Shown here: positions 1-64,000 of the stretch, piece by piece
How positions within the stretch are numbered: position 1 is the first letter of the stretch
How the letters are laid out: every line of letters starts with the position of its first letter
Assembly: GCF_001685415.1 (NCBI RefSeq)
Contig: NZ_CP014989.1
Span: 62,001-126,000 of the forward strand
DNA length: 64,000 nucleotides
Direction of reading: 5' to 3'
DNA from: Serinicoccus hydrothermalis
GTDB taxonomy: Bacteria > Actinomycetota > Actinomycetes > Actinomycetales > Dermatophilaceae
Program-made: the position numbers and the translations under genes
The notes under the pieces: model-generated
The model's input: only the letters and a program-made list of their open reading frames with translations
Told to the model about the DNA's origin: nothing
Databases searched by the model: none

Positions 1-76
1 GTATCGTCTTGACGTGAAGATATCTACGGGGTGCGTGGGGGTGCCGCCACCTGTGGCAGGGGCCCCCGGCCTCCCC

Positions 77-82
77 TAGTCT
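77..82 (+). promoter_or_regulatory. putative -10 box, leaderless-type promoter of the GNAT gene
   Basis: The sequence TAGTCT fits the actinobacterial TANNNT -10 pattern. It ends 6 bases before the GTG at 89, so transcription would begin at or next to the start codon. No Shine-Dalgarno sequence is visible. Bases 1-76 hold no gene that I can recognise. Confidence 0.45.
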
Positions 83-88
83 CGAGGC

Positions 89-532
89 GTGACCGGGCAC
101 GAGATCGTCATCACCGCCGATGACCGACCGGAGCGTGCAGAGCTGCTGGGCCTGTACGACGCCGTCGGGTGGTCCGCCTACACCACGGACCCCGAGGCTC
201 TCGAGGCGGCGATCGCCGGCTCCACACGGGTCGTCACCGCTCGCTACGGCGATGACCTCCTCGGTCTGGCCCGGGTCATCTCGGACGGGGCGAGCATCGC
301 CTACCTGCAGGACGTCCTCGTCCGTCCCGAGCTGCAGCGCGAGGGCGTGGGGCGTGCCCTGGTGGTCGCCGCCCTGGAACCCTTCGACCGGTGCCGCCAG
401 AAGGTGCTGCTCACCGAGGACGAGCCCCGCCAGCGCGCCTTCTACGAGGCGCTGGGGTGGACCGAGATCCGCGACCACGCGGACGGCCAGCTGCGCGCCT
501 ACGTGCAGCTCAGCACCTCGTCTGTGACCTAG
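89..532 (+). CDS. GNAT family N-acetyltransferase
   Basis: This 147-residue protein is a single-domain GNAT acetyltransferase that would move an acetyl group from acetyl-CoA to a small amine or a protein N-terminus. The acetyl-CoA loop is visible around residues 78-92 (VRPELQREGVGRALV, the R/Q-x-x-G-x-G/A motif), preceded by the core strand IAYLQDVLV. The C-terminal part (QRAFYEALGWTEI) matches the usual last helix and strand of the fold. The GTG start at 89 is supported by the -10 box just upstream. The substrate cannot be predicted. The gene stands alone, 40 bp before an unrelated oxidoreductase gene. Confidence 0.8.
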   Translation: MTGHEIVITADDRPERAELLGLYDAVGWSAYTTDPEALEAAIAGSTRVVTARYGDDLLGLARVISDGASIAYLQDVLVRPELQREGVGRALVVAALEPFDRCRQKVLLTEDEPRQRAFYEALGWTEIRDHADGQLRAYVQLSTSSVT

Positions 533-572
533 CTCACACATCCACCGGGGTGCCTAGGGCCGAACCCTGGGC

Positions 573-2096
573 ATGACCACGACACGCACCCGCCGGACGG
601 CCCGCGCGGCCGGAGCCGGCTCCGGCCTGCTCGCCGGGGCCGCCGGTGTGCTCGCCGGCGAGGGGCTGGCGTCGGTCCTGGGGGTCACCGGACCGGTCGT
701 GGCCGTCGGCAACCGGGTGGTCGACCTGACCCCCCGCCCGGTCAAGGAATGGGCCATCGAGACCTTCGGCAGCGCGGACAAGCTCGTGCTGCTCTCCGGG
801 GTGCTCGTCGTCCTCGCGGTCGCGCTCGCCGCCCTCGGGGTGGTCGGTGTGCGCCACCGCGCGGCGGCGCTCACCGGGCTGACCGTCCTCATCGCGCTCG
901 CCGCCGCCGCGATGCTCCTCGACCCGGCGCAGGGGGCCGGGTCGTGGGAGGTCGTGGCGTGCGTCGCCGTGATGCTGGGAGTGGGCCTGGGGGGACTGGC
1001 GTGGATGCTGTCCTCGCTGCAGGCCCCGGCACGGGACACCGGTCCGCGCCGGCGCAGCGTGCTGGCCGCCGCCTCGGGGGTGGCCGCCGTGGGCGCGGTC
1101 GGCGCTGCGGCGCGGACGGTCGGGGACCGTTCCGCCGGGCCGCAGTCGCTCGACCTGCCGCAGCCGGCCACGTCGGCGGACCCGGTGCCCTCCGGGGTGA
1201 GCTTCGACGTGGACGGCCTCACGCCGCACGTCACGCCCACCGAGGACTTCTACCGCGTCGACACGGCGCTGCAGGTGCCCCAGGTGGACGCACGCGACCA
1301 CGTCCTGCGCATCACCGGGATGGTCGACCGCCCGCTGGAGCTCACCGTCGGTGACCTGCTGGAGCGCGACCTCGTCGAGCGCCGCATCACCATGACGTGC
1401 GTGAGCAACCCGGTCGGTGGTGACCTGCTCGGCACGGCGACCTGGATAGGCATACCGACGCGTGAGCTGCTCGCCGGGGCCGGCGTGCAGGACGGCGCCG
1501 ACGCGGTCCGCTCGGTGAGCACCGACGGCTTCACCGCCGGCACCCCGCTCGGGGTGCTGACCGACGACCGCGGCGCCCTCGTCGCGCTCGGGATGAACGG
1601 CGGTCCGCTGCCGGCCGAGCACGGCTACCCCGTGCGGATGGTGACGCCCGGCCTCTACGGCTACGTGTCCGCCACCAAGTGGCTGACCGAGCTGGAGGTG
1701 ACGCGCTTCGAGGACTTCACCGCCTACTGGACCGACCGCGGGTATGCCGCGAAGGCCCCGATCAAGCTCTCCTCCCGGATCGACGTGCCCGGCTCCTTCG
1801 CCCAGCTGGACGCGGGGGACGTGACCGTCGCGGGGGTCGCCTGGGCGCAGACCGTGGGCGTCGAGCGGGTCGAGGTCCGCGTCGACGAGGGGGAGTGGCA
1901 CGACGCCGAGCTGGGCGTCGAGGACTCCGACCAGACCTGGCGCGCCTGGCGCTGGGTGTGGCCGGCCGAGCCGGGGAACCACCGGCTCGAGGTCCGCGCG
2001 ACCGATCGCGCGGGAAAGGTACAGACCTCCCGGCGGGAGCCCATCGCTCCTGACGGGTCAACCGGGTGGCACAGCACGACGGTCACCGTCAGCTGA
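573..2096 (+). CDS. membrane-anchored molybdopterin-dependent oxidoreductase (sulfite oxidase / YedY-like)
   Basis: This 507-residue protein has a membrane-embedded N-terminal third with hydrophobic segments near residues 15-40, 73-95, 98-117 and 125-146. A Tat-like [11 protein letters not shown] segment follows near residue 155. The rest is an extracytoplasmic sulfite-oxidase-type molybdopterin domain. The likely molybdenum ligand is Cys276 in [10 protein letters not shown]. The C-terminal part (about residues 410-505) resembles the Mo-co dimerisation Ig-like domain. The family reduces or oxidises S- or N-oxides; the substrate here is unknown. The fasciclin lipoprotein gene follows 28 bp downstream, a pairing seen in other actinobacteria, so both may act at the cell surface. 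Confidence 0.85.
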
Positions 2097-2124
2097 CCAC
2101 CGACCCATCAGAAAGGAATGCACG

Positions 2125-2811
2125 ATGCGTATCTCCAAGGGAATCCTTGCCGTCTCGATGGCCTCGATGCTGGCCCTGTCCGCCTGTGGCGGTGGGGGAG
2201 AGGACATGTCGGACGACGCCGGCGCCGCTGCTGAGAGCGCCAGCGAGGACATGGCCTCTGAGGACGACATGGCCGACGACGAGATGGCCACCGAGGACGA
2301 CATGGCGATGGACCCGGCCGCCAACCTGGTCGGGCCCGGCTGCGAGGACTACGCCGCGATGGTGCCGGACGGCGCCGGCTCGGTCGAGGGCATGGCCCAG
2401 GACCCGGTCGCGGTCGCCGCGAGCAACAACCCGCTGCTCACCCAGCTGACCGCGGCCGTCTCCGGCGAGGTCAACCCGGACGTCAACCTCGTCGACACCC
2501 TCAACGGTGACGAGTTCACGGTGTTCGCGCCCGTCGACGAGGCCTTCGAGGCCATCGACGACGAGACGATGGGCACCCTGGCCGAGGACAGCGAGCTGCT
2601 GACCTCGATCCTCACCTACCACGTCGTCCCGGGCCAGATGACCCCGGACGAGGTCGTCGGCGAGCAGACCACCGCCCAGGGCGAGACCCTCGAGGTGACC
2701 GGATCCGGTGACGACCTCATGGTCAACGACGCCTCCGTCATCTGCGGCGGCGTCCAGACCGCCAACGCCACCGTCTACCTCATCGACGGTGTGCTGATGC
2801 CGCAGGGCTGA
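2125..2811 (+). CDS. fasciclin (FAS1) domain lipoprotein, MPT83-like
   Basis: This 228-residue protein has a lipoprotein signal peptide ending in a LALSAC lipobox with the lipidated cysteine at residue 21. An acidic, Met/Asp/Glu-rich linker (about residues 25-70, with repeated EDDMA blocks) is followed by one FAS1 domain (about 98-228). The FAS1 H-box is visible as [16 protein letters not shown], and the YHVVPG turn is present. FAS1 proteins mediate adhesion or partner redox proteins; mycobacterial MPT70/MPT83 are relatives. The ATG at 2125 is preceded by GAAAGGA at 2111-2117. It is probably co-transcribed with the upstream oxidoreductase, and a strong hairpin lies 11 bp after the stop. Confidence 0.88.
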
Positions 2812-2822
2812 CCCCCAAGACC

Positions 2823-2859
2823 GGCGCCGCCGCGGGAAGAGACCACCCGCGGCGGCGCC
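2823..2859 (+). terminator. strong GC hairpin terminator after the fasciclin gene
   Basis: A perfect 14-bp stem (2823-2836 with 2846-2859) surrounds a 9-base loop, directly after the fasciclin stop codon. No T-run follows, as is usual for actinobacterial terminators. A second GC-rich inverted repeat lies at about 2874-2914. Confidence 0.75.
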
Positions 2860-2995
2860 TCTGCGAGACGCGCGTCCGGGCCCCGTCCCTTCCGTCGGGA
2901 GCCCGGGCGCGCGCCTCTGTCGCCCTGGCCGGTCCGGCGTGCCCGGCATGGGAGACTGGAGGGCATACCCCCGACCCTGCGACCCTGCCGATGAG

Positions 2996-4930
2996 GTGCC
3001 CGCCCTGTCTCCGCTCGCCCGTCCCGACACCGTGCCGCAGCCGGCCGCGACCCCGCCGGAGGTCATCCGCAACTTCTGCATCATCGCGCACATCGACCAC
3101 GGCAAGTCGACCCTGGCCGACCGTATGCTGCAGGTCACCGGGGTGGTCGACCAGCGGCAGATGCGGGCGCAGTACCTCGACCGCATGGACATCGAGCGCG
3201 AGCGCGGCATCACCATCAAGAGCCAGGCCGTGCGGATGCCGTGGACCGCGACGCAGGAGCCTGGTCCACGGAGCAGCGGGAGCGAGCGACCGCAGGGAGC
3301 TCCGAGCCGTGAGCGGACGTATGTCCTGAACATGATCGACACCCCCGGGCACGTGGACTTCACCTACGAGGTGAGCCGGAGCCTGGCGGCGTGCGAGGGG
3401 GCGGTGCTGCTCGTCGACGCCGCGCAGGGGATCGAGGCGCAGACGTTGGCCAACCTCTATCTCGCGATGGAGAACGACCTGGTCATCATCCCGGTCCTCA
3501 ACAAGATCGACCTGCCCTCCGCCCAGCCGGAGAAGTATGCCGAGGAGATCGCCGGCCTCATCGGCTGCGACCCCCAGGACGTGCTGCGGGTGTCCGGCAA
3601 GACGGGGGAGGGGGTCCCCGAGCTGCTGGACCGCATCGTGGACGAGATCCCGGCGCCGGTCGGCGACGCGCAGGCCCCCGCGCGGGCGATGATCTTCGAC
3701 TCGGTCTACGACACCTACCGCGGCGTGGTCACCTACGTCCGGGTCGTCGACGGCAGCCTGTCGCCCCGCGAGCGCATCGCCATGATGTCGACGAAGGCGA
3801 CGCACGAGCTGCTGGAGATCGGCGCGATCAGCCCCGAGCCCGCGGCCACCAAGGGCCTGGGCGTCGGGGAGGTCGGCTACCTCATCACCGGCGTCAAGGA
3901 CGTGCGCCAGTCCAAGGTCGGTGACACCGTGACGGGGGAGCGGCGCCAGGCCACCAAGGCGCTCGGCGGCTACAAGGACCCTCGGCCCATGGTCTTCTCC
4001 GGGCTCTACCCCATCGACGGCTCGGACTACCCGATCCTTCGTGACGCCCTGGACAAGCTCAAGCTCAACGACGCCGCGCTGGTCTACGAGCCGGAGACCT
4101 CCGGCGCCCTCGGCTTCGGCTTCCGCGTCGGCTTCCTGGGGATGCTGCACCTGGAGATCGTCCGCGAGCGGCTGGAGCGGGAGTTCAACCTCGACCTCAT
4201 CTCCACCCTGCCCAACGTGTCCTACGACGTGCTGCTCGACGACGGGACCGAGATCGAGGTGACCAACCCCAGCGAGTTCCCTGCGGGCAAGATCGCCTCG
4301 ATCACCGAGCCCGTGGTCCGCGGCACCGTGCTCGCCCCGAGCGAGTTCATCGGCGCGATCATGGAGCTGTGCCAGTCCCGGCGCGGCACCCTGCTGGGGA
4401 TGGACTACCTCTCCCCGGAGCGGGTGGAGCTGCGCTACACCCTGCCGCTCGCCGAGATCGTCTTCGACTTCTTCGACGCGCTGAAGTCCCGGACCCGGGG
4501 GTATGCCTCCCTTGACTACGAGCCGTCCGGCACCCAGGAGGCGGACCTGGTCAAGGTCGACATCCTGCTGCAGGGCGACACGGTCGACGCCTTCAGCGCG
4601 ATCGTGCACCGCGACAAGGCCTACGCCTACGGCGTGCAGATGGCCGGCAAGCTCAAGGAGCTTATCCCGCGCCAGCAGTTCGAGGTCCCCGTCCAGGCGG
4701 CCATCGGCTCCCGGGTCATCGCCCGGGAGACGATCCGCGCGATCCGCAAGGACGTCCTGGCCAAGTGCTACGGCGGTGACATCAGCCGCAAGCGCAAGCT
4801 GCTGGAGAAGCAGAAGGAGGGCAAGAAGCGGATGAAGATGGTCGGGTCGGTCGAGGTGCCGCAGGAGGCCTTCATCGCCGCGCTCTCCCAGGACGGCAGC
4901 GTCGCCGAGCCGGCCAAGAGCAAGAAGTGA
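2996..4930 (+). CDS. lepA: elongation factor 4 (LepA), translational GTPase with an in-frame palindromic insertion
   Basis: LepA is a ribosome-binding GTPase that back-translocates or remodels stalled ribosomes. The G motifs are clear: AHIDHGKST (G1), DTPGHVDF (G3) and NKID (G4). They are followed by EF-G-like domains II, III and V and the LepA C-terminal region ending in [18 protein letters not shown]. The start is uncertain. I prefer GTG 2996 because a possible -10 box (GAGACT, 2952-2957) lies upstream; ATG 2939 and ATG 2948 are also in frame, and GTG 3032 is the other downstream option. About 18 residues (around 88-106, [18 protein letters not shown]) are inserted just before the G3 motif, where relatives have a short turn. 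Their DNA is a palindrome. The gene overlaps trmB by 4 bases. Confidence 0.95.
3269..3304 (+). repeat. palindromic insertion inside lepA
   Basis: A nested inverted repeat lies here: CGGAGC (3269-3274) pairs with GCTCCG (3299-3304), and inside it GCGG (3276-3279) pairs with CCGC (3290-3293). The 36 bases are in frame and encode a Gly/Ser/Arg/Glu-rich stretch absent from the LepA sequences I remember. It resembles a small mobile palindrome that kept the reading frame. Confidence 0.5.
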
Positions 4931-5742
4931 CGCGACCGGACACCCCCTCCGTCCGCTCGGATTCCGGACCCGACACCCCTTCGGTCCGCCAGGACCCGCC
5001 GAAGGGGCACCAGGCGCACGGGCACCCTGCCGTCGGTCCACGACCGCTGGCCCGGACCCGCTCCTTCACCCGGCGCGGCGGCCGGATGCTCAAGGACTCC
5101 CACCAGGCCGCCTGGGACCGGTATGCCGACGCCCTCGTCCTCGAGGTCCCGCGCCCGCACGGGGCGGACGGGTCGACCGCGGTGCACCCGGCATACCGGA
5201 TCGACCCGGAGCAGGTCTTCGGTCGTGCCGCGCCCCTGGTCGTCGAGATCGGCTCCGGCTCCGGCGACGCCCTGGTGCACGCCGCGACGACGGAACCGGG
5301 GTGGGACTTCCTCGCGCTCGAGGTGTGGCGCCCCGGCATCGGGCACGCGCTGGCCAAGATGGGTGCGGAGCCGCTGACCAACGTGCGCTTCGTCGAGGCC
5401 GACGCGGCGCTCGCGCTGCAGAGCATGCTGCCCGGCGGGAGCGCCCACGAGGTGTGGACCTTCTTCCCCGACCCGTGGCCCAAGAACAAGCACCACAAGC
5501 GCCGCCTCGTCGCCCCCGACTTCGCCGGCACCGTCGCTGACCTCGTGCCGCCCGGTGGGCTCTGGCGCCTCGCCACCGACTGGGCCGACTACGCCGACCA
5601 CATGCGCGCGGTGCTGGACGGGCATACCGCGTGGGAGCTGGTCTCCACCGAGCGCGCGCCGCTGCGCCCGATGACCCGCTTCGAGCGGCGGGGGATCGAG
5701 GCCGGCCGGGAGATCGCCGACCTGGCCTACCGCCGCGTCTGA
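4927..5742 (+). CDS. trmB: tRNA (guanine-N7-)-methyltransferase
   Basis: TrmB makes m7G46 in tRNA variable loops using SAM. The SAM site is [16 protein letters not shown] (about residues 99-114). The family signature [15 protein letters not shown] (about 178-192) and the C-terminal MTRFERRG motif are present. The 271-residue protein has an N-terminal extension of about 45 residues that contains DTPSVR twice, encoded by a near-repeat at 4939-4955 and 4972-4988. The GTG start at 4927 overlaps the lepA stop, so the two genes are translationally coupled. An internal start after the repeat is possible but has no better support. Confidence 0.92.
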
Positions 5743-5776
5743 GTCCGCGGCGCCGCGCCGTCTGACGTCCCCACAG

Positions 5777-5836
5777 CGCCGAGTGGCCCACCTTGGTGCG
5801 CCACAAGCCCGTTCTGCCGGGTCGAAGTGGGCCGCT
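5777..5836 (+). repeat. palindromic repeat, left copy flanking the AbiEi/DUF559 gene
   Basis: This 60-bp element begins with CGCCGAGTGGCCCAC and ends with GGGCCGCT. Its ends form an inverted repeat (AGTGGCCCAC 5782-5791 with GTGGGCCGCT 5827-5836, 9 of 10 pairs). It aligns without gaps to 6870-6929 at about 43 of 60 positions, in the same orientation. It lies 92 bp before the start codon of the gene it flanks. Confidence 0.7.
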
Positions 5837-5928
5837 GGGCGAAGCGACGAGCCAGGCGGAGCGAACCCCTGACGGTTGCCGCCTGTGGACGGCGGTGGCA
5901 CGGCCCGTGGATCGGGCAGGCTCGACGG

Positions 5929-6852
5929 GTGAGCGCGGCACCCGACCTCGACCCGGTCTTCACCACGGCCCGGGCGAGGGCCGCCGGGCTGTCCCGTCGG
6001 GAGCTGGAGTCAGGGCCCTACCGACAGGTGGTACGAGGCGTGTATGCCCGCGCGCGGGTGTCCGATCGCGCCTGGGTGGACGCCCGGGCGGCGCTCCTCG
6101 TGGCCGCGGTGGACGAGGCCTGGGTGTCGCACCACACTGCGGCCCGTCTCTACGGAGCCGTGGTGCCGGACACCTGCCAGCTCCACGTCTGCGTGCCGCC
6201 GACGGTCAAGCGGCGCCGTCGTGAGGGGGTCGTGGTGCACTGGGGCACCGGGCAGCACCTCCGCTTCCGCGGACTGCGGGTCGCGTCACCGGCCCAGGTC
6301 TTCCTGGAGCTCAGCAGAAGCCTCGAGCTCGTGGACCTGGTCGTCCTGGGCGACTCACTCGTGCGCCGGGGTCGATGCTCTCCCGCGGACCTGCACGCCG
6401 CCGCTGCCGCGTGGAGCGGGCGCGGTGCCCGCATGGCGCGGCGTGCCGCCGGCCTGGTCCGCGCCGGCGTGGACTCGCCGATGGAGACCCGCTGCCGGCT
6501 GCTGCGCGTGCTCGCGGGGCTCCCGGAGCTGGAGACTGACGTGCGTCTCCACGACGCCGACGGAAGGCTGCTCCGGCGGCTGGACGCTGCGGACCGTGCC
6601 ACGCGGACGGCCGTGGAGTACGACGGCCGGCACCATGTGACGCGCGAGGAGCAGTGGGAGGCCGACCTCGGCCGTCGCGAGGAGCTCGAGGACGCCGACT
6701 GGCGGATCATGACCCTCGTCAGCAAGGACATCTTCGCGACACCGGAGCAGACGCTGGAGCGGCAGGAGCGGCTCTTCCGGCAGCGAGGCATACCGGTCGG
6801 GCGTCGTTCGCAGGAGTGGCGGCGCTACTTCCGCGGCCGCGGGCACGCCTGA
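5929..6852 (+). CDS. orphan AbiEi-type winged-helix / DUF559 (Vsr-like PD-(D/E)XK) protein
   Basis: This is a 307-residue protein. The N-terminal half has the layout of AbiEi-type antitoxin/regulator domains: a short HTH-like start, RQVVRGVYA, and SHHTAARLYGAV near residues 67-78. The C-terminal half resembles DUF559/Vsr-like nucleases: SPMETRCRLLRVL, then a D-x14-EYDGRHH core (about residues 224-233) and a basic tail. No toxin or partner gene is adjacent. It is bracketed by two copies of a 60-bp palindromic repeat, 92 bp upstream and 17 bp downstream. A second gene of the same architecture (32216-33151) has the same arrangement with a different repeat. I chose GTG 5929; longer in-frame starts exist upstream but run into the repeat. 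Confidence 0.7.
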   Translation: MSAAPDLDPVFTTARARAAGLSRRELESGPYRQVVRGVYARARVSDRAWVDARAALLVAAVDEAWVSHHTAARLYGAVVPDTCQLHVCVPPTVKRRRREGVVVHWGTGQHLRFRGLRVASPAQVFLELSRSLELVDLVVLGDSLVRRGRCSPADLHAAAAAWSGRGARMARRAAGLVRAGVDSPMETRCRLLRVLAGLPELETDVRLHDADGRLLRRLDAADRATRTAVEYDGRHHVTREEQWEADLGRREELEDADWRIMTLVSKDIFATPEQTLERQERLFRQRGIPVGRRSQEWRRYFRGRGHA

Positions 6853-6869
6853 ACCGTCGGCATACCTCC

Positions 6870-6929
6870 CGCCGAGTGGCCCACTCGGGAGCGCGAAAGG
6901 ACCGATGCACCGCCCCGAACCGGGCCGCT
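6870..6929 (+). repeat. palindromic repeat, right copy flanking the AbiEi/DUF559 gene
   Basis: This is the direct-orientation partner of 5777-5836. The first 15 bases (6870-6884) are identical and the final GGGCCGCT matches too. Its ends pair as CCGAGTGGCCC (6872-6882) with GGGCCGCTCGG (6922-6932), 10 of 11 positions. It begins 17 bp after the stop codon at 6852. Confidence 0.7.
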
Positions 6930-6960
6930 CGGCGTCGCAGCCGAGGACGGGCAGGATGCC

Positions 6961-7851
6961 TCAGTCGCCGGCGCTGTCCCGGGCGCGCTTCACGAGACGC
7001 GGGTCGGGGCGCAGGACGACGTCGTGGTCCTTGCCCTCGTACTCGAACTGCGACAGGAAGTGGCGCATGGCGTTGATGCGGGCGCGCTTCTTGTCGTTGC
7101 TCTTGATCGTCACCCACGGCGCCCAGTCGGTGTCGGTCCGGCGGAACATCTCTTCCTTGGCCTCGGTGTAGGCCTCCCACCGGTCCAGGCTCTCCAGGTC
7201 CATGGGGGAGAGCTTCCACTGCCGCACCGGGTCCAGCTGCCGGATCGCGAAGCGGGTGCGCTGCTCGGTTTGGGTCACCGAGAACCAGAACTTCGTGATC
7301 GACACCCCGGCCTCGACGAGCATCTGCTCGAAGAGCGGCGCCTGGATCATGAAGCGGTCGTACTCCGCGTTCGAGCAGAAGCCCATGACCCGCTCCACGC
7401 CGGCGCGGTTGTACCAGGAGCGGTCGAAGAGCACCATCTCGCCGGCGGTCGGCAGGTGCTGGATGTAGCGCTGGAAGTACCACTGCCCGGCCTCGACCTC
7501 GGTCGGCTTGTTGAGCGCCACGACCCGCGCACCGCGGGGGTTGAGGTGCTCGGTGAAGCGCTTGATCGAGCCACCCTTGCCGGCCGCGTCGCGTCCCTCG
7601 AAGACGAGGACGTGCCGGCTGCCGTGGTCCTTGGCCCAGTACTGGAACTTCAGCAGCTCCACCTGCAGCAGCCACTTCTCGACCTCGTAGTAGTCCCGGG
7701 TCATCCGCTCGCTGTAGGGGTAGTCCTCCCGCCAGGTGTCGACCGCGCTGCCGTCGGGCGTGATGAGGTCCGGGTCCGACCCCTGGTCGTCCCGCACGGT
7801 GTACCCCTGCACCCGCAGGGTGTCGATGTACTCGCGGAGGCGCTGCTGCAC
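6961..7851 (-). CDS. ppk2: polyphosphate kinase 2 (PPK2 class I)
   Basis: PPK2 moves phosphate between polyphosphate and nucleoside diphosphates. The 296-residue protein has a Walker A motif (FEGRDAAGKGGSIKR, about residues 85-99), a Walker B region (LFDRSWYNRAGVERVMGF, about 140-157) and lid-module arginines in EEMFRRTDTDWAPW. It is one PPK2 domain of the usual length for class I enzymes. The start is GTG at 7851, with TAGGGT six bases upstream. It is convergent with the AbiEi/DUF559 gene, and only 31 bp separates its stop from the right flanking repeat. Confidence 0.95.
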   Translation of the reverse strand: MQQRLREYIDTLRVQGYTVRDDQGSDPDLITPDGSAVDTWREDYPYSERMTRDYYEVEKWLLQVELLKFQYWAKDHGSRHVLVFEGRDAAGKGGSIKRFTEHLNPRGARVVALNKPTEVEAGQWYFQRYIQHLPTAGEMVLFDRSWYNRAGVERVMGFCSNAEYDRFMIQAPLFEQMLVEAGVSITKFWFSVTQTEQRTRFAIRQLDPVRQWKLSPMDLESLDRWEAYTEAKEEMFRRTDTDWAPWVTIKSNDKKRARINAMRHFLSQFEYEGKDHDVVLRPDPRLVKRARDSAGD

Positions 7852-7857
7852 CCTCTG

Positions 7858-7863
7858 ACCCTA
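7858..7863 (-). promoter_or_regulatory. putative -10 box of ppk2 (leaderless type)
   Basis: On the minus strand TAGGGT ends 6 bases before the GTG start of ppk2. No Shine-Dalgarno sequence is seen between them. Confidence 0.45.
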
Positions 7864-7924
7864 GCGCGCCCCGCCCGGGTCGGGACGGACGACCCGTGAC
7901 GGCGTCGACGCAGTTCACGGGTGG

Positions 7925-7930
7925 GAGAAT
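7925..7930 (+). promoter_or_regulatory. putative -10 box of hemW (leaderless type)
   Basis: GAGAAT ends 7 bases before the ATG at 7938. The start codon lies inside a copy of the over-represented octamer GGTATGCC (7935-7942). Confidence 0.4.
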
Positions 7931-7937
7931 CGGGGGT

Positions 7938-9161
7938 ATGCCCTCCACCTTTCCCCCGGGTGAGCCCGCGCCCGAGGACGGCGCGCTGCCGCCCGCGGCG
8001 CTGGAGGGTATGCGCTCGCGCCACTTCTCGGTCTACCTGCACGTCCCGTTCTGCCGGGTGCGGTGCGGCTACTGCGACTTCAACACCTACACCCTGCCCG
8101 AGCTCGACGACGGTGCCGCGCCCGAGGGCTACCTCGCGGCCGCGGGCGCCGAGCTCGAGGTGGCCGCCCGGGCGCTGTCGCCCGGGTCGCCGGGACCCGT
8201 GAGCACCGTCTTCGTCGGCGGTGGCACGCCGACCATGCTGGCGCCGGCCGCGCTGGGCTCTCTCCTGGCCGGGGTCCGGGACCGGTGGGGGCTGGTGCCG
8301 GGGGCCGAGGTGACCACCGAGGCCAACCCGGACACCATCACCCCGGCCGTGGCCGAGCAGCTCGCCGCGCAGGGGTTCACCCGGGTGAGCCTGGGCATGC
8401 AGTCCGCGGTGCCGCACGTGCTGCGGACCCTGGACCGGACCCACGACCCGGCGGGGGTCGCGCGGGCGGTGACCGCCGTACGCGGGGCAGGGCTCCAGGT
8501 CAGCCTCGACCTCATCTACGGCACCCCCGGCGAGTCGCTGGAGGACTGGCGCTCCAGCCTGGAGGCGGCGGTGGCGCTGGAGCCGGACCACGTGTCGGCA
8601 TACGCCCTGGTCGTGGAGCCCGGCACCCGGCTGCACGGTCAGGTCCGGCGCGGCGAGGTGCCGGCCCCGGACGACGACGACGAGGCCGACAAGTACGAGC
8701 TCGCCGACGAGGTCCTCGCCGCAGCCGGCTACGGGTGGTACGAGATCTCTAACTGGGCCCGGTCACCGGAGCACCGGTGCGCCCACAACGTGGCCTACTG
8801 GAGCGGGGCGGACTGGTGGGGGATCGGGCCGGGCGCCCACAGCCACGTCGGCGGGGTGCGCTGGTGGAACGTCAAGCACCCTCGGGCGTACGCCGACCGG
8901 ATCGGGCAGGGCCTCGCCCCGGTGCACGCCCGGGAGGTTCTCGACGCCGAGCAGCGGTATGCCGAGCGCGTCCTGCTCGGCGTGCGCCTGGGCGACGGCC
9001 TCCCGGTGGACGACCTGCGACCCGTGGGGCGCACCGCCGTGGCCGGGCTCGTGGCCGACGGGCTGCTCGACGGCCGGGCCGCGGTGCGGGGGCGGGCGGT
9101 GCTCACGCTGCGGGGCCGGCTGCTGGCCGACACCGTGGTGCACCGGCTGCTCCCGGGGTGA
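7938..9161 (+). CDS. hemW: radical SAM heme chaperone HemW (formerly HemN-like)
   Basis: HemW is a radical SAM protein that binds heme and hands it to target proteins; it was formerly called oxygen-independent coproporphyrinogen oxidase. The cluster motif CRVRCGYCDF (about residues 44-53) supplies the three Cys ligands, and the protein begins the domain with the typical FSVYLHVPF. GGGTPTML, EANPDT and NWARSPEHRCAHN are family blocks. The 407-residue length is normal. I chose ATG 7938 over an in-frame start at 7896 because of the -10 box at 7925 and because the extra residues look non-coding. In many actinobacteria hemW sits near lepA and hrcA, as here. Confidence 0.93.
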   Translation: MPSTFPPGEPAPEDGALPPAALEGMRSRHFSVYLHVPFCRVRCGYCDFNTYTLPELDDGAAPEGYLAAAGAELEVAARALSPGSPGPVSTVFVGGGTPTMLAPAALGSLLAGVRDRWGLVPGAEVTTEANPDTITPAVAEQLAAQGFTRVSLGMQSAVPHVLRTLDRTHDPAGVARAVTAVRGAGLQVSLDLIYGTPGESLEDWRSSLEAAVALEPDHVSAYALVVEPGTRLHGQVRRGEVPAPDDDDEADKYELADEVLAAAGYGWYEISNWARSPEHRCAHNVAYWSGADWWGIGPGAHSHVGGVRWWNVKHPRAYADRIGQGLAPVHAREVLDAEQRYAERVLLGVRLGDGLPVDDLRPVGRTAVAGLVADGLLDGRAAVRGRAVLTLRGRLLADTVVHRLLPG

Positions 9162-9272
9162 GTTCACCGACACGCCACCGGTGCTCCGCGGTCACGACAC
9201 CTGCAGCCCCGACACTGGGAGCAGTCCCTGCCGGGTATGAGCGTGCAGGGCCTGACGTGCCCAGGACGAGGT

Positions 9273-9313
9273 GTGGCCCGGTTCGCGAAGTATGAGTTCG
9301 CGAACCGGGCCAC
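9273..9313. repeat. perfect 17-bp inverted repeat with 7-base loop
   Basis: The arms 9273-9289 (GTGGCCCGGTTCGCGAA) and 9297-9313 are perfectly complementary, with loop GTATGAG. It lies between convergent hemW and the DUF4870 gene, so it could terminate hemW. Its GTGGCCC...GGGCCAC ends resemble the palindromes beside the AbiEi/DUF559 genes, so it may be a stand-alone member of a repeat family. Confidence 0.75.
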
Positions 9314-9354
9314 GACCAGCCGTGATGCTGCTGGCGGTGCGCAAGGTGCCTGGA

Positions 9355-9500
9355 GGCTCTGCTCCCGCATCACCGGGAGGTCCGTCCCGAAGGACGGTCG
9401 AATCCTCGGCAGTCTTGCGACCCGCTCTCCCCGAGGGGAGTGCGTAGGGGAATGTCTACGCCTCCCGAGGCCGGGGCGCAAGGGGTCGGGAGAGAAAGTC
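9355..9500. ncRNA. candidate structured RNA or hairpin cluster in a 403-bp intergenic region
   Basis: The region 9162-9564 between convergent genes has no convincing protein gene. It holds consecutive potential helices: CTCCCG/CGGGAG near 9362-9379, CCGTCC-CGAA-GGACGG (9382-9397), an imperfect CTCCCC/GGGGAG hairpin near 9427-9440, GCGTAG (9442-9447) with CTACGC (9456-9461), and CTCCCGA (9462-9468) with TCGGGAG (9486-9492). CTTGCG (9414-9419) can also pair with CGCAAG (9477-9482). It matches no RNA family I can name; RNase P, tmRNA and SRP RNA signatures are absent. The strand is undecided. Confidence 0.3.
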
Positions 9501-9504
9501 GGAC

Positions 9505-9540
9505 GGCCCCCGGCGTGTCGGGGAGGACACGCCGGAGGCC
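9505..9540 (-). terminator. hairpin terminator of the DUF4870 gene
   Basis: A 15-bp stem with one mismatch (9505-9519 with 9526-9540) and a 6-base loop lies 24 bp after the minus-strand stop codon at 9565. Confidence 0.65.
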
Positions 9541-9564
9541 GGTGACAGGTGGGACGGGTGGGGC

Positions 9565-10056
9565 TCAGCTCAGCAGACGGATCTGGAACGGGTAGTCGTA
9601 GACCCGGCCGTCGGCGGCCCGCAGCGCTCCCTTGATGTGGCACCAGAGCTGGACGACGAAGATGAGGATCCAGCCCGGGACGGCCCAGAGGAAGCCGATG
9701 CCGATGGTGAGGATGACGCTGATCCACAGCGCCACGCTGGCGATGGTCATCGTCAGGTTGAAGTTGAAGGCCCCGGCGGACGCCGTGCGCACGGCAGCGG
9801 ACCGGTCCTTGTAGAACAGCCAGATGAGCAGGGGGCCGAGGAAGGGCACCCAGCCGACGCTGAGCAGCATCGCCAGCGGTCCGGAGAGGTGGGCCAGGAT
9901 CATCATGGACTTCTCGTCGCCCTGCACGGGTGCCGGGCCGGAGCCGGGCTGCCCGTAGGCGGGACTGCCGGGACTGCCGCCCTGGGGGTATGCCTGCGCA
10001 CCCTGCTGGGGGTCCTGCCAGGGTTGGCCGCTGGGGGGAGGTGGGTTCTGGGTCAT
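9565..10056 (-). CDS. DUF4870 domain membrane protein with a Pro/Gln/Gly-rich tail
   Basis: This 163-residue protein has a cytoplasmic N-terminal stretch rich in Pro, Gln and Gly (residues 1-45). A DUF4870-type membrane domain follows with about three hydrophobic segments (AHLSGPLAMLLSVGWVPFLG, FNFNLTMTIASVALWISVIL, GIGFLWAVPGWILIFVVQL) and a conserved C-terminal ALRAADGRVYDYPFQIRLL. The function is unknown. The ATG at 10056 is chosen over a GTG nine bases upstream because GAGGAG sits 8 bases before the ATG. Confidence 0.8.
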   Translation of the reverse strand: MTQNPPPPSGQPWQDPQQGAQAYPQGGSPGSPAYGQPGSGPAPVQGDEKSMMILAHLSGPLAMLLSVGWVPFLGPLLIWLFYKDRSAAVRTASAGAFNFNLTMTIASVALWISVILTIGIGFLWAVPGWILIFVVQLWCHIKGALRAADGRVYDYPFQIRLLS

Positions 10057-10061
10057 GCTGC

Positions 10062-10949
10062 TCACTCCTCGTGAGGTGGTGGAACGGTGACGAAGTCGAT
10101 CAGCTCTTCGACGCTGGCGAGCAGCGTTGGTTCCAGGTCACTGTAGGAACGCACCGTGCCCAGGATCTTCTTCCACCCCCGGGCCACGTCCGCTTGGGTC
10201 CGGTGCGCCCACCCCAGCTCGGCGAGGATCCCGTGCTTCCACGAGCGCCCGCGCTCGATGACCGGCCAGGCGTCGAGCCCCAGCCGCGCCGGCTTCACCG
10301 ACTGCCACACGTCGACGTAGGGGTGGCCCAGGATGCGCACCCACGGGCTGACCCGCTCCGCCTCCTGCACGATCCGGGTCTCCTTGGTGCCGGGGATGAG
10401 GTGGTCGACGAGGATGCCGAGGCGCTGGTCGCGCGTCGGCGCGAACGAGCGGATGAGGGAGGCCAGGTCGTCGACCCCGTCGAGCATCTCGACCACGACG
10501 CCCTCCACGCGCAGGTCGTCGCCCCAGACCTTCTCCACCAGCTCGGCGTCGTGGCGGCCCTCCACCCAGATGCGGGAGCCGGTGGCGACGCGGGCCGGCC
10601 GGTCGGTGACCCGCACCGAGCCGCTGGCCGTGCGCCTCGCCGCCTCGCGCTCGGTGGCCAGGCGCTCGACCGCCCGCCGGTCGACCGGCGCGGTGAGGAC
10701 GACGGGCGCACCCTCGAGCAGGAAGCCCGGCCCGAGTGGGAAGCCCTTGCGCCGGCCGCGGCGGTCCTCGAGGTGGACCACCTGCATACCGCCGACCTTC
10801 TCCACGCCGACGACGGCACCGCACCAGCCGGTGTCGACGTCCTCCACGACCATCCCGGGGTCGGCGGCCACCTCGCGGGCGCGGCCCCGGCGGGGGGCGC
10901 GCCAGTCGGTCGCAAGGACGTCGGTGCCGTATCCGTAGCGGTCGTTCAC
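10062..10949 (-). CDS. DUF3097 family protein
   Basis: This 295-residue soluble protein belongs to the actinobacterial DUF3097 family. It has no known function and no recognised catalytic motif. Visible blocks are YGTDVLATDWRAPRRGR at the N-terminus, SRIWVEGRHDAELVEKVWG (about residue 130) and GILVDHLIPGTKE (about residue 185), which recall Toprim-like folds, and a C-terminal PYVDVWQSVKPARLGL block. It ends 5 bp before the DUF4870 start on the same strand, so the two are probably one transcript. The GTG start has TACGGT 8 bases upstream. Confidence 0.85.
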   Translation of the reverse strand: MNDRYGYGTDVLATDWRAPRRGRAREVAADPGMVVEDVDTGWCGAVVGVEKVGGMQVVHLEDRRGRRKGFPLGPGFLLEGAPVVLTAPVDRRAVERLATEREAARRTASGSVRVTDRPARVATGSRIWVEGRHDAELVEKVWGDDLRVEGVVVEMLDGVDDLASLIRSFAPTRDQRLGILVDHLIPGTKETRIVQEAERVSPWVRILGHPYVDVWQSVKPARLGLDAWPVIERGRSWKHGILAELGWAHRTQADVARGWKKILGTVRSYSDLEPTLLASVEELIDFVTVPPPHEE

Positions 10950-11025
10950 AACAGGTGACCGTAGCGCGTGTGACGCACGAGGTCCCTGAGGCGCGCGACG
11001 GCCGCCCAGGTCGGGCGTCCGGTGG

Positions 11026-12444
<1,419 letters not shown>

Positions 12445-12470
12445 GGTATGCCGTCCGCCCACACCTCCCG

Positions 12471-12476
12471 TAGACT
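12471..12476 (+). promoter_or_regulatory. putative -10 box of the hrcA operon
   Basis: TAGACT overlaps the left edge of the CIRCE operator, so HrcA bound to the operator would block RNA polymerase. Confidence 0.5.
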
Positions 12477-12501
12477 GGCACTCCTGACCTGTGAGTGCCA
12501 G
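12475..12501 (+). promoter_or_regulatory. CIRCE operator (HrcA binding site)
   Basis: CTGGCACTC (12475-12483), a 9-base spacer, and GAGTGCCAG (12493-12501) form a perfect inverted repeat that matches the CIRCE consensus. It lies 21 bp before the hrcA start, so HrcA should repress its own operon, including dnaJ. Confidence 0.93.
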
Positions 12502-12522
12502 CCGCCCCTGGGAGGAGGGACC

Positions 12523-13542
12523 GTGAGCGACGACCGACGACTGGACGTGCTGCGAGCCATCGTCCAGGACTACGTCCGCACCTCCGAGCCGGTAGGCTCC
12601 AAGTCTCTGCTCGAGCGGCACCAGCTCGGGGTCTCCGCCGCCACGGTGCGCAACGACATGGCGGTGCTGGAGGAGGAGGGCCTCATCACCGCGCCGCACA
12701 CCAGCGCGGGCCGGGTGCCCACCGACGCCGGCTACCGCCTCTTCGTCGACCGGCTCCAGCAGATCAAGCCGATGACCCGGGCCGAGCGCACCGCGATCGC
12801 CCGCTTCCTCGACGGCGCCGTCGACCTCGACGACGTCGTGTCCCGCACCACCCGGCTGCTCTCGAGCCTCACCCAGCAGGTCGCGGTGATGCAGTACCCG
12901 AGCCTGTCCCGCTCCACCGTGCGGCACGTCGAGCTGGTCCCCGTCGGCGGCACCCGCCTCATGATCGTGCTGATCGTCAACACCGGCCGGGTGGAGCAGC
13001 GGGTCGTGGACGTCGGGCGCGACCTCACCCTCGAGCCCGAGGTCGTGGCCCAGCTGCGCGCCCTCGTCAACGAGCTCACGGTGGGGGAGCGGCTCAGCAT
13101 CGTCGCCGCCGGGACGGCCGCGATCGGGGACCGGGTGGTGCCCGCCGACCGTGCCCTCGCCGAGGTGGTCCTCGACGCCCTGGCGGTCGCCGCCGACGAG
13201 CAGACCGAGGAGCGGATCGCCATGGCCGGCACCGGCAACCTCGCGCGGGTCGGCAGCGACTTCCCCACCTCGCTCTCCCAGGTGCTCGAGGCGCTCGAGG
13301 AGCATGTGGTCCTGCTGCGGCTCATGGGTAGCATGGCCAGCCTCGACGACGCGAGCGCGGTGGCCGTCTCCATCGGTGCCGAGAACCCCTACGAACCCCT
13401 GCGCACGACCTCGGTGGTCGCCACGACCTACGGGCCCGCCGGCGGTCTGGGGGTGGTGGGACCGACCCGCATGGACTACCCGCAGGCGATGGCCACGGTC
13501 CGGGCCGTCGCCCACTACGTCGCCGACATCCTGGACGGGTGA
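12523..13542 (+). CDS. hrcA: heat-inducible transcription repressor HrcA
   Basis: HrcA represses chaperone genes by binding CIRCE and is kept active by GroEL. The 339-residue protein has the N-terminal winged helix with [13 protein letters not shown] and the strongly conserved [18 protein letters not shown] and [14 protein letters not shown] blocks (residues 20-70). A GAF-like domain follows, and [14 protein letters not shown] lies near the C-terminus. GTG 12523 has a strong ribosome binding site (GGAGGAGG at 12511). It heads the operon with dnaJ, 92 bp downstream. Confidence 0.97.
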
Positions 13543-13634
13543 GCCACCTCACGGCATACCCCGGCCCCGATGACCGTTGAACCGAACCGGACCACCAGAC
13601 CGCACACGCCACGACCGCAAGGACGTCCTACGCC

Positions 13635-14759
13635 GTGAACGACTACTACGCCGATCTCGGGGTGTCCCGTGAGGCCACCGCCGAGGAGATCAAGAAGGCC
13701 TACCGCAAGAAGGCCCGCCAGCTGCACCCCGACGTCAACCCCGGCGAGGAGGCCGAGTCGGAGTTCAAGCGGGTGAGCCAGGCCTACGATGTGCTGGGCG
13801 ACCAGGCCAAGCGCGCCTCCTACGACCGTGGCCAGGACCCCTACGGAGGGGCCACCGGCGGCTTCGGTCAGGGCTTCACCTTCAGCGACATCATGGACGC
13901 CTTCTTCGGCGGCACCGCTGCGGGCGCCCGCGGCCCGCGCTCGCGGACCCAGCGCGGCCACGACGCGCTCATCCGCCTCGACGTCGACCTCCCGACGGCG
14001 GTCTTCGGCGGCGAGCAGACCCTGCAGATCGACACGGCCGTGGTCTGCACCACGTGCAGCGGCGCGGGCGCCCAGCCCGGCACCGGCACCCGGACCTGCG
14101 ACGTCTGCAGCGGGCGCGGCGAGGTGCAGCAGGTGCAGCGCTCCTTCCTCGGCCAGGTCATGACGTCGCGCCCCTGCCAGGCCTGCCGCGGCTTCGGCGA
14201 CGTCATCGAGCACCCCTGCTTCGACTGCTCCGGCGAGGGCCGGATCCGCACCCGTCGCGACCTCACCCTCAAGGTGCCCGGCGGCGTCGACTCCGGCACC
14301 CGCATCGCGCTGGCCGCCGAGGGCGAGGTCGGCCCCTACGGCGGGGAGCCGGGAGACCTCTACGTCGAGATCGCGGTGGAGCCGCACGAGCTCTTCACCC
14401 GCCGCGGCGACGACCTGCACTGCACGCTCGAGGTCCCCATGACCGCCGCCGCGCTGGGCGCGACCCTGCCGGTGGAGACCCTGGACGGACCGGTCGAGGT
14501 CGACCTGCGGCCGGGTACGCAGCCGGGCAACACGCTCTCGCTCGACGGCAAGGGCGTCACCCACCTGCGCGGCCAGGGGCGGGGCGAGCTCGTCGTCCAC
14601 CTCGACGTCAAGGTGCCCACCAAGCTCAACGACCAGCAGCGCGAGCTCCTCGCCCAGCTCGCCGAGAGCCGGGGCGAGTCCAGCCCCACCGGGCGGATGG
14701 GCAGCCCCGCCGGCAGCGGGCGCAAGCACAGCCTCTGGGACGCGTTGCGTGGCCGGTGA
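13635..14759 (+). CDS. dnaJ: molecular chaperone DnaJ (type I Hsp40, DnaJ2 paralogue)
   Basis: DnaJ stimulates the ATPase of DnaK and binds unfolded proteins. The J domain (residues 1-70) contains the HPD motif in QLHPDVNPG. A G/F-rich stretch (about 70-100) is followed by four CxxCxGxG zinc repeats (CTTCSGAG, CDVCSGRG, CQACRGFG, CFDCSGEG) and the C-terminal substrate-binding domains. The 374-residue length is typical for the copy paired with hrcA in actinobacteria. The start is GTG. rsmE follows after 3 bp. Confidence 0.96.
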   Translation: MNDYYADLGVSREATAEEIKKAYRKKARQLHPDVNPGEEAESEFKRVSQAYDVLGDQAKRASYDRGQDPYGGATGGFGQGFTFSDIMDAFFGGTAAGARGPRSRTQRGHDALIRLDVDLPTAVFGGEQTLQIDTAVVCTTCSGAGAQPGTGTRTCDVCSGRGEVQQVQRSFLGQVMTSRPCQACRGFGDVIEHPCFDCSGEGRIRTRRDLTLKVPGGVDSGTRIALAAEGEVGPYGGEPGDLYVEIAVEPHELFTRRGDDLHCTLEVPMTAAALGATLPVETLDGPVEVDLRPGTQPGNTLSLDGKGVTHLRGQGRGELVVHLDVKVPTKLNDQQRELLAQLAESRGESSPTGRMGSPAGSGRKHSLWDALRGR

Positions 14760-14762
14760 GGC

Positions 14763-15494
14763 GTGAGCGACCCGCTCTTCCTCGTCGACCCGGCACGGCT
14801 GGACGCTGACCGGATCATCCTGGACGGACCGGAGGGGCGCCACGCCGCGACGGTCCAGCGGATCACGCCGGGGGAGAGCGTCCTGGTCTCCGACGGTGCG
14901 GGCCGCGGCGCCCGGTGCCGCGTGCTGACCGCGGACCGGTCCGAGCTCGGGCTGGAGGTGGTGGAGCGCCTGGAGCAGCCGGAGCCCCGACCGAGGCTGG
15001 TGCTGGCGCAGGCCCTGGCCAAGGGCGACCGTGACCTGCAGGCGATCGAGGCCGCGACCGAGCTGGACGTGGACGAGGTCGTCCCCTGGCAGGCCGATCG
15101 CAGCGTCGTCCGGTGGCGCGGCGAGCGCGCCGCCAAGTCGCTGCGTCGCTGGGACCAGGCGCTGGTCGCGGCGACCAAGCAGTCCCGCCGGCTGCGCCGA
15201 CCGACCCTGGCCGACCCGGTGGGGCGCAACGGGCTGCTCGCCCGTGCCGGGCAGAGCGCCCTGGCCCTCGTGCTGCACGAGGAGGCGACCGACCCGCTGG
15301 CCGAGGTGGAGCTGCCCGACGCGGGCGACGTTCTCCTCGTGGTCGGCCCGGAGGGCGGGATCTCGACCGAGGAGCTCGACGCCCTCGTCCACGCCGGTGC
15401 CGCGCCGGTCCGGCTCGGGGCCACCGTGCTGCGCACCTCGACCGCCGGGCCCGCCGCCCTCGCCGTGCTCGCCGCCCGGGGGAGGTGGCGGTGA
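14763..15494 (+). CDS. rsmE: 16S rRNA (uracil-1498-N3)-methyltransferase
   Basis: RsmE methylates U1498 of 16S rRNA with SAM. It belongs to the SPOUT class. The knot region is visible as VVGPEGGISTEELDAL (about residues 193-208) and VRLGATVLRTSTAGPAAL near the C-terminus. The N-terminal PUA-like domain contains GPEGRHAATVQRI. The 243-residue length is normal. GTG 14763 follows the dnaJ stop by 3 bp, and the gene overlaps the downstream transporter by 4 bases, so hrcA to the transporter look like one transcript. Confidence 0.95.
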   Translation: MSDPLFLVDPARLDADRIILDGPEGRHAATVQRITPGESVLVSDGAGRGARCRVLTADRSELGLEVVERLEQPEPRPRLVLAQALAKGDRDLQAIEAATELDVDEVVPWQADRSVVRWRGERAAKSLRRWDQALVAATKQSRRLRRPTLADPVGRNGLLARAGQSALALVLHEEATDPLAEVELPDAGDVLLVVGPEGGISTEELDALVHAGAAPVRLGATVLRTSTAGPAALAVLAARGRWR

Positions 15495-16906
15495 GCACCG
15501 ACCCCCTGAGCGCGACCGCCACCGGCACCCGCGAGCGCGCTCCCCGCAGCGGGGCCGTCTTCGCGCCGGGGATCCGCAGCGCCTCGGTGGGGGCCACGGT
15601 CCTCATCGCGATGTTCGCCCTGGAGTACATCGCGGTGGGCGCCGCCATGCCGACGGTCGCGGAGGCCCTGGACGGCTACCACCTCTACAACATGGCCTTC
15701 GGCGCGACGGTCGCGCTGAGCGTCGTCGGGATGATCCTCGCCGGCTGGTGGTCGGACCGGTCCGGTCCGCGCCCGGTCGTGCTCGCCGGGGCGGGGGTGT
15801 TCTCCCTCGGCCTCCTCGTGGCCGGGCTGGCACCGACGATGGAGGTGCTCATCGTCGGCAGGGGGTTGCAGGGCCTCGGCAGCGGCCTGGCGTCGGTCGC
15901 CGTCTACGTCGTCATCGCCCAACGCGTCCCCGACGGCCTCCGTCCGGCGGTCTTCTCCCTGCTCGCGGCGGCCTGGGTGCTGCCCGGGCTGGCCGGTCCG
16001 CTGCTCACCGGGACCCTGGTCGAGCACCTCTCCTGGCGCTGGGTCTTCCTCGGCGTGGTCCCCGTCGTGCTGCTCTCGGTCTGGGTGCTTCGCCCGGCGC
16101 TGCGGGCCACCTACCCCGGCGACGACGCCGGCTACCTGCGCGGGTCGATCATCGGGTGGGCCGTGCTGGCCGCCCTCGGGGTCGGGCTGCTCAACCTCGC
16201 CGGCGACCGCGTCACCGCGGCGGAGTATGCCGTCGGCGCCGTCGTCCTCGTGCTGCTCTTCCTGGCCGCCCGCCGGCTCCTCCCGAGCGGGACCCTCGCG
16301 CTGCGGCGCGGGCTCCCCTCGGTGGTGGGGGTGCGCTCGGCCCTCGGCGGGTCCTTCGTGGCGGCCGAGGCATACCTGCCGCTCATGCTGCGCGACGAGC
16401 ACGGCTACGGCCCCGCCCGAGCGGGAGCGGTGCTCGCCGTGGCCTCGTGCACCTGGGCCCTGGGGTCGTGGCTCCAGGCCCGGGTCGGGCCCGGTCGGGA
16501 CCGCTACCGCCTCATGGTCGTGGGCACCTCGCTGTATGCCGCCCTCATGGTCGTGCTGGCCGTGTCCGTGGCGTTCTCGTGGCCGGGGTGGGTGGTCATC
16601 GCCCTCTACGGCCTGGCCACGCTCGGGGTCGGCCTGGCCTACCCGACGACCTCGCTGCTGACGATGCGCCTGTCCCCGGAGGCCGAGATCGGGCGCAACT
16701 CCTCCGCGCTGCAGGTGGGCGAGGCACTGACCAGCGCCTTCATCCTGGCGATCACCGGTGTCGTCTTCGGGGTGTTCTACGCCACCGCACCGCACACCGC
16801 CTTCGTCGGCACCCTCGTCGTGGCCGTGCTCGTCGGGCTGCTCTCGGTGTCCAGCGCGCTGCGGGCCCGTCCTGCGCGGAGGGCGGCGGACGGGCTCGGC
16901 GTCTAG
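15491..16906 (+). CDS. MFS transporter, drug-efflux type (DHA2-like)
   Basis: This 471-residue protein has about 14 hydrophobic segments and belongs to the major facilitator superfamily. The motif-A-like loop GMILAGWWSDRSGPRPVVL (about residues 76-94) and the GRGLQGLGSGLASV motif-B-like segment (about 123-136) are clear. The substrate is unknown; the family exports drugs or metabolites. GTG 15491 overlaps the rsmE stop. This gene stands between rsmE and phoH, a spot that in relatives is normally occupied by phoH directly or by a HIT-family gene, so it looks like a lineage-specific insertion into an old operon. Confidence 0.88.
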   Translation: MSTDPLSATATGTRERAPRSGAVFAPGIRSASVGATVLIAMFALEYIAVGAAMPTVAEALDGYHLYNMAFGATVALSVVGMILAGWWSDRSGPRPVVLAGAGVFSLGLLVAGLAPTMEVLIVGRGLQGLGSGLASVAVYVVIAQRVPDGLRPAVFSLLAAAWVLPGLAGPLLTGTLVEHLSWRWVFLGVVPVVLLSVWVLRPALRATYPGDDAGYLRGSIIGWAVLAALGVGLLNLAGDRVTAAEYAVGAVVLVLLFLAARRLLPSGTLALRRGLPSVVGVRSALGGSFVAAEAYLPLMLRDEHGYGPARAGAVLAVASCTWALGSWLQARVGPGRDRYRLMVVGTSLYAALMVVLAVSVAFSWPGWVVIALYGLATLGVGLAYPTTSLLTMRLSPEAEIGRNSSALQVGEALTSAFILAITGVVFGVFYATAPHTAFVGTLVVAVLVGLLSVSSALRARPARRAADGLGV

Positions 16907-16909
16907 ACT
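16904..16909 (+). promoter_or_regulatory. putative -10 box of phoH
   Basis: TAGACT overlaps the stop codon of the MFS gene and ends 9 bases before the phoH ATG. It would give the phoH-ybeY-era group its own near-leaderless promoter. Confidence 0.4.
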
Positions 16910-16918
16910 GGGAGCCTC

Positions 16919-17962
16919 ATGACGCAGACCGACCCGAGCACCGCCACCCAGCCCACGCATACCGTCGTCATCCCCGACGAGGTCCCGATGGTCACCCTCC
17001 TCGGACCCCGGGACGAGCTGCTGCGCACGATCGAACGCGCATTCCCGCAGGTCGACGTGCACGTGCGCGGCAACGAGTTCCGGCTCACCGGCGACTCCGG
17101 TGAGCTGGCCCTCGTGGAGCGGCTCGTCGACGAGCTGCTGGCGATCGTGGGGCGGGGTCAGCCGCTCAACCGTGACGCCGTGGAGCGCAGCATCGGCATG
17201 CTGCGCACCGCGACCTCGGACCGCCCGGCCGACGTGCTGACGATGAACATCGTCTCCAACCGCGGCAAGACGATCCGGCCCAAGACGCTCAACCAGAAGC
17301 ACTACGTCGAGGCCATCGACGCGCACACGATCGTCTTCGGGCTCGGCCCGGCCGGCACCGGCAAGACCTACCTGGCGATGGCCAAGGCGGTCGCGGCGCT
17401 GCAGGCCAAGGAGGTCAACCGGATCATCCTCACCCGCCCGGCGGTGGAGGCGGGGGAACGCCTGGGCTTCCTGCCCGGCACCCTCACCGACAAGATCGAC
17501 CCCTACCTGCGCCCGCTCTACGACGCGCTGCACGACATGGTCGACAGCGAGTCCATGTCCAAGCTCATGGCGGCCGGCACCATCGAGGTCGCCCCCCTGG
17601 CCTACATGCGCGGCCGCTCGCTCAACGACGCCTTCATCATCCTCGACGAGGCGCAGAACACCTCGCCCGAGCAGATGAAGATGTTCCTCACCCGGCTCGG
17701 CTTCGGCTCCAAGATGGTCGTCACCGGCGACACGACGCAGGTGGACCTCCCGGGCGGGACGAAGTCCGGCCTGCGCGTCGTGCAGGACATCCTGGCCGAC
17801 GTCGAGGACATCCACTTCTCCCACCTCACCAGCCAGGACGTCGTGCGCCACCGCCTGGTCAGCGACATCGTCGACGCCTACGGCCGGTTCGACGAGCGGC
17901 AGCGCCGCCCCGGCGGCCCCCGTCGCGAGCCCCGGCCCGCGCCCGGGGAGGGCAGCGGATGA
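16919..17962 (+). CDS. phoH: PhoH family ATPase/helicase
   Basis: PhoH-like proteins are cytosolic ATPases of the helicase superfamily 1 type, linked to RNA metabolism together with YbeY. The Walker A motif is [16 protein letters not shown] (about residues 139-154) and the Walker B is [10 protein letters not shown] (about 239-248); [12 protein letters not shown] follows. A KH-like N-terminal region precedes residue 100. The length is 347 residues. The stop overlaps the ybeY start (ATGA). Confidence 0.93.
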
Positions 17963-18477
17963 TCGAGGTCCTCAACGAGTCCGGGGAGGTCCCCTCACCG
18001 GTCCCGGAGAGCGAGCTGGCCGACCTCGGGCGTCACGTCCTGGACCAGCTGCGGGTCAACCCCCGCGTGGAGCTGACCATCACCCTCGTCGACACGGACA
18101 CGATGGCCAACCTGCACGAGCGGTGGATGGACCTGCCCGGTCCCACCGACGTCATGAGCTTCCCCATGGACGAGCTGCGCCCCGGTGGCCAGGGGTCGGG
18201 CCCGGTGGACGACGCGGGCGAGGCCGGGGTGCTCGGCGACGTCGTCCTGTGCCCGCCGGTCGCGCGGGAGCAGGCGCAGAAGGCCGGCCACGCCGTCGGC
18301 GACGAGATCCTGCTGCTCACCACGCACGGCATCCTGCACCTGCTCGGCTTCGACCACGCCGAGGAGACGGAGCGGCGCGAGATGTTCGACCTGCAGCGCA
18401 CGCTGCTGCTGACCTTCCTCGCCCACCGCGGCCGCACCACCCGCGCCGCCGACGACGACGTGGTGGGCGGCGCGTGA
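17959..18477 (+). CDS. ybeY: rRNA maturation endoribonuclease YbeY
   Basis: YbeY is a zinc-dependent endonuclease involved in 16S rRNA 3'-end maturation and ribosome quality control. The metal-binding motif [11 protein letters not shown] (about residues 116-126, HxxxHxxxxxH) is intact. The preceding [11 protein letters not shown] and GDVVLCPPV blocks are typical. The 172-residue length is normal. It overlaps phoH by 4 bases and the CBS protein gene by 4 bases. Confidence 0.96.
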
Positions 18478-19856
18478 GCACGCTGATCCTGGTCGCGCTC
18501 GCGACCACCGTCATCGCCTTCCTGCTCACCGCGGGGGAGACCGCGCTGCAGCGCGTCACCCTGCGCCGGGTCGAGCAGCTGGCCGACGAGGGCCGCTCCG
18601 GCGCCCGGGCGCTGCTGCGGATCAGCGCGGATCCCGCGCCCTACCTCGCGGTCGCGGCCTTCGTGCGGGTGGCCGCCGAGGCCACGACCGCGGTCATGGT
18701 CACCGTGGCGGTCGACGTGCTCACCGACTCCCACCTGGAGACGGCCCTCATCGCCATCGCCATCATGTCGATCCTGACCTTCGTGGTCGTGGGCGTCTCC
18801 CCGCGCACCCTGGGCCGGCAGCACACGGAGTCGGTGGCCCTGCTCGCGGCCCCCGTCGTGCGGCTGCTGCGTCTCTTCCTCGGCCCGGTCGCCAAGCTGC
18901 TCGTCGTCTTCGGCAACGCGGTCACGCCGGGCCGCGGGTATACCGAGGGTCCCTTCGCGACGGAGACCGAGCTGCGCGAGCTGGTCGACCTGGCGGGGGA
19001 GTCCTCGGTCATCGAGGACGACGAGCGGGAGATGATCCACTCCATCTTCGAGCTCGGCGACACCGTCGCCCGCGAGGTCATGGTGCCGCGGCCCGACCTG
19101 GTCACCATCAAGGCGGAGAAGGTGCTCCGGCAGGCCATGTCGCTGCTCCTGCGCTCCGGCTTCTCCCGGGTCCCGGTCGTCGGCGAGGACACCGACGACG
19201 TCCTGGGAATGCTCTACTTCAAGGACGTCGCGCGGGCGGTCAACAGCCGCGCCGAGGCGGCCAGCGCGGTGCCGGTCACGGAGGTGATGCGGCCGGTGCA
19301 GCGCATCCCCGAGATGAAGCGGGTCGACGACCTGCTCAAGGAGATGCAGCGGGGACGGCAGCACGTCGCGGTCGTCATCGACGAGTACGGCGGCACCGCG
19401 GGCCTCATCACCATCGAGGACATCGTGGAGGAGATCGTGGGGGAGATCACCGACGAGTACGACCGCGACAGCGTCGAGGTCGAGGAGGTCACCGACGAGG
19501 AGGGCACCGCCCGGACGCGGGTCCCCGCGAACCTGCCGGTCGACGACCTCGCGGAGATGTTCGACGTCGAGATCGAGACCGAGGACGTCGACTCGGTGGG
19601 CGGTCTGCTGGCCACGGCGATCGGGATGGTGCCGATCCAGGGCGCGGTCGGCGAGGTCGCCGGGCTCGAGCTCACGGCCGAGCGTATGGCGGGCCGGCGC
19701 CGCCGGGTGGCGACGGTGCTCGTGCGGCGGGTGCCCGAGGCCGTGGAGGCCGACGAGGACGACGAGACGCAGGACGACCCGCAGGTGGACGACACCGAGG
19801 CCCCGGAGTCGGACCGGGACCGGCACGAGGACGAGGTGAGCTCCCATGCCCGCTGA
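18474..19856 (+). CDS. CNNM/CorC-type membrane protein (DUF21, CBS pair, CorC_HlyC)
   Basis: This 460-residue protein is probably a divalent-cation (Mg or Co) transporter or regulator of the HlyC/CorC/CNNM family. It has an N-terminal DUF21 membrane domain with about three segments (residues 1-130) and the linker [26 protein letters not shown] (about 178-203), followed by two CBS repeats (about 200-325), where [17 protein letters not shown] is diagnostic. A CorC_HlyC domain ends near residue 425, followed by an acidic tail. The GTG start at 18474 overlaps ybeY and the stop overlaps era. It is part of the phoH-ybeY-corC-era transcript. Confidence 0.93.
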
Positions 19857-20769
19857 GCAGACGGCATACCGGGCGGGCTTCGCCTCGCTCGTCGGGCGAC
19901 CGAACGCGGGGAAGTCGACGCTGACCAACGCGCTCGTGGGCAGCAAGGTCGCGATCACGTCCTCCAAGCCGCAGACCACCCGGCACACGATCCGCGGGAT
20001 CCGCACGACCGACACCTCCCAGCTCGTCCTCGTGGACACCCCCGGCCTCCACCGGCCGCGCTCGCTGCTCGGGCAGCGCCTCAACGACCTGGTCCGCGAG
20101 ACCCTGCTGTCGGTCGACGTCATCGGGTTCTGCCTGCCCAGTGACCAGCGGGTGGGTCCGGGAGACACCTTCATCGCGCGCGACCTGGCCGACCTGCACC
20201 GCGTGCGCAGGGTCCCGGTGGTGGCGATCGCGACCAAGGCGGACGCCGTGAGCCGCGACCGGCTGGCCGAGCACCTCGTCGCCATCGACCAGCTGGGCGA
20301 CTGGGACGCGATCATCCCCTGCTCGGCCACGAAGGGCGACCAGGTGGAGGAGGTCGCGGACCTGCTGTCCTCCTACCTGCCCGAGTCGCCGCAGCTCTAC
20401 CCCCCGGACCAGATCACCGACGAGTCGACGCTGGTCCACATCGCCGAGCTGGTGCGCGAGGCCGCACTGGAGGGCGTGCGCGACGAGCTGCCGCACAGCC
20501 TGGCCGTCCAGGTCGAGGAGATCGTGCCGCGCGAGGACCGTCCGGGGGACTCGCCGCTGTCCGACGTGCGGGTCAACGTCTTCGTGGAGCGCTCCAGCCA
20601 GAAGGCCATCATCATCGGGCGCGGCGGGTCGCGGCTGCGCGAGGTCGGCACCGAGGCCCGTCGGGGCATCGAGGAGCTGCTCGGCCACCGGGTGCACCTG
20701 GACCTGCACGTCAAGGTCGCGAAGGACTGGCAGCGCGACCCCAAGGCGCTGGACCGGCTCGGCTTCTGA
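19846..20769 (+). CDS. era: GTPase Era
   Basis: Era is a 30S-assembly GTPase that binds 16S rRNA. G1 is GRPNAGKST (about residues 17-25), G3 is DTPGL, and G4 is TKAD, with Thr in place of the usual Asn as seen in several actinobacterial Era proteins. A C-terminal KH domain contains [14 protein letters not shown]. Length 307. The ATG at 19846 overlaps the preceding gene by 11 bases. A strong hairpin follows the stop, closing the operon that begins at phoH. Confidence 0.95.
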
Positions 20770-20789
20770 GCCGGACGGACCGCGCTGAT

Positions 20790-20820
20790 CGGTCTGCGCG
20801 CGGGGGCGGTGCGCAGACCG
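20790..20820 (+). terminator. terminator after era
   Basis: A perfect 10-bp stem, CGGTCTGCGC (20790-20799) with GCGCAGACCG (20811-20820), has an 11-base GC-rich loop, 20 bp past the era stop. Confidence 0.75.
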
Positions 20821-20855
20821 GACCCGGGCCGGTGATCCGTGGCAGAGTGGCACCC

Positions 20856-21857
<1,002 letters not shown>

Positions 21858-21861
21858 GCAC

Positions 21862-22488
21862 ATGGCTGACCTCAACGCATTCCAGAGCTGGATCTCCGCG
21901 TGCTCGGCGAGCATCGACGACCGGGCCGAGGACCTCACCGAGCTGGACCGCGCCATCGGCGACGCCGACCACGGCAGCAACATGAAGCGTGGGATGAGCG
22001 CCTGCGCCCAGCTGGCCGAGCAGGAAGACTTCAGCAGCATCGACGCCTACCTCAAGAAGGTCGGCATGACGCTGGTGAGCACGGTCGGCGGCGCCTCCGG
22101 TCCGCTCTACGGCACCTTCTTCCTGCGCCTGGCCGGGCCGCTCGCCGCGAGCGAGGACGTCGGTCCCCGCGAGTTCGGGCAGGCCCTGCGGGCCGGGGTC
22201 GAGGGCATCGTGGCCCGCGGCAAGGCCGAGGCCGGCGACAAGACGATGTATGACGCGCTCGCGCCCGCGCTGGAGGCCTTCGACGAGGCCTCGGGCTCCG
22301 GCGCCGGGCTCGGGGAGTCGCTGCAGGCGGCGGCACAGGCTGCCGCCGAGGGACGGGACGCGACCGAGCCCATGGTCGCGCGCAAGGGTCGGGCGTCCTA
22401 CCTCGGCGAGCGCAGCGCCGGGCACCAGGACCCGGGTGCCACGAGCGCCACCGTCCTCATCGAGGCCGCCGCCCAGACCCTGACGTGA
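21862..22488 (+). CDS. dhaL: dihydroxyacetone kinase subunit DhaL (ADP-binding)
   Basis: DhaL carries a tightly bound ADP that is re-phosphorylated by DhaM and then phosphorylates dihydroxyacetone on DhaK. The Mg-binding aspartates are in ELDRAIGDADHGSNM (about residues 28-42), and GGASGPLYGTFF (about 74-85) lines the nucleotide site. The 208-residue length is normal. A strong ribosome binding site (GGGGAGGA) overlaps the end of dhaK, only 4 bp upstream. Confidence 0.96.
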   Translation: MADLNAFQSWISACSASIDDRAEDLTELDRAIGDADHGSNMKRGMSACAQLAEQEDFSSIDAYLKKVGMTLVSTVGGASGPLYGTFFLRLAGPLAASEDVGPREFGQALRAGVEGIVARGKAEAGDKTMYDALAPALEAFDEASGSGAGLGESLQAAAQAAAEGRDATEPMVARKGRASYLGERSAGHQDPGATSATVLIEAAAQTLT

Positions 22489-22498
22489 GCGGGGCTCG

Positions 22499-24979
22499 AT
22501 GATCTCGCTGGTCGTCGTCTCGCACAGCCGGCCGCTGGCCCGCGCGGCGGCCGCGCTGGCCGCCGAGATGAGCCCCGAGGACGGGCCCCTCGTCGAGATC
22601 GCCGCCGGCCTGGACGAGGAGACGACCGGCACGGATGCCGCGGCCATCGCCGAGGCGGTTGGTCGCGCGGACGCCGCCAGCGGCGGGGACGGGGTGCTCG
22701 TGCTGCTCGACCTGGGCAGCGCCGTCCTCTCCGGCGAGATGGCCCTGGAGATGGTGGACCCGGAGGTGGCGGGACGGGTGCGCCTCAGCCCCGCGCCGCT
22801 GGTCGAGGGTCTCATCGCCGCGACCGTCGCCGCGGGCACCGGTGCCGACCTGGACACCTGCGCCGCGGAGGCGCGTCGCGGCCTCGACGCCAAGCGTGCG
22901 CACCTGGGCGACGCTGACGCACCGGACGAGGCGCAGCCCGAGGAGGACGCGGGCGAGCCGTGCGAGTGGGACTGCATCGAGGTGTCTGTGACCGGGGAGC
23001 ACGGCCTGCACGCGCGCCCTGCCGCCCGGCTCGTCACCACGGCCGCGTCCGTCGCCCCCGGCACCCGGGTGCGCGTGCGCAACCAGACCACCGGGACGGG
23101 ACCGGTCGACGCCCTCAGCCTCAGCGCGGTCGCCACGCTGGCGGCCCAGCAGGGACACGTCCTGCGGATCGAGGCGACCGGAGAGCAGGCCCAGCAGGTC
23201 CTGGACGAGATGGGGCGTCTGGCCCGGACGTCCTTCGGGGACGAGCCGGGTCCCGCGGAGCCGCTGGCCGACGTCGAGGTGCCCGTCCCGGCGGTCTCCG
23301 AGGCGCCGGGGATCGCGGGGTCCGGGCTGGAGGCCGCGATGGGGCCGGCCGTCATCGACCAGACCGTGCCCGAGCCGGACGACGTCAGCTCCGGGACGGC
23401 ACAGGAGGAGCGGGACCGGCTCGCCGCGGCGGTCGAGGAGGCGCTCGACCGGCTGCGCGAGCTGTCCGGCAACGCCCGCCGGCACCTCGGCCAGGGCCAG
23501 GCCGAGGTCTTCGAGGCCCACGCCACGCTGCTGCGCGACCCGGAGCTCACCACCGACGCCGATGCCCGGATCGACGACGGGAAGCCCGCACCGCTGGCCT
23601 GGCAGGACGCGATCGACGCGGTGGCGGCCCGCTTCGAGGCCCTGCCCGACGCCTACCTCCAGGAGCGCGCGCAGGACGTCCGCAGCGTGGGCGAGCGGGT
23701 CATGCGCCTCCTCCTCGGGGTGACCGAGCCGGAGTCGCTGGGCGAGGGCGTGCTCGTCGTCGACGAGCTGGACCCCGCGCTCGCCATCTCGCTGGACGCG
23801 GGCCAGATCCAGGGGGTGGTCACCCGCCGCGGCGGCGGGCTGGGCCACGGGGTGCTCATCGCCCGGGCCCGCGGGGTGCCTGTGCTCACCGGTGTGGGGG
23901 AGCGGGCCGACGTCGCGCCCGGCACCATGATCGCCTTCGACGTCCGCTCCGGACGGCTGGAGGTCGACCCGCCGGCGGAGGTGCAGACGGCCTTCGGGCA
24001 GATGCTGGAGCGCCGCCGCGGCGAGCGCGAGCGCGCCCTGGCCGACGCGCACCTCCCGGTGGTCACGCGGGACGGGGCACGGGTCACCGTCAAGGCCAAC
24101 GTCTCCTCGGTGGCGACCGCCCGGCTCGGGGCCGGGCTCGGCGCCGAGGGCTCCGGGCTGGTCCGGACCGAGGCGGTCTTCGCCCAGTGGCACCGGGCCC
24201 CCACGGTCGAGCAGCAGGTCGAGGTCTACACCGCCATGGCGCAGGCCTTCGACCCGCACCCGGTCACCGTGCGGACCTGGGACGTGGGGGGCGACAAGCC
24301 CCTCGACTTCATCCCGATCGCGGAGGAGGCCAACCCCTTCCTCGGCGTCCGCGGCATCCGCGCCTTCCGCGACGACCCGTCGCTGCTCCTCGACCAGCTC
24401 GAGGCGCTGTGCCGGGTCGGACGCACCCACCGGATCAACGTGCTCTTCCCCATGGTCACCTCGGTCGACGACGTCGACTGGGCACGCGCCCGGCTGCAGG
24501 ACGCGGCCCGGCGGGTCGGTCTCTCCGCGCCGCCCCACCAGCTCGGTGTCGGCATCATGGTGGAGGTGCCGGCCGTGGCCGTCCGGCTCGGCCGCCTGGC
24601 GCACGGGCTCGACTTCGTCTCGATCGGGACCAACGACCTCAGCCAGTACACGCTGGCCGCGGAGCGGGGCAACTCCGCCGTCAGCACCTGGTCCGACGCG
24701 CTCGACCCGGCCCTGCTGCAAGTCGTCCGCTACATCTGCGACCGGGCCCCCGAGGGGGTCGTCGTCAGCCTCTGCGGCGAGCTCGCCAGCGACCCGGACG
24801 TCGCCGGGCTGCTCGTCGGTCTCGGGGTGCGCGAGCTCAGCGCGTCCCCGAGCACGGTGCCCACCGTCAAGGCCCGCCTCCGCGGGGTCTCGCTGCGGGA
24901 CCTCCAGGACCTCGCCGCCAGTGCGGTCGCGGCACGGGACGCCGCCGCCGTGCGCGAGCTGCTCCTCGCCGTGGTCTGA
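22499..24979 (+). CDS. dhaM: DhaM-HPr-enzyme I fusion, PTS phosphoryl donor of Dha kinase
   Basis: This 826-residue protein joins three phosphotransferase modules. An EIIA-mannose-like DhaM domain (1-130) has its phospho-His in VVVSHSRPLA. An HPr domain (about 160-245) has its His in GEHGLHARPAARL. A complete enzyme I follows (about 265-826): phospho-His in GGGLGHGVLIARARGVP, PEP-binding GSGLVRTEAVFA, SIGTNDLSQYTLAAERG and VSLCGELASDPD. It can therefore take phosphate from PEP and pass it to DhaL-ADP without separate PTS proteins. E. coli DhaM has the same domain order but only a truncated EI; here the catalytic PEP barrel is present. The ATG starts 10 bp after dhaL. Confidence 0.94.
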   Translation: MISLVVVSHSRPLARAAAALAAEMSPEDGPLVEIAAGLDEETTGTDAAAIAEAVGRADAASGGDGVLVLLDLGSAVLSGEMALEMVDPEVAGRVRLSPAPLVEGLIAATVAAGTGADLDTCAAEARRGLDAKRAHLGDADAPDEAQPEEDAGEPCEWDCIEVSVTGEHGLHARPAARLVTTAASVAPGTRVRVRNQTTGTGPVDALSLSAVATLAAQQGHVLRIEATGEQAQQVLDEMGRLARTSFGDEPGPAEPLADVEVPVPAVSEAPGIAGSGLEAAMGPAVIDQTVPEPDDVSSGTAQEERDRLAAAVEEALDRLRELSGNARRHLGQGQAEVFEAHATLLRDPELTTDADARIDDGKPAPLAWQDAIDAVAARFEALPDAYLQERAQDVRSVGERVMRLLLGVTEPESLGEGVLVVDELDPALAISLDAGQIQGVVTRRGGGLGHGVLIARARGVPVLTGVGERADVAPGTMIAFDVRSGRLEVDPPAEVQTAFGQMLERRRGERERALADAHLPVVTRDGARVTVKANVSSVATARLGAGLGAEGSGLVRTEAVFAQWHRAPTVEQQVEVYTAMAQAFDPHPVTVRTWDVGGDKPLDFIPIAEEANPFLGVRGIRAFRDDPSLLLDQLEALCRVGRTHRINVLFPMVTSVDDVDWARARLQDAARRVGLSAPPHQLGVGIMVEVPAVAVRLGRLAHGLDFVSIGTNDLSQYTLAAERGNSAVSTWSDALDPALLQVVRYICDRAPEGVVVSLCGELASDPDVAGLLVGLGVRELSASPSTVPTVKARLRGVSLRDLQDLAASAVAARDAAAVRELLLAVV

Positions 24980-24994
24980 GGTCGAGCACTCCTC

Positions 24995-25627
24995 TCAGCG
25001 CACGCCGCGCGGGCGGAACTGGATGCTGATGCGCGGGCCGACCGGGCTGGTCGTCTTCGGGACGCAGTGGTCCCAGGTGCGCTGGCAGGACCCACCCATG
25101 ACCAGCAGGTCCCCGTGGCCCAGGACGTGCCGCTTGCTGCGACCTCCGCCCCGCGGGCGCAGCAGCAGGGCGCGCGGCGCCCCGAGGGAGACGATGGCGA
25201 CCATCGTGTCCTGGTCCTTGCTCCGGCCGATCCGGTCGCCGTGCCAGGCCACGCTGTCCCGGCCGTCGCGGTAGAGGCACATGCCGGCGGTGGCGAAGGG
25301 CTCGCCGAGCTCGTCGGCATACCTGCTGCTCAGGTCGACCCGGGCCTGCTCCAGGACGGGATCGGGCAGCCGCTCGCCCTCGCGGTAGAAGCGGAGCAGC
25401 CGCGGCGTGGTGACCTGCTTGTCCCACATCTGGCGCTCCTCGCCGTGCCACTCCACCCCTGCCGGTCCACCGAGGGCGAGGCGCGAGAAGAGCTCGTCGG
25501 AGCCGGTGAGCCACCCCGGCCGGACGTCGACCCAGGCACCGTGCTCGAGCCGGGTGCGCCGCAGCGCGTCCAGCGGTCGGAGGCCGACCTCGTCGACCTG
25601 GTCCAGCAGCGAGCCCTGGAGCATCAT
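24995..25627 (-). CDS. alkB: AlkB-like 2-oxoglutarate/Fe(II) dioxygenase
   Basis: AlkB enzymes reverse alkylation damage in DNA or RNA by oxidative demethylation. The iron ligands HxD (WHGDR, about residues 131-135) and the distal His (TWDHCVPK) are present, as is the 2-oxoglutarate-binding RISIQFR near the C-terminus. The length from the ATG at 25627 is 210 residues. An upstream in-frame ATG at 25729 would overlap the recO promoter and is unlikely. The gene converges on dhaM, with 15 bp between the stops, and diverges from recO. Confidence 0.88.
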   Translation of the reverse strand: MMLQGSLLDQVDEVGLRPLDALRRTRLEHGAWVDVRPGWLTGSDELFSRLALGGPAGVEWHGEERQMWDKQVTTPRLLRFYREGERLPDPVLEQARVDLSSRYADELGEPFATAGMCLYRDGRDSVAWHGDRIGRSKDQDTMVAIVSLGAPRALLLRPRGGGRSKRHVLGHGDLLVMGGSCQRTWDHCVPKTTSPVGPRISIQFRPRGVR

Positions 25628-25709
25628 GACCACAGCATAGAACACGTGTACGAAGACCGCCAGGGTCGGCGCTCGGTGTGCCGCACCGCCGCCGTCGAGG
25701 CCGTGGTGG

Positions 25710-25715
25710 GACACT
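25710..25715 (+). promoter_or_regulatory. putative -10 box of recO (leaderless type)
   Basis: GACACT ends 6 bases before the ATG at 25722. The start codon again lies inside a GGTATGCC octamer (25719-25726). Confidence 0.4.
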
Positions 25716-25721
25716 GGCGGT

Positions 25722-26453
25722 ATGCCCACCTACCGTGACGCCGCGATCGTGCTGCGCACCTACAAGCTGGGTGAGGCCGACCGCATCGTCATCATGCTCG
25801 GGCGCACCCGGGGCCGCATCCGGGCGGTGGCCAAGGGGGTGCGGCGCACGTCGAGCAAGTTCGGGGCGCGGCTCGAGCCGGGGATGGTCGTGGACGTGCA
25901 GTGCTACGAGGGCCGCAACCTGGACACGATCACCCAGGCGGACGGCCTGGCGCCCTACGGCGACGCGATCTCCCGCGACTACCCGGCATGGACCTCGGCC
26001 AGCGTCATGCTCGAGACCTGCGAGCAGCTCACCGAGGAGGGCAGCCCCGCGCTGCAGCACTTCCGGCTGCTGGCCGGCGGCCTGGCCGCGCTGGCCGGGG
26101 CGGAGCGCGACCCGCGGCTCGTCCTCGACTCCTACCTGCTGCGTGCGCTGGCGATCGCGGGCTGGCGCGCCAGCTTCGCCGACTGCGCCCGGTGCGGGAT
26201 GAGCGGGCCGCACCGCGCCTTCCACGTGCCCTCGGGCGGCGTCGTCTGCCCGGTATGCCGCCCGCCGGGCTCCACCGCGCCCGCGCCGGAGACCCTCGCG
26301 CTGCTGTCGGCGCTGTTCACCAGCGACTGGACCGTCGCCGACGCCAGCCAGAGCCGGCACCGGGGCGAGGCGAGCGGGATGGTCGCGGCATACCTGCAGT
26401 GGCACCTGGAGCGCGGGGTGCGCTCGCTGCGGCACCTGGAGAGGACGCCGTAG
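25722..26453 (+). CDS. recO: DNA repair protein RecO
   Basis: RecO loads RecA in the RecFOR pathway. The 243-residue protein starts with the OB-fold block YRDAAIVLRTYKLGEADRIV, contains GVRRTSSKFGARLEPG (about residues 39-54), and has the actinobacterial zinc finger CARCGMSG...CPVC (about 155-182). The stop is directly followed by the uppS start. recO-uppS adjacency is widespread in actinobacteria, and era normally sits just upstream, from which it is separated here by the dha/alkB block. Confidence 0.95.
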   Translation: MPTYRDAAIVLRTYKLGEADRIVIMLGRTRGRIRAVAKGVRRTSSKFGARLEPGMVVDVQCYEGRNLDTITQADGLAPYGDAISRDYPAWTSASVMLETCEQLTEEGSPALQHFRLLAGGLAALAGAERDPRLVLDSYLLRALAIAGWRASFADCARCGMSGPHRAFHVPSGGVVCPVCRPPGSTAPAPETLALLSALFTSDWTVADASQSRHRGEASGMVAAYLQWHLERGVRSLRHLERTP

Positions 26454-27248
26454 GTGGGCACCCGTGAGCCACGGCGCCCGTTCCCCCACCCCTCGGGCGC
26501 GACGCCGCCACCGGTGCCGCGCGAGCTGGTGCCGGAGCACGTCGCGATCGTCATGGACGGCAACGGCCGCTGGGCCAACCAGCGCGGCCTGAAGCGGACC
26601 CAGGGGCACGAGGCCGGGGAGGCCTCGCTGCTCGACGTCATCGCCGGCGGCATCGAGATCGGCGTCAAGTGCATCAGCGCGTATGCCTTCTCCACCGAGA
26701 ACTGGCGGCGCAGCCCCGACGAGGTGCGCTTCCTCATGGGCTTCAACCGCGCGGTCATCCACCGCCGCCGCGAGGAGCTGGACTCCTGGGGCGTGCGGGT
26801 CCTCTGGTCGGGGCGGCGTCCGCGGCTGTGGCGCTCGGTGATCTCCGAGCTGGAGTCGGCCGAGCGGCAGACGCGGGACAACGACGTCATCACGCTCAAC
26901 TTCTGTGTCAACTACGGCGGCCGGGCCGAGCTCGCCGACGCGGTGCGCCGGATCGGCGAGGACGTCAAGGCCGGTCGCCTGTCCCCACGGGGGATCGACG
27001 AGCGCACGATCGGGCGCTACCTCTACCACCCCGAGGTGCCCGACGTGGACCTCTTCCTGCGCAGCTCGGGGGAGCAGCGCACCTCCAACTTCCTGCTGTG
27101 GCAGAGCGCCTACGCCGAGATGGTCTTCCAGGACGTCCTCTGGCCGGACTACGACCGCCGCGACCTCTGGGCCGCAATCGAGCAGTATGCCTCCCGCGAC
27201 CGCCGCTACGGCGGGGCCGTCGACACGCCCGACCCCACGGGGAAGTGA
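26454..27248 (+). CDS. uppS: isoprenyl (undecaprenyl) diphosphate synthase
   Basis: UppS is a cis-prenyltransferase that makes the long-chain polyprenyl diphosphate carrier for cell-wall synthesis. The signature [16 protein letters not shown] (about residues 29-44) with its catalytic Asp, [11 protein letters not shown] (about 76-86), and the C-terminal [20 protein letters not shown] with Arg and Glu are all present. Length 264. GTG 26454 starts on the base after the recO stop. Its own stop codon lies inside the left arm of a 31-bp perfect hairpin. Confidence 0.95.
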
Positions 27249-27313
27249 CCACGGGATAGCACAACCTTCATCGGCAAAGTTCCCGATGAAGGTTGTGCTA
27301 TCCCGTGGTCACT
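27244..27313. repeat. perfect 31-bp inverted repeat at a convergent gene end
   Basis: The left arm 27244-27274 and right arm 27283-27313 are perfectly complementary over 31 bp, with an 8-base loop (CAAAGTTC). GC content is near 50%, far below the surrounding DNA. It covers the uppS stop codon and ends 14 bp before the stop of the opposite gene (27327). It would work as a bidirectional terminator, but its length and composition also fit a small mobile palindrome. Its ends begin AGTGACCACG. Confidence 0.85.
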
Positions 27314-27326
27314 CCAGGAGGGGCGC

Positions 27327-28712
27327 TCAACGCCCGAGGCGGCGGGCGAGCACGATGTGCTCGGGGGAGTCGGCCGTGGCCGGTGAGCCGTCCCAGGAGC
27401 CGGCGACGTCGAGCACCTCGAAGCCTGCCCGCGTCAGCGTCTGCTCCAGCTCGGCGCGGGTCCGGAAGCGCAGCGACTCGGGGTAGGCGAGGTGGGCCGT
27501 CGGCAGCACCGTGTGCCCGGTGTGCGTGACGACCGGCCCGCGCGGCTCGCCGTCGGTCTCGCCGGTCACGTCCTCGACCCGCGCGACCTCGACCCACGCA
27601 GTCACCTGGCCACCCTCGGGATGGGGGTATGCCGTCCGTGTCGCCTCGGGGGTCCACCGCTCCCAGTCCCGCACCGCGGGGTTGCGTGAGTCGAAGGCGA
27701 GGTGGCCACCCGGTCTCAGGTGCCGGTGCAGGTGGACCAGGGCGTCGGCCCAGTCCTCGTCGGTGAGGAAGTACTGCGCGACGTGCGCCGTCATGACGAC
27801 GAGGTCGGCCGTCCCGCCGGGCAGCGCGTCGGCATACCCGTGGACCCAGGTGACCGCGTCGGCGCCGGGCTTGGCGCGCGCCACGTCCAGGCTGGCCGGC
27901 GCCGGCTCCAGGCCGAGGACCTCGTGCCCGTCCCGGGCCAGCCCGATCGCCAGCGTCCCGGTGCCGCACCCGACGTCGGTGACGGCCCGCGCGCCGACAC
28001 GGTGGGCGAGCGCGCGGAAGTAGTCGTGGTCCCAGGTGCCGGGGTTCTCCAGGTCGTAGAGCGCCGCGAGCCGCGGGTCCTCCGGCCAGGACGTGATGTC
28101 GAGCCGGCGCAGGTAGCGCCGGGCCTGGTGCACCCGGGCGAAGCGCTCGCGCCACGGGCCAGGGTCCTCGTCCGGCCCGTGGAAGAAGCCCTTGACGGGT
28201 GCGCCGAGGCCGAAGGGCGCCTCGAAGCCCGCATCGCCGTGGGGGTCGGCACGCTGCTCGTCCCCGCCGAGGTAGACGTGCAGATAGGTCTGGTCGACGA
28301 CGAAGCCGTGGGCGGCATACCAGGAGGTGGCCACGGCGTCCTCGCGCGTCCAGGCGTCGATCCAGGACAGGCCGTGGTCACGGAGTCGTGCCAGTGCCTC
28401 GTCCAGAAGCGCCCCGGCGATCCCCTCGCGCTGGTGGTCGGGGTGGACGGCGACCGTGTCGATGGTCGCCACCGGGTGGCCGTCCTGCTCCCAGAGCTCC
28501 ACGTCGAGGATGCCGACGACCTCCTGATCGCCGGGTGTCGTCATACCGGCCGGCTTGGGGACGACCGCGATAAGCTGCACGGCCTCGGCCTCGAAGCGGG
28601 TGCGCCCGGTCTTGACGTCGTCGTAGTAGGAGGAGCCGAGGAAGGACAGCGCCCGGCAGCGCAGCCAGGACGGTTCGTCGAGGTCGGCGGCATCGCGGAT
28701 CGTGAAGCCCAT
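27327..28712 (-). CDS. fused GNAT acetyltransferase and SAM-dependent methyltransferase
   Basis: This 461-residue protein joins two enzyme domains. Residues 1-165 are a GNAT domain with VAVHPDHQREGIAGALLDEA as the acetyl-CoA loop. From about residue 215 a class I methyltransferase begins with YDLENPGTWDHDYFRALA, has motif I VTDVGCGTGTLAIGLA (about 242-257) and the motif II/III acidic residue in VLGLEPAPASL. Both domains look intact, with no stop or frameshift at the joint. Substrates are unknown. The ATG at 28712 is chosen because nothing family-like precedes it. Gene context (uppS and zur on either side) gives no hint of function. Confidence 0.82.
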   Translation of the reverse strand: MGFTIRDAADLDEPSWLRCRALSFLGSSYYDDVKTGRTRFEAEAVQLIAVVPKPAGMTTPGDQEVVGILDVELWEQDGHPVATIDTVAVHPDHQREGIAGALLDEALARLRDHGLSWIDAWTREDAVATSWYAAHGFVVDQTYLHVYLGGDEQRADPHGDAGFEAPFGLGAPVKGFFHGPDEDPGPWRERFARVHQARRYLRRLDITSWPEDPRLAALYDLENPGTWDHDYFRALAHRVGARAVTDVGCGTGTLAIGLARDGHEVLGLEPAPASLDVARAKPGADAVTWVHGYADALPGGTADLVVMTAHVAQYFLTDEDWADALVHLHRHLRPGGHLAFDSRNPAVRDWERWTPEATRTAYPHPEGGQVTAWVEVARVEDVTGETDGEPRGPVVTHTGHTVLPTAHLAYPESLRFRTRAELEQTLTRAGFEVLDVAGSWDGSPATADSPEHIVLARRLGR

Positions 28713-28855
28713 GGTGCTGGTGAGGCTAGGGAGTCGCCGGTCGCGGTGGCAACCGGATTTCGACCTCTCGTTCTCGCGCCATGGCAGGAGAAGCAGTAGT
28801 CGAATTCCGGGGGAGGTGGGCGGGGAAGAGGATGCGGGGAGGGCGGGGAGAGCGC

Positions 28856-29242
28856 TCAGGAGCAGTCGCGGCAGGTGCCGAAGATCTCCAGCGTGTGCGC
28901 GACCTCGGTGAAGCCGTGCTCGGCGGCGACGGCGTCGGTCCAGCGCTCGACGGCAGGCCCCTCGACCTCGACGGTCCGCCCGCAGGAGCGGCAGACGAGG
29001 TGGTGGTGGTGGCCGGTGGAGCACTTGCGGTAGGCGGCCTCGCCGTCCGCGGTGCGCAGCACGTCGACGTCGCCGGAGTCCGCGAGCGTGGACAGGGTGC
29101 GGTAGACCGTCGCCAGGCCGACCTTGTCGCCCGCGGCGCGGAGCCGGGCGTGCAGGTCCTGCGCGCTGGTGAAGTCCTGGGTCGAGCCGAGCGCGTCGAT
29201 CACGGCGCTCTGCTGGCGGGTGGGGCGTCGGGGGGTCGTCAT
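28856..29242 (-). CDS. zur: Fur family metalloregulator, probably Zur
   Basis: This 128-residue Fur-type repressor has a winged helix containing TSAQDLHARLRAAG and VGLATVYRTLSTLADSG. The dimerisation domain has HHHHLVCRSCGRTVEVEG (metal-binding His and the first CxxC) and a final CRDC pair. Its place as last gene of the znu operon and the Fur/Zur-type box upstream of znuA support Zur rather than Fur. The ATG overlaps the znuB stop by 4 bases, with GGAGGTG about 5 bases upstream. Confidence 0.9.
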   Translation of the reverse strand: MTTPRRPTRQQSAVIDALGSTQDFTSAQDLHARLRAAGDKVGLATVYRTLSTLADSGDVDVLRTADGEAAYRKCSTGHHHHLVCRSCGRTVEVEGPAVERWTDAVAAEHGFTEVAHTLEIFGTCRDCS

Positions 29243-30255
29243 CGGTTCACCTCCTGCGGGTTCTCCAGGGTATGCGCCGCGTCCGGCGGGTGGTCGGCGT
29301 GCTCGTCGTAGTGGCCCTCGTGGGCGGCGTGCCGGTGCCCGTCGTGCAGGTAGTCGACGTGGCCGCCGTGTGCGACCGCCTCGTGGCCGCAGGCGGGCCC
29401 GTGCTCGTGCGGGTGCCGCTCGGCGTGCCGGTGGCGGGCGGCGGCGACGGTCCGTCGTGTCGCCCCGACCGCGACGGTGAGGGTGAAGACGACGATGGCG
29501 AGGAGCACGATCGTGCCGCCGGTCGCGGTGTCGGCGTAGTAGCTGGTCACCACCCCGCCCACCGACGACAGCACGCCGAGGACGACGCCCCACCAGGTCG
29601 CGGCCCGGAAGCTGCCGGAGACCTGCTGCGCGGCGGCGTTGGGGATGATCATGAGGGCGCTGATGAGCAGCAGCCCGATGATGCGCATCGCGACGACGAC
29701 GGTCACCGCCGTGAGGACGGACAGCGTGATGTTGAGGGCGAGCACGTGCAGGCCGGAGGCGCGGGCATACTCCTCGTCCCCCGCGACGGCGAAGAGCCGC
29801 TGCCGCAGGACGGTGACGACGACGACGACCACCGCGGACAGGACCGCGAAGAGCACGACGTCGGCGCGGGTCGTCGTGGTGATGGCGCCGAAGAGGTAGC
29901 CGGTGAGGTTGGCGGTCTGGGTGCCGTCGACCCGGTTGATGATGACCACGCCCGCGGCGATGCCGCCGTAGAACATCAGGGCCAGCGCGATGTCGCCCGA
30001 GGTCCGGCCACGGGCGCGGACCAGCTCCACCGCGACCCCGGCGAGCACCGCGGCGGCGAGGGCGGTCCAGACCGGCGCGGTGTCCGTGATGACTCCGACC
30101 GCGACACCGACGAGGGCGACGTGCCCCAGCCCATCGCCGATGAGCGACAGCCGGCGCTGCACGAGGAAGATGCCGACCATCGGCGCCGCCAGCCCGACCA
30201 CGAGGGAGGCGAGCAGCGCGTTGCGCATGAAGTCCAGCGCGAGCATCTCGCTCAT
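29239..30255 (-). CDS. znuB: zinc ABC transporter permease ZnuB with a His-rich tail
   Basis: This 338-residue integral membrane protein of the ABC-3 family has about eight to nine hydrophobic segments up to residue 275. VQRRLSLIGDGLGHVALVGVA and NLTGYLFGAI are family blocks. The C-terminal 55-60 residues are unusually rich in His (HRHAERHPHEHG, DGHRHAAHEGHYDEHADH). Such a tail should bind zinc in the cytoplasm, as a buffer or sensor. It overlaps znuC by 4 bases and zur by 4 bases. Confidence 0.92.
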   Translation of the reverse strand: MSEMLALDFMRNALLASLVVGLAAPMVGIFLVQRRLSLIGDGLGHVALVGVAVGVITDTAPVWTALAAAVLAGVAVELVRARGRTSGDIALALMFYGGIAAGVVIINRVDGTQTANLTGYLFGAITTTTRADVVLFAVLSAVVVVVVTVLRQRLFAVAGDEEYARASGLHVLALNITLSVLTAVTVVVAMRIIGLLLISALMIIPNAAAQQVSGSFRAATWWGVVLGVLSSVGGVVTSYYADTATGGTIVLLAIVVFTLTVAVGATRRTVAAARHRHAERHPHEHGPACGHEAVAHGGHVDYLHDGHRHAAHEGHYDEHADHPPDAAHTLENPQEVNR

Positions 30256-30992
30256 GCCGCCCCCCGCCCCACCGAGCGCGCCTGCTCGCCCTGGTGGTCG
30301 GCATACGCCTGCGGGGTGCCGTCGAAGGTCACGTGCCCGGTGTCGATCTCGACGATGCGGTCCACGACGCCGCGCAGCGCGGCGAGCTCGTGCGTCACGA
30401 CGAGCATGGTCGTGCCGCCGCGCCCGAGCCGTTGCAGCACGCCGGCCAGGACTCCCTGGCTGGCGCGGTCGACCCCCGCGGTGGGCTCGTCCATGACGAT
30501 CACCTCGGGACCGGCGACGAGCGCCCGGGCGATGAGCACCCGTCGCTGCTGCCCGCCGGACAGGGTCGCGACGTCGAAGCGGGCGCGGTCCGCGAGCCCG
30601 ACCGCGTCGAGGGCGCGCTCGACCGCGGCCCGGTCGGTGTGTCCGGCAGGGCGCCACCAGGGCCGGGAGGCCAGGAGCCCGGTCGCGACCACCTCGGAGA
30701 CCGTGGACCGCACGCCGCCGCCGAGGGTATGCCGCTGCGGCACGTAGCCGAGGCGGGTCCGGTCGGTGAGACGCGCCAGGGGCGTGCCGAGGATCTCGAC
30801 CTGCCCGCCGAGGTGCTCGGAGAGGCCGAGCAGGCCGGTGACCAAGGTGGTCTTGCCCGAGCCGTTGGGGCCCAGCACGGCGACGACCTCACCGCGGGAG
30901 ACGGTGAGGTCGACCCCCGAGACGACCGGGTTGCCGTCGTAACCGAAGGCCGCCCCGGACAGCCCGAGGACCGGGGTCTCCGAGCTCGTCAC
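30252..30992 (-). CDS. znuC: zinc ABC transporter ATP-binding protein ZnuC
   Basis: This 246-residue ABC ATPase powers zinc import. Walker A is GPNGSGKTT (about residues 42-50), the ABC signature is LSGGQQRR (about 142-149), Walker B is VIVMDEPTAGVD, and the switch His is in VVTHELAAL. GTG 30992 overlaps the end of znuA by 4 bases, and its stop overlaps the start of znuB, so expression is translationally coupled. Confidence 0.93.
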   Translation of the reverse strand: MTSSETPVLGLSGAAFGYDGNPVVSGVDLTVSRGEVVAVLGPNGSGKTTLVTGLLGLSEHLGGQVEILGTPLARLTDRTRLGYVPQRHTLGGGVRSTVSEVVATGLLASRPWWRPAGHTDRAAVERALDAVGLADRARFDVATLSGGQQRRVLIARALVAGPEVIVMDEPTAGVDRASQGVLAGVLQRLGRGGTTMLVVTHELAALRGVVDRIVEIDTGHVTFDGTPQAYADHQGEQARSVGRGAA

Positions 30993-31978
30993 GAGCAGCC
31001 GAGGCCGTCGGAGAGGGCTTCGAGGTTGGCGCGCATCACCTCAAGGTAGTCCTCTCCCGCCGACTCCTCGGTGATGCCCCCCAGCGGGTCGAGGGTGAGG
31101 ACCCGGGTGCCCGTCTCCTGCGCCACCGTCCGGGCGATCGCGTTGGTGAGGATCGGCTCGGCGTAGATGGTGGTGACTCCGAGCTCCTCGACCTGGGAGC
31201 TGATCTCCGCGAGACGTGCGGCGGACGGCTCGGCCTCGGGGGAGATGCCGGTGATGCCCATCTGGTGCAGGTCGTAGCGCTCCGCGAGGTAGCCGAACGC
31301 CTCGTGGGTCGTCACCAGGTCGCGGCTGGTGCAGTCGGCCAGCCCCTGCTCGAAGTCTGCGTCCAGGGCGTCGAGGTCCTCGACCACTGACGCCGCGTTG
31401 GCCTCGTAGTCCGCGGCGTGGTCCGGGTCGACCTCCACCAGCCGGTCGGCGATGGCCTCGACGACGTGCCCGTAGCGCTCGGGGTCGAGCCAGAAGTGCG
31501 GGTCCTCCGAGCCGTGGTCGTGGCCCTCGTGCCCCTCGTCCCCCTCGTGCTCGCGATCCTCGTCCCCCTCCTCGCTGTGCCCGGCGTGCTCCTCCTCGGT
31601 CTCGCTGACGCTGAGCAGGTCGGCCGCCGGGGCCACGTCCAGCGCGGTGTCATCGACCTGGCTCTCGACCGCGTCGTCGACGGCGGCCTGCATGCCGGCG
31701 GAGTAGACCACGAGGTCCGCGTCCCCGAGCGAGCCGACGTCGCGGGGGGACAGCTCGAGGCTGTGCGGGTCGACCCCCGGCGCGGTGAGCGAGCTGACCT
31801 CAGCGTGCTCGCCCGCGACCCGCTCGACGAGGTACTGCACGGGGTAGAAGCTGGCGACGACCTGCAGGTCCGCGGAGCCTTCCGCGTCCGCGCCGCCGTC
31901 GGTCGACCCGGACCCGCACGCGGAGAGTCCGAGAGCGAGGGTCGAGGCGAGGACGAGGGCACGGGAGCGGCGAGGCAT
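30989..31978 (-). CDS. znuA: zinc ABC transporter substrate-binding lipoprotein ZnuA
   Basis: This 329-residue cluster A-I binding protein has a signal peptide and lipobox (LGLSAC, Cys 21). Zinc ligands are expected at the His in PGVDPHSLE (about residue 70), DPHFWLDPE and TTHEAFGYLAERY. The mobile loop between them is long and His/Glu/Asp-rich (EEEHAGHSEEGDEDREHEGD and onward, about 125-165), typical of zinc rather than manganese binding. The ATG at 31978 is chosen for its signal peptide. The Zur box lies 20-34 bp upstream. Confidence 0.93.
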   Translation of the reverse strand: MPRRSRALVLASTLALGLSACGSGSTDGGADAEGSADLQVVASFYPVQYLVERVAGEHAEVSSLTAPGVDPHSLELSPRDVGSLGDADLVVYSAGMQAAVDDAVESQVDDTALDVAPAADLLSVSETEEEHAGHSEEGDEDREHEGDEGHEGHDHGSEDPHFWLDPERYGHVVEAIADRLVEVDPDHAADYEANAASVVEDLDALDADFEQGLADCTSRDLVTTHEAFGYLAERYDLHQMGITGISPEAEPSAARLAEISSQVEELGVTTIYAEPILTNAIARTVAQETGTRVLTLDPLGGITEESAGEDYLEVMRANLEALSDGLGCS

Positions 31979-31997
31979 ACCTCCAGTGTCGACAGAA

Positions 31998-32012
31998 TGA
32001 GAATGATTGTCA
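31998..32012 (-). promoter_or_regulatory. Zur box upstream of znuA
   Basis: On the plus strand TGAGAAT-G-ATTGTCA is a 7-1-7 inverted repeat with 6 of 7 matching pairs, close to the Fur/Zur consensus. It stands out as AT-rich DNA just upstream of znuA and should control the whole znuA-znuC-znuB-zur operon. Confidence 0.8.
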
Positions 32013-32067
32013 AAACGCGACCGTTGCCTCGCGGACCTCACGCCGTCTCCTCGCTCTACGCCTGCTG

Positions 32068-32137
32068 CGTGGCCCCGCGGTTCGTCACCAACCCCGCGCA
32101 TACCTGGTGGGGGAGACGGAGCAACCGCGGGGCCACG
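32068..32137 (+). repeat. palindromic repeat, left copy flanking the second AbiEi/DUF559 gene
   Basis: The arms CGTGGCCCCGCGGTT (32068-32082) and AACCGCGGGGCCACG (32123-32137) are perfectly complementary, with a 40-base loop. The inner 25 bases 32092-32116 are identical to 33193-33217 on the other side of the gene. It lies 78 bp before the ATG at 32216. Confidence 0.78.
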
Positions 32138-32215
32138 GGGCGAGAGCGGGGTGTCTTATCCACAGATCTCCGGGACGCCCGCCACGCGGCCCGGAACCCC
32201 GGCACGCTGGGCAGG

Positions 32216-33151
32216 ATGACGAACGATCTCGACCTCAGCGCGCTGCGCGCCTATCTCCTCGGGCACGAGCGGGTCATCACCGCGCGAGCGGCACGGACCG
32301 AGCTGGGTCTCACGGCGTCGGACCTGTCGCGGCTGGTGACGCGGGGAGTCCTGGTCCGCGTGTGCCGCGGCGGGTATGCCGACGCCTCGGCCTTCGTGGA
32401 CGCCTCGCCGGAGGAGCGCCACGAGCTGCGGCTCCGGGCGGTGCTGGCCACCAACGTGGGGTATGCCGCCAGTCACCAGAGCGCAGCCCTCATGCTCGGC
32501 CTCCCGATGATGGCGGCCGACCTCTCGCGCATCCACGTCGTGCGACGCACGGGGAGCGGGCACGGCCGTCGGCGTTCCGCCTTCACGGTCCACGAGGACC
32601 GGCCGACCGGCTTTCACCAGGTGCGGGGGCTCTGGGTGGTCGCCGCGGCGGATGCCGTGATGGGCGCCATGCGAGGCTCGGGCGACATCTCGGCACAGGC
32701 CGTGGCCGACGCCACCCTGCGTCTGGGGCTGGTGAGCCAGGAGGAGCTCGGCCGGCTGGCCGCGCGCGGTGGTGCCGGGGTGCGACGGGCGGTCGAGCAT
32801 GCCGACCCCTCGTCGGAGTCCGTCGGGGAGAGCGCGGCACGGCAGGTGATGCGGCTGCTCGGCTATGTCGTGCGGACGCAGGTGGAGTTCCGGGACGACC
32901 GCGGGTTCGTCGGCCGGGTCGACTTCCACCTGCCCGAGCTGGGAGTCGTCGTCGAGTTCGACGGGGCGGTGAAGTATGCCGGTGCCGAGGGCCGCCAGGC
33001 GCTCGTCCGCGAGAAGGCCCGGGAGGACCGGTTGCGCGCGCTGGGCCTGGCCGTGGTCCGGCTCGTGTGGTCGGACCTGAGCGACCCGGAGCTGGTCCGC
33101 CGCAAGATCGAGCAGGCAGCGGCGTCGGTGCGCGCCCGGCACACCGCCTGA
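32216..33151 (+). CDS. orphan AbiEi-type winged-helix / DUF559 (Vsr-like PD-(D/E)XK) protein
   Basis: This 311-residue protein has an N-terminal winged-helix region (RAARTELGLTASDLSRLVTRGVL, about residues 22-44), the AbiEi-like SHQSAALMLGLP block (about 85-96), and a C-terminal nuclease-like domain: SVGESAARQVMRLLGYVV, VGRVDFHLPELGVVVEFDG (about 233-251) and KAREDRLRALGLAVVRLVW. The VDF-x8-VEFDG spacing fits a PD-(D/E)XK core. It has no partner toxin gene. It shares architecture, though little direct identity, with the gene at 5929-6852, and is likewise bracketed by two copies of a palindromic repeat. The start is ATG 32216. Confidence 0.72.
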   Translation: MTNDLDLSALRAYLLGHERVITARAARTELGLTASDLSRLVTRGVLVRVCRGGYADASAFVDASPEERHELRLRAVLATNVGYAASHQSAALMLGLPMMAADLSRIHVVRRTGSGHGRRRSAFTVHEDRPTGFHQVRGLWVVAAADAVMGAMRGSGDISAQAVADATLRLGLVSQEELGRLAARGGAGVRRAVEHADPSSESVGESAARQVMRLLGYVVRTQVEFRDDRGFVGRVDFHLPELGVVVEFDGAVKYAGAEGRQALVREKAREDRLRALGLAVVRLVWSDLSDPELVRRKIEQAAASVRARHTA

Positions 33152-33171
33152 GCCCCCACGGTTGGTCTCGA

Positions 33172-33234
33172 GCCCCACGGTTCCTCCGCCGGCCCCGCGC
33201 ATACCTGGTGGGGGAGAGGGATCAACCGTGGGGC
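33172..33234 (+). repeat. palindromic repeat, right copy flanking the second AbiEi/DUF559 gene
   Basis: The arms GCCCCACGGTT (33172-33182) and AACCGTGGGGC (33224-33234) pair perfectly over 11 bp around a 41-base loop, which includes the 25 bases shared with the left copy. It begins 20 bp after the stop codon. Partial extra copies lie next to it: CCCCACGGTT near 33155-33164 and GCAACCGCGGGGC at 33279-33291. Confidence 0.78.
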
Positions 33235-33316
33235 CACCGACGAGGCGCGGGGGTGCGAGGGGGAGAGCGGGACCTCGAGCAACCGCGGGGCAGCCGGCCG
33301 AGCGCGGCGCGGCCCG

Positions 33317-33658
33317 TCAGCCGCGGGGGACGAGCTGGACGAGCGTGACGGCGAGGAAGAGCATGAGCACGGCGACGCGCATGAGCCGCTCGACGCCGGT
33401 CATGCGGGGCCAGGAGAGGTAGAGCAGCCAGAGGACGAAGACCAGCGCGACACCGACCATGACCCAGCCGACCGGGCCGCCGAGCAGGCCGCCGCCGAGG
33501 ATGAGCAGCAGCAGCGCGAGGAAGGGAAGCCAGACGGGCAGCCGCGCCAGCGCCTCGAGCGCCGGCCTGCTGCGCTGCTCGATGAACAGGCGCACGGCGC
33601 CGGGACGCCGGGGACCTCGGCCTTCGCCCGTCGGAGAGGGATGTTCGGAGCTGCTCAC
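33317..33658 (-). CDS. small membrane protein (DUF6703-like)
   Basis: This 113-residue protein has a hydrophilic N-terminus (residues 1-28) and three hydrophobic segments (WLPFLALLLLILGGGLLGG, VGWVMVGVALVFVLWLLYLS, RVAVLMLFLAVTLVQL). The RPALEALARLPVWLPF and YLSWP blocks recall the small actinobacterial DUF6703 family found upstream of glyS; that assignment is from memory. The function is unknown. It is divergent from glyS. Confidence 0.7.
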   Translation of the reverse strand: MSSSEHPSPTGEGRGPRRPGAVRLFIEQRSRPALEALARLPVWLPFLALLLLILGGGLLGGPVGWVMVGVALVFVLWLLYLSWPRMTGVERLMRVAVLMLFLAVTLVQLVPRG

Positions 33659-33733
33659 CGGGCCAGCCTAGACGGCGCTGCCCGGACCTCCGCGGGCTGC
33701 GGGTGGAGGGTCGGGACGGGGTGGACGGCCGCT

Positions 33734-33739
33734 TAGACT
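33734..33739 (+). promoter_or_regulatory. putative -10 box of glyS (leaderless type)
   Basis: TAGACT ends 7 bases before the glyS ATG at 33747, with no ribosome binding site between them. Confidence 0.5.
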
Positions 33740-33746
33740 TGGCGCC

Positions 33747-35144
33747 ATGGCTCCCTCCACCGTCGATACCGTCGTGTCCCTGTGCAAGCGTCGAGGCTTC
33801 GTCTTCCCGTCGGGGGACATCTACGGAGGCACCCGCTCTGCCTGGGACTACGGCCCGCTCGGCGTCGCGCTCAAGGAGAACATCAAGCGCCAGTGGTGGC
33901 GCTCGATGGTGCAGACCCGGGACGACGTGGTCGGCCTGGACTCCTCGATCATCCTGCCCCGGCAGACCTGGGTGGCCTCGGGCCACGTCGGGGAGTTCTC
34001 CGACCCGCTGACCGAGTGCCAGTCCTGCCACAAGCGCTTCCGCGTCGACCACATGCAGGAGGCGGTGGCGGAGAAGGCGGCCAAGAAGGGTAAGGAGATC
34101 GACCCCGACGACGTCCCGCTGGACGACATCACCTGCCCCAACTGCGGCAACAAGGCCTGGACCGAGCCGCGCGAGTTCAACATGATGCTCAAGACCTACC
34201 TCGGCGTCATCGAGGACGAGTCGGGCCTGCACTACCTGCGCCCGGAGACCGCGCAGGGCATCTTCGTCAACTTCGCCAACGTGCTCGGCACCTCGCGCAA
34301 GAAGCCGCCCTTCGGCATCGCGCAGACCGGCAAGAGCTTCCGCAACGAGATCACGCCGGGCAACTTCATCTTCCGCACCCGCGAGTTCGAGCAGATGGAG
34401 ATGGAGTTCTTCGTCAAGCCGGGCGAGGACGAGGAGTGGCACCAGTACTGGATCGACGAGCGCACCCGGTGGTACACCGACCTCGGCATCGACCCCGACA
34501 ACCTGCGCCACTACGAGCACCCGGCCGACAAGCTGTCGCACTACTCCAAGCGGACCGTGGACATCGAGTACCGGTTCAACTTCGCCGGGAGCGAGTGGGG
34601 CGAGCTCGAGGGCGTCGCGAACCGCACCGACTTCGATCTCTCCACCCACGCCGAGCACTCGGGGCAGGAGCTGTCCTATTTCGACCAGACCAGCGGCGAG
34701 CGCTACGTCCCCTACGTCATCGAGCCGGCGGCCGGCCTGTCCCGCTCGCTCATGACCTTCCTCGTCGACGCGTATGCCGAGGACGAGGCCCCGAACACCA
34801 AGGGCGGGGTAGACAAGCGCACCGTGCTGCGGCTGGACCCGCGGCTGGCGCCGGTCAAGGTCGCCGTCCTGCCGCTGTCGCGCAACGCCGACCTCACGCC
34901 CAAGGCCAAGGACCTCGCCGCCCGCCTGCGCCAGCACTGGATGGTCGACGTGGACGACGCGGGCGCCATCGGCAAGCGCTACCGCCGCCAGGACGAGATC
35001 GGCACTCCCTACTGCGTCACCGTCGACTTCGACACCCTGGAGGACCAGGCCGTGACGATCCGCGACCGCGACTCGATGGGTCAGGAGCGGGTCTCCCTGG
35101 ACCAGGTGGAGTCCTACCTCGCGCAGCGGCTCATCGGCTGCTGA
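33747..35144 (+). CDS. glyS: glycyl-tRNA synthetase (dimeric class IIa)
   Basis: This enzyme charges tRNA-Gly. The 465-residue protein has class II motifs: the N-terminal [14 protein letters not shown], motif 2 region [26 protein letters not shown], and motif 3 [31 protein letters not shown] is the glycine-specific block. Two CxxC pairs ([16 protein letters not shown]) form the zinc site of the insertion domain. A C-terminal anticodon-binding domain covers about residues 365-465. Confidence 0.97.
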
Positions 35145-35159
35145 GGCGGCGGACCCAGG

Positions 35160-35771
35160 TCAGCCCCCGAGGAGGAGCCCGACGCCGATGGCCAGCATGA
35201 CCACGGCGATGAGCCCGTCGAGCACCTGCCAGGAGCGGGGCCGGGAGAGCAGCGGTGCCAGCCCGCGGGAGCCGAAGCCGAGCGCGCTGAACCACAGGAT
35301 GCTCGCGGCGACCAGGCCGGCGTAGTACCACCACCGACCCTCCGGGCCGTGCGTGTTGGCGATCGAGCCCAGCACGATGATGTCGAGGTAGAGGTGCGGG
35401 TTGAGCCAGGTCAGCGCTGCCATCGTGGTGAGCGCGCGACGCAGCGAGATCTGCCTCCCGCCCGCGCCGGCCACGAGGGCCTCGCCGGGCCGCAGCGCCC
35501 GCCAGCCGACGTGCAGGCCGTAGCCGATGACGAAGAGCCCGCCGCCCCAGCGGGCGACGTCGAGGAAGGCCGGCCACTCCTGCACGGCCGCGCCGACGCC
35601 CAGGACGGCGAGCCCGATGAGGACGACGTCCGAGGCCGCGCAGAGCAGCACGAGCGCGCCGACGTGCTGGCGGCGCAGCCCCTGGCGCAGCAGGTAGGCG
35701 TTCTGCGCCCCCACGGCGGCGATGAGACCGATCCCGGTGAGCAGGCCGGTGACGACGAGGGTGAGGGGCAT
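35160..35771 (-). CDS. lysE: LysE/ArgO family amino acid exporter
   Basis: This 203-residue protein has about six hydrophobic segments and belongs to the LysE family, which exports lysine and arginine. GLIAAVGAQNAYLLRQGLRR and LTWLNPHLYLDIIVLGS (about residues 125-141, with the NP motif) are diagnostic. I chose the ATG at 35771 over an in-frame start at 35810, which would overlap the regulator binding region. The divergent LysR gene is its expected activator, an arrangement known from lysE-lysG in Corynebacterium glutamicum. Confidence 0.92.
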   Translation of the reverse strand: MPLTLVVTGLLTGIGLIAAVGAQNAYLLRQGLRRQHVGALVLLCAASDVVLIGLAVLGVGAAVQEWPAFLDVARWGGGLFVIGYGLHVGWRALRPGEALVAGAGGRQISLRRALTTMAALTWLNPHLYLDIIVLGSIANTHGPEGRWWYYAGLVAASILWFSALGFGSRGLAPLLSRPRSWQVLDGLIAVVMLAIGVGLLLGG

Positions 35772-35811
35772 GCCGTCCACGATAGGCGCGCGCGAGCACG
35801 CGACTGGCACG

Positions 35812-35823
35812 ATTCGTACGAAT
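35812..35823. promoter_or_regulatory. likely LysG/ArgP operator between lysE and lysG
   Basis: ATTCGTACGAAT is a perfect 12-bp palindrome in an AT-rich 82-bp divergent intergenic region. Its position between a LysE-type exporter and its LysR-type regulator makes it the likely core of the activator site. Confidence 0.6.
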
Positions 35824-35853
35824 TATTGTGCAGAACCATTAGAGTTGCTTCAC

Positions 35854-36753
35854 ATGAATCTGGACCCGGCGGGGCTCGAGACGCTGGCCTGCGTGGTGCG
35901 CGAGGGCAGCTTCGACCGGGCCGCCAGGCGGCTGAGCATCACCCCCTCCGCGGTCTCGCAGCGCATCCGGGCGCTCGAGCGGGGTCTGGGCCGGGTGGTG
36001 GTCACCCGGAGCAAGCCGGTCGTGCCGACCCCTGCCGGCGAGGTGCTGCTGCGGCTGGCGGGGCACTGGGAGGTGCTCGTCGGCGACGCCCTGGCCGAGC
36101 TGGTCCCGGAGGCGGAGGGATCGGCATACCCGAGCGTCTCCGTCGTGGTCAACGCCGACTCCCTGGCCACCTGGTTGCTCCCTGCCCTGGCCCGGGCGCA
36201 GGAGGAGCTCGGCGTCGTCCTGGACCTCGTGCGCGAGGACGAGGAGTATGCCTCCGAGCGGGTCCGCGCCGGCACCGCTCTGGCGGCGGTGACCGCCGAC
36301 CCGACGCCGGTGCCGGGGTGCCGGATCACCCCGCTCGGCTCCCTGCGCTACGTCGCGTGCTGCACCCCGGCGTTCCACGGCCGGTGGTTCGCCGACGGGG
36401 TGCGGGCCGCCGCGCTCGACGCCGCGCCCGTCCTGCGCTTCGACGACAAGGACCGGATGCAGCACCGGGTGGCGCGCCGCTGGGCCCGCCGCGAGGTGCA
36501 CCCGCCGGCCCACGTGGTGGGCTCCAGCCACGGCTTCGCGGAGGCCGTGCGCCTCGGCATGGGCTGGGGCATGATCCCGGTCGAGTGGGCCGAGCCGTGG
36601 CTGGCCGCGGGGGAGCTGGTCGAGCTGGGCCCCCGGCCAAGCATGGACGTGCCGCTGCACTGGCTCAGCGCCCGGCTCGCCTCCCGCACCCTCGACGTCC
36701 TCACCCGGTGCGTCACCGAGCAGGCCGCCACCGCGCTGCACCGGCGCCGCTGA
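35854..36753 (+). CDS. lysG: LysR family regulator ArgP/LysG
   Basis: This 299-residue LysR-type regulator is expected to activate the exporter gene when lysine or arginine is high. The N-terminal HTH (residues 1-60) contains GSFDRAARRLSITPSAVSQRIRALE, the ArgP-type HTH. The effector domain includes VVVNADSLATWLLPAL (about 91-106), which matches the ArgP/LysG subgroup. ATG 35854 follows the palindrome by 30 bp; an in-frame start at 35722 would read through the exporter promoter and is unlikely. Confidence 0.92.
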   Translation: MNLDPAGLETLACVVREGSFDRAARRLSITPSAVSQRIRALERGLGRVVVTRSKPVVPTPAGEVLLRLAGHWEVLVGDALAELVPEAEGSAYPSVSVVVNADSLATWLLPALARAQEELGVVLDLVREDEEYASERVRAGTALAAVTADPTPVPGCRITPLGSLRYVACCTPAFHGRWFADGVRAAALDAAPVLRFDDKDRMQHRVARRWARREVHPPAHVVGSSHGFAEAVRLGMGWGMIPVEWAEPWLAAGELVELGPRPSMDVPLHWLSARLASRTLDVLTRCVTEQAATALHRRR

Positions 36754-36810
36754 GGCGCCCCTGCGGACGCGGTCCGGCCTCGGTCGCAGCGATGGGACAA
36801 TGGAACCGCC

Positions 36811-38022
36811 ATGACCGTCACCGCACCCCTGCTCCCGCCCCTGCAGATCGGGCCGCACACCATCGACTCGCCGGTGGTGCTGGCCCCCATGGCCGGCATC
36901 ACCAACCGTGCCTTCCGCCGGCTGTGCCGGGAGTACGGCGAGGACGGTCTCGCGGCCGCGGGCTCGCCCTCCAGGGGTGCCTCGGGCTCGGGCTGCCTCT
37001 TCGTCAGCGAGATGATCACCTCCCGGGCGCTGGTCGAGCGCACCCCGATCTCCATGAAGCTCATCGAGCACGGCCCGGAGGAGACGCCCCGCTCCATCCA
37101 GCTCTACGGCGTCGACCCGGGCACGGTGGGCGCGGCCGTCCGGATGCTCGTCGAGGAGGACCGGGCCGATCACATCGACCTCAACTTCGGCTGCCCGGTG
37201 CCCAAGGTCACCCGCAAGGGCGGGGGAGCGGCGCTGCCGTGGAAGGCCGACCTCTTCCGCGGGATCGTCCGCGCCGCGGTGCGCGAGGCGACGCCGGCCG
37301 GCATACCCGTCACCGTGAAGATGCGCGTCGGCATCGACGCCGACCACGAGACCTTCCTCGACGCCGGGCGCGCCGCCGAGCAGGAGGGCGCGGCGGCGGT
37401 GGCGCTGCACGCGCGGACCGCCGCCCAGGCCTACTCCGGGCAGGCGGACTGGTCCCGGATCGCCGAGCTCAAGGAGGCGGTCACCTCGATCCCGGTGCTG
37501 GGCAACGGCGACATCTGGTCCGCCGACGACGCCCTGGCGATGGTCGAGCAGACCGGCTGCGACGGCGTGGTCGTCGGGCGCGGCTGCCTGGGACGGCCGT
37601 GGCTGTTCACCGACCTCGCCGCCGCCTTCGCCGGCTCCCGGGTGCGGGTCGAGCCCACGCTGCGGGAGGTATGTCGGGTGCTGCGCCGGCACGCCGAGCT
37701 GCTCGCCGACTTCCACGAGGACGAGGGCCGGGGCTGCCGCGACATCCGCAAGCACATCGCGTGGTACACCAAGGGCTTCCGGGTCGGGGGCGAGCTGCGG
37801 CACCGGCTCGGGCTCGTCGACTCCCTCGCCGACCTCGACGCGCTCATCGACACCCTCGACCTGGACCAGCCCTGGCCCGGGGAGGCCGCCGACGGCCAGC
37901 GCGGCCGCGCCGGCTCGCCGCGGGTCGTGGCCCTGCCGGATCGCTGGCTGGTCTCCCGCGAGCTCGACGGCGCCCAGCAGGCCGAGGTGGCGCAGGCCGA
38001 GCTCTCGGTCAGCGGGGGCTGA
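36811..38022 (+). CDS. dusB: tRNA-dihydrouridine synthase, DusB-type, with a Gly/Ser-rich insertion
   Basis: Dus enzymes reduce uridines in tRNA D-loops using FMN and NAD(P)H. The 403-residue protein has VVLAPMAGITNRAFRRLC (about residues 26-43), the catalytic Cys in DLNFGCPVPKVTRKGGGAAL (about 127-146), ALHARTAAQAYSGQADW and VLGNGDIWSADDA (FMN-phosphate region). Between REYG and LFVSEM (about 49-69), where relatives have two or three residues, about 16 extra residues (DGLAAAGSPSRGASGSG) are inserted in frame. The insertion would be a surface loop near the active-site entrance. Confidence 0.94.
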   Translation: MTVTAPLLPPLQIGPHTIDSPVVLAPMAGITNRAFRRLCREYGEDGLAAAGSPSRGASGSGCLFVSEMITSRALVERTPISMKLIEHGPEETPRSIQLYGVDPGTVGAAVRMLVEEDRADHIDLNFGCPVPKVTRKGGGAALPWKADLFRGIVRAAVREATPAGIPVTVKMRVGIDADHETFLDAGRAAEQEGAAAVALHARTAAQAYSGQADWSRIAELKEAVTSIPVLGNGDIWSADDALAMVEQTGCDGVVVGRGCLGRPWLFTDLAAAFAGSRVRVEPTLREVCRVLRRHAELLADFHEDEGRGCRDIRKHIAWYTKGFRVGGELRHRLGLVDSLADLDALIDTLDLDQPWPGEAADGQRGRAGSPRVVALPDRWLVSRELDGAQQAEVAQAELSVSGG

Positions 38023-38057
38023 AGCGCTTCCATCCTGCGCCGGTCGACCACCGCTCC

Positions 38058-38063
38058 TAGGGT
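38058..38063 (+). promoter_or_regulatory. putative -10 box of the DJ-1/PfpI gene (leaderless type)
   Basis: TAGGGT ends 7 bases before the ATG at 38071. A weak purine stretch (GGAGGG) lies in between, so a leadered start cannot be excluded. Confidence 0.4.
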
Positions 38064-38070
38064 GGAGGGC

Positions 38071-38595
38071 ATGGGACAACTGGACGGACGCAAGGTGGCC
38101 TTCCTGGCCACGGACGGCTTCGAGGACAGCGAGCTCACCAGCCCGTGGAACACGGTGGTCGAGTCGGGCGGGACCGCCCACCTGCTCTCGCCCGAGGCCG
38201 GCTCGGTGAGCGGCAAGAACGGGCATACCCAGGACGTCGACGTCGTCGTCGGTGACGCCGACCCGGCGGACTACGACGCGCTGGTGCTGCCTGGCGGCAC
38301 CGGCAACGCCGACCACCTGCGGATGGACGCGGGCGCGGTCGCCTTCGCCCGCCACTTCGGCGAGCAGGCCAAGCCGGTCGCGGTCATCTGCCACGGGGCG
38401 TGGATCCTCACCGACGCCGACGTGCTCGACGGGCGGCGGATGACCTCCTTCCCCTCCCTGCAGACGGACCTGCGCAACGCCGGGGCCACCTGGGTGGACG
38501 AGGAGGTCGTGGTCGACAGCTGGCTGGTCTCCAGCCGCACCCCCGCCGACCTCTCGGCCTTCAACCGCGAGCTCGTGCAGGCCTTCACCCCCTGA
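38071..38595 (+). CDS. DJ-1/PfpI family protein (YhbO-like deglycase/stress protein)
   Basis: This 174-residue class I glutamine amidotransferase-like protein carries the nucleophile elbow VAVICHGAWIL with its Cys and adjacent His (about residues 106-116). The N-terminal FLATDGFEDSELTSPW supplies the conserved Glu, and YDALVLPGGTGNADHLR is typical of the intracellular protease/YhbO group. Members protect against carbonyl or oxidative stress. The stop directly abuts the stop of the convergent rhodanese gene, with no terminator between them. Confidence 0.9.
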   Translation: MGQLDGRKVAFLATDGFEDSELTSPWNTVVESGGTAHLLSPEAGSVSGKNGHTQDVDVVVGDADPADYDALVLPGGTGNADHLRMDAGAVAFARHFGEQAKPVAVICHGAWILTDADVLDGRRMTSFPSLQTDLRNAGATWVDEEVVVDSWLVSSRTPADLSAFNRELVQAFTP

Positions 38596-39447
38596 TCAGG
38601 GCTCGACCGGGCGCGCGGGGTCGCTGATCCAGTCGCTCCACGAGCCGACGTAGACCGCCGGACGCGGGCCGACGCCGCGCGCCTCCAGCGCGAGCGCGAG
38701 GTGCGCGGCCTGGACCCCCGAGCCGCAGTAGACCGCGGTCGGGGGGTCGGTGCGCCCGCCGGCCTCGGTCAGCGCGCCGACGACGTGCTCGGCGTCGACG
38801 AAGCCCTCGTCGTCGACGAGCGAGAGCGCGGGCAGGCTGAGGGCGCCGGGGATGTGGCCGGCGACGGGGTCGATGGTCTCGTTCTCGCCGCGGTAGCGCT
38901 CGGCGGGCCGGGCGTCCAGCAGCTGGCCGCCTCGGGCGAGGTGCTCCTGCACCCCGTCGGCGTCGAGCAGCTGGCGCCCGCCGGGGTGGAGCTCGACGTC
39001 GCCCGGCCCCGGCGTCACGGACCCGTCCTCGACGGACAGGCCTGCCGCGGTCCACGCGGCCAGGCCACCGTCGAGGACGGCAGCCTGCTCCAGCCCGTAG
39101 TAGGCCGCGACCCACCAGGCGCGGGCGGCGGACAGACCCGGCCCGGCGTCGTAGAACACGATCGGCCGGTCCGCGCGCACGCCTGCGGCGCGCAGCCCCT
39201 CCTGCGCGGTCCCGGCCGAGGGCATCGGGTGCCGACCCCCCTGGCCGTCGTCCGCGGGCTCCTCGGAGAGCACCGACTCGAGGTCGAGGAAGACCGCGCC
39301 CGGCAGGTGCTCCTCGAGGTATGCCGCGCGGTTGGCCTCGACCTCGGACCCGAGCGCCCAGCGCACGTCCACGACCACCGGGCGCTCCTCCGCCGGCCCG
39401 ACGAGCATCGCCTGCAGCTGTGCGGTGGTGAGCAGCGGCCCGCTCAC
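38596..39447 (-). CDS. thiosulfate/3-mercaptopyruvate sulfurtransferase (two rhodanese domains)
   Basis: This 283-residue tandem rhodanese transfers sulfane sulfur to thiophilic acceptors. The N-terminal domain (about 1-140) is inactive, with Asp in IVFYDAGPGLSAAR where the active Cys would be. The C-terminal domain (about 155-283) carries the catalytic Cys in AVYCGSGVQAAHLALAL. The inter-domain DARPAERYRGENETIDPVAG matches the family. GTG 39447 overlaps the aminotransferase stop by 4 bases, so the two are co-translated. Confidence 0.92.
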   Translation of the reverse strand: MSGPLLTTAQLQAMLVGPAEERPVVVDVRWALGSEVEANRAAYLEEHLPGAVFLDLESVLSEEPADDGQGGRHPMPSAGTAQEGLRAAGVRADRPIVFYDAGPGLSAARAWWVAAYYGLEQAAVLDGGLAAWTAAGLSVEDGSVTPGPGDVELHPGGRQLLDADGVQEHLARGGQLLDARPAERYRGENETIDPVAGHIPGALSLPALSLVDDEGFVDAEHVVGALTEAGGRTDPPTAVYCGSGVQAAHLALALEARGVGPRPAVYVGSWSDWISDPARPVEP

Positions 39448-40688
39448 GCGGCCTCCATCTCGTCCAGGCCGGCGCGCAGGGCCGCGGCCAGCTCCTGCAC
39501 CTGCTCGTCGGACATGACGAAGGCGGGGGAGATCTGGATGGCACCGGCGCCGCAGGCACGGGTGGCGATGCCGTGGCGCCGGATGTCCACGGCGAAGCGC
39601 ATCGCCGTGGGCGGGTCCGCGAGCTGGATCGCGGCGACCGCCCCCAGCCCGGAGCGGACCTCCACCACGCGGTCGTGCTCGGCCAGCGGCGCGAGCTCGC
39701 GGTGCAGCGACTCGGCGACGCGGGCCGCCCCGTCCAGCAGCCCCTCGCGCTCGATGAGGTCCAGGTTGGCCAGGGCCACCGCCGCGGCCGCGGCGTGCCC
39801 GGAGTAGGTGTAGCCGTGGCGGAACCACACGCCCGCGTCCGGGCGGAAGAAGGGCTCCCACACCCGGGGGGCGACGAGCACGGCGCCCATCGGGGCATAC
39901 CCGCTGGTCAGACCCTTGGCCGTCGCGACCATGTCGGGCTCGAGGCCGAGCGCGGAGCTGGCGAACCAGCTGCCGCCGAAACGGCCGTAGCCGGTGATGA
40001 CCTCGTCGGCGACGAAGAGGATGTCGTGCTCGGTGCAGATCTTGCGGACGTCGGCCAGGTAGCCCTCGGGCGGGAGGTAGACACCCCCGGCGCCGATGAT
40101 CGGCTCGCAGAAGAAGGCGGCGACGCGGTCAGCGCCGACGCTCTCGATCGTCGCCCGCAGGCTCTCCGCGGAGTCCCACTCCACCTGCGCGGTGTCCGGG
40201 ACCAGCTCGCCGTAGCCCTCGCGGTTGCCGGGGATCCCGGCCAGCGCGGTGCCGGCGTAATGCATGCCGTGGTAGGCCTTGGAGCGGGAGAGCAGCACGG
40301 TCTTGTCCGGGCGGCCCTGCTCGACCCAGTAGCGGCGCGCCATCTTGGCGGCCGTGTCGATGGAGTCCGAGCCGCCGGAGGTGAAGAAGATCTTGCTGCC
40401 GGCGACCGGGGCGATGCCCTCCAGCCGGTCGGCCAGCGCCACGGTCGTGTCCGGCGCGTAGTCGCCGAAGGTGGAGTATGCCGCGAGGCGGCGCATCTGC
40501 TCGGCCGCGGCGTCGGCGAGCTCGCCGCGCCCGTGGCCCACGTTGGTGAACCACAGCCCGGCCGTCGCGTCGAGGTAGCGCCGGTCGTCGCGGTCGTAGA
40601 CGTGCACCCCCTCACCGCGGGTGAGGATCAGCTCGCCGGTCTGCTCGACCGCGCCCATGTCGGAGAACGGATGCCACAAGGTGCCCAT
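39444..40688 (-). CDS. class III PLP-dependent aminotransferase (omega-aminotransferase type)
   Basis: This 414-residue cytosolic enzyme moves an amino group from an amine or omega-amino acid to a keto acid. The PLP lysine is in VATAKGLTSGYAPMGAV (about residues 264-280), and the conserved ILFVADEVITGYGRFG (about 234-249) holds the PLP-interacting Asp. Other family blocks are FFTSGGSDSIDTA and SKAYHGMHYAGT. The N-terminal MGTLWHPFSDMGAV is typical of aspartate/pyruvate-dependent omega-transaminases. The substrate is not predictable. It is co-transcribed with the downstream sulfurtransferase. Confidence 0.92.
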   Translation of the reverse strand: MGTLWHPFSDMGAVEQTGELILTRGEGVHVYDRDDRRYLDATAGLWFTNVGHGRGELADAAAEQMRRLAAYSTFGDYAPDTTVALADRLEGIAPVAGSKIFFTSGGSDSIDTAAKMARRYWVEQGRPDKTVLLSRSKAYHGMHYAGTALAGIPGNREGYGELVPDTAQVEWDSAESLRATIESVGADRVAAFFCEPIIGAGGVYLPPEGYLADVRKICTEHDILFVADEVITGYGRFGGSWFASSALGLEPDMVATAKGLTSGYAPMGAVLVAPRVWEPFFRPDAGVWFRHGYTYSGHAAAAAVALANLDLIEREGLLDGAARVAESLHRELAPLAEHDRVVEVRSGLGAVAAIQLADPPTAMRFAVDIRRHGIATRACGAGAIQISPAFVMSDEQVQELAAALRAGLDEMEAA

Positions 40689-40767
40689 GCTCCTGACCCT
40701 AGCGCCAGCACCGGACACGTCGGCTGCCGGCTGTCCGTCGTCGGCGGTCGGTGGCAGAGTGAGCGGC

Positions 40768-41040
40768 ATGTGCCGCAACATCCGACCGCTCAACAACTTC
40801 GCGCCGCCCGCCACCCGCTCCGAGGTGCAGGCCGCCGCGCTGCAGTACGTCCGCAAGGTCGGCGGGGCGAGCAAGCCCTCGCAGGCCAACGAGCAGGCCT
40901 ACGCCACGGCGGTCGCCGCCATCGCCGCCGCGACGCAGGACCTGCTCGACTCCCTGGTCACGTCGGCTCCGCCCAAGGACCGGGACGAGGAGGCGGCCAA
41001 GGCGCGCGCCCGCGCCGCCAAGCGCTACGCCTCGGCCTGA
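40768..41040 (+). CDS. DUF2277 family protein
   Basis: This 90-residue protein starts MCRNIRPLNNFAPPATRSE, the DUF2277 signature, continues with AALQYVRKVGG and ends in a basic alanine-rich helix. The function is unknown. A CAGAGT hexamer lies 7 bases before the ATG. Its stop TGA shares its last base with the ATG of the next gene, so the two are translationally coupled. Confidence 0.88.
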   Translation: MCRNIRPLNNFAPPATRSEVQAAALQYVRKVGGASKPSQANEQAYATAVAAIAAATQDLLDSLVTSAPPKDRDEEAAKARARAAKRYASA

Positions 41041-41570
41041 TGGCCCTCGGGGCTGACGCGGACCGGGTCCGGCACCTGGCCAACTGGGTCAACCTCTCCA
41101 CCCCGCTCGGTCTCGGGATCGCAGCCGCCGGTGGCGCACGGGTCCGGCGGGGCCCGTCCCGCTGCTACCTGGCTGACCACTACCGCTGGTCCTTCCCCGT
41201 GGCCAGCGCCTTCACCGTCGGCGACGTGGTCATCAGCCGGCACGACCTCGACCGGCTGCGGGCGCTGCGGCCCGGGTTGCTCGACCACGAGCTGACCCAC
41301 AGCCGCCAGTGGGCGCTCTGCCTGGGGCTGCCGTTCCTGCCGCTCTACGTCGCCTCGATGGGCTGGTCCTGGCTGCGCACGGGGGACCGGGCGGCGCGCA
41401 GCCTCTTCGAGCGCGGGGCCGGGCTGGAGCGCGGCGGCTACGTCGACGTGCCGACCCGGCCGCTGGGTCCGGTGCTGGCCCGCGGTGTGCGCTCGCTGGG
41501 TGCCGCGATCACCGGGCGGCGCGGGCTGGAGGCGGGCGCCGGGGTCGGGACGGGGCGGCCGCGCGGCTGA
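41040..41570 (+). CDS. small HExxH-motif protein of unknown function
   Basis: This is a 176-residue protein. I do not recognise a named family. A zincin-like HELTH motif lies in LLDHELTHSRQWALCLGLP (about residues 83-101), followed by a hydrophobic stretch FLPLYVASMGWSWL and a basic C-terminus. The FTVGDVVISRHDLDRLRAL block precedes the motif. Related short proteins in other bacteria are annotated as DUF4157-like or simply hypothetical. There is no signal peptide. The ATG overlaps the DUF2277 stop by one base. Confidence 0.72.
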   Translation: MALGADADRVRHLANWVNLSTPLGLGIAAAGGARVRRGPSRCYLADHYRWSFPVASAFTVGDVVISRHDLDRLRALRPGLLDHELTHSRQWALCLGLPFLPLYVASMGWSWLRTGDRAARSLFERGAGLERGGYVDVPTRPLGPVLARGVRSLGAAITGRRGLEAGAGVGTGRPRG

Positions 41571-41585
41571 GGCGAGGGCACGGCA

Positions 41586-41591
41586 TACGCT
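41586..41591 (+). promoter_or_regulatory. putative -10 box of dgt (leaderless type)
   Basis: TACGCT ends 6 bases before the GTG at 41598. It overlaps a GGCATAC heptamer. Confidence 0.4.
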
Positions 41592-41597
41592 GCCGGG

Positions 41598-42875
41598 GTG
41601 AGCAGCGAGGACCAGGGCGGTTATGCCGCGCACGACCGGGAGCGGTGGGTCGCCGAGGACCCGGCGCAGAAGCGGTCGGACCGGCAGGACTTCGCGCGTG
41701 ACCGCGCCCGGGTGCTGCACTCGGCCGCGCTGCGCCGGCTCGCCGCGACCACCCAGGTGGTCTCGCCCACGAGCGACGACTTCGTCCGCAACCGGCTCAC
41801 GCACTCCCTCGAGGTGGCGCAGATCGGGCGGGAGTTCGGGGCCGCGCTCGGCTGCGACGCCGACGTCGTCGACACCGCCTGCCTGGCGCACGACATCGGG
41901 CACCCGCCCTTCGGGCACAACGGCGAGGCGGCGCTGGACCTCATCGCCGCCCACGCGGGCGGCTTCGAGGGCAACGCCCAGACGCTGCGGGTGCTCACCC
42001 GGCTGGAGGCCAAGCGCAGCCACGACGACGGCCGCCCGGCCGGGCTGAACCTCACCCGGGCCAGCCTGGACGCCGCCACGAAGTACCCCTGGACCCGGGG
42101 CGGCGGGCCGCCCGGGTCGCCCGAGCGCAAGTTCGGGGTCTACCCGGACGACGCCGACGTCTTCGCCTGGGTCCGTGACGGCGCACCCGACGCGCAGCCG
42201 CACCGCCGCTGCCTGGAGGCGCAGGTCATGGACTGGTCCGACGACGTCGCCTACTGCGTGCACGACGTCGAGGACGCCATCGCCTCGGGGCGGATCGACC
42301 CGCGGGCCCTGCGCTCGGCCGAGGTCCAGCGCGCCGTCGTGGAGGTGGCGCACGACTGGTATGCCCCGGACCTGCCGGTCGAGGCGCTGGACGAGGCGCT
42401 GGGCCAGGTCCTGGGCACGGGATGGGTCCCCACCACGCACGTGGGGACCCGCGCCGACCTGGCCGCGCTCAAGGACATGACCTCGCGGCTCATCGGTCAC
42501 TTCGTGCATACCGTCGAGCTGGCGACGCGGGAGCGGCACGGGCCGGGCAGGCTCACCCGGTACGCCGCCGACCTCGTCGTCCCCGACGGGGTGAGGGCGC
42601 AGGCCGCGGCGCTCAAGGCGGTGGCGGCCCACTTCGTCATGCTCAGCGACGAGCGCCGCTCGAGCCTCGAGCTCCAGCACCGGGTGATCGCCGAGCTGGT
42701 CGAGTTCTTCGGCGCGGACCCGGCACGGATGGATCCGCTGCACGCCGAGACGGTGCGGGCCGCCGAGCAGGCCGGTGACGACCGGGTGCGCCTGCGGGCG
42801 GTGGTCGACCAGGTGGCGAGCCTGTCCGACGCCCGGGCGCTGGCGATCCACCGACGGGTGGAGGAGGGCGCGTGA
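41598..42875 (+). CDS. dgt: deoxyguanosinetriphosphate triphosphohydrolase-like protein
   Basis: This 425-residue HD-domain enzyme hydrolyses dNTPs to deoxynucleoside and triphosphate. The metal ligands are visible as the His in RNRLTHSLEVAQIGRE (about residue 74) and the HD pair in ACLAHDIGHPPFGHNGE (about 96-112), with a later Asp in QVMDWSDDVAYCVHDVEDA. GTG 41598 is supported by the -10 box. In many actinobacteria dgt directly precedes dnaG; here about 8 kb of extra genes separates them. It overlaps the next gene by 4 bases. Confidence 0.95.
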   Translation: MSSEDQGGYAAHDRERWVAEDPAQKRSDRQDFARDRARVLHSAALRRLAATTQVVSPTSDDFVRNRLTHSLEVAQIGREFGAALGCDADVVDTACLAHDIGHPPFGHNGEAALDLIAAHAGGFEGNAQTLRVLTRLEAKRSHDDGRPAGLNLTRASLDAATKYPWTRGGGPPGSPERKFGVYPDDADVFAWVRDGAPDAQPHRRCLEAQVMDWSDDVAYCVHDVEDAIASGRIDPRALRSAEVQRAVVEVAHDWYAPDLPVEALDEALGQVLGTGWVPTTHVGTRADLAALKDMTSRLIGHFVHTVELATRERHGPGRLTRYAADLVVPDGVRAQAAALKAVAAHFVMLSDERRSSLELQHRVIAELVEFFGADPARMDPLHAETVRAAEQAGDDRVRLRAVVDQVASLSDARALAIHRRVEEGA

Positions 42876-43891
42876 GCCTGCTGGGGTCGCTGGTGCTGCC
42901 CGTCGTGGGCGCGCCGATGGCGGGCGGGGTGTCCAACCCCCTGCTCGCCGCCGCGGCGAGCGACGCCGGTGGCCTGGGGATGCTGGCCGCCGGCTACCGG
43001 ACGCCCGAGCAGGTGGCCGCCGACCTCGTGCACGTCCGCGACCTCACCGACCGGCCCTTCGGGATCAACCTCTTCGTGCCACGACCGCTCGACCGCGCTG
43101 CCCTCGAGCCGGCGGTCGAGGACTTCGCCGGTCGCATCGCGGGGGAGGCCGCCGCCCTCGGCACCGAGGTCGGCCGGCCCAGCTGGTACGACACCGACCA
43201 CTGGGACGCCAAGGTGCACCTCGTGGAGACGCTGGCGCCGCCCGTCGTCTCGTGCACCTTCGGTATCCCTGGGGCCGCTGTCGTGGACCGGTGGAAGGCA
43301 GCGGGCTGCGAGGTGCACCTCACGGCGACGAGCGTCCCGGAGGCGCTCGCGGCGGCGGAGACCGGCGCCGATGTCGTCGTGCTCCAGGGGATGGAGGCCG
43401 GTGGGCACCGCGGCACGCACGACCCGTCGGCCGCGCCCGAGCCGGTCGACCACCTCGGCCTGCTGGAGACCGTGCTGCCGCAGGTCGGCGTGCCGCTGGT
43501 CGTCGCCGGTGGCGTGACGACGCCGGGGGACGTGCGCCGGGCCTTCGGGGCCGGGGCGGCCGGGGTGCAGGTCGGCACGGCGCTCCTGCTGGCGCCCGAG
43601 TCCGGCGCGTCGCGGACCTACCGCGCCGCGCTGCGCAGCCCACGGCATACCGAGCGGGTGCTGACGCGCGCCTTCAGCGGACGGGTCGCCGGTGCCGTGG
43701 CCAACGGCTGGACCCGGGAGTATGCCGACGCCCCCGCCGCCTTCCCGGTCGTCGACCAGCTCACCAAGCCGCTGCGGAAGGCCGCTGCGGAGCAGGGCGA
43801 CCTGGAGCGGATCCACGTGTGGGCGGGCTCGGGCTGGCGGGCCGCGCAGGAACGCCCGGCCGGCGAGATCGTCCGGGAGCTGGCCGGGTGA
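42872..43891 (+). CDS. nitronate monooxygenase (2-nitropropane dioxygenase family)
   Basis: This 339-residue FMN enzyme oxidises nitronates such as propionate-3-nitronate. The TIM barrel begins LPVVGAPMAGGVSNPLLAAA, the catalytic His region is LQGMEAGGHRGTH (about residues 170-182), and VPLVVAGGVTTPGDVRRAFGAGAAGVQVGT binds the FMN phosphate. GTG 42872 overlaps the dgt stop, and its own stop overlaps the next start, suggesting one transcript from dgt through the broken kinase gene. Confidence 0.92.
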   Translation: MSLLGSLVLPVVGAPMAGGVSNPLLAAAASDAGGLGMLAAGYRTPEQVAADLVHVRDLTDRPFGINLFVPRPLDRAALEPAVEDFAGRIAGEAAALGTEVGRPSWYDTDHWDAKVHLVETLAPPVVSCTFGIPGAAVVDRWKAAGCEVHLTATSVPEALAAAETGADVVVLQGMEAGGHRGTHDPSAAPEPVDHLGLLETVLPQVGVPLVVAGGVTTPGDVRRAFGAGAAGVQVGTALLLAPESGASRTYRAALRSPRHTERVLTRAFSGRVAGAVANGWTREYADAPAAFPVVDQLTKPLRKAAAEQGDLERIHVWAGSGWRAAQERPAGEIVRELAG

Positions 43892-45000
43892 GCGACCTGC
43901 GGGCGGTCCTGCCGCCCGGTGCCCGCCTCGGTGCGGGAGTCCCGTTGGGAGGGTCGGGCCGATCGATGGTCCACCGGCGCGAGGTGCTGAGCGGGCCGGA
44001 GGACTGGGGCAGCTCGGTGGTGGTGAAGCGCTTCCTGCCCCAGCCGGAGGGTCGGCGGGCGGCCATGGGGTGGCGCCGCGAGGTCACCGGGTTGCGTCAC
44101 CTGAGGGGCACGCCCCGCCTGCTCGCGACGGACGAAGAGGCGCAGGTCCTGGTCATGGAGGACCTCGGTGCCCACCCGACGCTGGCCGACGTCCTGCTGA
44201 GGGCGGACGGGGAGACCGCCTGGCGGCATACCGTCACCTGGGCCGGAGTCCTCGGAGGGTCCGTGGTGGCCGACCGCGACGCCCTGGAGCAGGCCCGGCG
44301 GGGTCTCGGCACCGAGCTCCTCGCGGAGGACCGGGCGTGGCAGGTGGACCTCCCGCGCCGCGGGGTGGACCGGCTGGTCGAGGTGGCGGGCCTCCGGTCG
44401 GGCAGGGCGGCGGCGGCGCAGGCCAGGGATGTCGTCGACCAGCTGCAGCACGACACCGGTCGGCGCGTGCTCGGACCCGGCGACGCCTGTCCCGACAACG
44501 CCGTGGTCAGCCCGACCGGCATCCGGCTGCTGGACCTGGAGGGCGCCGGGGTGCGCCACCTCGCGTTCGACGCGGCCTACGCCGCCGAGCCGTTCAGCAC
44601 CTGCTGATGCGTCTTCACCCCACCTGCCGGGCTGACCGACGCCACGCTTGCCGCCTTCACCGACGCGGCAGATCAGGTCCTGCCCGGCCTCGCCGCCGAC
44701 CCCCGGTGGCCGCGGCAGGTGCGTGCCGCGGTGGCCCTCTGGGTGCTCGCCGGGGGCCTCTGGCTGCTCGACGGCGCCGTGGCCGACCGCACGATGGCCC
44801 CGGAGGGCAGGGTCGGGCCGGCGTTCCGGGCGCTGCTGCTGCACCGGTGGGGCTGGGTGGTGCGCGAGTGCGCCGAGGAGCTGCCGGACGTCGCTGCCCT
44901 GTGCGAGGAGGCCAGCGGGTGGGCGCGGAGGTCGTGGTCGGGCAGCGCCCTCGACCTTCCTGGTTACCCCGCCTTCCAGGAGCGGCCGGCACCCTCGTGA
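43888..45000 (+). pseudogene. kinase-like (APH-fold) gene interrupted by an in-frame TGA
   Basis: Reading from GTG 43888 gives 239 residues of an aminoglycoside-phosphotransferase-like fold: the ATP-site Lys in SVVVKRFLPQ, hinge VLVMEDLG, catalytic GPGDACPDNAVV (the usual HGD is PGD here), and metal-binding IRLLDLEGAG. A TGA at 44605-44607 stops it inside FSTC-stop-CVFTPPAGL. The same frame then stays open and protein-like for 130 more codons (AALWVLAGGLWLLDG, LLLHRWGWVV) to the stop at 44998. Total length would be 370, normal for the family. TGC-TGA-TGC most simply means a TGG (Trp) to TGA change. Alternatives are a sequencing error, readthrough or recoding. Confidence 0.75.
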
Positions 45001-45016
45001 GCTGTCTCGACCCGGG

Positions 45017-46261
45017 TCAGGTCGTGCTGCCCGGCTCCAGCCGGGCGCCGGGAGGGACGGTCGTGCCCCGGCCGACGCGGCTGTCCTGACCGATGAGCGC
45101 GATCGCGGCATCGGTGACCCGGGTCCCGGGTGGTGCCGCGCCGACCACGGCGTCCCGGCCGATCCATACCCCTCGGTCCACGATCGCCGAGCGCACCGTC
45201 GCGTGCGCCTCGACGACGACCTCGGACAGCAGCACGCTGTCCTCGACGACCGCGCCCCGCTGGACCTCGACGTCCGGGCCGAGGACCGAGCGGACCACCC
45301 GCCCCCGGACCCGCGAGCCCGAACCGATCATGGCGTCGACCAGCTCACCGTCCTCGCCGACCCAGCCGGGCACGCCTGGGATGGCCGGCCCGAGCACGGG
45401 CCGGTCGGGATGGTCGAAGACGTCGACCTTGCCGGCCAGCAGGTCGCGGTGGGCCTGGAGGTATGCCTGTGGTCGGCCCACGTCCTTCCAGTACCCCGTC
45501 ATCGGTGCGGCATACACCCGTCCCCGTCGGACGAGAGCCGGCACCAGGTGCTCGCCGAAGTCACCGAGCCCGGTGTCGTGCGTGTCCTCGCCGGTGCGGT
45601 TCAGCTCGCGACGCAGGCGGTCGAGCTCCTCGAGCAGCACGTCCGGGCGGTAGAGGAAGATCTCGGTGGCCACGGTGCCGTACCGGGGCCTGCTCGGCTT
45701 GTTCCAGACCTCCGTCACCCGTCCTCGCCGATCGTGCGCGACCACCATCTTGTGCCGCGCCTCCTGCCGGCCGATCTGCGCGGTCACCAGGGTGCACTCC
45801 GCCTCGCGCTCCAGGTGCTCGGCCATCACCGCGCGCAGGTCGAGGCTGAAGATGTGGTCGGCGGACAGGACGAGCAGGACGTCCGGGTCCTCGAGCCGGA
45901 TCGCCTCGCGCATCCGGAAGAGCCCGTCGGCGTTCCCATGGCTGAAGCCGTCCTCGTGCGCGGTCCCGGACCCCTCCTCAGGGGTCACCCGCCGGAAGCC
46001 GCCGCGCGTGCGGTCGAGGTCCCACGGTCGACCTCCGGCGAGGTAGCTGTCGAGGGAGCTGGACTGGAACTGCACCGAGACCCACACGTCGCTGATCCCC
46101 GCGGCGGCGAGTGCGGAGAGGGGGAAGTCGACCAGCGCGTGGCTGGCCGCGAAGGGGAGGGCGGGCTTGGCCCGCTCCCGGGTGAGCACGTCCATCCGGC
46201 TGCCCTGGCCACCGGCCTGGACGATGGCGAGGACCCTCAGGTCCGCCGGGAGCGTGCTCAC
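45017..46261 (-). CDS. glucose-1-phosphate adenylyltransferase-like sugar nucleotidyltransferase
   Basis: This 414-residue GlgC-like enzyme would activate a sugar 1-phosphate with NTP. The nucleotide loop is AIVQAGGQGSRMDVLTRERAKPALPF (about residues 13-38), the substrate-binding LSADHIFSLDL follows (about 134), and a conserved Lys lies in VTEVWNKPSRP. From about residue 300 the chain forms a left-handed beta-helix of hexapeptide repeats (IGSGSRVRGRVVRSVLGPDV). It is diverged from canonical GlgC (GGxGxRL is GGQGSRM), so sugar or base specificity is uncertain. GTG 46261 is the preferred start. It converges on the broken kinase gene. Confidence 0.87.
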   Translation of the reverse strand: MSTLPADLRVLAIVQAGGQGSRMDVLTRERAKPALPFAASHALVDFPLSALAAAGISDVWVSVQFQSSSLDSYLAGGRPWDLDRTRGGFRRVTPEEGSGTAHEDGFSHGNADGLFRMREAIRLEDPDVLLVLSADHIFSLDLRAVMAEHLEREAECTLVTAQIGRQEARHKMVVAHDRRGRVTEVWNKPSRPRYGTVATEIFLYRPDVLLEELDRLRRELNRTGEDTHDTGLGDFGEHLVPALVRRGRVYAAPMTGYWKDVGRPQAYLQAHRDLLAGKVDVFDHPDRPVLGPAIPGVPGWVGEDGELVDAMIGSGSRVRGRVVRSVLGPDVEVQRGAVVEDSVLLSEVVVEAHATVRSAIVDRGVWIGRDAVVGAAPPGTRVTDAAIALIGQDSRVGRGTTVPPGARLEPGSTT

Positions 46262-46369
46262 CGCTCGACCGTACGTGCCCGGCGCCGGGCGGGCGAGCCG
46301 GAGCACTCGACCTGAACCATTCCGCCGTCTCGTGCGACATCCTGGTACGGACCACGAGAGGAGGCCCCG

Positions 46370-46879
46370 GTGCTGACGGCGGATCCTGCCTACAGCGAGT
46401 TCGTCACGGCCCGAGGGCCGCGGCTGCGCCGTGCCGCCTACCTGCTCTGCGGCGACGTCGACCTCGCCGAGGACCTGCTGCAGGAGGCCTTCATCGCCCT
46501 TGCCGAGAAGTGGGAAAGCGTCGACAACCCGGACGGCTTCGTGCGTCGCGTCATCTACCGCAAGCGGGTGTCCTGGTGGCGCAAGACCCGTCGGGAGGTG
46601 GCGGTGGAGCGTATGCCGGAGCGCGGCATACCGGACGGCGCGGAGGACCGGGCGCGGGACGACGAGGTGCACGCCGCGCTGCGGACCCTGCCGCCCCGGC
46701 AGCGGGCGGCCCTCGTGCTGCGCTACTTCGAGGACCTCACCGAGGCGCAGACGGCCGAGGTGATGGGTGTGCGACCCGGCACCGTGAAGAGCCTGTCGCA
46801 CCATGCGATCGCCCGGCTGCGCGAGGAGCTGGGCAGCCAGGGGCTCGGCGCGATGGAGCAGAAGGAGAGCCTGGGATGA
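46370..46879 (+). CDS. ECF sigma factor, SigE family (SigE50-like)
   Basis: This 169-residue group 4 sigma factor has region 2 (AAYLLCGDVDLAEDLLQEAFIALAEKW, about residues 22-48) and region 4 (LPPRQRAALVLRYFEDLTEAQTAEVMG, about 102-128, followed by GTVKSLSHHAIARL). Region 3 is absent, as expected for ECF factors. GTG 46370 starts the gene. The stop overlaps the start of the next gene, which encodes the likely membrane anti-sigma or effector protein. Confidence 0.93.
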   Translation: MLTADPAYSEFVTARGPRLRRAAYLLCGDVDLAEDLLQEAFIALAEKWESVDNPDGFVRRVIYRKRVSWWRKTRREVAVERMPERGIPDGAEDRARDDEVHAALRTLPPRQRAALVLRYFEDLTEAQTAEVMGVRPGTVKSLSHHAIARLREELGSQGLGAMEQKESLG

Positions 46880-48372
46880 GCGAGGAGCAGGAGGTCCGCG
46901 CGCTGCTCGAGGGCGCGTCGAGGGTCGGGCGCGACGAGCGCCTCGCTCCCGACGAGGCCTGGGGCGCCGGCCGCCGCCGTCGCACCCGGAAGCGGGTCGG
47001 CGGCGCCGTCGGCAGCGGTGCCGCGACCCTCGCCGCGGCCGTGCTGGTGTGGCAGACCGGCTTCCTCGGCGGCGGCGACGGGACCGACGGCGTGGCCGCC
47101 GAGTTCCCCCGGGGCGGCACCACCTTCGTCTTCGCCGAGGTCGGCTCGGACCCCGGCGCCGACCCCGCCTCGGGCTCGGCGGTGACCCCGGTGGACGCCG
47201 ACGAGCTCGTCGGCACCGGCTGGGACCTGCAGGAGGAGCTGTGGCGCGGCGGCGACAGCGGCGCGATCGTCGGCGCGGACGTGCCGACCGAGCTGTCGTT
47301 CCCGGCCGTCGGCGGCGGGTGGGGAATCACCGTTGACGGGTGCGGCGAGGCCACCGCGCAGGGGAGCCTGGACCTCGAGCCGGACGGCGCCTTCGCACCG
47401 CAGGAGCTCACGACCACCGACATCGGGTGCTCGGCCGAGGTCCAGCGGGCGGAGGACTTCTGGATGGAGGCGCTCGCGGGTGGTGGCTCGGTCCACCGTC
47501 TCGGGGACGAGGGGTCGGGGTTGCTGCTGCTGACCGTCGTGGTGCCCACCACCGACGAGCCGATCGCCGCGCAGACCCCTCCAGCCCAGCTGACGGCCAC
47601 GGAGCCGACCGCCACGACGCCTGCTCGTGACGCGCAGACCTCGCCGCAGCCGACCGCGGCAGGTCCCCTGCCCACGGTTCCCTCGGCGAGCGCCGAGGAG
47701 CCCTCCACGGCCGAGCCGGAGCCCCCGGTGGCGGACGAGCCAGCATCCCCGGTGTCGGACCCCGAGCCGGAGCCGGCCGAGGACCCTGAGGCGCAGGAGC
47801 CGTCCCCCGCACCGGTCGAGGAGGAGCCCGAGCCGCAGCCGCCCATCGTGGATCCCGGGACCGGGGTCGACCCGGGCTCCGGGGAAGGACCCGACCTGCC
47901 GTGGACCGAGCCCGCCGTCCGGTCCGAGGGTGGGGGAGGCGTGGTGGGCGGGGGCCAGCTCTTCGCGCCCGAGCTCCGCGCCGGCCGGCACGAGGGCTTC
48001 GACCGCGTCGTCGTGGACCTCACCGGCACCCCGGCGTCCACCGGGCCGGGATGGGTGGCGTCCTACGAGGGCTCGCCGACCCGTGCCGGTTCGGGTGCGC
48101 CGGCCGGGGTGGCGGGCGACAGCGTGCTGCAGCTCGTGCTCGGCGGCATGGCATACCCGGAGCCGGGGGACCCGGTCTACGACGCCGGGGACTACGGCCT
48201 TGACACCCACTCGCTCGGTGCCGTCGTCGAGGTCATCCGCACCACGCCCTTCGAGGGCCAGCTCCAGGTCTTCGTCGGCATGACCGGCGAGCCACGCGCA
48301 TACCGTGTCTTCACCCTCAGCGATCCGCTGCGCCTCGTGGTCGACATCGACACCTCGTCGCCGACCTCCTGA
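46876..48372 (+). CDS. membrane-anchored protein with META-like and AMIN-like domains, sigma-factor partner
   Basis: This 498-residue protein has a cytoplasmic N-terminus (1-42), one membrane segment (AVGSGAATLAAAVLVWQTGFL, about 45-65) and a large outer part. Residues about 100-220 look META/HslJ-like (LVGTGWDLQEELW, ITVDGCGEATAQGSLDL). A Pro/Glu/Thr linker (about 225-345) spans the wall. The final domain (about 355-498, FDRVVVDLTG, VVEVIRTTPFEGQLQVFVGM, LRLVVDID) matches AMIN-like domains. It overlaps the sigma gene by 4 bases. The short cytoplasmic part lacks a clear zinc anti-sigma motif, so an anti-sigma role is inferred from position only. Confidence 0.8.
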   Translation: MSEEQEVRALLEGASRVGRDERLAPDEAWGAGRRRRTRKRVGGAVGSGAATLAAAVLVWQTGFLGGGDGTDGVAAEFPRGGTTFVFAEVGSDPGADPASGSAVTPVDADELVGTGWDLQEELWRGGDSGAIVGADVPTELSFPAVGGGWGITVDGCGEATAQGSLDLEPDGAFAPQELTTTDIGCSAEVQRAEDFWMEALAGGGSVHRLGDEGSGLLLLTVVVPTTDEPIAAQTPPAQLTATEPTATTPARDAQTSPQPTAAGPLPTVPSASAEEPSTAEPEPPVADEPASPVSDPEPEPAEDPEAQEPSPAPVEEEPEPQPPIVDPGTGVDPGSGEGPDLPWTEPAVRSEGGGGVVGGGQLFAPELRAGRHEGFDRVVVDLTGTPASTGPGWVASYEGSPTRAGSGAPAGVAGDSVLQLVLGGMAYPEPGDPVYDAGDYGLDTHSLGAVVEVIRTTPFEGQLQVFVGMTGEPRAYRVFTLSDPLRLVVDIDTSSPTS

Positions 48373-48394
48373 CCGCTCCGGCTGCCCCCGACCT

Positions 48395-48428
48395 GGGGAG
48401 GATCGGTGCGACTGGACCGATCCTCCCC
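48395..48428 (+). terminator. perfect hairpin terminator, first of a tandem pair
   Basis: GGGGAGGATCGGT (48395-48407) pairs perfectly with ACCGATCCTCCCC (48416-48428) around an 8-base loop, 23 bp after the stop of the membrane protein gene. Confidence 0.75.
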
Positions 48429-48482
48429 GGCTGGGGCCAGGTATGCGGTGAGGATGGGTGCGGCTGGACCGATCCCTCCCGG
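48399..48482 (+). repeat. tandem 32-bp direct repeat of the terminator
   Basis: The segment 48399-48430 is repeated at 48451-48482 with about 4 differences in 32 bases, a 52-bp period. The second copy forms a weaker hairpin. They lie between convergent genes. Confidence 0.7.
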
Positions 48483-48515
48483 GGCAGCCTGGGTATGCCC
48501 GGGCCCCAGCGCAAC

Positions 48516-49478
48516 TCAGGAGTCGGGGGCGTCGGGGGTCTCGGCCCCGGCGGCCTCGTCGCGCCGCGCCCACTCCAGCAGCGGCGCGAGGTCGAAGACG
48601 GCGTCGTCGATCCCGGCGTGCAGGTCACCGAGCTCGGCATACCGCTCCGGCATCGTGCGCACGGTGAAGTCGCCCGGCTCGCAGTCGGCGACCTCGTCCC
48701 ACCGCAGCGGCGCGGACACCCGGGCGTCCGGCGTCGCGCGGACCGAGTAGGCCGCCGCGATGGTGTGGTCCCGCGCGTTCTGGTTGAAGTCGACGAAGAC
48801 CTGGCTCGGGTCCCGGTCCTTGCGCCACCACGTCGTGGTCGCCTCGTCGGTGCGGCGCTCGACCTCGCGGGCGAAGGCCAGCGCCGCGCGACGCACGTCG
48901 GCGAAGCCGTGCTCCGGCGGGATCCGCACGTAGACGTGCAGGCCCTTGGATCCCGTGGTCTTCGGCCAGCCGGTGGCGCCCAGCTCGTCCAGCACCTCCT
49001 GGGCCACACCGGCGACGCGGCGCACGGTGGCGAAGTCGCACTCCTCGCCCGGATCGAGGTCGATCCGCCACTCGTCCGGCTGCTCCACGTGCCCGCGCCG
49101 GCTGTTCCACGGGTGGAACTCCACGCAGCTCATCTGCACCGACCAGATCACCTGCGCCAGCTCGGTGACGCACAGCTCGTCCGCGGTGCGGTTCCACCGC
49201 GGGAAGGTGACGTGCACCGTCTCCATCCAGTCCGGGGCGCCGCGCGGCAGCCGCTTCTGGTGGACCCGCTCGCCGGTGATCCCGTCGGGGAAGCGGTGCA
49301 TCATGCACGGCCGCTCCCGCAGCGCGGTGACGACGCCCTCGCCGACGGCGAGGTAGTAGTGCGCCAGGTCGAGCTTGGTCAGCCCGAGCTCGGGGAAGTA
49401 GACCCGGTCCGGGTTGGAGATCCGCACCGCGCGACCACCCACCTCGACCTCGGTCGCGGGGCTGGTCGCCTTGGGCAT
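48516..49478 (-). CDS. stand-alone LigD-type DNA polymerase/primase domain (AEP family)
   Basis: This 320-residue protein is the polymerase module of bacterial non-homologous end joining (LigD Pol), without ligase or nuclease domains. It begins with AVRISNPDRVYFPELGLTKLDLA. The metal-binding DxD is in EWRIDLDPGEEC (about residues 139-150), the GSKGLHVYVRIPP block (about 176-188) binds nucleotide, and VFVDFNQNARDHTIAAAYSVRATPDARVSAPL contains the third Asp. No ku or ligD ligase gene is in this window. The start is ATG 49478. It reads in the same direction as the upstream transporter, whose stop lies 4 bp before this start. Confidence 0.92.
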   Translation of the reverse strand: MPKATSPATEVEVGGRAVRISNPDRVYFPELGLTKLDLAHYYLAVGEGVVTALRERPCMMHRFPDGITGERVHQKRLPRGAPDWMETVHVTFPRWNRTADELCVTELAQVIWSVQMSCVEFHPWNSRRGHVEQPDEWRIDLDPGEECDFATVRRVAGVAQEVLDELGATGWPKTTGSKGLHVYVRIPPEHGFADVRRAALAFAREVERRTDEATTTWWRKDRDPSQVFVDFNQNARDHTIAAAYSVRATPDARVSAPLRWDEVADCEPGDFTVRTMPERYAELGDLHAGIDDAVFDLAPLLEWARRDEAAGAETPDAPDS

Positions 49479-49482
49479 GGGC

Positions 49483-51042
49483 TCAGGTTACGGGCTCGGG
49501 GTATGCCGTCCCCGTCCCGTCGGCGGTGTCGCGCGGCTCGTCCTCCGGCCGGGGCCCGCTGTCCTCGGGCTGGTCCGGCAGCGGCGCGCGCACGAAGAGC
49601 GCGAGAACCAGCACCCCGACCGTGATGGCCGTGGCGACGACGAGGCCGGCGCCGATTCCCCCGGAGAGGGCCTCGAGCTCGGGGAGCCCACCCTGGCCCA
49701 GCTGGTAGGCGCGGGTCTCCATGACAGTCACCACCAGCGCCGTGCCGGCCGCGGCGGAGACCTGCTGCCCGGTGCCCAGCATCGCGCTGCCGTGGCTGTA
49801 GAGCCGGTTGGGCAGGGCGCCGAGGCCCGCGGTGAAGCAGGGGGTGAAGAGGAAGGCCAGGGACAGGCTCACCAGGACGTGCAGGGACACCAGCCCCCAC
49901 CACGGCACCTGCGTGGCGAGCATCGCCATCCCGGACATGCCGGCCACCAGGCCGATCCCGCCGGGGACGACCAGCGGTCGCGGCCCGACGCGGTCGTAGA
50001 GCCGTCCGACCGTCGGGCCCAGCAGCCCCATCGCGAGACCACCGGGCATGAGCATGAGGCCGGAGGCCAGCGTGCTGAAGCCGCGCACCTCCTGCAGCAG
50101 GATCGGCAGCAGCAGCATCGCCCCGATGAGCGCCATGAAGGCGAGGCACATGAGGGCCAGGGGCACGACATACCGCGTCACCTGCAGCGCGCGCAGGTCG
50201 AGGAAGACCAGGGCCTCGTCCCGGCGGGCCAGGCGCAGCTGGCGCCAGGCGAAGAGGGCCAGCGCGACGCCGGCGACGCCCAGGGAGGTGCCGGGGCCGA
50301 CCGGGCCGGCGGCACCCTCGCCGAGCGCGCTCAGGCCGTAGACCAGGCCGCCGAAGCCGAGGGCGGTGAGCAGCGCGCTGATGACGTCGAGGCGTGCCTC
50401 CTCGCCGGGCTCGCTGCCCCGCAGCAGCCGGGCGCCGCCGAGGAGCATCGCCGCGGCGATGGGCAGGACGAGCAGGAAGAGCCAGCGCCAGGAGGCGAAC
50501 TGCAGGATGAGGCCGGAGACCGGTGGGCCCATCGCCGGGGCCACCGAGATCGCCAGCGTGAGGTTGCCCATGACGCTGCCGCGGCGCTCCTTGGGCACCA
50601 TCGTCATGATCGTGGTCATGAGCAGCGGCATCATCACGGCGGTGCCGCTGGCCTGGATCACCCGGCCGACCAGCAGGACCGAGAAGGTGGGCGCGAAGGC
50701 GGCGGTGGCAGTGCCGACGATGAAGACGCTCATCGCCAGCACGAAGGCCGAGCGGATCGACAGCCGCTTGAGCAGCCACCCGGTCATCGGGATGACGACC
50801 GCCATGGTCAGCATGAAGCCGGTCGTGAGCCACTGACCGGCGCCGGCGTCGACCCCGAAGGCCGCCATGAGCGGCGGCAGCGCGTTGAGCATGAGCGTCT
50901 CGTTGAGGATGACCACGAAGGCGGCGGCGGTGAGCACCCGCAGCACGAGCCGCACCCGCGCGTCGTCGTTGCCGTCGGCGTCGTCGCTGAGCGTGCGCGG
51001 GGCCTCGACGGACGCAGACACAGGGATCTCCTCACGGGTCAT
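49483..51042 (-). CDS. MFS exporter, DHA2 (EmrB/QacA) family
   Basis: This 519-residue protein has about 14 membrane segments. DHA2 features are LNETLMLNALPPLMAAFGVD near residue 47, the motif-C-like GNLTLAISVAPAMGPPVSGLI (about 158-178) and the loop VGRLYDRVGPRPLVVPG. These transporters export drugs, dyes or metabolites with protons; the substrate is unknown. The N-terminal 35 residues and C-terminal 40 residues are hydrophilic and cytoplasmic. No regulator gene is adjacent. Confidence 0.9.
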   Translation of the reverse strand: MTREEIPVSASVEAPRTLSDDADGNDDARVRLVLRVLTAAAFVVILNETLMLNALPPLMAAFGVDAGAGQWLTTGFMLTMAVVIPMTGWLLKRLSIRSAFVLAMSVFIVGTATAAFAPTFSVLLVGRVIQASGTAVMMPLLMTTIMTMVPKERRGSVMGNLTLAISVAPAMGPPVSGLILQFASWRWLFLLVLPIAAAMLLGGARLLRGSEPGEEARLDVISALLTALGFGGLVYGLSALGEGAAGPVGPGTSLGVAGVALALFAWRQLRLARRDEALVFLDLRALQVTRYVVPLALMCLAFMALIGAMLLLPILLQEVRGFSTLASGLMLMPGGLAMGLLGPTVGRLYDRVGPRPLVVPGGIGLVAGMSGMAMLATQVPWWGLVSLHVLVSLSLAFLFTPCFTAGLGALPNRLYSHGSAMLGTGQQVSAAAGTALVVTVMETRAYQLGQGGLPELEALSGGIGAGLVVATAITVGVLVLALFVRAPLPDQPEDSGPRPEDEPRDTADGTGTAYPEPVT

Positions 51043-51166
51043 GGGGGTTGGGACAGCCGTGGTCGGGTCAACTCATCGTCCGGCACGGGGATTCCATCCT
51101 AGGAGGCGTCGGCGCCGCTCGTCCCCAGGTTTGTCGGCCGACCCCGGGCCGGGTGCCGCGGCGACC

Positions 51167-51172
51167 TAGACT
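51167..51172 (+). promoter_or_regulatory. putative -10 box of dnaG
   Basis: TAGACT lies 30 bp before the dnaG start. That leaves a short leader carrying the strong AAGGAGG site at 51191-51197. Confidence 0.45.
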
Positions 51173-51202
51173 CGGCAGGACGAGGAGTGGAAGGAGGTGC
51201 GC

Positions 51203-53137
51203 GTGCCGCGGATCAAGGACGAGGACGTCAAGGCGGTCAAGGAGCGCGCCTCCATCGAGGAGGTCGTGCGCGAGCACGTGACGCTGCGCACCGCGGGCGT
51301 GGGCGCGATGAAGGGCCTGTGCCCCTTCCACGACGAGAAGACCCCGTCCTTCCAGATCAGGACCGCGCTCGGCAGCTACCACTGCTTCGGGTGCGGCGTG
51401 GGCGGCGACGTCATCTCCTTCCTCATGGAGATCGACCACCTGACCTTCACCGAGGCGGTCGAGCGGCTCGCGGACAAGCTCGGGATCACCCTGCGCTACG
51501 AGGAGACCGGTATCGGCGGGCGCGGCCGGGGCGAGCAGGCGCCGGTCGGGCAGCGCACCCGGCTCATGGAGGCGCACCGGGTCGCCGAGGAGTTCTACCA
51601 CGAGGCGCTGCTGCGTTCCGGCGAGGGACGCAAGGGCCGGGACTTCCTGCGCGACAAGGGTTTCACCGGGGAGCACGCCGCCCGCTTCATGGTCGGGTAT
51701 GCCCCCCGCGAGGGCACCGCGCTCGTGTCCCACCTGCGTTCGCGCGGGTTCACCGAGGAGGAGCTCGTGCTCGGCGGCCTGGCGAACCGCAGGGGGAGGG
51801 GTCTGTCCGACCGCTTCCAGGGCAGGGTGCTGTGGCCGATCCGGGCGATCACCGGCGACACCGTCGGGTTCGGCGCGCGCCGGCTCTACGACGACGACTG
51901 GAGCCCGGCGAAGTACCTCAACACCTCCGAGACGCCGATCTACAAGAAGACGGGCGTGCTCTACGGCCTCGACCTGGCCAAGAAGCCGATCGCCACCGAG
52001 CGGACGGCGGTGGTGGTGGAGGGCTACACCGACGTCATGGCGGCCCACCTGTCCGGGGTCGAGACCGCCGTCGCGACCTGCGGCACCGCCTTCGGCAGCG
52101 ACCACATCTCGATCCTGCGGCGTATCCTGCGGGACGAGGCGGGGAGGGCGCCGGCGAAGGTCATCTTCACCTTCGACGGCGACGCCGCGGGCCAGAAGGC
52201 GGCGATGAAGGCCTTCGAGCAGGACCAGCGCTGGGCGGCCCAGTCCTACGTCGCCGTCGCCGCCGACGGGCAGGACCCCAACGACCTGTGGATCGCGACG
52301 AAGGACGAGCAGGGGGAGGAGCGGGGCCGGGCGGTCCGGGAGCTGGTCGCGTCGGCGACGCCGCTCTTCGAGTTCGCGGTCCGGACCACGCTCGCCCCCT
52401 ACGACCTGTCCGAGGCGGCCCAGCGGGTGCAGGCGATGCGGGCGGTGGCCCCGATCCTGGCCCAGATCCGGGACCGCACGCTGCGCCCGGAGGTCGTCCG
52501 GGACGTGTCCGGCTGGATGGGCGTCGACCCCGACGTGCTCGCCACCGAGGTGCACCGGGCGCAGAGCCGGCCCGCACCGACGGCGCCGCGCGCCCCTGCT
52601 GCCGACGCCGCGGCCCAGGACGCGCCGGAGCAGCCCTCGCTGCCGCAGCCGGACCTGCGCGACCCGGTGCAGGTGGCCGAGCGGCACCTGGTGCAGGTGG
52701 CACTGCAGTATCCCCTGGCGATCGTCGCCGAGGACATGGACGAGCTCGGGCCGGAGGCGCTGCGCGCGCCCATGCACCGGGCGATCTGGCACGCGATGCG
52801 CGAGGCCGGCGGCGTGCAGGGCGCGGCCGGCCGTAGCGCCCGCTCCTGGGTCGAGGCGGTGCTCGCCGGCACCCCGCCGCCGGTGCACCCGCTCGTGCAC
52901 GAGCTCTCGGTCGCCGCACTCCCGGACCGGCTCGATCCGCAGAGCGGTATGCCGCGCGAGGCCTTCGTGGACTGGCTGGTGCTGCGGGTGCGGCTGGCGG
53001 GGGTGGAGCAGGAGGTGTCCGACCTGCTCGGGCAGCAGTCGCGGGCGCCGGAGGGCAGCCCGGACAAGCGAGCCCTGGACGAGCGGCTCATGGAGCTGCA
53101 CCGCGAACGGGCCCGGCTGCGGGCCAGGATGGAGTGA
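51203..53137 (+). CDS. dnaG: DNA primase DnaG
   Basis: DnaG makes RNA primers for replication. The zinc ribbon (CPFHDEKTPSFQI...YHCFGCGVGGD, about residues 38-73) is followed by the catalytic core with Toprim motif VVVEGYTDVMAAH (about 270-282) and IFTFDGDAAGQKAAMKAF. A DnaB-binding C-terminal domain follows. GTG 51203 is chosen over an in-frame GTG at 51197 because AAGGAGG (51191-51197) then has a 5-base spacing. The 644-residue length fits. The stop overlaps the next start by 4 bases. Confidence 0.96.
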   Translation: MPRIKDEDVKAVKERASIEEVVREHVTLRTAGVGAMKGLCPFHDEKTPSFQIRTALGSYHCFGCGVGGDVISFLMEIDHLTFTEAVERLADKLGITLRYEETGIGGRGRGEQAPVGQRTRLMEAHRVAEEFYHEALLRSGEGRKGRDFLRDKGFTGEHAARFMVGYAPREGTALVSHLRSRGFTEEELVLGGLANRRGRGLSDRFQGRVLWPIRAITGDTVGFGARRLYDDDWSPAKYLNTSETPIYKKTGVLYGLDLAKKPIATERTAVVVEGYTDVMAAHLSGVETAVATCGTAFGSDHISILRRILRDEAGRAPAKVIFTFDGDAAGQKAAMKAFEQDQRWAAQSYVAVAADGQDPNDLWIATKDEQGEERGRAVRELVASATPLFEFAVRTTLAPYDLSEAAQRVQAMRAVAPILAQIRDRTLRPEVVRDVSGWMGVDPDVLATEVHRAQSRPAPTAPRAPAADAAAQDAPEQPSLPQPDLRDPVQVAERHLVQVALQYPLAIVAEDMDELGPEALRAPMHRAIWHAMREAGGVQGAAGRSARSWVEAVLAGTPPPVHPLVHELSVAALPDRLDPQSGMPREAFVDWLVLRVRLAGVEQEVSDLLGQQSRAPEGSPDKRALDERLMELHRERARLRARME

Positions 53138-53712
53138 GAGACGTGCGGTTCTGGCGCACCCGGACGATCGGGGAGACTCCGCGACCCGAGCGGTCGCCGA
53201 GCGACCTGCCGGCGCAGGTGAGGCCCGACCTCGCCGCGCGCGAGCAGGTCCTGGCCAGCGCCCAGGAGGACGCCCACGGCTCGTGGCTGGTGCTCACGAC
53301 CTACCGGCTGCTGGAGGTCGCCGAGGGGGGCGAGGTGCTGCTCGAGCGGCCCTGGCACGAGGTCGACACCGGCGCCTGGGACCCGGACCTGTGGGCGCTG
53401 AGCGTGGCCTTCGTCGACCGGCTGGGTGGCCGGCAGTGGGTGCTGCAGCGGCGCACCGGTCCGGGGATGGTCCCGCAGGTCTTCCGGGAGCGGACCTCGG
53501 CCAGCGTCGTGCTGCTGCGGGCGGTCGACCTGGGGCCGCGGCACAGCGCCCGGGTCACGATCCGCAAGGTCCTGCCGACGCGTGAGCTCGTGGAGCAGGT
53601 GCTCTGGGGTAGGGGGGCCGACGAGGCCGACCCGGAGCTGGCGGCGGCGGTCTGGTCCGCCCGCGTCGAGCTGCGCGATCAGGTCGGACTGCCGCCCGTC
53701 CCACCCGGCTGA
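53134..53712 (+). CDS. conserved hypothetical protein downstream of dnaG (PH-like)
   Basis: This 192-residue soluble protein is found after dnaG in several actinobacteria. It has no catalytic motif. The central part (GSWLVLTTYRLLEVAEGGEVLLERPWHEVD, about residues 49-78) resembles a bacterial PH-like beta-barrel strand pattern. The start may be GTG 53134, overlapping dnaG, or GTG 53143 nine bases later (MRFWRTRT). The function is unknown. Confidence 0.75.
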   Translation: MRDVRFWRTRTIGETPRPERSPSDLPAQVRPDLAAREQVLASAQEDAHGSWLVLTTYRLLEVAEGGEVLLERPWHEVDTGAWDPDLWALSVAFVDRLGGRQWVLQRRTGPGMVPQVFRERTSASVVLLRAVDLGPRHSARVTIRKVLPTRELVEQVLWGRGADEADPELAAAVWSARVELRDQVGLPPVPPG

Positions 53713-53777
53713 CCCGCGGGTCGACCCCGGGGATTTCGGTGCCCGGGGCTGGTCTTGCTAGAGTTTCCGCTGCACGA

Positions 53778-53850
53778 TCCCCTGTAGCTCAATTGGCAGA
53801 GCAGCCGGCTGTTAACCGGCAGGTTACTGGTTCGAGTCCAGTCGGGGGAG
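53778..53850 (+). tRNA. tRNA-Asn (anticodon GTT)
   Basis: A complete 73-base cloverleaf. The acceptor TCCCCTG pairs with CGGGGGA, the D arm is AGCTCAATTGGCAGAGC, the anticodon stem-loop is CCGGCTGTTAACCGG with anticodon GTT, and the T arm is CTGGTTCGAGTCCAG. The discriminator base is G, and CCA is not encoded. A possible -10 box (TAGAGT, 53759-53764) lies 13 bases upstream. Confidence 0.97.
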
Positions 53851-53860
53851 CAACAGAAGG

Positions 53861-53883
53861 GGCCCGGAGCATCGCTCCGGGCC
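53861..53883 (+). terminator. terminator after tRNA-Asn, also facing gluD
   Basis: GGCCCGGAGC (53861-53870) pairs perfectly with GCTCCGGGCC (53874-53883) around ATC. It is symmetrical and can end both the tRNA transcript and the leftward glu operon, whose last stop is at 53904. Confidence 0.8.
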
Positions 53884-53903
53884 TCTGCCTCTGTGTAGGG
53901 CGG

Positions 53904-54830
53904 CTACGTGTTCCTCGCCTGCTCGGCCATCGCCGCGCCCTGGGCGGCGGCGACCTTGCTCTCGGTCTCTTCACCGCCCGGCGTGCCACGGCGCTTGCGC
54001 CGGTTGCGGCCCTCGATCCACTCCGCCAGCTTGGTGATGGCGTAGTTGACGATGATGAAGATCACGGCCACGACGAGGTAGACGACGAGGATGTTGGCGT
54101 CGGCCGACCCGAGCTGGCGGGCCCGGCTCACCACCTCGGGGTAGGTGATGACGTAGCCGAGCGCGGTGTCCTTGGTGATGACGACGATCTGGCTGACGAG
54201 CGCCGGCAGCATGGCGGTCAGGGCCTGCGGCACGAGGATGGAGCGACGCACCTGCGCCGGCGACAGACCGACGGACAGGCCGGCTTCCCGCTGACCACCG
54301 GGCAACGACCCGACACCGCTGCGGACCACCTCGCAGATGACCGAGCTGTTGTAGAGGACCAGGCCGGTGACGACGGCGATGAAGGTCGCGTTGGCGCCGG
54401 TCAGCCCGAGGGTGTCCATGAGCGCCACCATCGCGGAGTTCTTCACCAGCATCTGCCAGGCGAAGATCATCATGATGAGCACCGGCACGGCGCGGAAGAA
54501 CTCGACGAAGACACCGCTGGCCCAGCGCACCGGCGCCAGGTCGGACATCCGCAGCATGGCCAGGCCGACCCCTATGAGCATCGACAGCACGACCGAGACC
54601 AGCGCCGCCGTGAGCGTGGCCTGCAGGCCGGGGATGAGGTAGAAGGTCCAGGTGCCGGGCTCGAGGAAGGGCGTCCACTTGGCCGCCTCGAACTGGCCGC
54701 GCTCGGCCAGCCGCATCGCCGCGAGGGCCAGCAGGCCGAGGATGGCGAGGGACCCGACGACGCCGTAGACGAGGTGCCGGGCCCGTGCCTTGGGACCGGG
54801 GATGTCGAAGAGGACCTGCTGCGCGCTCAT
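53904..54830 (-). CDS. gluD: glutamate-type ABC transporter permease GluD
   Basis: This 308-residue permease of the polar amino acid (PAAT) family has about five to six membrane segments. The EAA loop is VGLSPAQVRRSILVPQALTAMLPAL (about residues 183-207). EFFRAVPVLIMMIFAWQMLV (about 108-127) is typical of glutamate/glutamine permeases. A basic C-terminal tail follows residue 265. The ATG at 54830 overlaps the gluC stop by 4 bases. It is the last gene of gluABCD. Confidence 0.92.
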   Translation of the reverse strand: MSAQQVLFDIPGPKARARHLVYGVVGSLAILGLLALAAMRLAERGQFEAAKWTPFLEPGTWTFYLIPGLQATLTAALVSVVLSMLIGVGLAMLRMSDLAPVRWASGVFVEFFRAVPVLIMMIFAWQMLVKNSAMVALMDTLGLTGANATFIAVVTGLVLYNSSVICEVVRSGVGSLPGGQREAGLSVGLSPAQVRRSILVPQALTAMLPALVSQIVVITKDTALGYVITYPEVVSRARQLGSADANILVVYLVVAVIFIIVNYAITKLAEWIEGRNRRKRRGTPGGEETESKVAAAQGAAMAEQARNT

Positions 54831-55510
54831 CGCTTCACCGCCAGCTTCGCCGAGAGCCAGCTCGTGCCGATCCCGACCGGCAGGGTGAGGATGACGAAGC
54901 CGATGGCGACGACGAGGAAGATGAAGATCCCGGCGTCGGGGCGGAACTCCATCATGTTGCGCATCGCGTAGGCGACCTCGCGGTTGCCGATGGCGACGGC
55001 GACGGTGGTGTTCTTGATGAGTGCGATGAGCACGTTGCCGATGGGGGTGATCGCACCCCGGAAGGCCTGCGGCAGAATCACCTCGCGCAGGCTCTGGCCG
55101 AAGCCCAGCCCGATCGACCGGGCGGCCTCGCTCTGCCCCACGGGGATGGTGTTGACGCCGGAGCGGATCGCCTCGCAGATGAAGGCGGCGTGGTAGACCG
55201 TGAGGCCCAGCACCGCGAGCCGGAAGTTGTTCTGGATGAGGAAGTTGGGGTTGTCCTCGCGGGAGGCGAGCTCGACCCCCAGCTGCAGCCACAGGCCCAG
55301 GTTGGTGAAGAGGATGATGAGGGTCAGCGGCGTGTTGCGCAGCAGGGTGACATAGGTCGCACCGAACCAGTTCAGCACCCGGACCGGCGCGAGACGCAGG
55401 ATCGCCACCACCGTGCCCAGCAGGAGTGCCAGGACGAAGGACACGGCGGCCAGCCTGATGTTGAGCCAGAACGCCCCCAGCACGTCGAACTGCTCGATCA
55501 GCTCAAGCAC
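54827..55510 (-). CDS. gluC: glutamate-type ABC transporter permease GluC
   Basis: This 227-residue permease, partner of GluD, has about five membrane segments. The EAA loop reads IGLGFGQSLREVILPQAFRG, and TYVTLLRNTPLTLIILFTNLGLWLQ is the conserved early block. GTG 55510 starts the gene. It lies 79 bp after gluB, with a stable hairpin in the gap, so it is probably expressed less than the binding protein. Confidence 0.92.
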   Translation of the reverse strand: MLELIEQFDVLGAFWLNIRLAAVSFVLALLLGTVVAILRLAPVRVLNWFGATYVTLLRNTPLTLIILFTNLGLWLQLGVELASREDNPNFLIQNNFRLAVLGLTVYHAAFICEAIRSGVNTIPVGQSEAARSIGLGFGQSLREVILPQAFRGAITPIGNVLIALIKNTTVAVAIGNREVAYAMRNMMEFRPDAGIFIFLVVAIGFVILTLPVGIGTSWLSAKLAVKR

Positions 55511-55536
55511 GGGTCACTCTCCCTCCACGGGTGAGG

Positions 55537-55571
55537 GACGCGCCAGGGCCCGGGCGGGGCCCCGGCGCGTC
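55537..55571 (-). promoter_or_regulatory. intercistronic hairpin between gluB and gluC
   Basis: GACGCGCC (55537-55544) pairs with GGCGCGTC (55564-55571), with GGGCCC pairs inside after one mismatch. It starts 18 bp after the gluB stop. Such hairpins commonly stabilise the binding-protein message or partly terminate transcription. Confidence 0.6.
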
Positions 55572-55589
55572 AGGACGGTTCGCCTGCGA

Positions 55590-56468
55590 TCAGGCGCAGT
55601 TCCCACCGATCTCGGCGGGCGGGTTGAGGTCGGCGTTCGGGGTGTAGTCCGCGGCGCCGAGGTTGTCCTCGATGATCTGCTCCATCGTGCCGTCGTCCCA
55701 CAGCCCCTGGAGGATCTCGTTGATCTCCTCGCAGTTGTCGGACTCCATGTTGAGACCCACTCCGTAGTTCTCCTCGGAGAAGGTGTTGCCGACGACCTTG
55801 AACTGGCCGGAGTACTCGTCCTGGGCCGCGAAGCCGGCGAGGATCGTGTCGTCCGTCGTCAGCGCACCGATCTGCCCGGAGGCCATCGCCTCCATGCACT
55901 CGGAGTAGCTGCCGTACTCCTGCAGCGCCACGCCGTACTCGTCCCGCACCCGCTCGGCGGAGGTCGACCCGGTCACCGAGCACAGGATCGCGTCGCCCAT
56001 CGAGTCCGGGCCCTGGATGTCGCTGTCGACGGGCACCAGCAGGTCCTGGCCGGCGACGAAGTACGGCCCGGCGAACTGCACCCGCTCCTTGCGCTCGTCG
56101 GTGATGGAGTAGGTCGCGACGATCATGTCGACCTGGTTGGACTCCAGCAGGTCCTCGCGGGCGCTGGAGATGGCCTCGGTCCACTCGATCTGGTCCTCGG
56201 TGTAGCCCAGGCCCTCGGCGACCGCCTTGGCCACGTCGACGTCCATGCCCGTCGGGTTGCCATCGGTGTTGAGCCCGAGGCCCGGCTGGTCGTACTTGAT
56301 GCCGATGGTGATCATGTCGCCGCCCTCGTCCCCGCCGGCCTCCTCGCTGGCCCCCGCGTCGTCGCCGCCGCCGGATCCGGAGTCGGTGCTCTCGCCACCA
56401 CCGCAGGCGGCGAGGGTGAGCGTGGTGGCCGCTGCCAGGGCCGCGATCTTGAAGGTGGTGGAACGCAT
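55590..56468 (-). CDS. gluB: glutamate-binding lipoprotein GluB
   Basis: This 292-residue periplasmic-type binding protein of family SBP_bac_3 has a lipobox (LTLAAC, Cys 22). An acidic Gly/Ser/Asp linker (23-50) is followed by the domain starting ITIGIKYDQPGLGL. NPTGMDVDVAKAVAEGLG (about 71-88) and VDMIVATYSITDERKERVQFAGPY (about 115-138) are family signatures. Cys residues at ILCSVTG, SECMEAM and DNCEEI probably form disulfides. The order gluA-gluB-gluC-gluD matches Corynebacterium glutamicum. Confidence 0.94.
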   Translation of the reverse strand: MRSTTFKIAALAAATTLTLAACGGGESTDSGSGGGDDAGASEEAGGDEGGDMITIGIKYDQPGLGLNTDGNPTGMDVDVAKAVAEGLGYTEDQIEWTEAISSAREDLLESNQVDMIVATYSITDERKERVQFAGPYFVAGQDLLVPVDSDIQGPDSMGDAILCSVTGSTSAERVRDEYGVALQEYGSYSECMEAMASGQIGALTTDDTILAGFAAQDEYSGQFKVVGNTFSEENYGVGLNMESDNCEEINEILQGLWDDGTMEQIIEDNLGAADYTPNADLNPPAEIGGNCA

Positions 56469-56502
56469 GTGGTGCTCCTGTCGTGGTTTCCGGTGTCAGG
56501 TT

Positions 56503-57276
56503 TCAGTGGGTCAGGATCTTGCCGAGGAAGTCCTTGGCACGCTCGGACTGGGCGTTGGTGAAGAACTCCTCGGGGGTGTTCTCCTCGACGATGGCGCCGT
56601 CGGACATGAAGACCACCCGGTCGGCGGCCTTGCGGGCGAAGCCCATCTCGTGGGTGACGACGATCATCGTCATGCCGGACTTGGCCAGCTGGGTCATGAC
56701 GTCGAGGACCTCGTTGATCATCTCCGGGTCCAGCGCCGAGGTCGGCTCGTCGAAGAGCATGACGGTCGGGTCCATGGCCAGCGAGCGCGCGATGGCGACG
56801 CGCTGCTGCTGGCCGCCGGAGAGCTGGGCGGGGTACTTGTCCGCCTGGTGGTCCACCCCGACCCGCTTGAGCAGCTCCATGGCGCGTGACCTGGCCTCGG
56901 CTGCCTTCTTCTTGCGCACCTTGATCGGCCCCATGGTGACGTTCTCGAGGATCGTCTTGTGGCTGAAGAGGTTGAAGCTCTGGAAGACCATGCCCACGTC
57001 GGCCCGCAGCTTGGCCAGCGCCTTGCCCTCGCTGGGCAGCTCGTCGTCGTGGATGGTGATCGTGCCGGACTCGTAGGACTCGAGCCGGTTGATGGTGCGG
57101 CACAGCGTCGACTTGCCGGACCCGGAGGGCCCGATGACGACGACCACCTCGCCCTCGTGCACGGTGAGGTTGATGTCCTTGAGCACGTGCAGGTCGCCGA
57201 AGTGCTTGTTGACGTCCTTGAGCACGACCAGGGGTGCGCCCAGGCCGGAGCCGGGCGACTCACGGGAGTCGGTCAT
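56503..57276 (-). CDS. gluA: glutamate-type ABC transporter ATP-binding protein GluA
   Basis: This 257-residue PAAT-family ATPase has Walker [10 protein letters not shown] (about residues 48-56), Q-loop [20 protein letters not shown], signature [16 protein letters not shown] (about 149-164), Walker [14 protein letters not shown] and switch [10 protein letters not shown] prefer ATG 57276 (MTDSRES) over the GTG at 57285. It is the first gene of the leftward glu operon. Confidence 0.94.
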
Positions 57277-57329
57277 GTCGCGCACCCTATGCGGCGATGC
57301 CGTCCCTGGTCAGCAACTCGGGGCGGTTG

Positions 57330-57345
57330 TCACCGAGTTGTGACC
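57330..57345 (-). promoter_or_regulatory. possible regulator box upstream of gluA (MtrA-like direct repeat)
   Basis: GTCAC-CGAGTT-GTGAC on the plus strand reads GTCAC-AACTCG-GTGAC on the minus strand. This GTNAC-N6-GTNAC pattern resembles the MtrA response-regulator site of actinobacteria. It lies 54-69 bp upstream of the gluA start. Confidence 0.3.
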
Positions 57346-57374
57346 TTCGGGGCCGCAGCGACGCTGGGCAGAGG

Positions 57375-57448
57375 TGGGCCAGGCGGGGCTTGAACCCGCG
57401 ACCGACGGATTATGAGTCCGCTGCTCTGACCGGCTGAGCTACTGGCCC
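57375..57448 (-). tRNA. tRNA with anticodon CAT, probably tRNA-Ile2 (CAU)
   Basis: A complete 74-base cloverleaf on the minus strand. The acceptor GGGCCAG pairs with CTGGCCC, the D arm is AGCTCAGCCGGTCAGAGC, the anticodon stem-loop is GCGGACTCATAATCCGT, and the T arm is GCGGGTTCAAGCCCCGC. The discriminator is A. GAGCAG, the TCGGTCG variable loop and TTCAAG resemble E. coli ileX (lysidine-modified Ile2) more than elongator Met, but the two cannot be separated with certainty by eye. Confidence 0.9.
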
Positions 57449-57515
57449 TCGGCGGGTCAGTCTAGGTGGCCCACCGGGTGCCGCACTCACGGGCGGTGCC
57501 CAGGGGTGCCGCGCC

Positions 57516-57935
57516 TCACTGGCGCAGGTAGGACTCCAGGTGGTCCCGCTCGGCCTCGAGCGCGTCCAGCCGGGCCTTGACGACGTCGCCGATGGAGATG
57601 ATCCCCTCGAGCCGGCCGTCCTGGACGACCGGCAGGTGCCGGAAGCGTCCCTGCGTCATCGTGGTCGCGAGGTGGGTGAGGTCGTCCTCGAGCGTGCAGG
57701 TCTTGACGTCGGTCGTCATGAGGTCGCTCAGCGCGGCGCTCTGGTCGCGCCCACCGCGCAGGTGGTGCACGACGTCGCGCTCGGAGACGATGCCCGCGAC
57801 GTCCTCCCCGTCCAGCACGACGACGGCGCCGATCTTGGCGTCGTCGAGGGTCTCCAGGAGCTCGGCGACGGTGGCCGTCGCGGGCAGCGTGGTAACCGTG
57901 CTGCCCTTCTTCTTGATGAGGTCCGCGACGCGCAT
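57516..57935 (-). CDS. CBS-domain pair protein
   Basis: This 139-residue protein consists of two CBS repeats (about residues 8-60 and 75-128), which bind adenosine ligands such as AMP, ATP or SAM. GAVVVLDGEDVAGIVSERDVV and RHLPVVQDGRLEGIISIGDVV are the matching strands of the two repeats. There is no attached enzyme domain. Its target is unknown. A short helix (ARLDALEAERDHLESYL) ends the chain. Confidence 0.9.
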   Translation of the reverse strand: MRVADLIKKKGSTVTTLPATATVAELLETLDDAKIGAVVVLDGEDVAGIVSERDVVHHLRGGRDQSAALSDLMTTDVKTCTLEDDLTHLATTMTQGRFRHLPVVQDGRLEGIISIGDVVKARLDALEAERDHLESYLRQ

Positions 57936-57941
57936 GGCGTG

Positions 57942-57947
57942 AAACTA
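57942..57947 (-). promoter_or_regulatory. putative -10 box of the CBS gene (leaderless type)
   Basis: On the minus strand TAGTTT ends 6 bases before the ATG at 57935. Confidence 0.4.
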
Positions 57948-58141
57948 GCAGACGGGTGACGCCGCGTCACCCGTGTCAGGCCGGTCGGGTGTGACAGCTG
58001 TGGCGGGACGAATCTCCCGTGGCACTTGCTCCCAGCGGGACGAGAGAGCACAATGTGACCCAGCACGCGGTATACCCGTGGGTCGCCACCGGTGGTCGAG
58101 AGCGTTGGGGAAGACGTCCCTCACCACACAGGAGGCCACGG

Positions 58142-58657
58142 ATGTCCGCTGTCATGCCACGAGTCATGACTCGCGGGGTGGTGTTCATTCACTCCACCCC
58201 GACCGCGCTGTGCCCGCACATCGCCTGGGCGATCGAGGGTGTCCTCGACACCCGGGTGTCGCTGGACTGGGTCACCCAGCACGCCGAGCCCGGCACCATG
58301 CGCACCGAGTTCGCCTGGACCGGCGAGGCCGGCACGGGTGCCACCATCGCCAGCGCCATGCGCGGCTGGGACGGCCTGCGTTACGAGGTCGTCGAGGAAG
58401 CCAGCCGCGGCAGCGACGGCGTGCGGTGGACCCACACGCCCGCGCTGGGCGTGCACACCGCCCGGCTGTCCGCCAACGGCGACGTCGTCGTCAACGAGGA
58501 CCGGCTGCGGCACATCATGGAGTCCGCAGCCGGCTCGGCCGCCACGCTCACCGCCGAGCTGGACCGCGCCCTCGGCGCGGCCTGGGACGCCGAGCTCGAG
58601 ACCTACCGGCACGCCGGCGAGGGCGCACCCGCCACCTGGCTGCACAAGGTCGGCTGA
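58142..58657 (+). CDS. DUF3145 family protein
   Basis: This 171-residue protein belongs to the actinobacterial DUF3145 family. TRGVVFIHSTPTALCPHIAWAIEGVL (about residues 10-35) is the conserved start, and GLRYEVVEEASRGSDGVRW follows near residue 80. The function is unknown. ATG 58142 has AGGAGG about 6 bases upstream; a second in-frame ATG lies 12 bases later. The 206-bp region upstream (57936-58141) holds no other gene. Confidence 0.88.
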   Translation: MSAVMPRVMTRGVVFIHSTPTALCPHIAWAIEGVLDTRVSLDWVTQHAEPGTMRTEFAWTGEAGTGATIASAMRGWDGLRYEVVEEASRGSDGVRWTHTPALGVHTARLSANGDVVVNEDRLRHIMESAAGSAATLTAELDRALGAAWDAELETYRHAGEGAPATWLHKVG

Positions 58658-58698
58658 GCCGGGCCCGGCGCGGCCGCCTGTGAGGCCGCGCCGCCCGG

Positions 58699-59817
58699 TC
58701 AGCCGCGTCCGCGGAGCTCCGCGGCGACCCGCTCGTGAACGTCGAGCATCCGGCGCGCGCTCACCGGCCAGCTGAACCGCTCCGCCGCCGCCCGCGCCCG
58801 GGCGCGCGCGCCCCGGCGTCCCAGGAGCTCCTCGACCCCGTCGGCGAAGGCGGCCGGGGTGGAGGGCACGACGACGCCACCGTCGCCGACCACCTCGTGC
58901 AGCGCGCCCTCGTCGCAGCACACGACCGGTATGCCGCAGGCCAGGAGCTCCAGCGCCGCCAGCCCGAAGGTCTCCAGCGGCCCCGGTGAGATGGCGAGGT
59001 CGGCGCGGCCCAGCTCGACCGCCAGCTCGCGCCGGTCGGTGATGTAGGAGTGGAAGGTCACCGGCAGGTTCTGCGCCCGCGCGACCATGTCGTCGAGCAT
59101 GGGTCCGGCGCCGAAGACGGTCAGCTCGACGTCGTGGCCGCGGCGCACCAGCTCACGCACCGTCTCGACCGAGAGCGCAGGGTTCTTCTCCGGCGAGAGC
59201 CGGCTGCAGTGCGCGATGCGGATGGGGCCGTCCTGGCCGGGCGGCGGCCCGTCGCGCAGGTCCCGCACCGGCGTGAAGACGTCGAGGTCGACGCCCAGCG
59301 GCACGACGTCGGCGTCGAGGTCGTTGCGGTGGAACTCCTGCGCGGCGAACCAGCTGGGGCAGACGATCGCGTCGTAGTCGTGCGCGCTGAGCCGGTTGAT
59401 CGCGTCGGCCGCCCAGTGCGAGGGCCGCTCGGGGATGGGCGTGCGCCGCACCAGGATCCCGGTCATGTTCTCGTGGCTGATCATCACCGAGCCGATGCCG
59501 CGCCGCGCGGCCCAGCGGCCCATCCAGCGCGTCGTCGCCCGGTCCGAGACCTCGAGCGCGTCCGGGGCGATCGCGTCCATGAGCCGGGACATGCCGACCC
59601 GGCTCCACATGAGGGAGTAGCCGGTGCCCGGGACCGGCCGTGCCGGCACCCGGTAGACCAGGCCCTGCTCCTCCTCGCTGATCTCCGGGCCGGGCCCGGG
59701 GACGATGAGCGAGGCCCGGTGGCCCGCCTGCTGGTAGAGCTCGCCCCAGGCCCGCAGCGCGGTCTTGATGCCGCCGGAGGTGGGGCTGACGAAGTTGGCG
59801 ACGCGCAGGACGTGCAT
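58699..59817 (-). CDS. GT4 family glycosyltransferase
   Basis: This 372-residue GT-B fold enzyme has the N-terminal glycine loop SPTSGGIKTALRAWGELYQQAGH (about residues 12-34), the linker region VVPLGVDLDVFTP (about 170-182), IRIAHCSRLSPEKNPALSVETV and the C-terminal ISPGPLETFGLAALE (about 278-292) with the E-x7-E nucleotide-sugar motif. It probably adds a sugar to a lipid or cell-wall acceptor; the acceptor is unknown. It shares direction with fabF, 35 bp apart. Confidence 0.9.
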   Translation of the reverse strand: MHVLRVANFVSPTSGGIKTALRAWGELYQQAGHRASLIVPGPGPEISEEEQGLVYRVPARPVPGTGYSLMWSRVGMSRLMDAIAPDALEVSDRATTRWMGRWAARRGIGSVMISHENMTGILVRRTPIPERPSHWAADAINRLSAHDYDAIVCPSWFAAQEFHRNDLDADVVPLGVDLDVFTPVRDLRDGPPPGQDGPIRIAHCSRLSPEKNPALSVETVRELVRRGHDVELTVFGAGPMLDDMVARAQNLPVTFHSYITDRRELAVELGRADLAISPGPLETFGLAALELLACGIPVVCCDEGALHEVVGDGGVVVPSTPAAFADGVEELLGRRGARARARAAAERFSWPVSARRMLDVHERVAAELRGRG

Positions 59818-59852
59818 GGTGCGGGGAGCCTACCGGCGCGGGGCCGAGCGGC

Positions 59853-61109
<1,257 letters not shown>

Positions 61110-61194
61110 GGGCGTCGGCCTCCTGGGCTGCTGGGCGGTCGGGGTGGGTGGACGGCGGCGCTCCCTCGAGGGTATGCCGCCGGCAGGCTGGGCC

Positions 61195-61226
61195 GACCCG
61201 GCGCCTCTGTCGCCGGGCGCCGGGTC
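61195..61226 (-). terminator. hairpin between acpP and fabF
   Basis: GACCCGGCGCC (61195-61205) pairs perfectly with GGCGCCGGGTC (61216-61226). It starts just after the acpP stop and could lower transcription into fabF relative to acpP, which must be made in large amounts. Confidence 0.7.
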
Positions 61227-61233
61227 GGGCGGG

Positions 61234-61482
61234 TCAGCCCTGGTTGTTGGCGATGTAGGACACCGCGTCCTTGACGTGCGTGAGGTTCTTGACCTCGTCG
61301 TCGGGGATGCGGACGCCGAACTTGTCCTCGGCGTTGACGACGATCGTCATCATGGACAGGGAGTCGATGTCGAGGTCCTCGGTGAAGGACTTGTCCATCT
61401 GGACCTCCTCGGCCTCCAGACCCGTCTCCTCGTTGACGATCTCGGCCAGACCCTCGAGGATCTCCTGCTCGCTGCGTGCCAT
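61234..61482 (-). CDS. acpP: acyl carrier protein
   Basis: This 82-residue acidic helical protein carries growing acyl chains on a 4'-phosphopantetheine attached to Ser in DLDIDSLSMMTIVV (about residue 41). The ATG at 61482 has AAGGAGA about 6 bases upstream, so I reject the longer in-frame start at 61530. It lies between fabH and fabF in the expected order. Confidence 0.96.
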   Translation of the reverse strand: MARSEQEILEGLAEIVNEETGLEAEEVQMDKSFTEDLDIDSLSMMTIVVNAEDKFGVRIPDDEVKNLTHVKDAVSYIANNQG

Positions 61483-61560
61483 GTCTCTCTCCTTGCGTTG
61501 GTGGCCATTGCCGACCCGGATCCTGCTCACCCGCCGGGCCTCGGGAGTCAGTATCCCTGG

Positions 61561-62592
61561 TCAGGGCATCTCGACGACCTGGGCGGCGTAGACCAGGCCG
61601 GCACCGAAGCCGATCTGCAGGGCCAGGCCGCCGTGCGGCGCCTCGCCCTCGTCGAGCATCCGGCTCATCGCCAGCGGGATGGAGGCGGCGGAGGTGTTGC
61701 CGGTCTCCGCGATGTCGCGCGCCACCGGGACGTGCGGGGGCAGGTCGAGGGCCTTGACCATCGCGTCGGTGATCCGCATGTTGGCCTGGTGCGGCACGAA
61801 GGCGGCCAGGTCCGCCGGGGTGATCCCGGCGGCCTCGACGGCCTGGAGCGCGACGGGGGCCATCGAGAAGACGGCCCACCGGAAGACGGTCTGGCCCTGC
61901 ATGGTGAAGGCGGGCCAGGCGATGCCGGCCTCGCGACCCGTGGCCTCCATCTCCGGGCGCAGGTCGGTCCAGGACTCGCGCTGGGTGATGGCGTCCGCGC
62001 GGTCGCCGAGGCTGCCCCAGACGGTGGGGCCGATGCCCGGCGTGTCCGAGACGCCGACCACCGCGGCTCCCGCCCCGTCGCCGAAGATGAAGGCCGACCC
62101 GCGGTCGTGCTTGTCGGTGAAGTCGGAGAGCTTCTCGACGCCGACGACGAGCACGGTGTCGGCGGTGCCGGCGCGGACCATGTCGTTGGCCAGGCTGATG
62201 GCGTAGCAGTAGCCGGCGCAGGCGGCGGAGAGGTCGAACGCGGCCGGGTCCTCGATGCCGAGCCGGTGCGCGAGGACCGGGGCGGCCGCCGGGGTCTGCA
62301 GCGGGTGGGTCACCGTCGCCATGAGCACGGCGTCGACCTGTCCCGGCTCCAGCCCGGCGCGCTCCAGGGCCTGCCGCGAGGCGGCCTCGGCCATGTCCAC
62401 GACGCTCTCGTCCTCCCGGGCGAAGCGCCGGGTGGCGATGCCGGAGCGCTGCCGGATCCACTCGTCGCTGGAGTCGATGAACTGCAGCACCTCCTCGTTG
62501 GTGACGACCCGCTCGGGGCGGTAGCCGCCGAGGCCGAGGATCCGGGCGTGGCGCAGGGTGGTCGGGGCCGACAGGGTGGGGCTCGTGCTCAC
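61561..62592 (-). CDS. fabH: 3-oxoacyl-ACP synthase III (KAS III)
   Basis: FabH starts fatty acid synthesis by condensing acyl-CoA with malonyl-ACP. The catalytic Cys is in DLSAACAGYCYAIS (about residue 123), the His in AFVPHQANMRITDAM (about 262) and the Asn in AETGNTSAASIPLAM (about 292). The 343-residue length is normal. The start is GTG 62592, with AGGAGGTTCC upstream. In actinobacteria FabH usually prefers branched or short acyl-CoA primers; that cannot be read from sequence here. Confidence 0.96.
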   Translation of the reverse strand: MSTSPTLSAPTTLRHARILGLGGYRPERVVTNEEVLQFIDSSDEWIRQRSGIATRRFAREDESVVDMAEAASRQALERAGLEPGQVDAVLMATVTHPLQTPAAAPVLAHRLGIEDPAAFDLSAACAGYCYAISLANDMVRAGTADTVLVVGVEKLSDFTDKHDRGSAFIFGDGAGAAVVGVSDTPGIGPTVWGSLGDRADAITQRESWTDLRPEMEATGREAGIAWPAFTMQGQTVFRWAVFSMAPVALQAVEAAGITPADLAAFVPHQANMRITDAMVKALDLPPHVPVARDIAETGNTSAASIPLAMSRMLDEGEAPHGGLALQIGFGAGLVYAAQVVEMP

Positions 62593-62645
62593 GGTCGGAA
62601 CCTCCTGGGGGTGGACGGGGTGGTGCGAGGTCGGGGAGAGGTGGC

Positions 62646-63575
62646 TCAGACGGTGCCGTGCTCGCGCACCATGCGGGCGGCGGCATCGAGGTCGTCGGGG
62701 GACTTCAGCGCGAGGGTCTCGACCCCGCGCATACCCCGCTTGGCCAGACCCACGAGGGTGCCCGCGGGGGGCAGCTCGATGAGGCCGGTCACGCCCATGG
62801 AGACGAAGGCCTCCATGGTGAGGTCCCAGCGCACCGGCCCGGCGACCTGGGCGACGAGGCGGCGCAGCACCTCGGTGCCGTCGGCGACGACCCGCCCGTC
62901 GGCGTTGGACAGCAGCGGGATGCGCGGGTCCTGGGGGCGCAACGTCTCCGCGTGCCGGGTGAGGCGGTCGGCGGCGGGCTGCATGTGGTGGGTGTGGAAG
63001 GCCCCGGCGACCGGCAGCGGGATGACCCGGGCGCGTCGGGGGGCGTCCTGCTCCAGCGCCTCGAGCTGCTCCAGGGTGCCGGCGGCGACGACCTGACCGG
63101 CGCCGTTCATGTTGGCCGGGGTGAGGCCGTGCCGCTCCAGCGCCTCGGCGACCTCCTCGGGGTCGCCGCCCACGACGGCGGCCATGCCGGTGGGGGTGAG
63201 GGCGGCCGCCTCGGCCATCCCGAGCCCGCGCTCGCGGACGAAGCCCACGGCGTCGTCGGGGGTGAGGACGCCGGCGATGGCGGTCGCGGTGATCTCCCCG
63301 ACGGAGTGCCCGGCGGTGGCCGAGACGTGCTGGGGGAGCGCCTCGCCGTCGAGGACGAGAGGGAGGGTGGCCAGGCCTGCGCTGACGATGAGCGGCTGGG
63401 CGACCGCCGTGTCCTTGATGGTGTCGGCGTCGGAGGTCGTGCCGTGCCTCACGAGGTCGAGCGAGGCCGCGGCGGCCAGCGCGTCGACACGCTCACGGAC
63501 GGAGGGCTCCTCGAGCCAGGGGGCCAGGAAACCGGGGGTCTGGGAGCCCTGACCGGGCGCGACGATGACGAGCAC
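62646..63575 (-). CDS. fabD: malonyl-CoA:ACP malonyltransferase
   Basis: FabD charges ACP with malonate. The serine nucleophile is in TAGHSVGEITATA (about residue 91), the His in VAGAFHTHHM (about 200), and the N-terminal VIVAPGQGSQTPGF binds substrate. Length 309 from GTG 63575; a longer in-frame start at 63659 would overlap the promoter region. It is the first gene of the leftward fab cluster. The regulator gene upstream in the same direction ends 107 bp before it. Confidence 0.95.
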   Translation of the reverse strand: MLVIVAPGQGSQTPGFLAPWLEEPSVRERVDALAAAASLDLVRHGTTSDADTIKDTAVAQPLIVSAGLATLPLVLDGEALPQHVSATAGHSVGEITATAIAGVLTPDDAVGFVRERGLGMAEAAALTPTGMAAVVGGDPEEVAEALERHGLTPANMNGAGQVVAAGTLEQLEALEQDAPRRARVIPLPVAGAFHTHHMQPAADRLTRHAETLRPQDPRIPLLSNADGRVVADGTEVLRRLVAQVAGPVRWDLTMEAFVSMGVTGLIELPPAGTLVGLAKRGMRGVETLALKSPDDLDAAARMVREHGTV

Positions 63576-63682
63576 ACCCCCACTGTGCCGGTGAGACCCT
63601 CCAGCGGGCGACACCGAGACGCACGATGATCCCGGGTCATCTTTGTCGGAACCCTCCAATCAAGCCTCGGGGGAGGGGGGGG

Positions 63683-64000
63683 TCAGCGGCCGCCGCGCCA
63701 CAGGCGCGGGCCCGTGCCCATGCGGCCGAGCGCCAGGGCCACCTGCAGCACCCACGCGTCCCGCGCGGTGTGCGGGTCCAGCCCCACGACCTCGCCCACC
63801 CGGCGCAGCCGGTAGCGGACGGTGTTGGGGTGCAGGAAGAGCAGGCGGGCGGTCGCCTCCAGCACCATCCCCTGGTCGAGGTAGGCCTGCACCGTGTCCA
63901 GCAGCGCCGAGGGGTGGTCGCGCAGCGGGGCGTAGACCCGGTCCACGAGCACCCGGCGCGCCGGGCCCTCGCCGAGCAGCGCCCGCTCCGGGAGCAGCTC
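63683..64000 (-). CDS. PucR/CdaR-type transcriptional regulator, probably FasR-like (C-terminal part only)
   Basis: Only the last 105 residues are inside the window; the gene continues beyond 64000. The visible part is the PucR-type C-terminal HTH: HPSALLDTVQAYLDQGMVLEATARLLFLHPNTVRYRLRRV, then GLDPHTARDAWVLQVALALGR. A regulator of this type directly upstream of fabD is the fatty acid synthesis activator FasR in Streptomyces and mycobacteria, which supports the same role here. No start can be given. Confidence 0.85.
   Translation of the reverse strand, partial: ELLPERALLGEGPARRVLVDRVYAPLRDHPSALLDTVQAYLDQGMVLEATARLLFLHPNTVRYRLRRVGEVVGLDPHTARDAWVLQVALALGRMGTGPRLWRGGR

Follow-up and report, generated by a model that had tools for sequence, protein, structure and literature searches.

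In Serinicoccus hydrothermalis, genes of a family that has received little study, whose products combine an AbiEi-like wHTH with a predicted Vsr/homing-type nuclease domain, are mostly flanked on both sides by locus-specific palindromic repeats, and some of these repeat families are dispersed through the chromosome as solo copies. We consider it probable that this arrangement resembles a REPtron in its workings but uses an enzyme other than an HUH protein, and that the AbiEi-like and nuclease-bearing protein keeps, spreads and homogenises its own palindrome. The window, by which we mean the whole stretch of 64,000 nucleotides analysed, corresponds to C1:62001-126000 of this genome (G000).

Results

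The focal gene and its two palindromes

The focal gene lies between znuA and glyS (Table 1). The hairpins that the initial annotation had placed around it were recovered at exactly the same coordinates, with the first ending 78 nt before the ATG at 32216, the second beginning 20 nt after the stop codon and 25 bases identical between them (32092-32116 and 33193-33217); the likeness of the two repeats reaches 60 nt at 83%. The view that chance is unlikely was also borne out, as the 21-nt core, with up to three mismatches allowed, occurs in the window only at the two flanking places, against 0.02 expected from dinucleotide shuffles, and as such pairs are found family-wide. Throughout the genome of 3,597,394 bases, the focal 70-bp repeat is present as the two gene-flanking copies and one 19-bp fragment, and the whole-genome search found no dispersed solo copy apart from this fragment. 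The focal locus is a low-copy case, which taken alone would not reveal the system.

Table 1. Features of the window at the focal locus, the paralogous first locus and a solo palindrome
Feature	Position in window	Strand	Description
Upstream palindromic repeat, focal locus	32068..32137	.	Perfect 15-bp arms (32068-32082/32123-32137), 40-nt loop
Gene for 311-aa protein, focal locus	32216..33151	+	AbiEi-like wHTH and AbiEi domain (~residues 5-197), predicted Vsr/I-Bth0305I-like nuclease domain (~198-307)
Extra half-arm CCCCACGGTTG, focal locus	33154..33164	.	Just 3' of the stop codon
Downstream palindromic repeat, focal locus	33172..33234	.	Perfect 11-bp arms (33172-33182/33224-33234), 41-nt loop
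Extra half-copy GAGCAACCGCGGGGC, focal locus	33277..33291	.	Half-copy of the right arm
Upstream repeat, paralogous first locus	~5777..5841	.	Hairpin
Paralogous AbiEi/nuclease gene, first locus	~5929..6852	+	307 aa; sub-threshold matches to MTES_1575 and DUF559; GTG taken as start
Downstream repeat, paralogous first locus	~6870..6934	.	Hairpin
Solo palindrome	27244..27313	.	No gene; its type flanks L194 (a gene of G012) and L186 (G019)

The flanking hairpins of the paralogous first locus are also related to each other, with a weaker repeat pair of 30.2 bits. G012 has the solo palindrome of the window in the identical position, where neither G015 nor G004 showed one; in G019, one lies in the matching interval but is some 400 nt more distant from the shared flank. 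Elsewhere in the window, a hairpin at 9273-9313, with perfect 17-bp arms around the 7-nt loop GTATGAG, is unclassified and is possibly another solo palindrome, and a dispersed intergenic repeat pair (window 4920-5096 and L163:18874-19126) matches no flank of the gene family. Rfam returned two tRNAs only in the window.

The encoded protein

The two-domain AbiEi/DUF559 layout read by the initial annotation stood in its AbiEi half, the predicted structure of the focal protein aligning to 6y8q over 180 residues, and in part in its nuclease half. The DUF559 match of the focal protein reaches 13.3 bits, below the Pfam cut-off of 20.6, whereas two sister proteins, L042 (28.2 bits) and L046 (23.0 bits), exceed it; the predicted fold, together with these sisters, suggests a C-terminal nuclease domain in the focal protein as well. 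The predicted structure matches a Vsr-type fold with conserved acidic residues, and E205, D236, E247, D249 and K253 are invariant; the Vsr and I-Bth0305I nucleases are of the EDxHD type. Searching solved structures by sequence gave weak, unrelated matches only. Mean entropy was 2.63 in the recognition helix, 2.39 over the whole wHTH and 1.55 in the nuclease domain, suggestive of a hypervariable recognition helix.

Pfam, PADLOC and fold matches agree on AbiEi plus Vsr-like for the encoded protein family. An HUH/Y1 transposase was rejected as the encoded protein on these positive matches, and there was no HUH fold among the fold matches listed. The focal protein had no match in 72,556 plasmid records or 50,697 phage records, and this genome holds no paralogue more than 51% identical to it. 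Downstream of the genes at the eight of 11 own loci that were scanned, no AbiEii (DUF1814) toxin gene was present and other families were found; the gene upstream of the focal gene is znuA. An AbiE toxin–antitoxin reading was rejected on the absence of the toxin gene at these eight loci.

Repeat pairs across the gene family

Searches with AbiEi_4, the focal protein and DUF559 yielded 11 family loci in this genome (L036-L046), the gene start or stop being approximate for L040 and L044. A repeat pair was defined as the best repeat common to the 400-base upstream and downstream flanks, with a threshold of 30 bits. Such a pair is present at 10 of the 11 loci, only just so at L036 and L038; L043 fell short at 24.3 bits and nonetheless has short in-register matches. 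The same test was passed by eight of 620 random 940-bp segments and by one of 161 ordinary called genes (700-1300 bp).

The pairs extend beyond this genome. In the genus set of 71 loci, composed of the first 60 of 99 matches listed for 12 of the 30 congeners plus the 11 own loci, 50 have a pair and 21 have none at 30 bits. The best 80 of 315 confirmed named relatives included 77 with both flanks, of which 47 passed; 12 of the 77 bear same-genus names, three of these repeating genus loci, and leaving out the 12 gives pairs at 41 of 65 loci in other genera (24 without), compared with 51 of 4160 mismatched upstream/downstream combinations. These counts support the proposal, made from the focal and first loci, that genes and palindromes form a so far undescribed system and that a separate palindrome belongs to each gene.

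Strong hairpins (score of at least 12) occur in 35 of the 71 upstream and 28 of the 71 downstream flanks in the genus set, versus four of 150 random, mostly coding, pieces. In the 50 genus pairs, the median distance of the repeat centre is 128 nt upstream of the start codon and 66 nt downstream of the stop codon, and the paired matches are direct in 24 cases and inverted in 26. Including the loop, the palindromes of this genome are about 40-100 bp long. The flanking repeats of L039 and L046 are short tandem arrays (units of about 22 and 30 bp), inverted across the gene, rather than single hairpins. The gene of L044 (G000 C1:2746293-2747193) is split over frames and is likely a pseudogene; the repeats on its two sides nevertheless retain 92% identity across 60 nt.

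Dispersal of the repeats

The 72-bp palindrome of the L041 type has 15 full-length places and one partial place genome-wide, two flanking the gene and 13 being sharp-ended solo copies. All 15 copies, with a mean identity of 90.7%, lie outside called genes; the composition-based caller rates 86.5% of the sample as coding. Base-pair covariation among them was not clearly above shuffles, 40 of 500 of which reached the same score, and was therefore left out of the evidence.

In the dispersal sample, which comprises 464 kb of this genome (the window plus L157-L176; 13%), the flank repeats of five of the 11 own loci have copies elsewhere, with nine places for L039, two each for L041, L044 and L046, and one for L045. 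De novo clustering of the intergenic DNA of this sample gave five repeat clusters, four of which include members matching gene-family flanks (12 of 21 members). The initial annotation had raised the question of whether such repeats are equally common beside unrelated genes. Flanking pairs are not, as given by the one in 161 above; single dispersed copies do occur there, a dispersed repeat standing in a flank of 19 of the 161 ordinary genes, and seven of the 12 such genes listed adjoin solo copies of gene-family repeats. The dispersal of these repeats as solo copies, like the repeat turnover described below, had escaped that annotation.

Orthologous gene sites and repeat turnover

Polymorphic insertion, which the initial annotation had named as something to look for, exists at the focal site, which is empty in 14 of the 30 congeners, occupied in two (G018 and G029) and unclassified in 14. 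At the empty sites, both flanks align with 2-48 bases between them; no insertion ends or target duplications were resolved from these sites, the congener flanks being too diverged. The proteins encoded at the znuA/glyS site (L037, L211 and L212) form one clade with a support of 0.999.

Many family genes stay at orthologous sites while their repeats turn over. Orthologous sites account for 97 of the 2485 locus pairs in the genus set. For the orthologues L041 and L194, the within-locus repeat scores are 103 and 105 bits, versus 42 and 28 bits between species. Among the 81 orthologous-site pairs with a protein identity of at least 40%, the mean score within loci exceeds the mean between species in 46, and in 23 each of the two within-locus scores is higher than either score between species. 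The latter holds for none of the six closest orthologous pairs, as expected from their recent divergence. A degraded remnant of an L038-group gene was also found at an orthologous site (L275, G015 C1:1921500-1925500).

Two solo sites of this genome were compared with congener loci. The flanks of solo site L246 align in G012, G019 and G015, where a palindrome of the other type occupies the same place with identities of 55, 50 and 50%, respectively. At solo site L238, the interval holds the other type in G012 and G015 (51 and 54% identity), in a less clean comparison, since the conserved flanks are separated by about 208 nt in this genome, by 712 nt in G012 and by 342 nt in G015. The congener loci used for these two sites had been chosen, non-randomly, for carrying the other repeat type; the comparisons therefore show that such sites exist and not how common they are. 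The solo repeats are 50-55% identical between species, versus a mean of 90.7% among the 15 copies of this genome. Independent point mutation would hardly give this combination; conversion or repeated replacement could. One further interval holds a solo L041-type palindrome in G000 (L244) and a different family gene with its own repeats in G029 (L213), and sites of this kind may be hotspots.

Covariation of proteins and repeats

Protein clade and repeat type, whose covariation the initial annotation had singled out as the point to examine, show some covariation, albeit imperfect. At non-orthologous sites in the genus, similar repeats (45 bits) were found in four of 88 pairs with a protein identity of at least 50% versus one of 2300 pairs below it, and in other genera (40 bits) in 15 of 98 versus three of 1975 pairs, or 15 of 100 versus five of 2827 when the 12 same-genus names are included, the locus pairs in all these counts not being independent.

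Among 31 genomes, the L041 repeat type occurs in four, and the type of the solo palindrome at 27244-27313 in five, with 52 matches in G012, 43 in G019, 20 in G015, four in G000 and two in G003, one palindrome usually being counted twice. An L041-group gene (at least 57% identity) is present in G000, G012, G013, G019 and G030. G013 and G030 thus have the gene with neither tested repeat type. In G015 and G003 it is the other way round, repeats being present and an L041-group gene absent. This imperfect co-distribution could result from gene loss before repeat loss, or from further repeat types.

Discussion

REP-element systems are known from E. coli, and the system described here has the look of a second one that evolved independently. 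A REPtron consists of a TnpA-REP (RAYT) gene and its cognate REP palindromes (PMC8266576; PMC6006769; PMC3733652). As in the REPtrons outlined in two of these sources, the gene lies between its own palindromes, the palindromes (here those of some families) are dispersed among genes, and several types, each with its own gene, coexist in one genome (PMC8266576; PMC6006769); the gene also acts as a resident rather than a mobile element there, and the repeats co-evolve with the protein. Flanking on both sides was found here at 10 of 11 own, 50 of 71 genus and 41 of 65 other-genus loci. Intergenic dispersal was found for the 13 solo copies of the L041 type and for five of the 11 loci in the 13% sample, the focal repeat being undispersed. 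Residence of the gene is seen in the 97 of 2485 pairs at orthologous sites and in a focal protein without plasmid or phage matches. The differences concern the palindromes, which span 20-50 bp in REPtrons and are longer here, with a loop, and above all the enzyme, an HUH/Y1 transposase there and an AbiEi-Vsr-type protein here. Because the REPtron enzyme is an HUH protein and this one is not, the present system is not a REPtron member, though it works like one.

Considering these results, we propose the following scenario. The gene would be a chromosomally resident and mostly vertically inherited 'repeat-keeper', whose product would recognise the palindrome flanking its own gene and cut or nick it. 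Since the AbiEi family is known to bind inverted repeats and the C-terminal domain has a predicted nuclease fold, recognition and cutting of the palindrome by the protein is the simplest reading. After the cut, the palindrome may be copied from another copy or may be reinserted into existing palindromes and other intergenic sites, so that copies would spread and those of one genome would converge on the type recognised by its current protein. The focal locus would then be a low-copy member left with just its two gene-flanking copies. Locus-specific pairs, the dispersal of some families, repeat turnover, orthologous gene sites and the predicted fold are the steps of this scenario that were observed.

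A more specific form of the scenario, which we put forward tentatively and would not yet bet on, is a homing-like drive, in which the nuclease cuts palindromes of its type chromosome-wide and the cut palindromes are rewritten when they are repaired from the copies beside the gene. If so, nuclease and palindrome families would co-evolve and sweep through genomes, and Actinobacteria would have a class of repeat systems, selfish or domesticated, that operate without an HUH transposase.

The palindromes might instead be autoregulatory operators of the AbiEi-like domain, with the downstream hairpin resembling a terminator and the solo copies forming a regulon or co-opted terminators. This reading draws on the AbiEi antitoxins, which bind inverted repeats in their own promoter and thereby autoregulate (PMC7319586), and it would suit an upstream repeat centred at a median of 128 nt before the start. 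It is, however, unlikely, as the downstream copy looks like the upstream one and none of the 11 L041-type copies with both neighbours called (of 15) stands in a divergent arrangement, which is poor placing for an operator. Furthermore, copies are more alike within a genome than at the same place across species, and selection on binding sites alone would hardly yield that.

An autonomous transposon, in which the repeat–gene–repeat unit is mobile with the repeats as its ends and the solo repeats are MITEs or excision scars, is less probable still. A focal site that is both empty and occupied within the genus and sharp-ended solo 72-bp copies are what such an element might leave; similar repeats at different gene sites are, however, rare (five of 2388 non-orthologous pairs), this genome has no close paralogue of the focal protein, neither plasmids nor phages in the records searched match it, and no target duplication was resolved between the too-diverged flanks.

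Least probable of all is that the repeats are moved by another enzyme, such as a Y1/RAYT transposase, and that the AbiEi-nuclease gene is simply prone to capture between two of them. In favour of this reading, HUH enzymes are the presumed movers of known REPs (PMC8266576), and eight of the 15 L041-type copies have GTAG or CTAC in their loop (L237-L251, loop positions 30-43). Against it, repeat type covaries with gene clade, and among the genes compared the paired flanking position is a specific trait of the AbiEi-nuclease family. Classical REPs carry GTAG at the hairpin foot, whereas in the L041 family, the one scanned, no GTAG/CGTC tag was found within the 12 outermost bases of the two arms in any of the 15 copies.

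The family can also be compared with other known systems. It shares with AbiE type IV toxin–antitoxin systems the AbiEi fold, and AbiEi binds inverted repeats; it differs in the added C-terminal nuclease domain suggested by the predicted fold, in the lack of an AbiEii-type gene downstream at the eight loci scanned, and in repeats that lie on both sides and are dispersed. Unlike that of the Vsr and I-Bth0305I nucleases, the target here would be a palindrome. TIRtrons, RAYT-like genes with long TIRs, likewise sit between locus-specific repeats, a number of which belong to families of moderate abundance, but encode tyrosine transposases (PMC3733652). In a literature search that was weak on subscription journals, no paper was found that reports such a connection between palindromes and genes of the AbiEi or DUF559 kind.

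A second enzyme family, unrelated to the first and associated with a dispersed set of palindromes, would be a candidate for explaining orphan repeats, and it would give a possible function to actinobacterial genes recognised so far only as AbiEi or DUF559 proteins. For studies of specificity, the family also offers many naturally occurring proteins, each paired with a candidate recognition site.

A separate sequence bias was observed in the same 464 kb (the window plus L157-L176). The octamer GGTATGCC/GGCATACC is about 21-fold over-represented, with 317 occurrences on both strands versus 20 for GGTACGCC, and the TAT share of TAY is 68% before GCC, 38% before GCG and at most 16% in the other contexts shown. 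The pattern looks like either a C-to-T bias tied to this motif or selection in the motif's favour.
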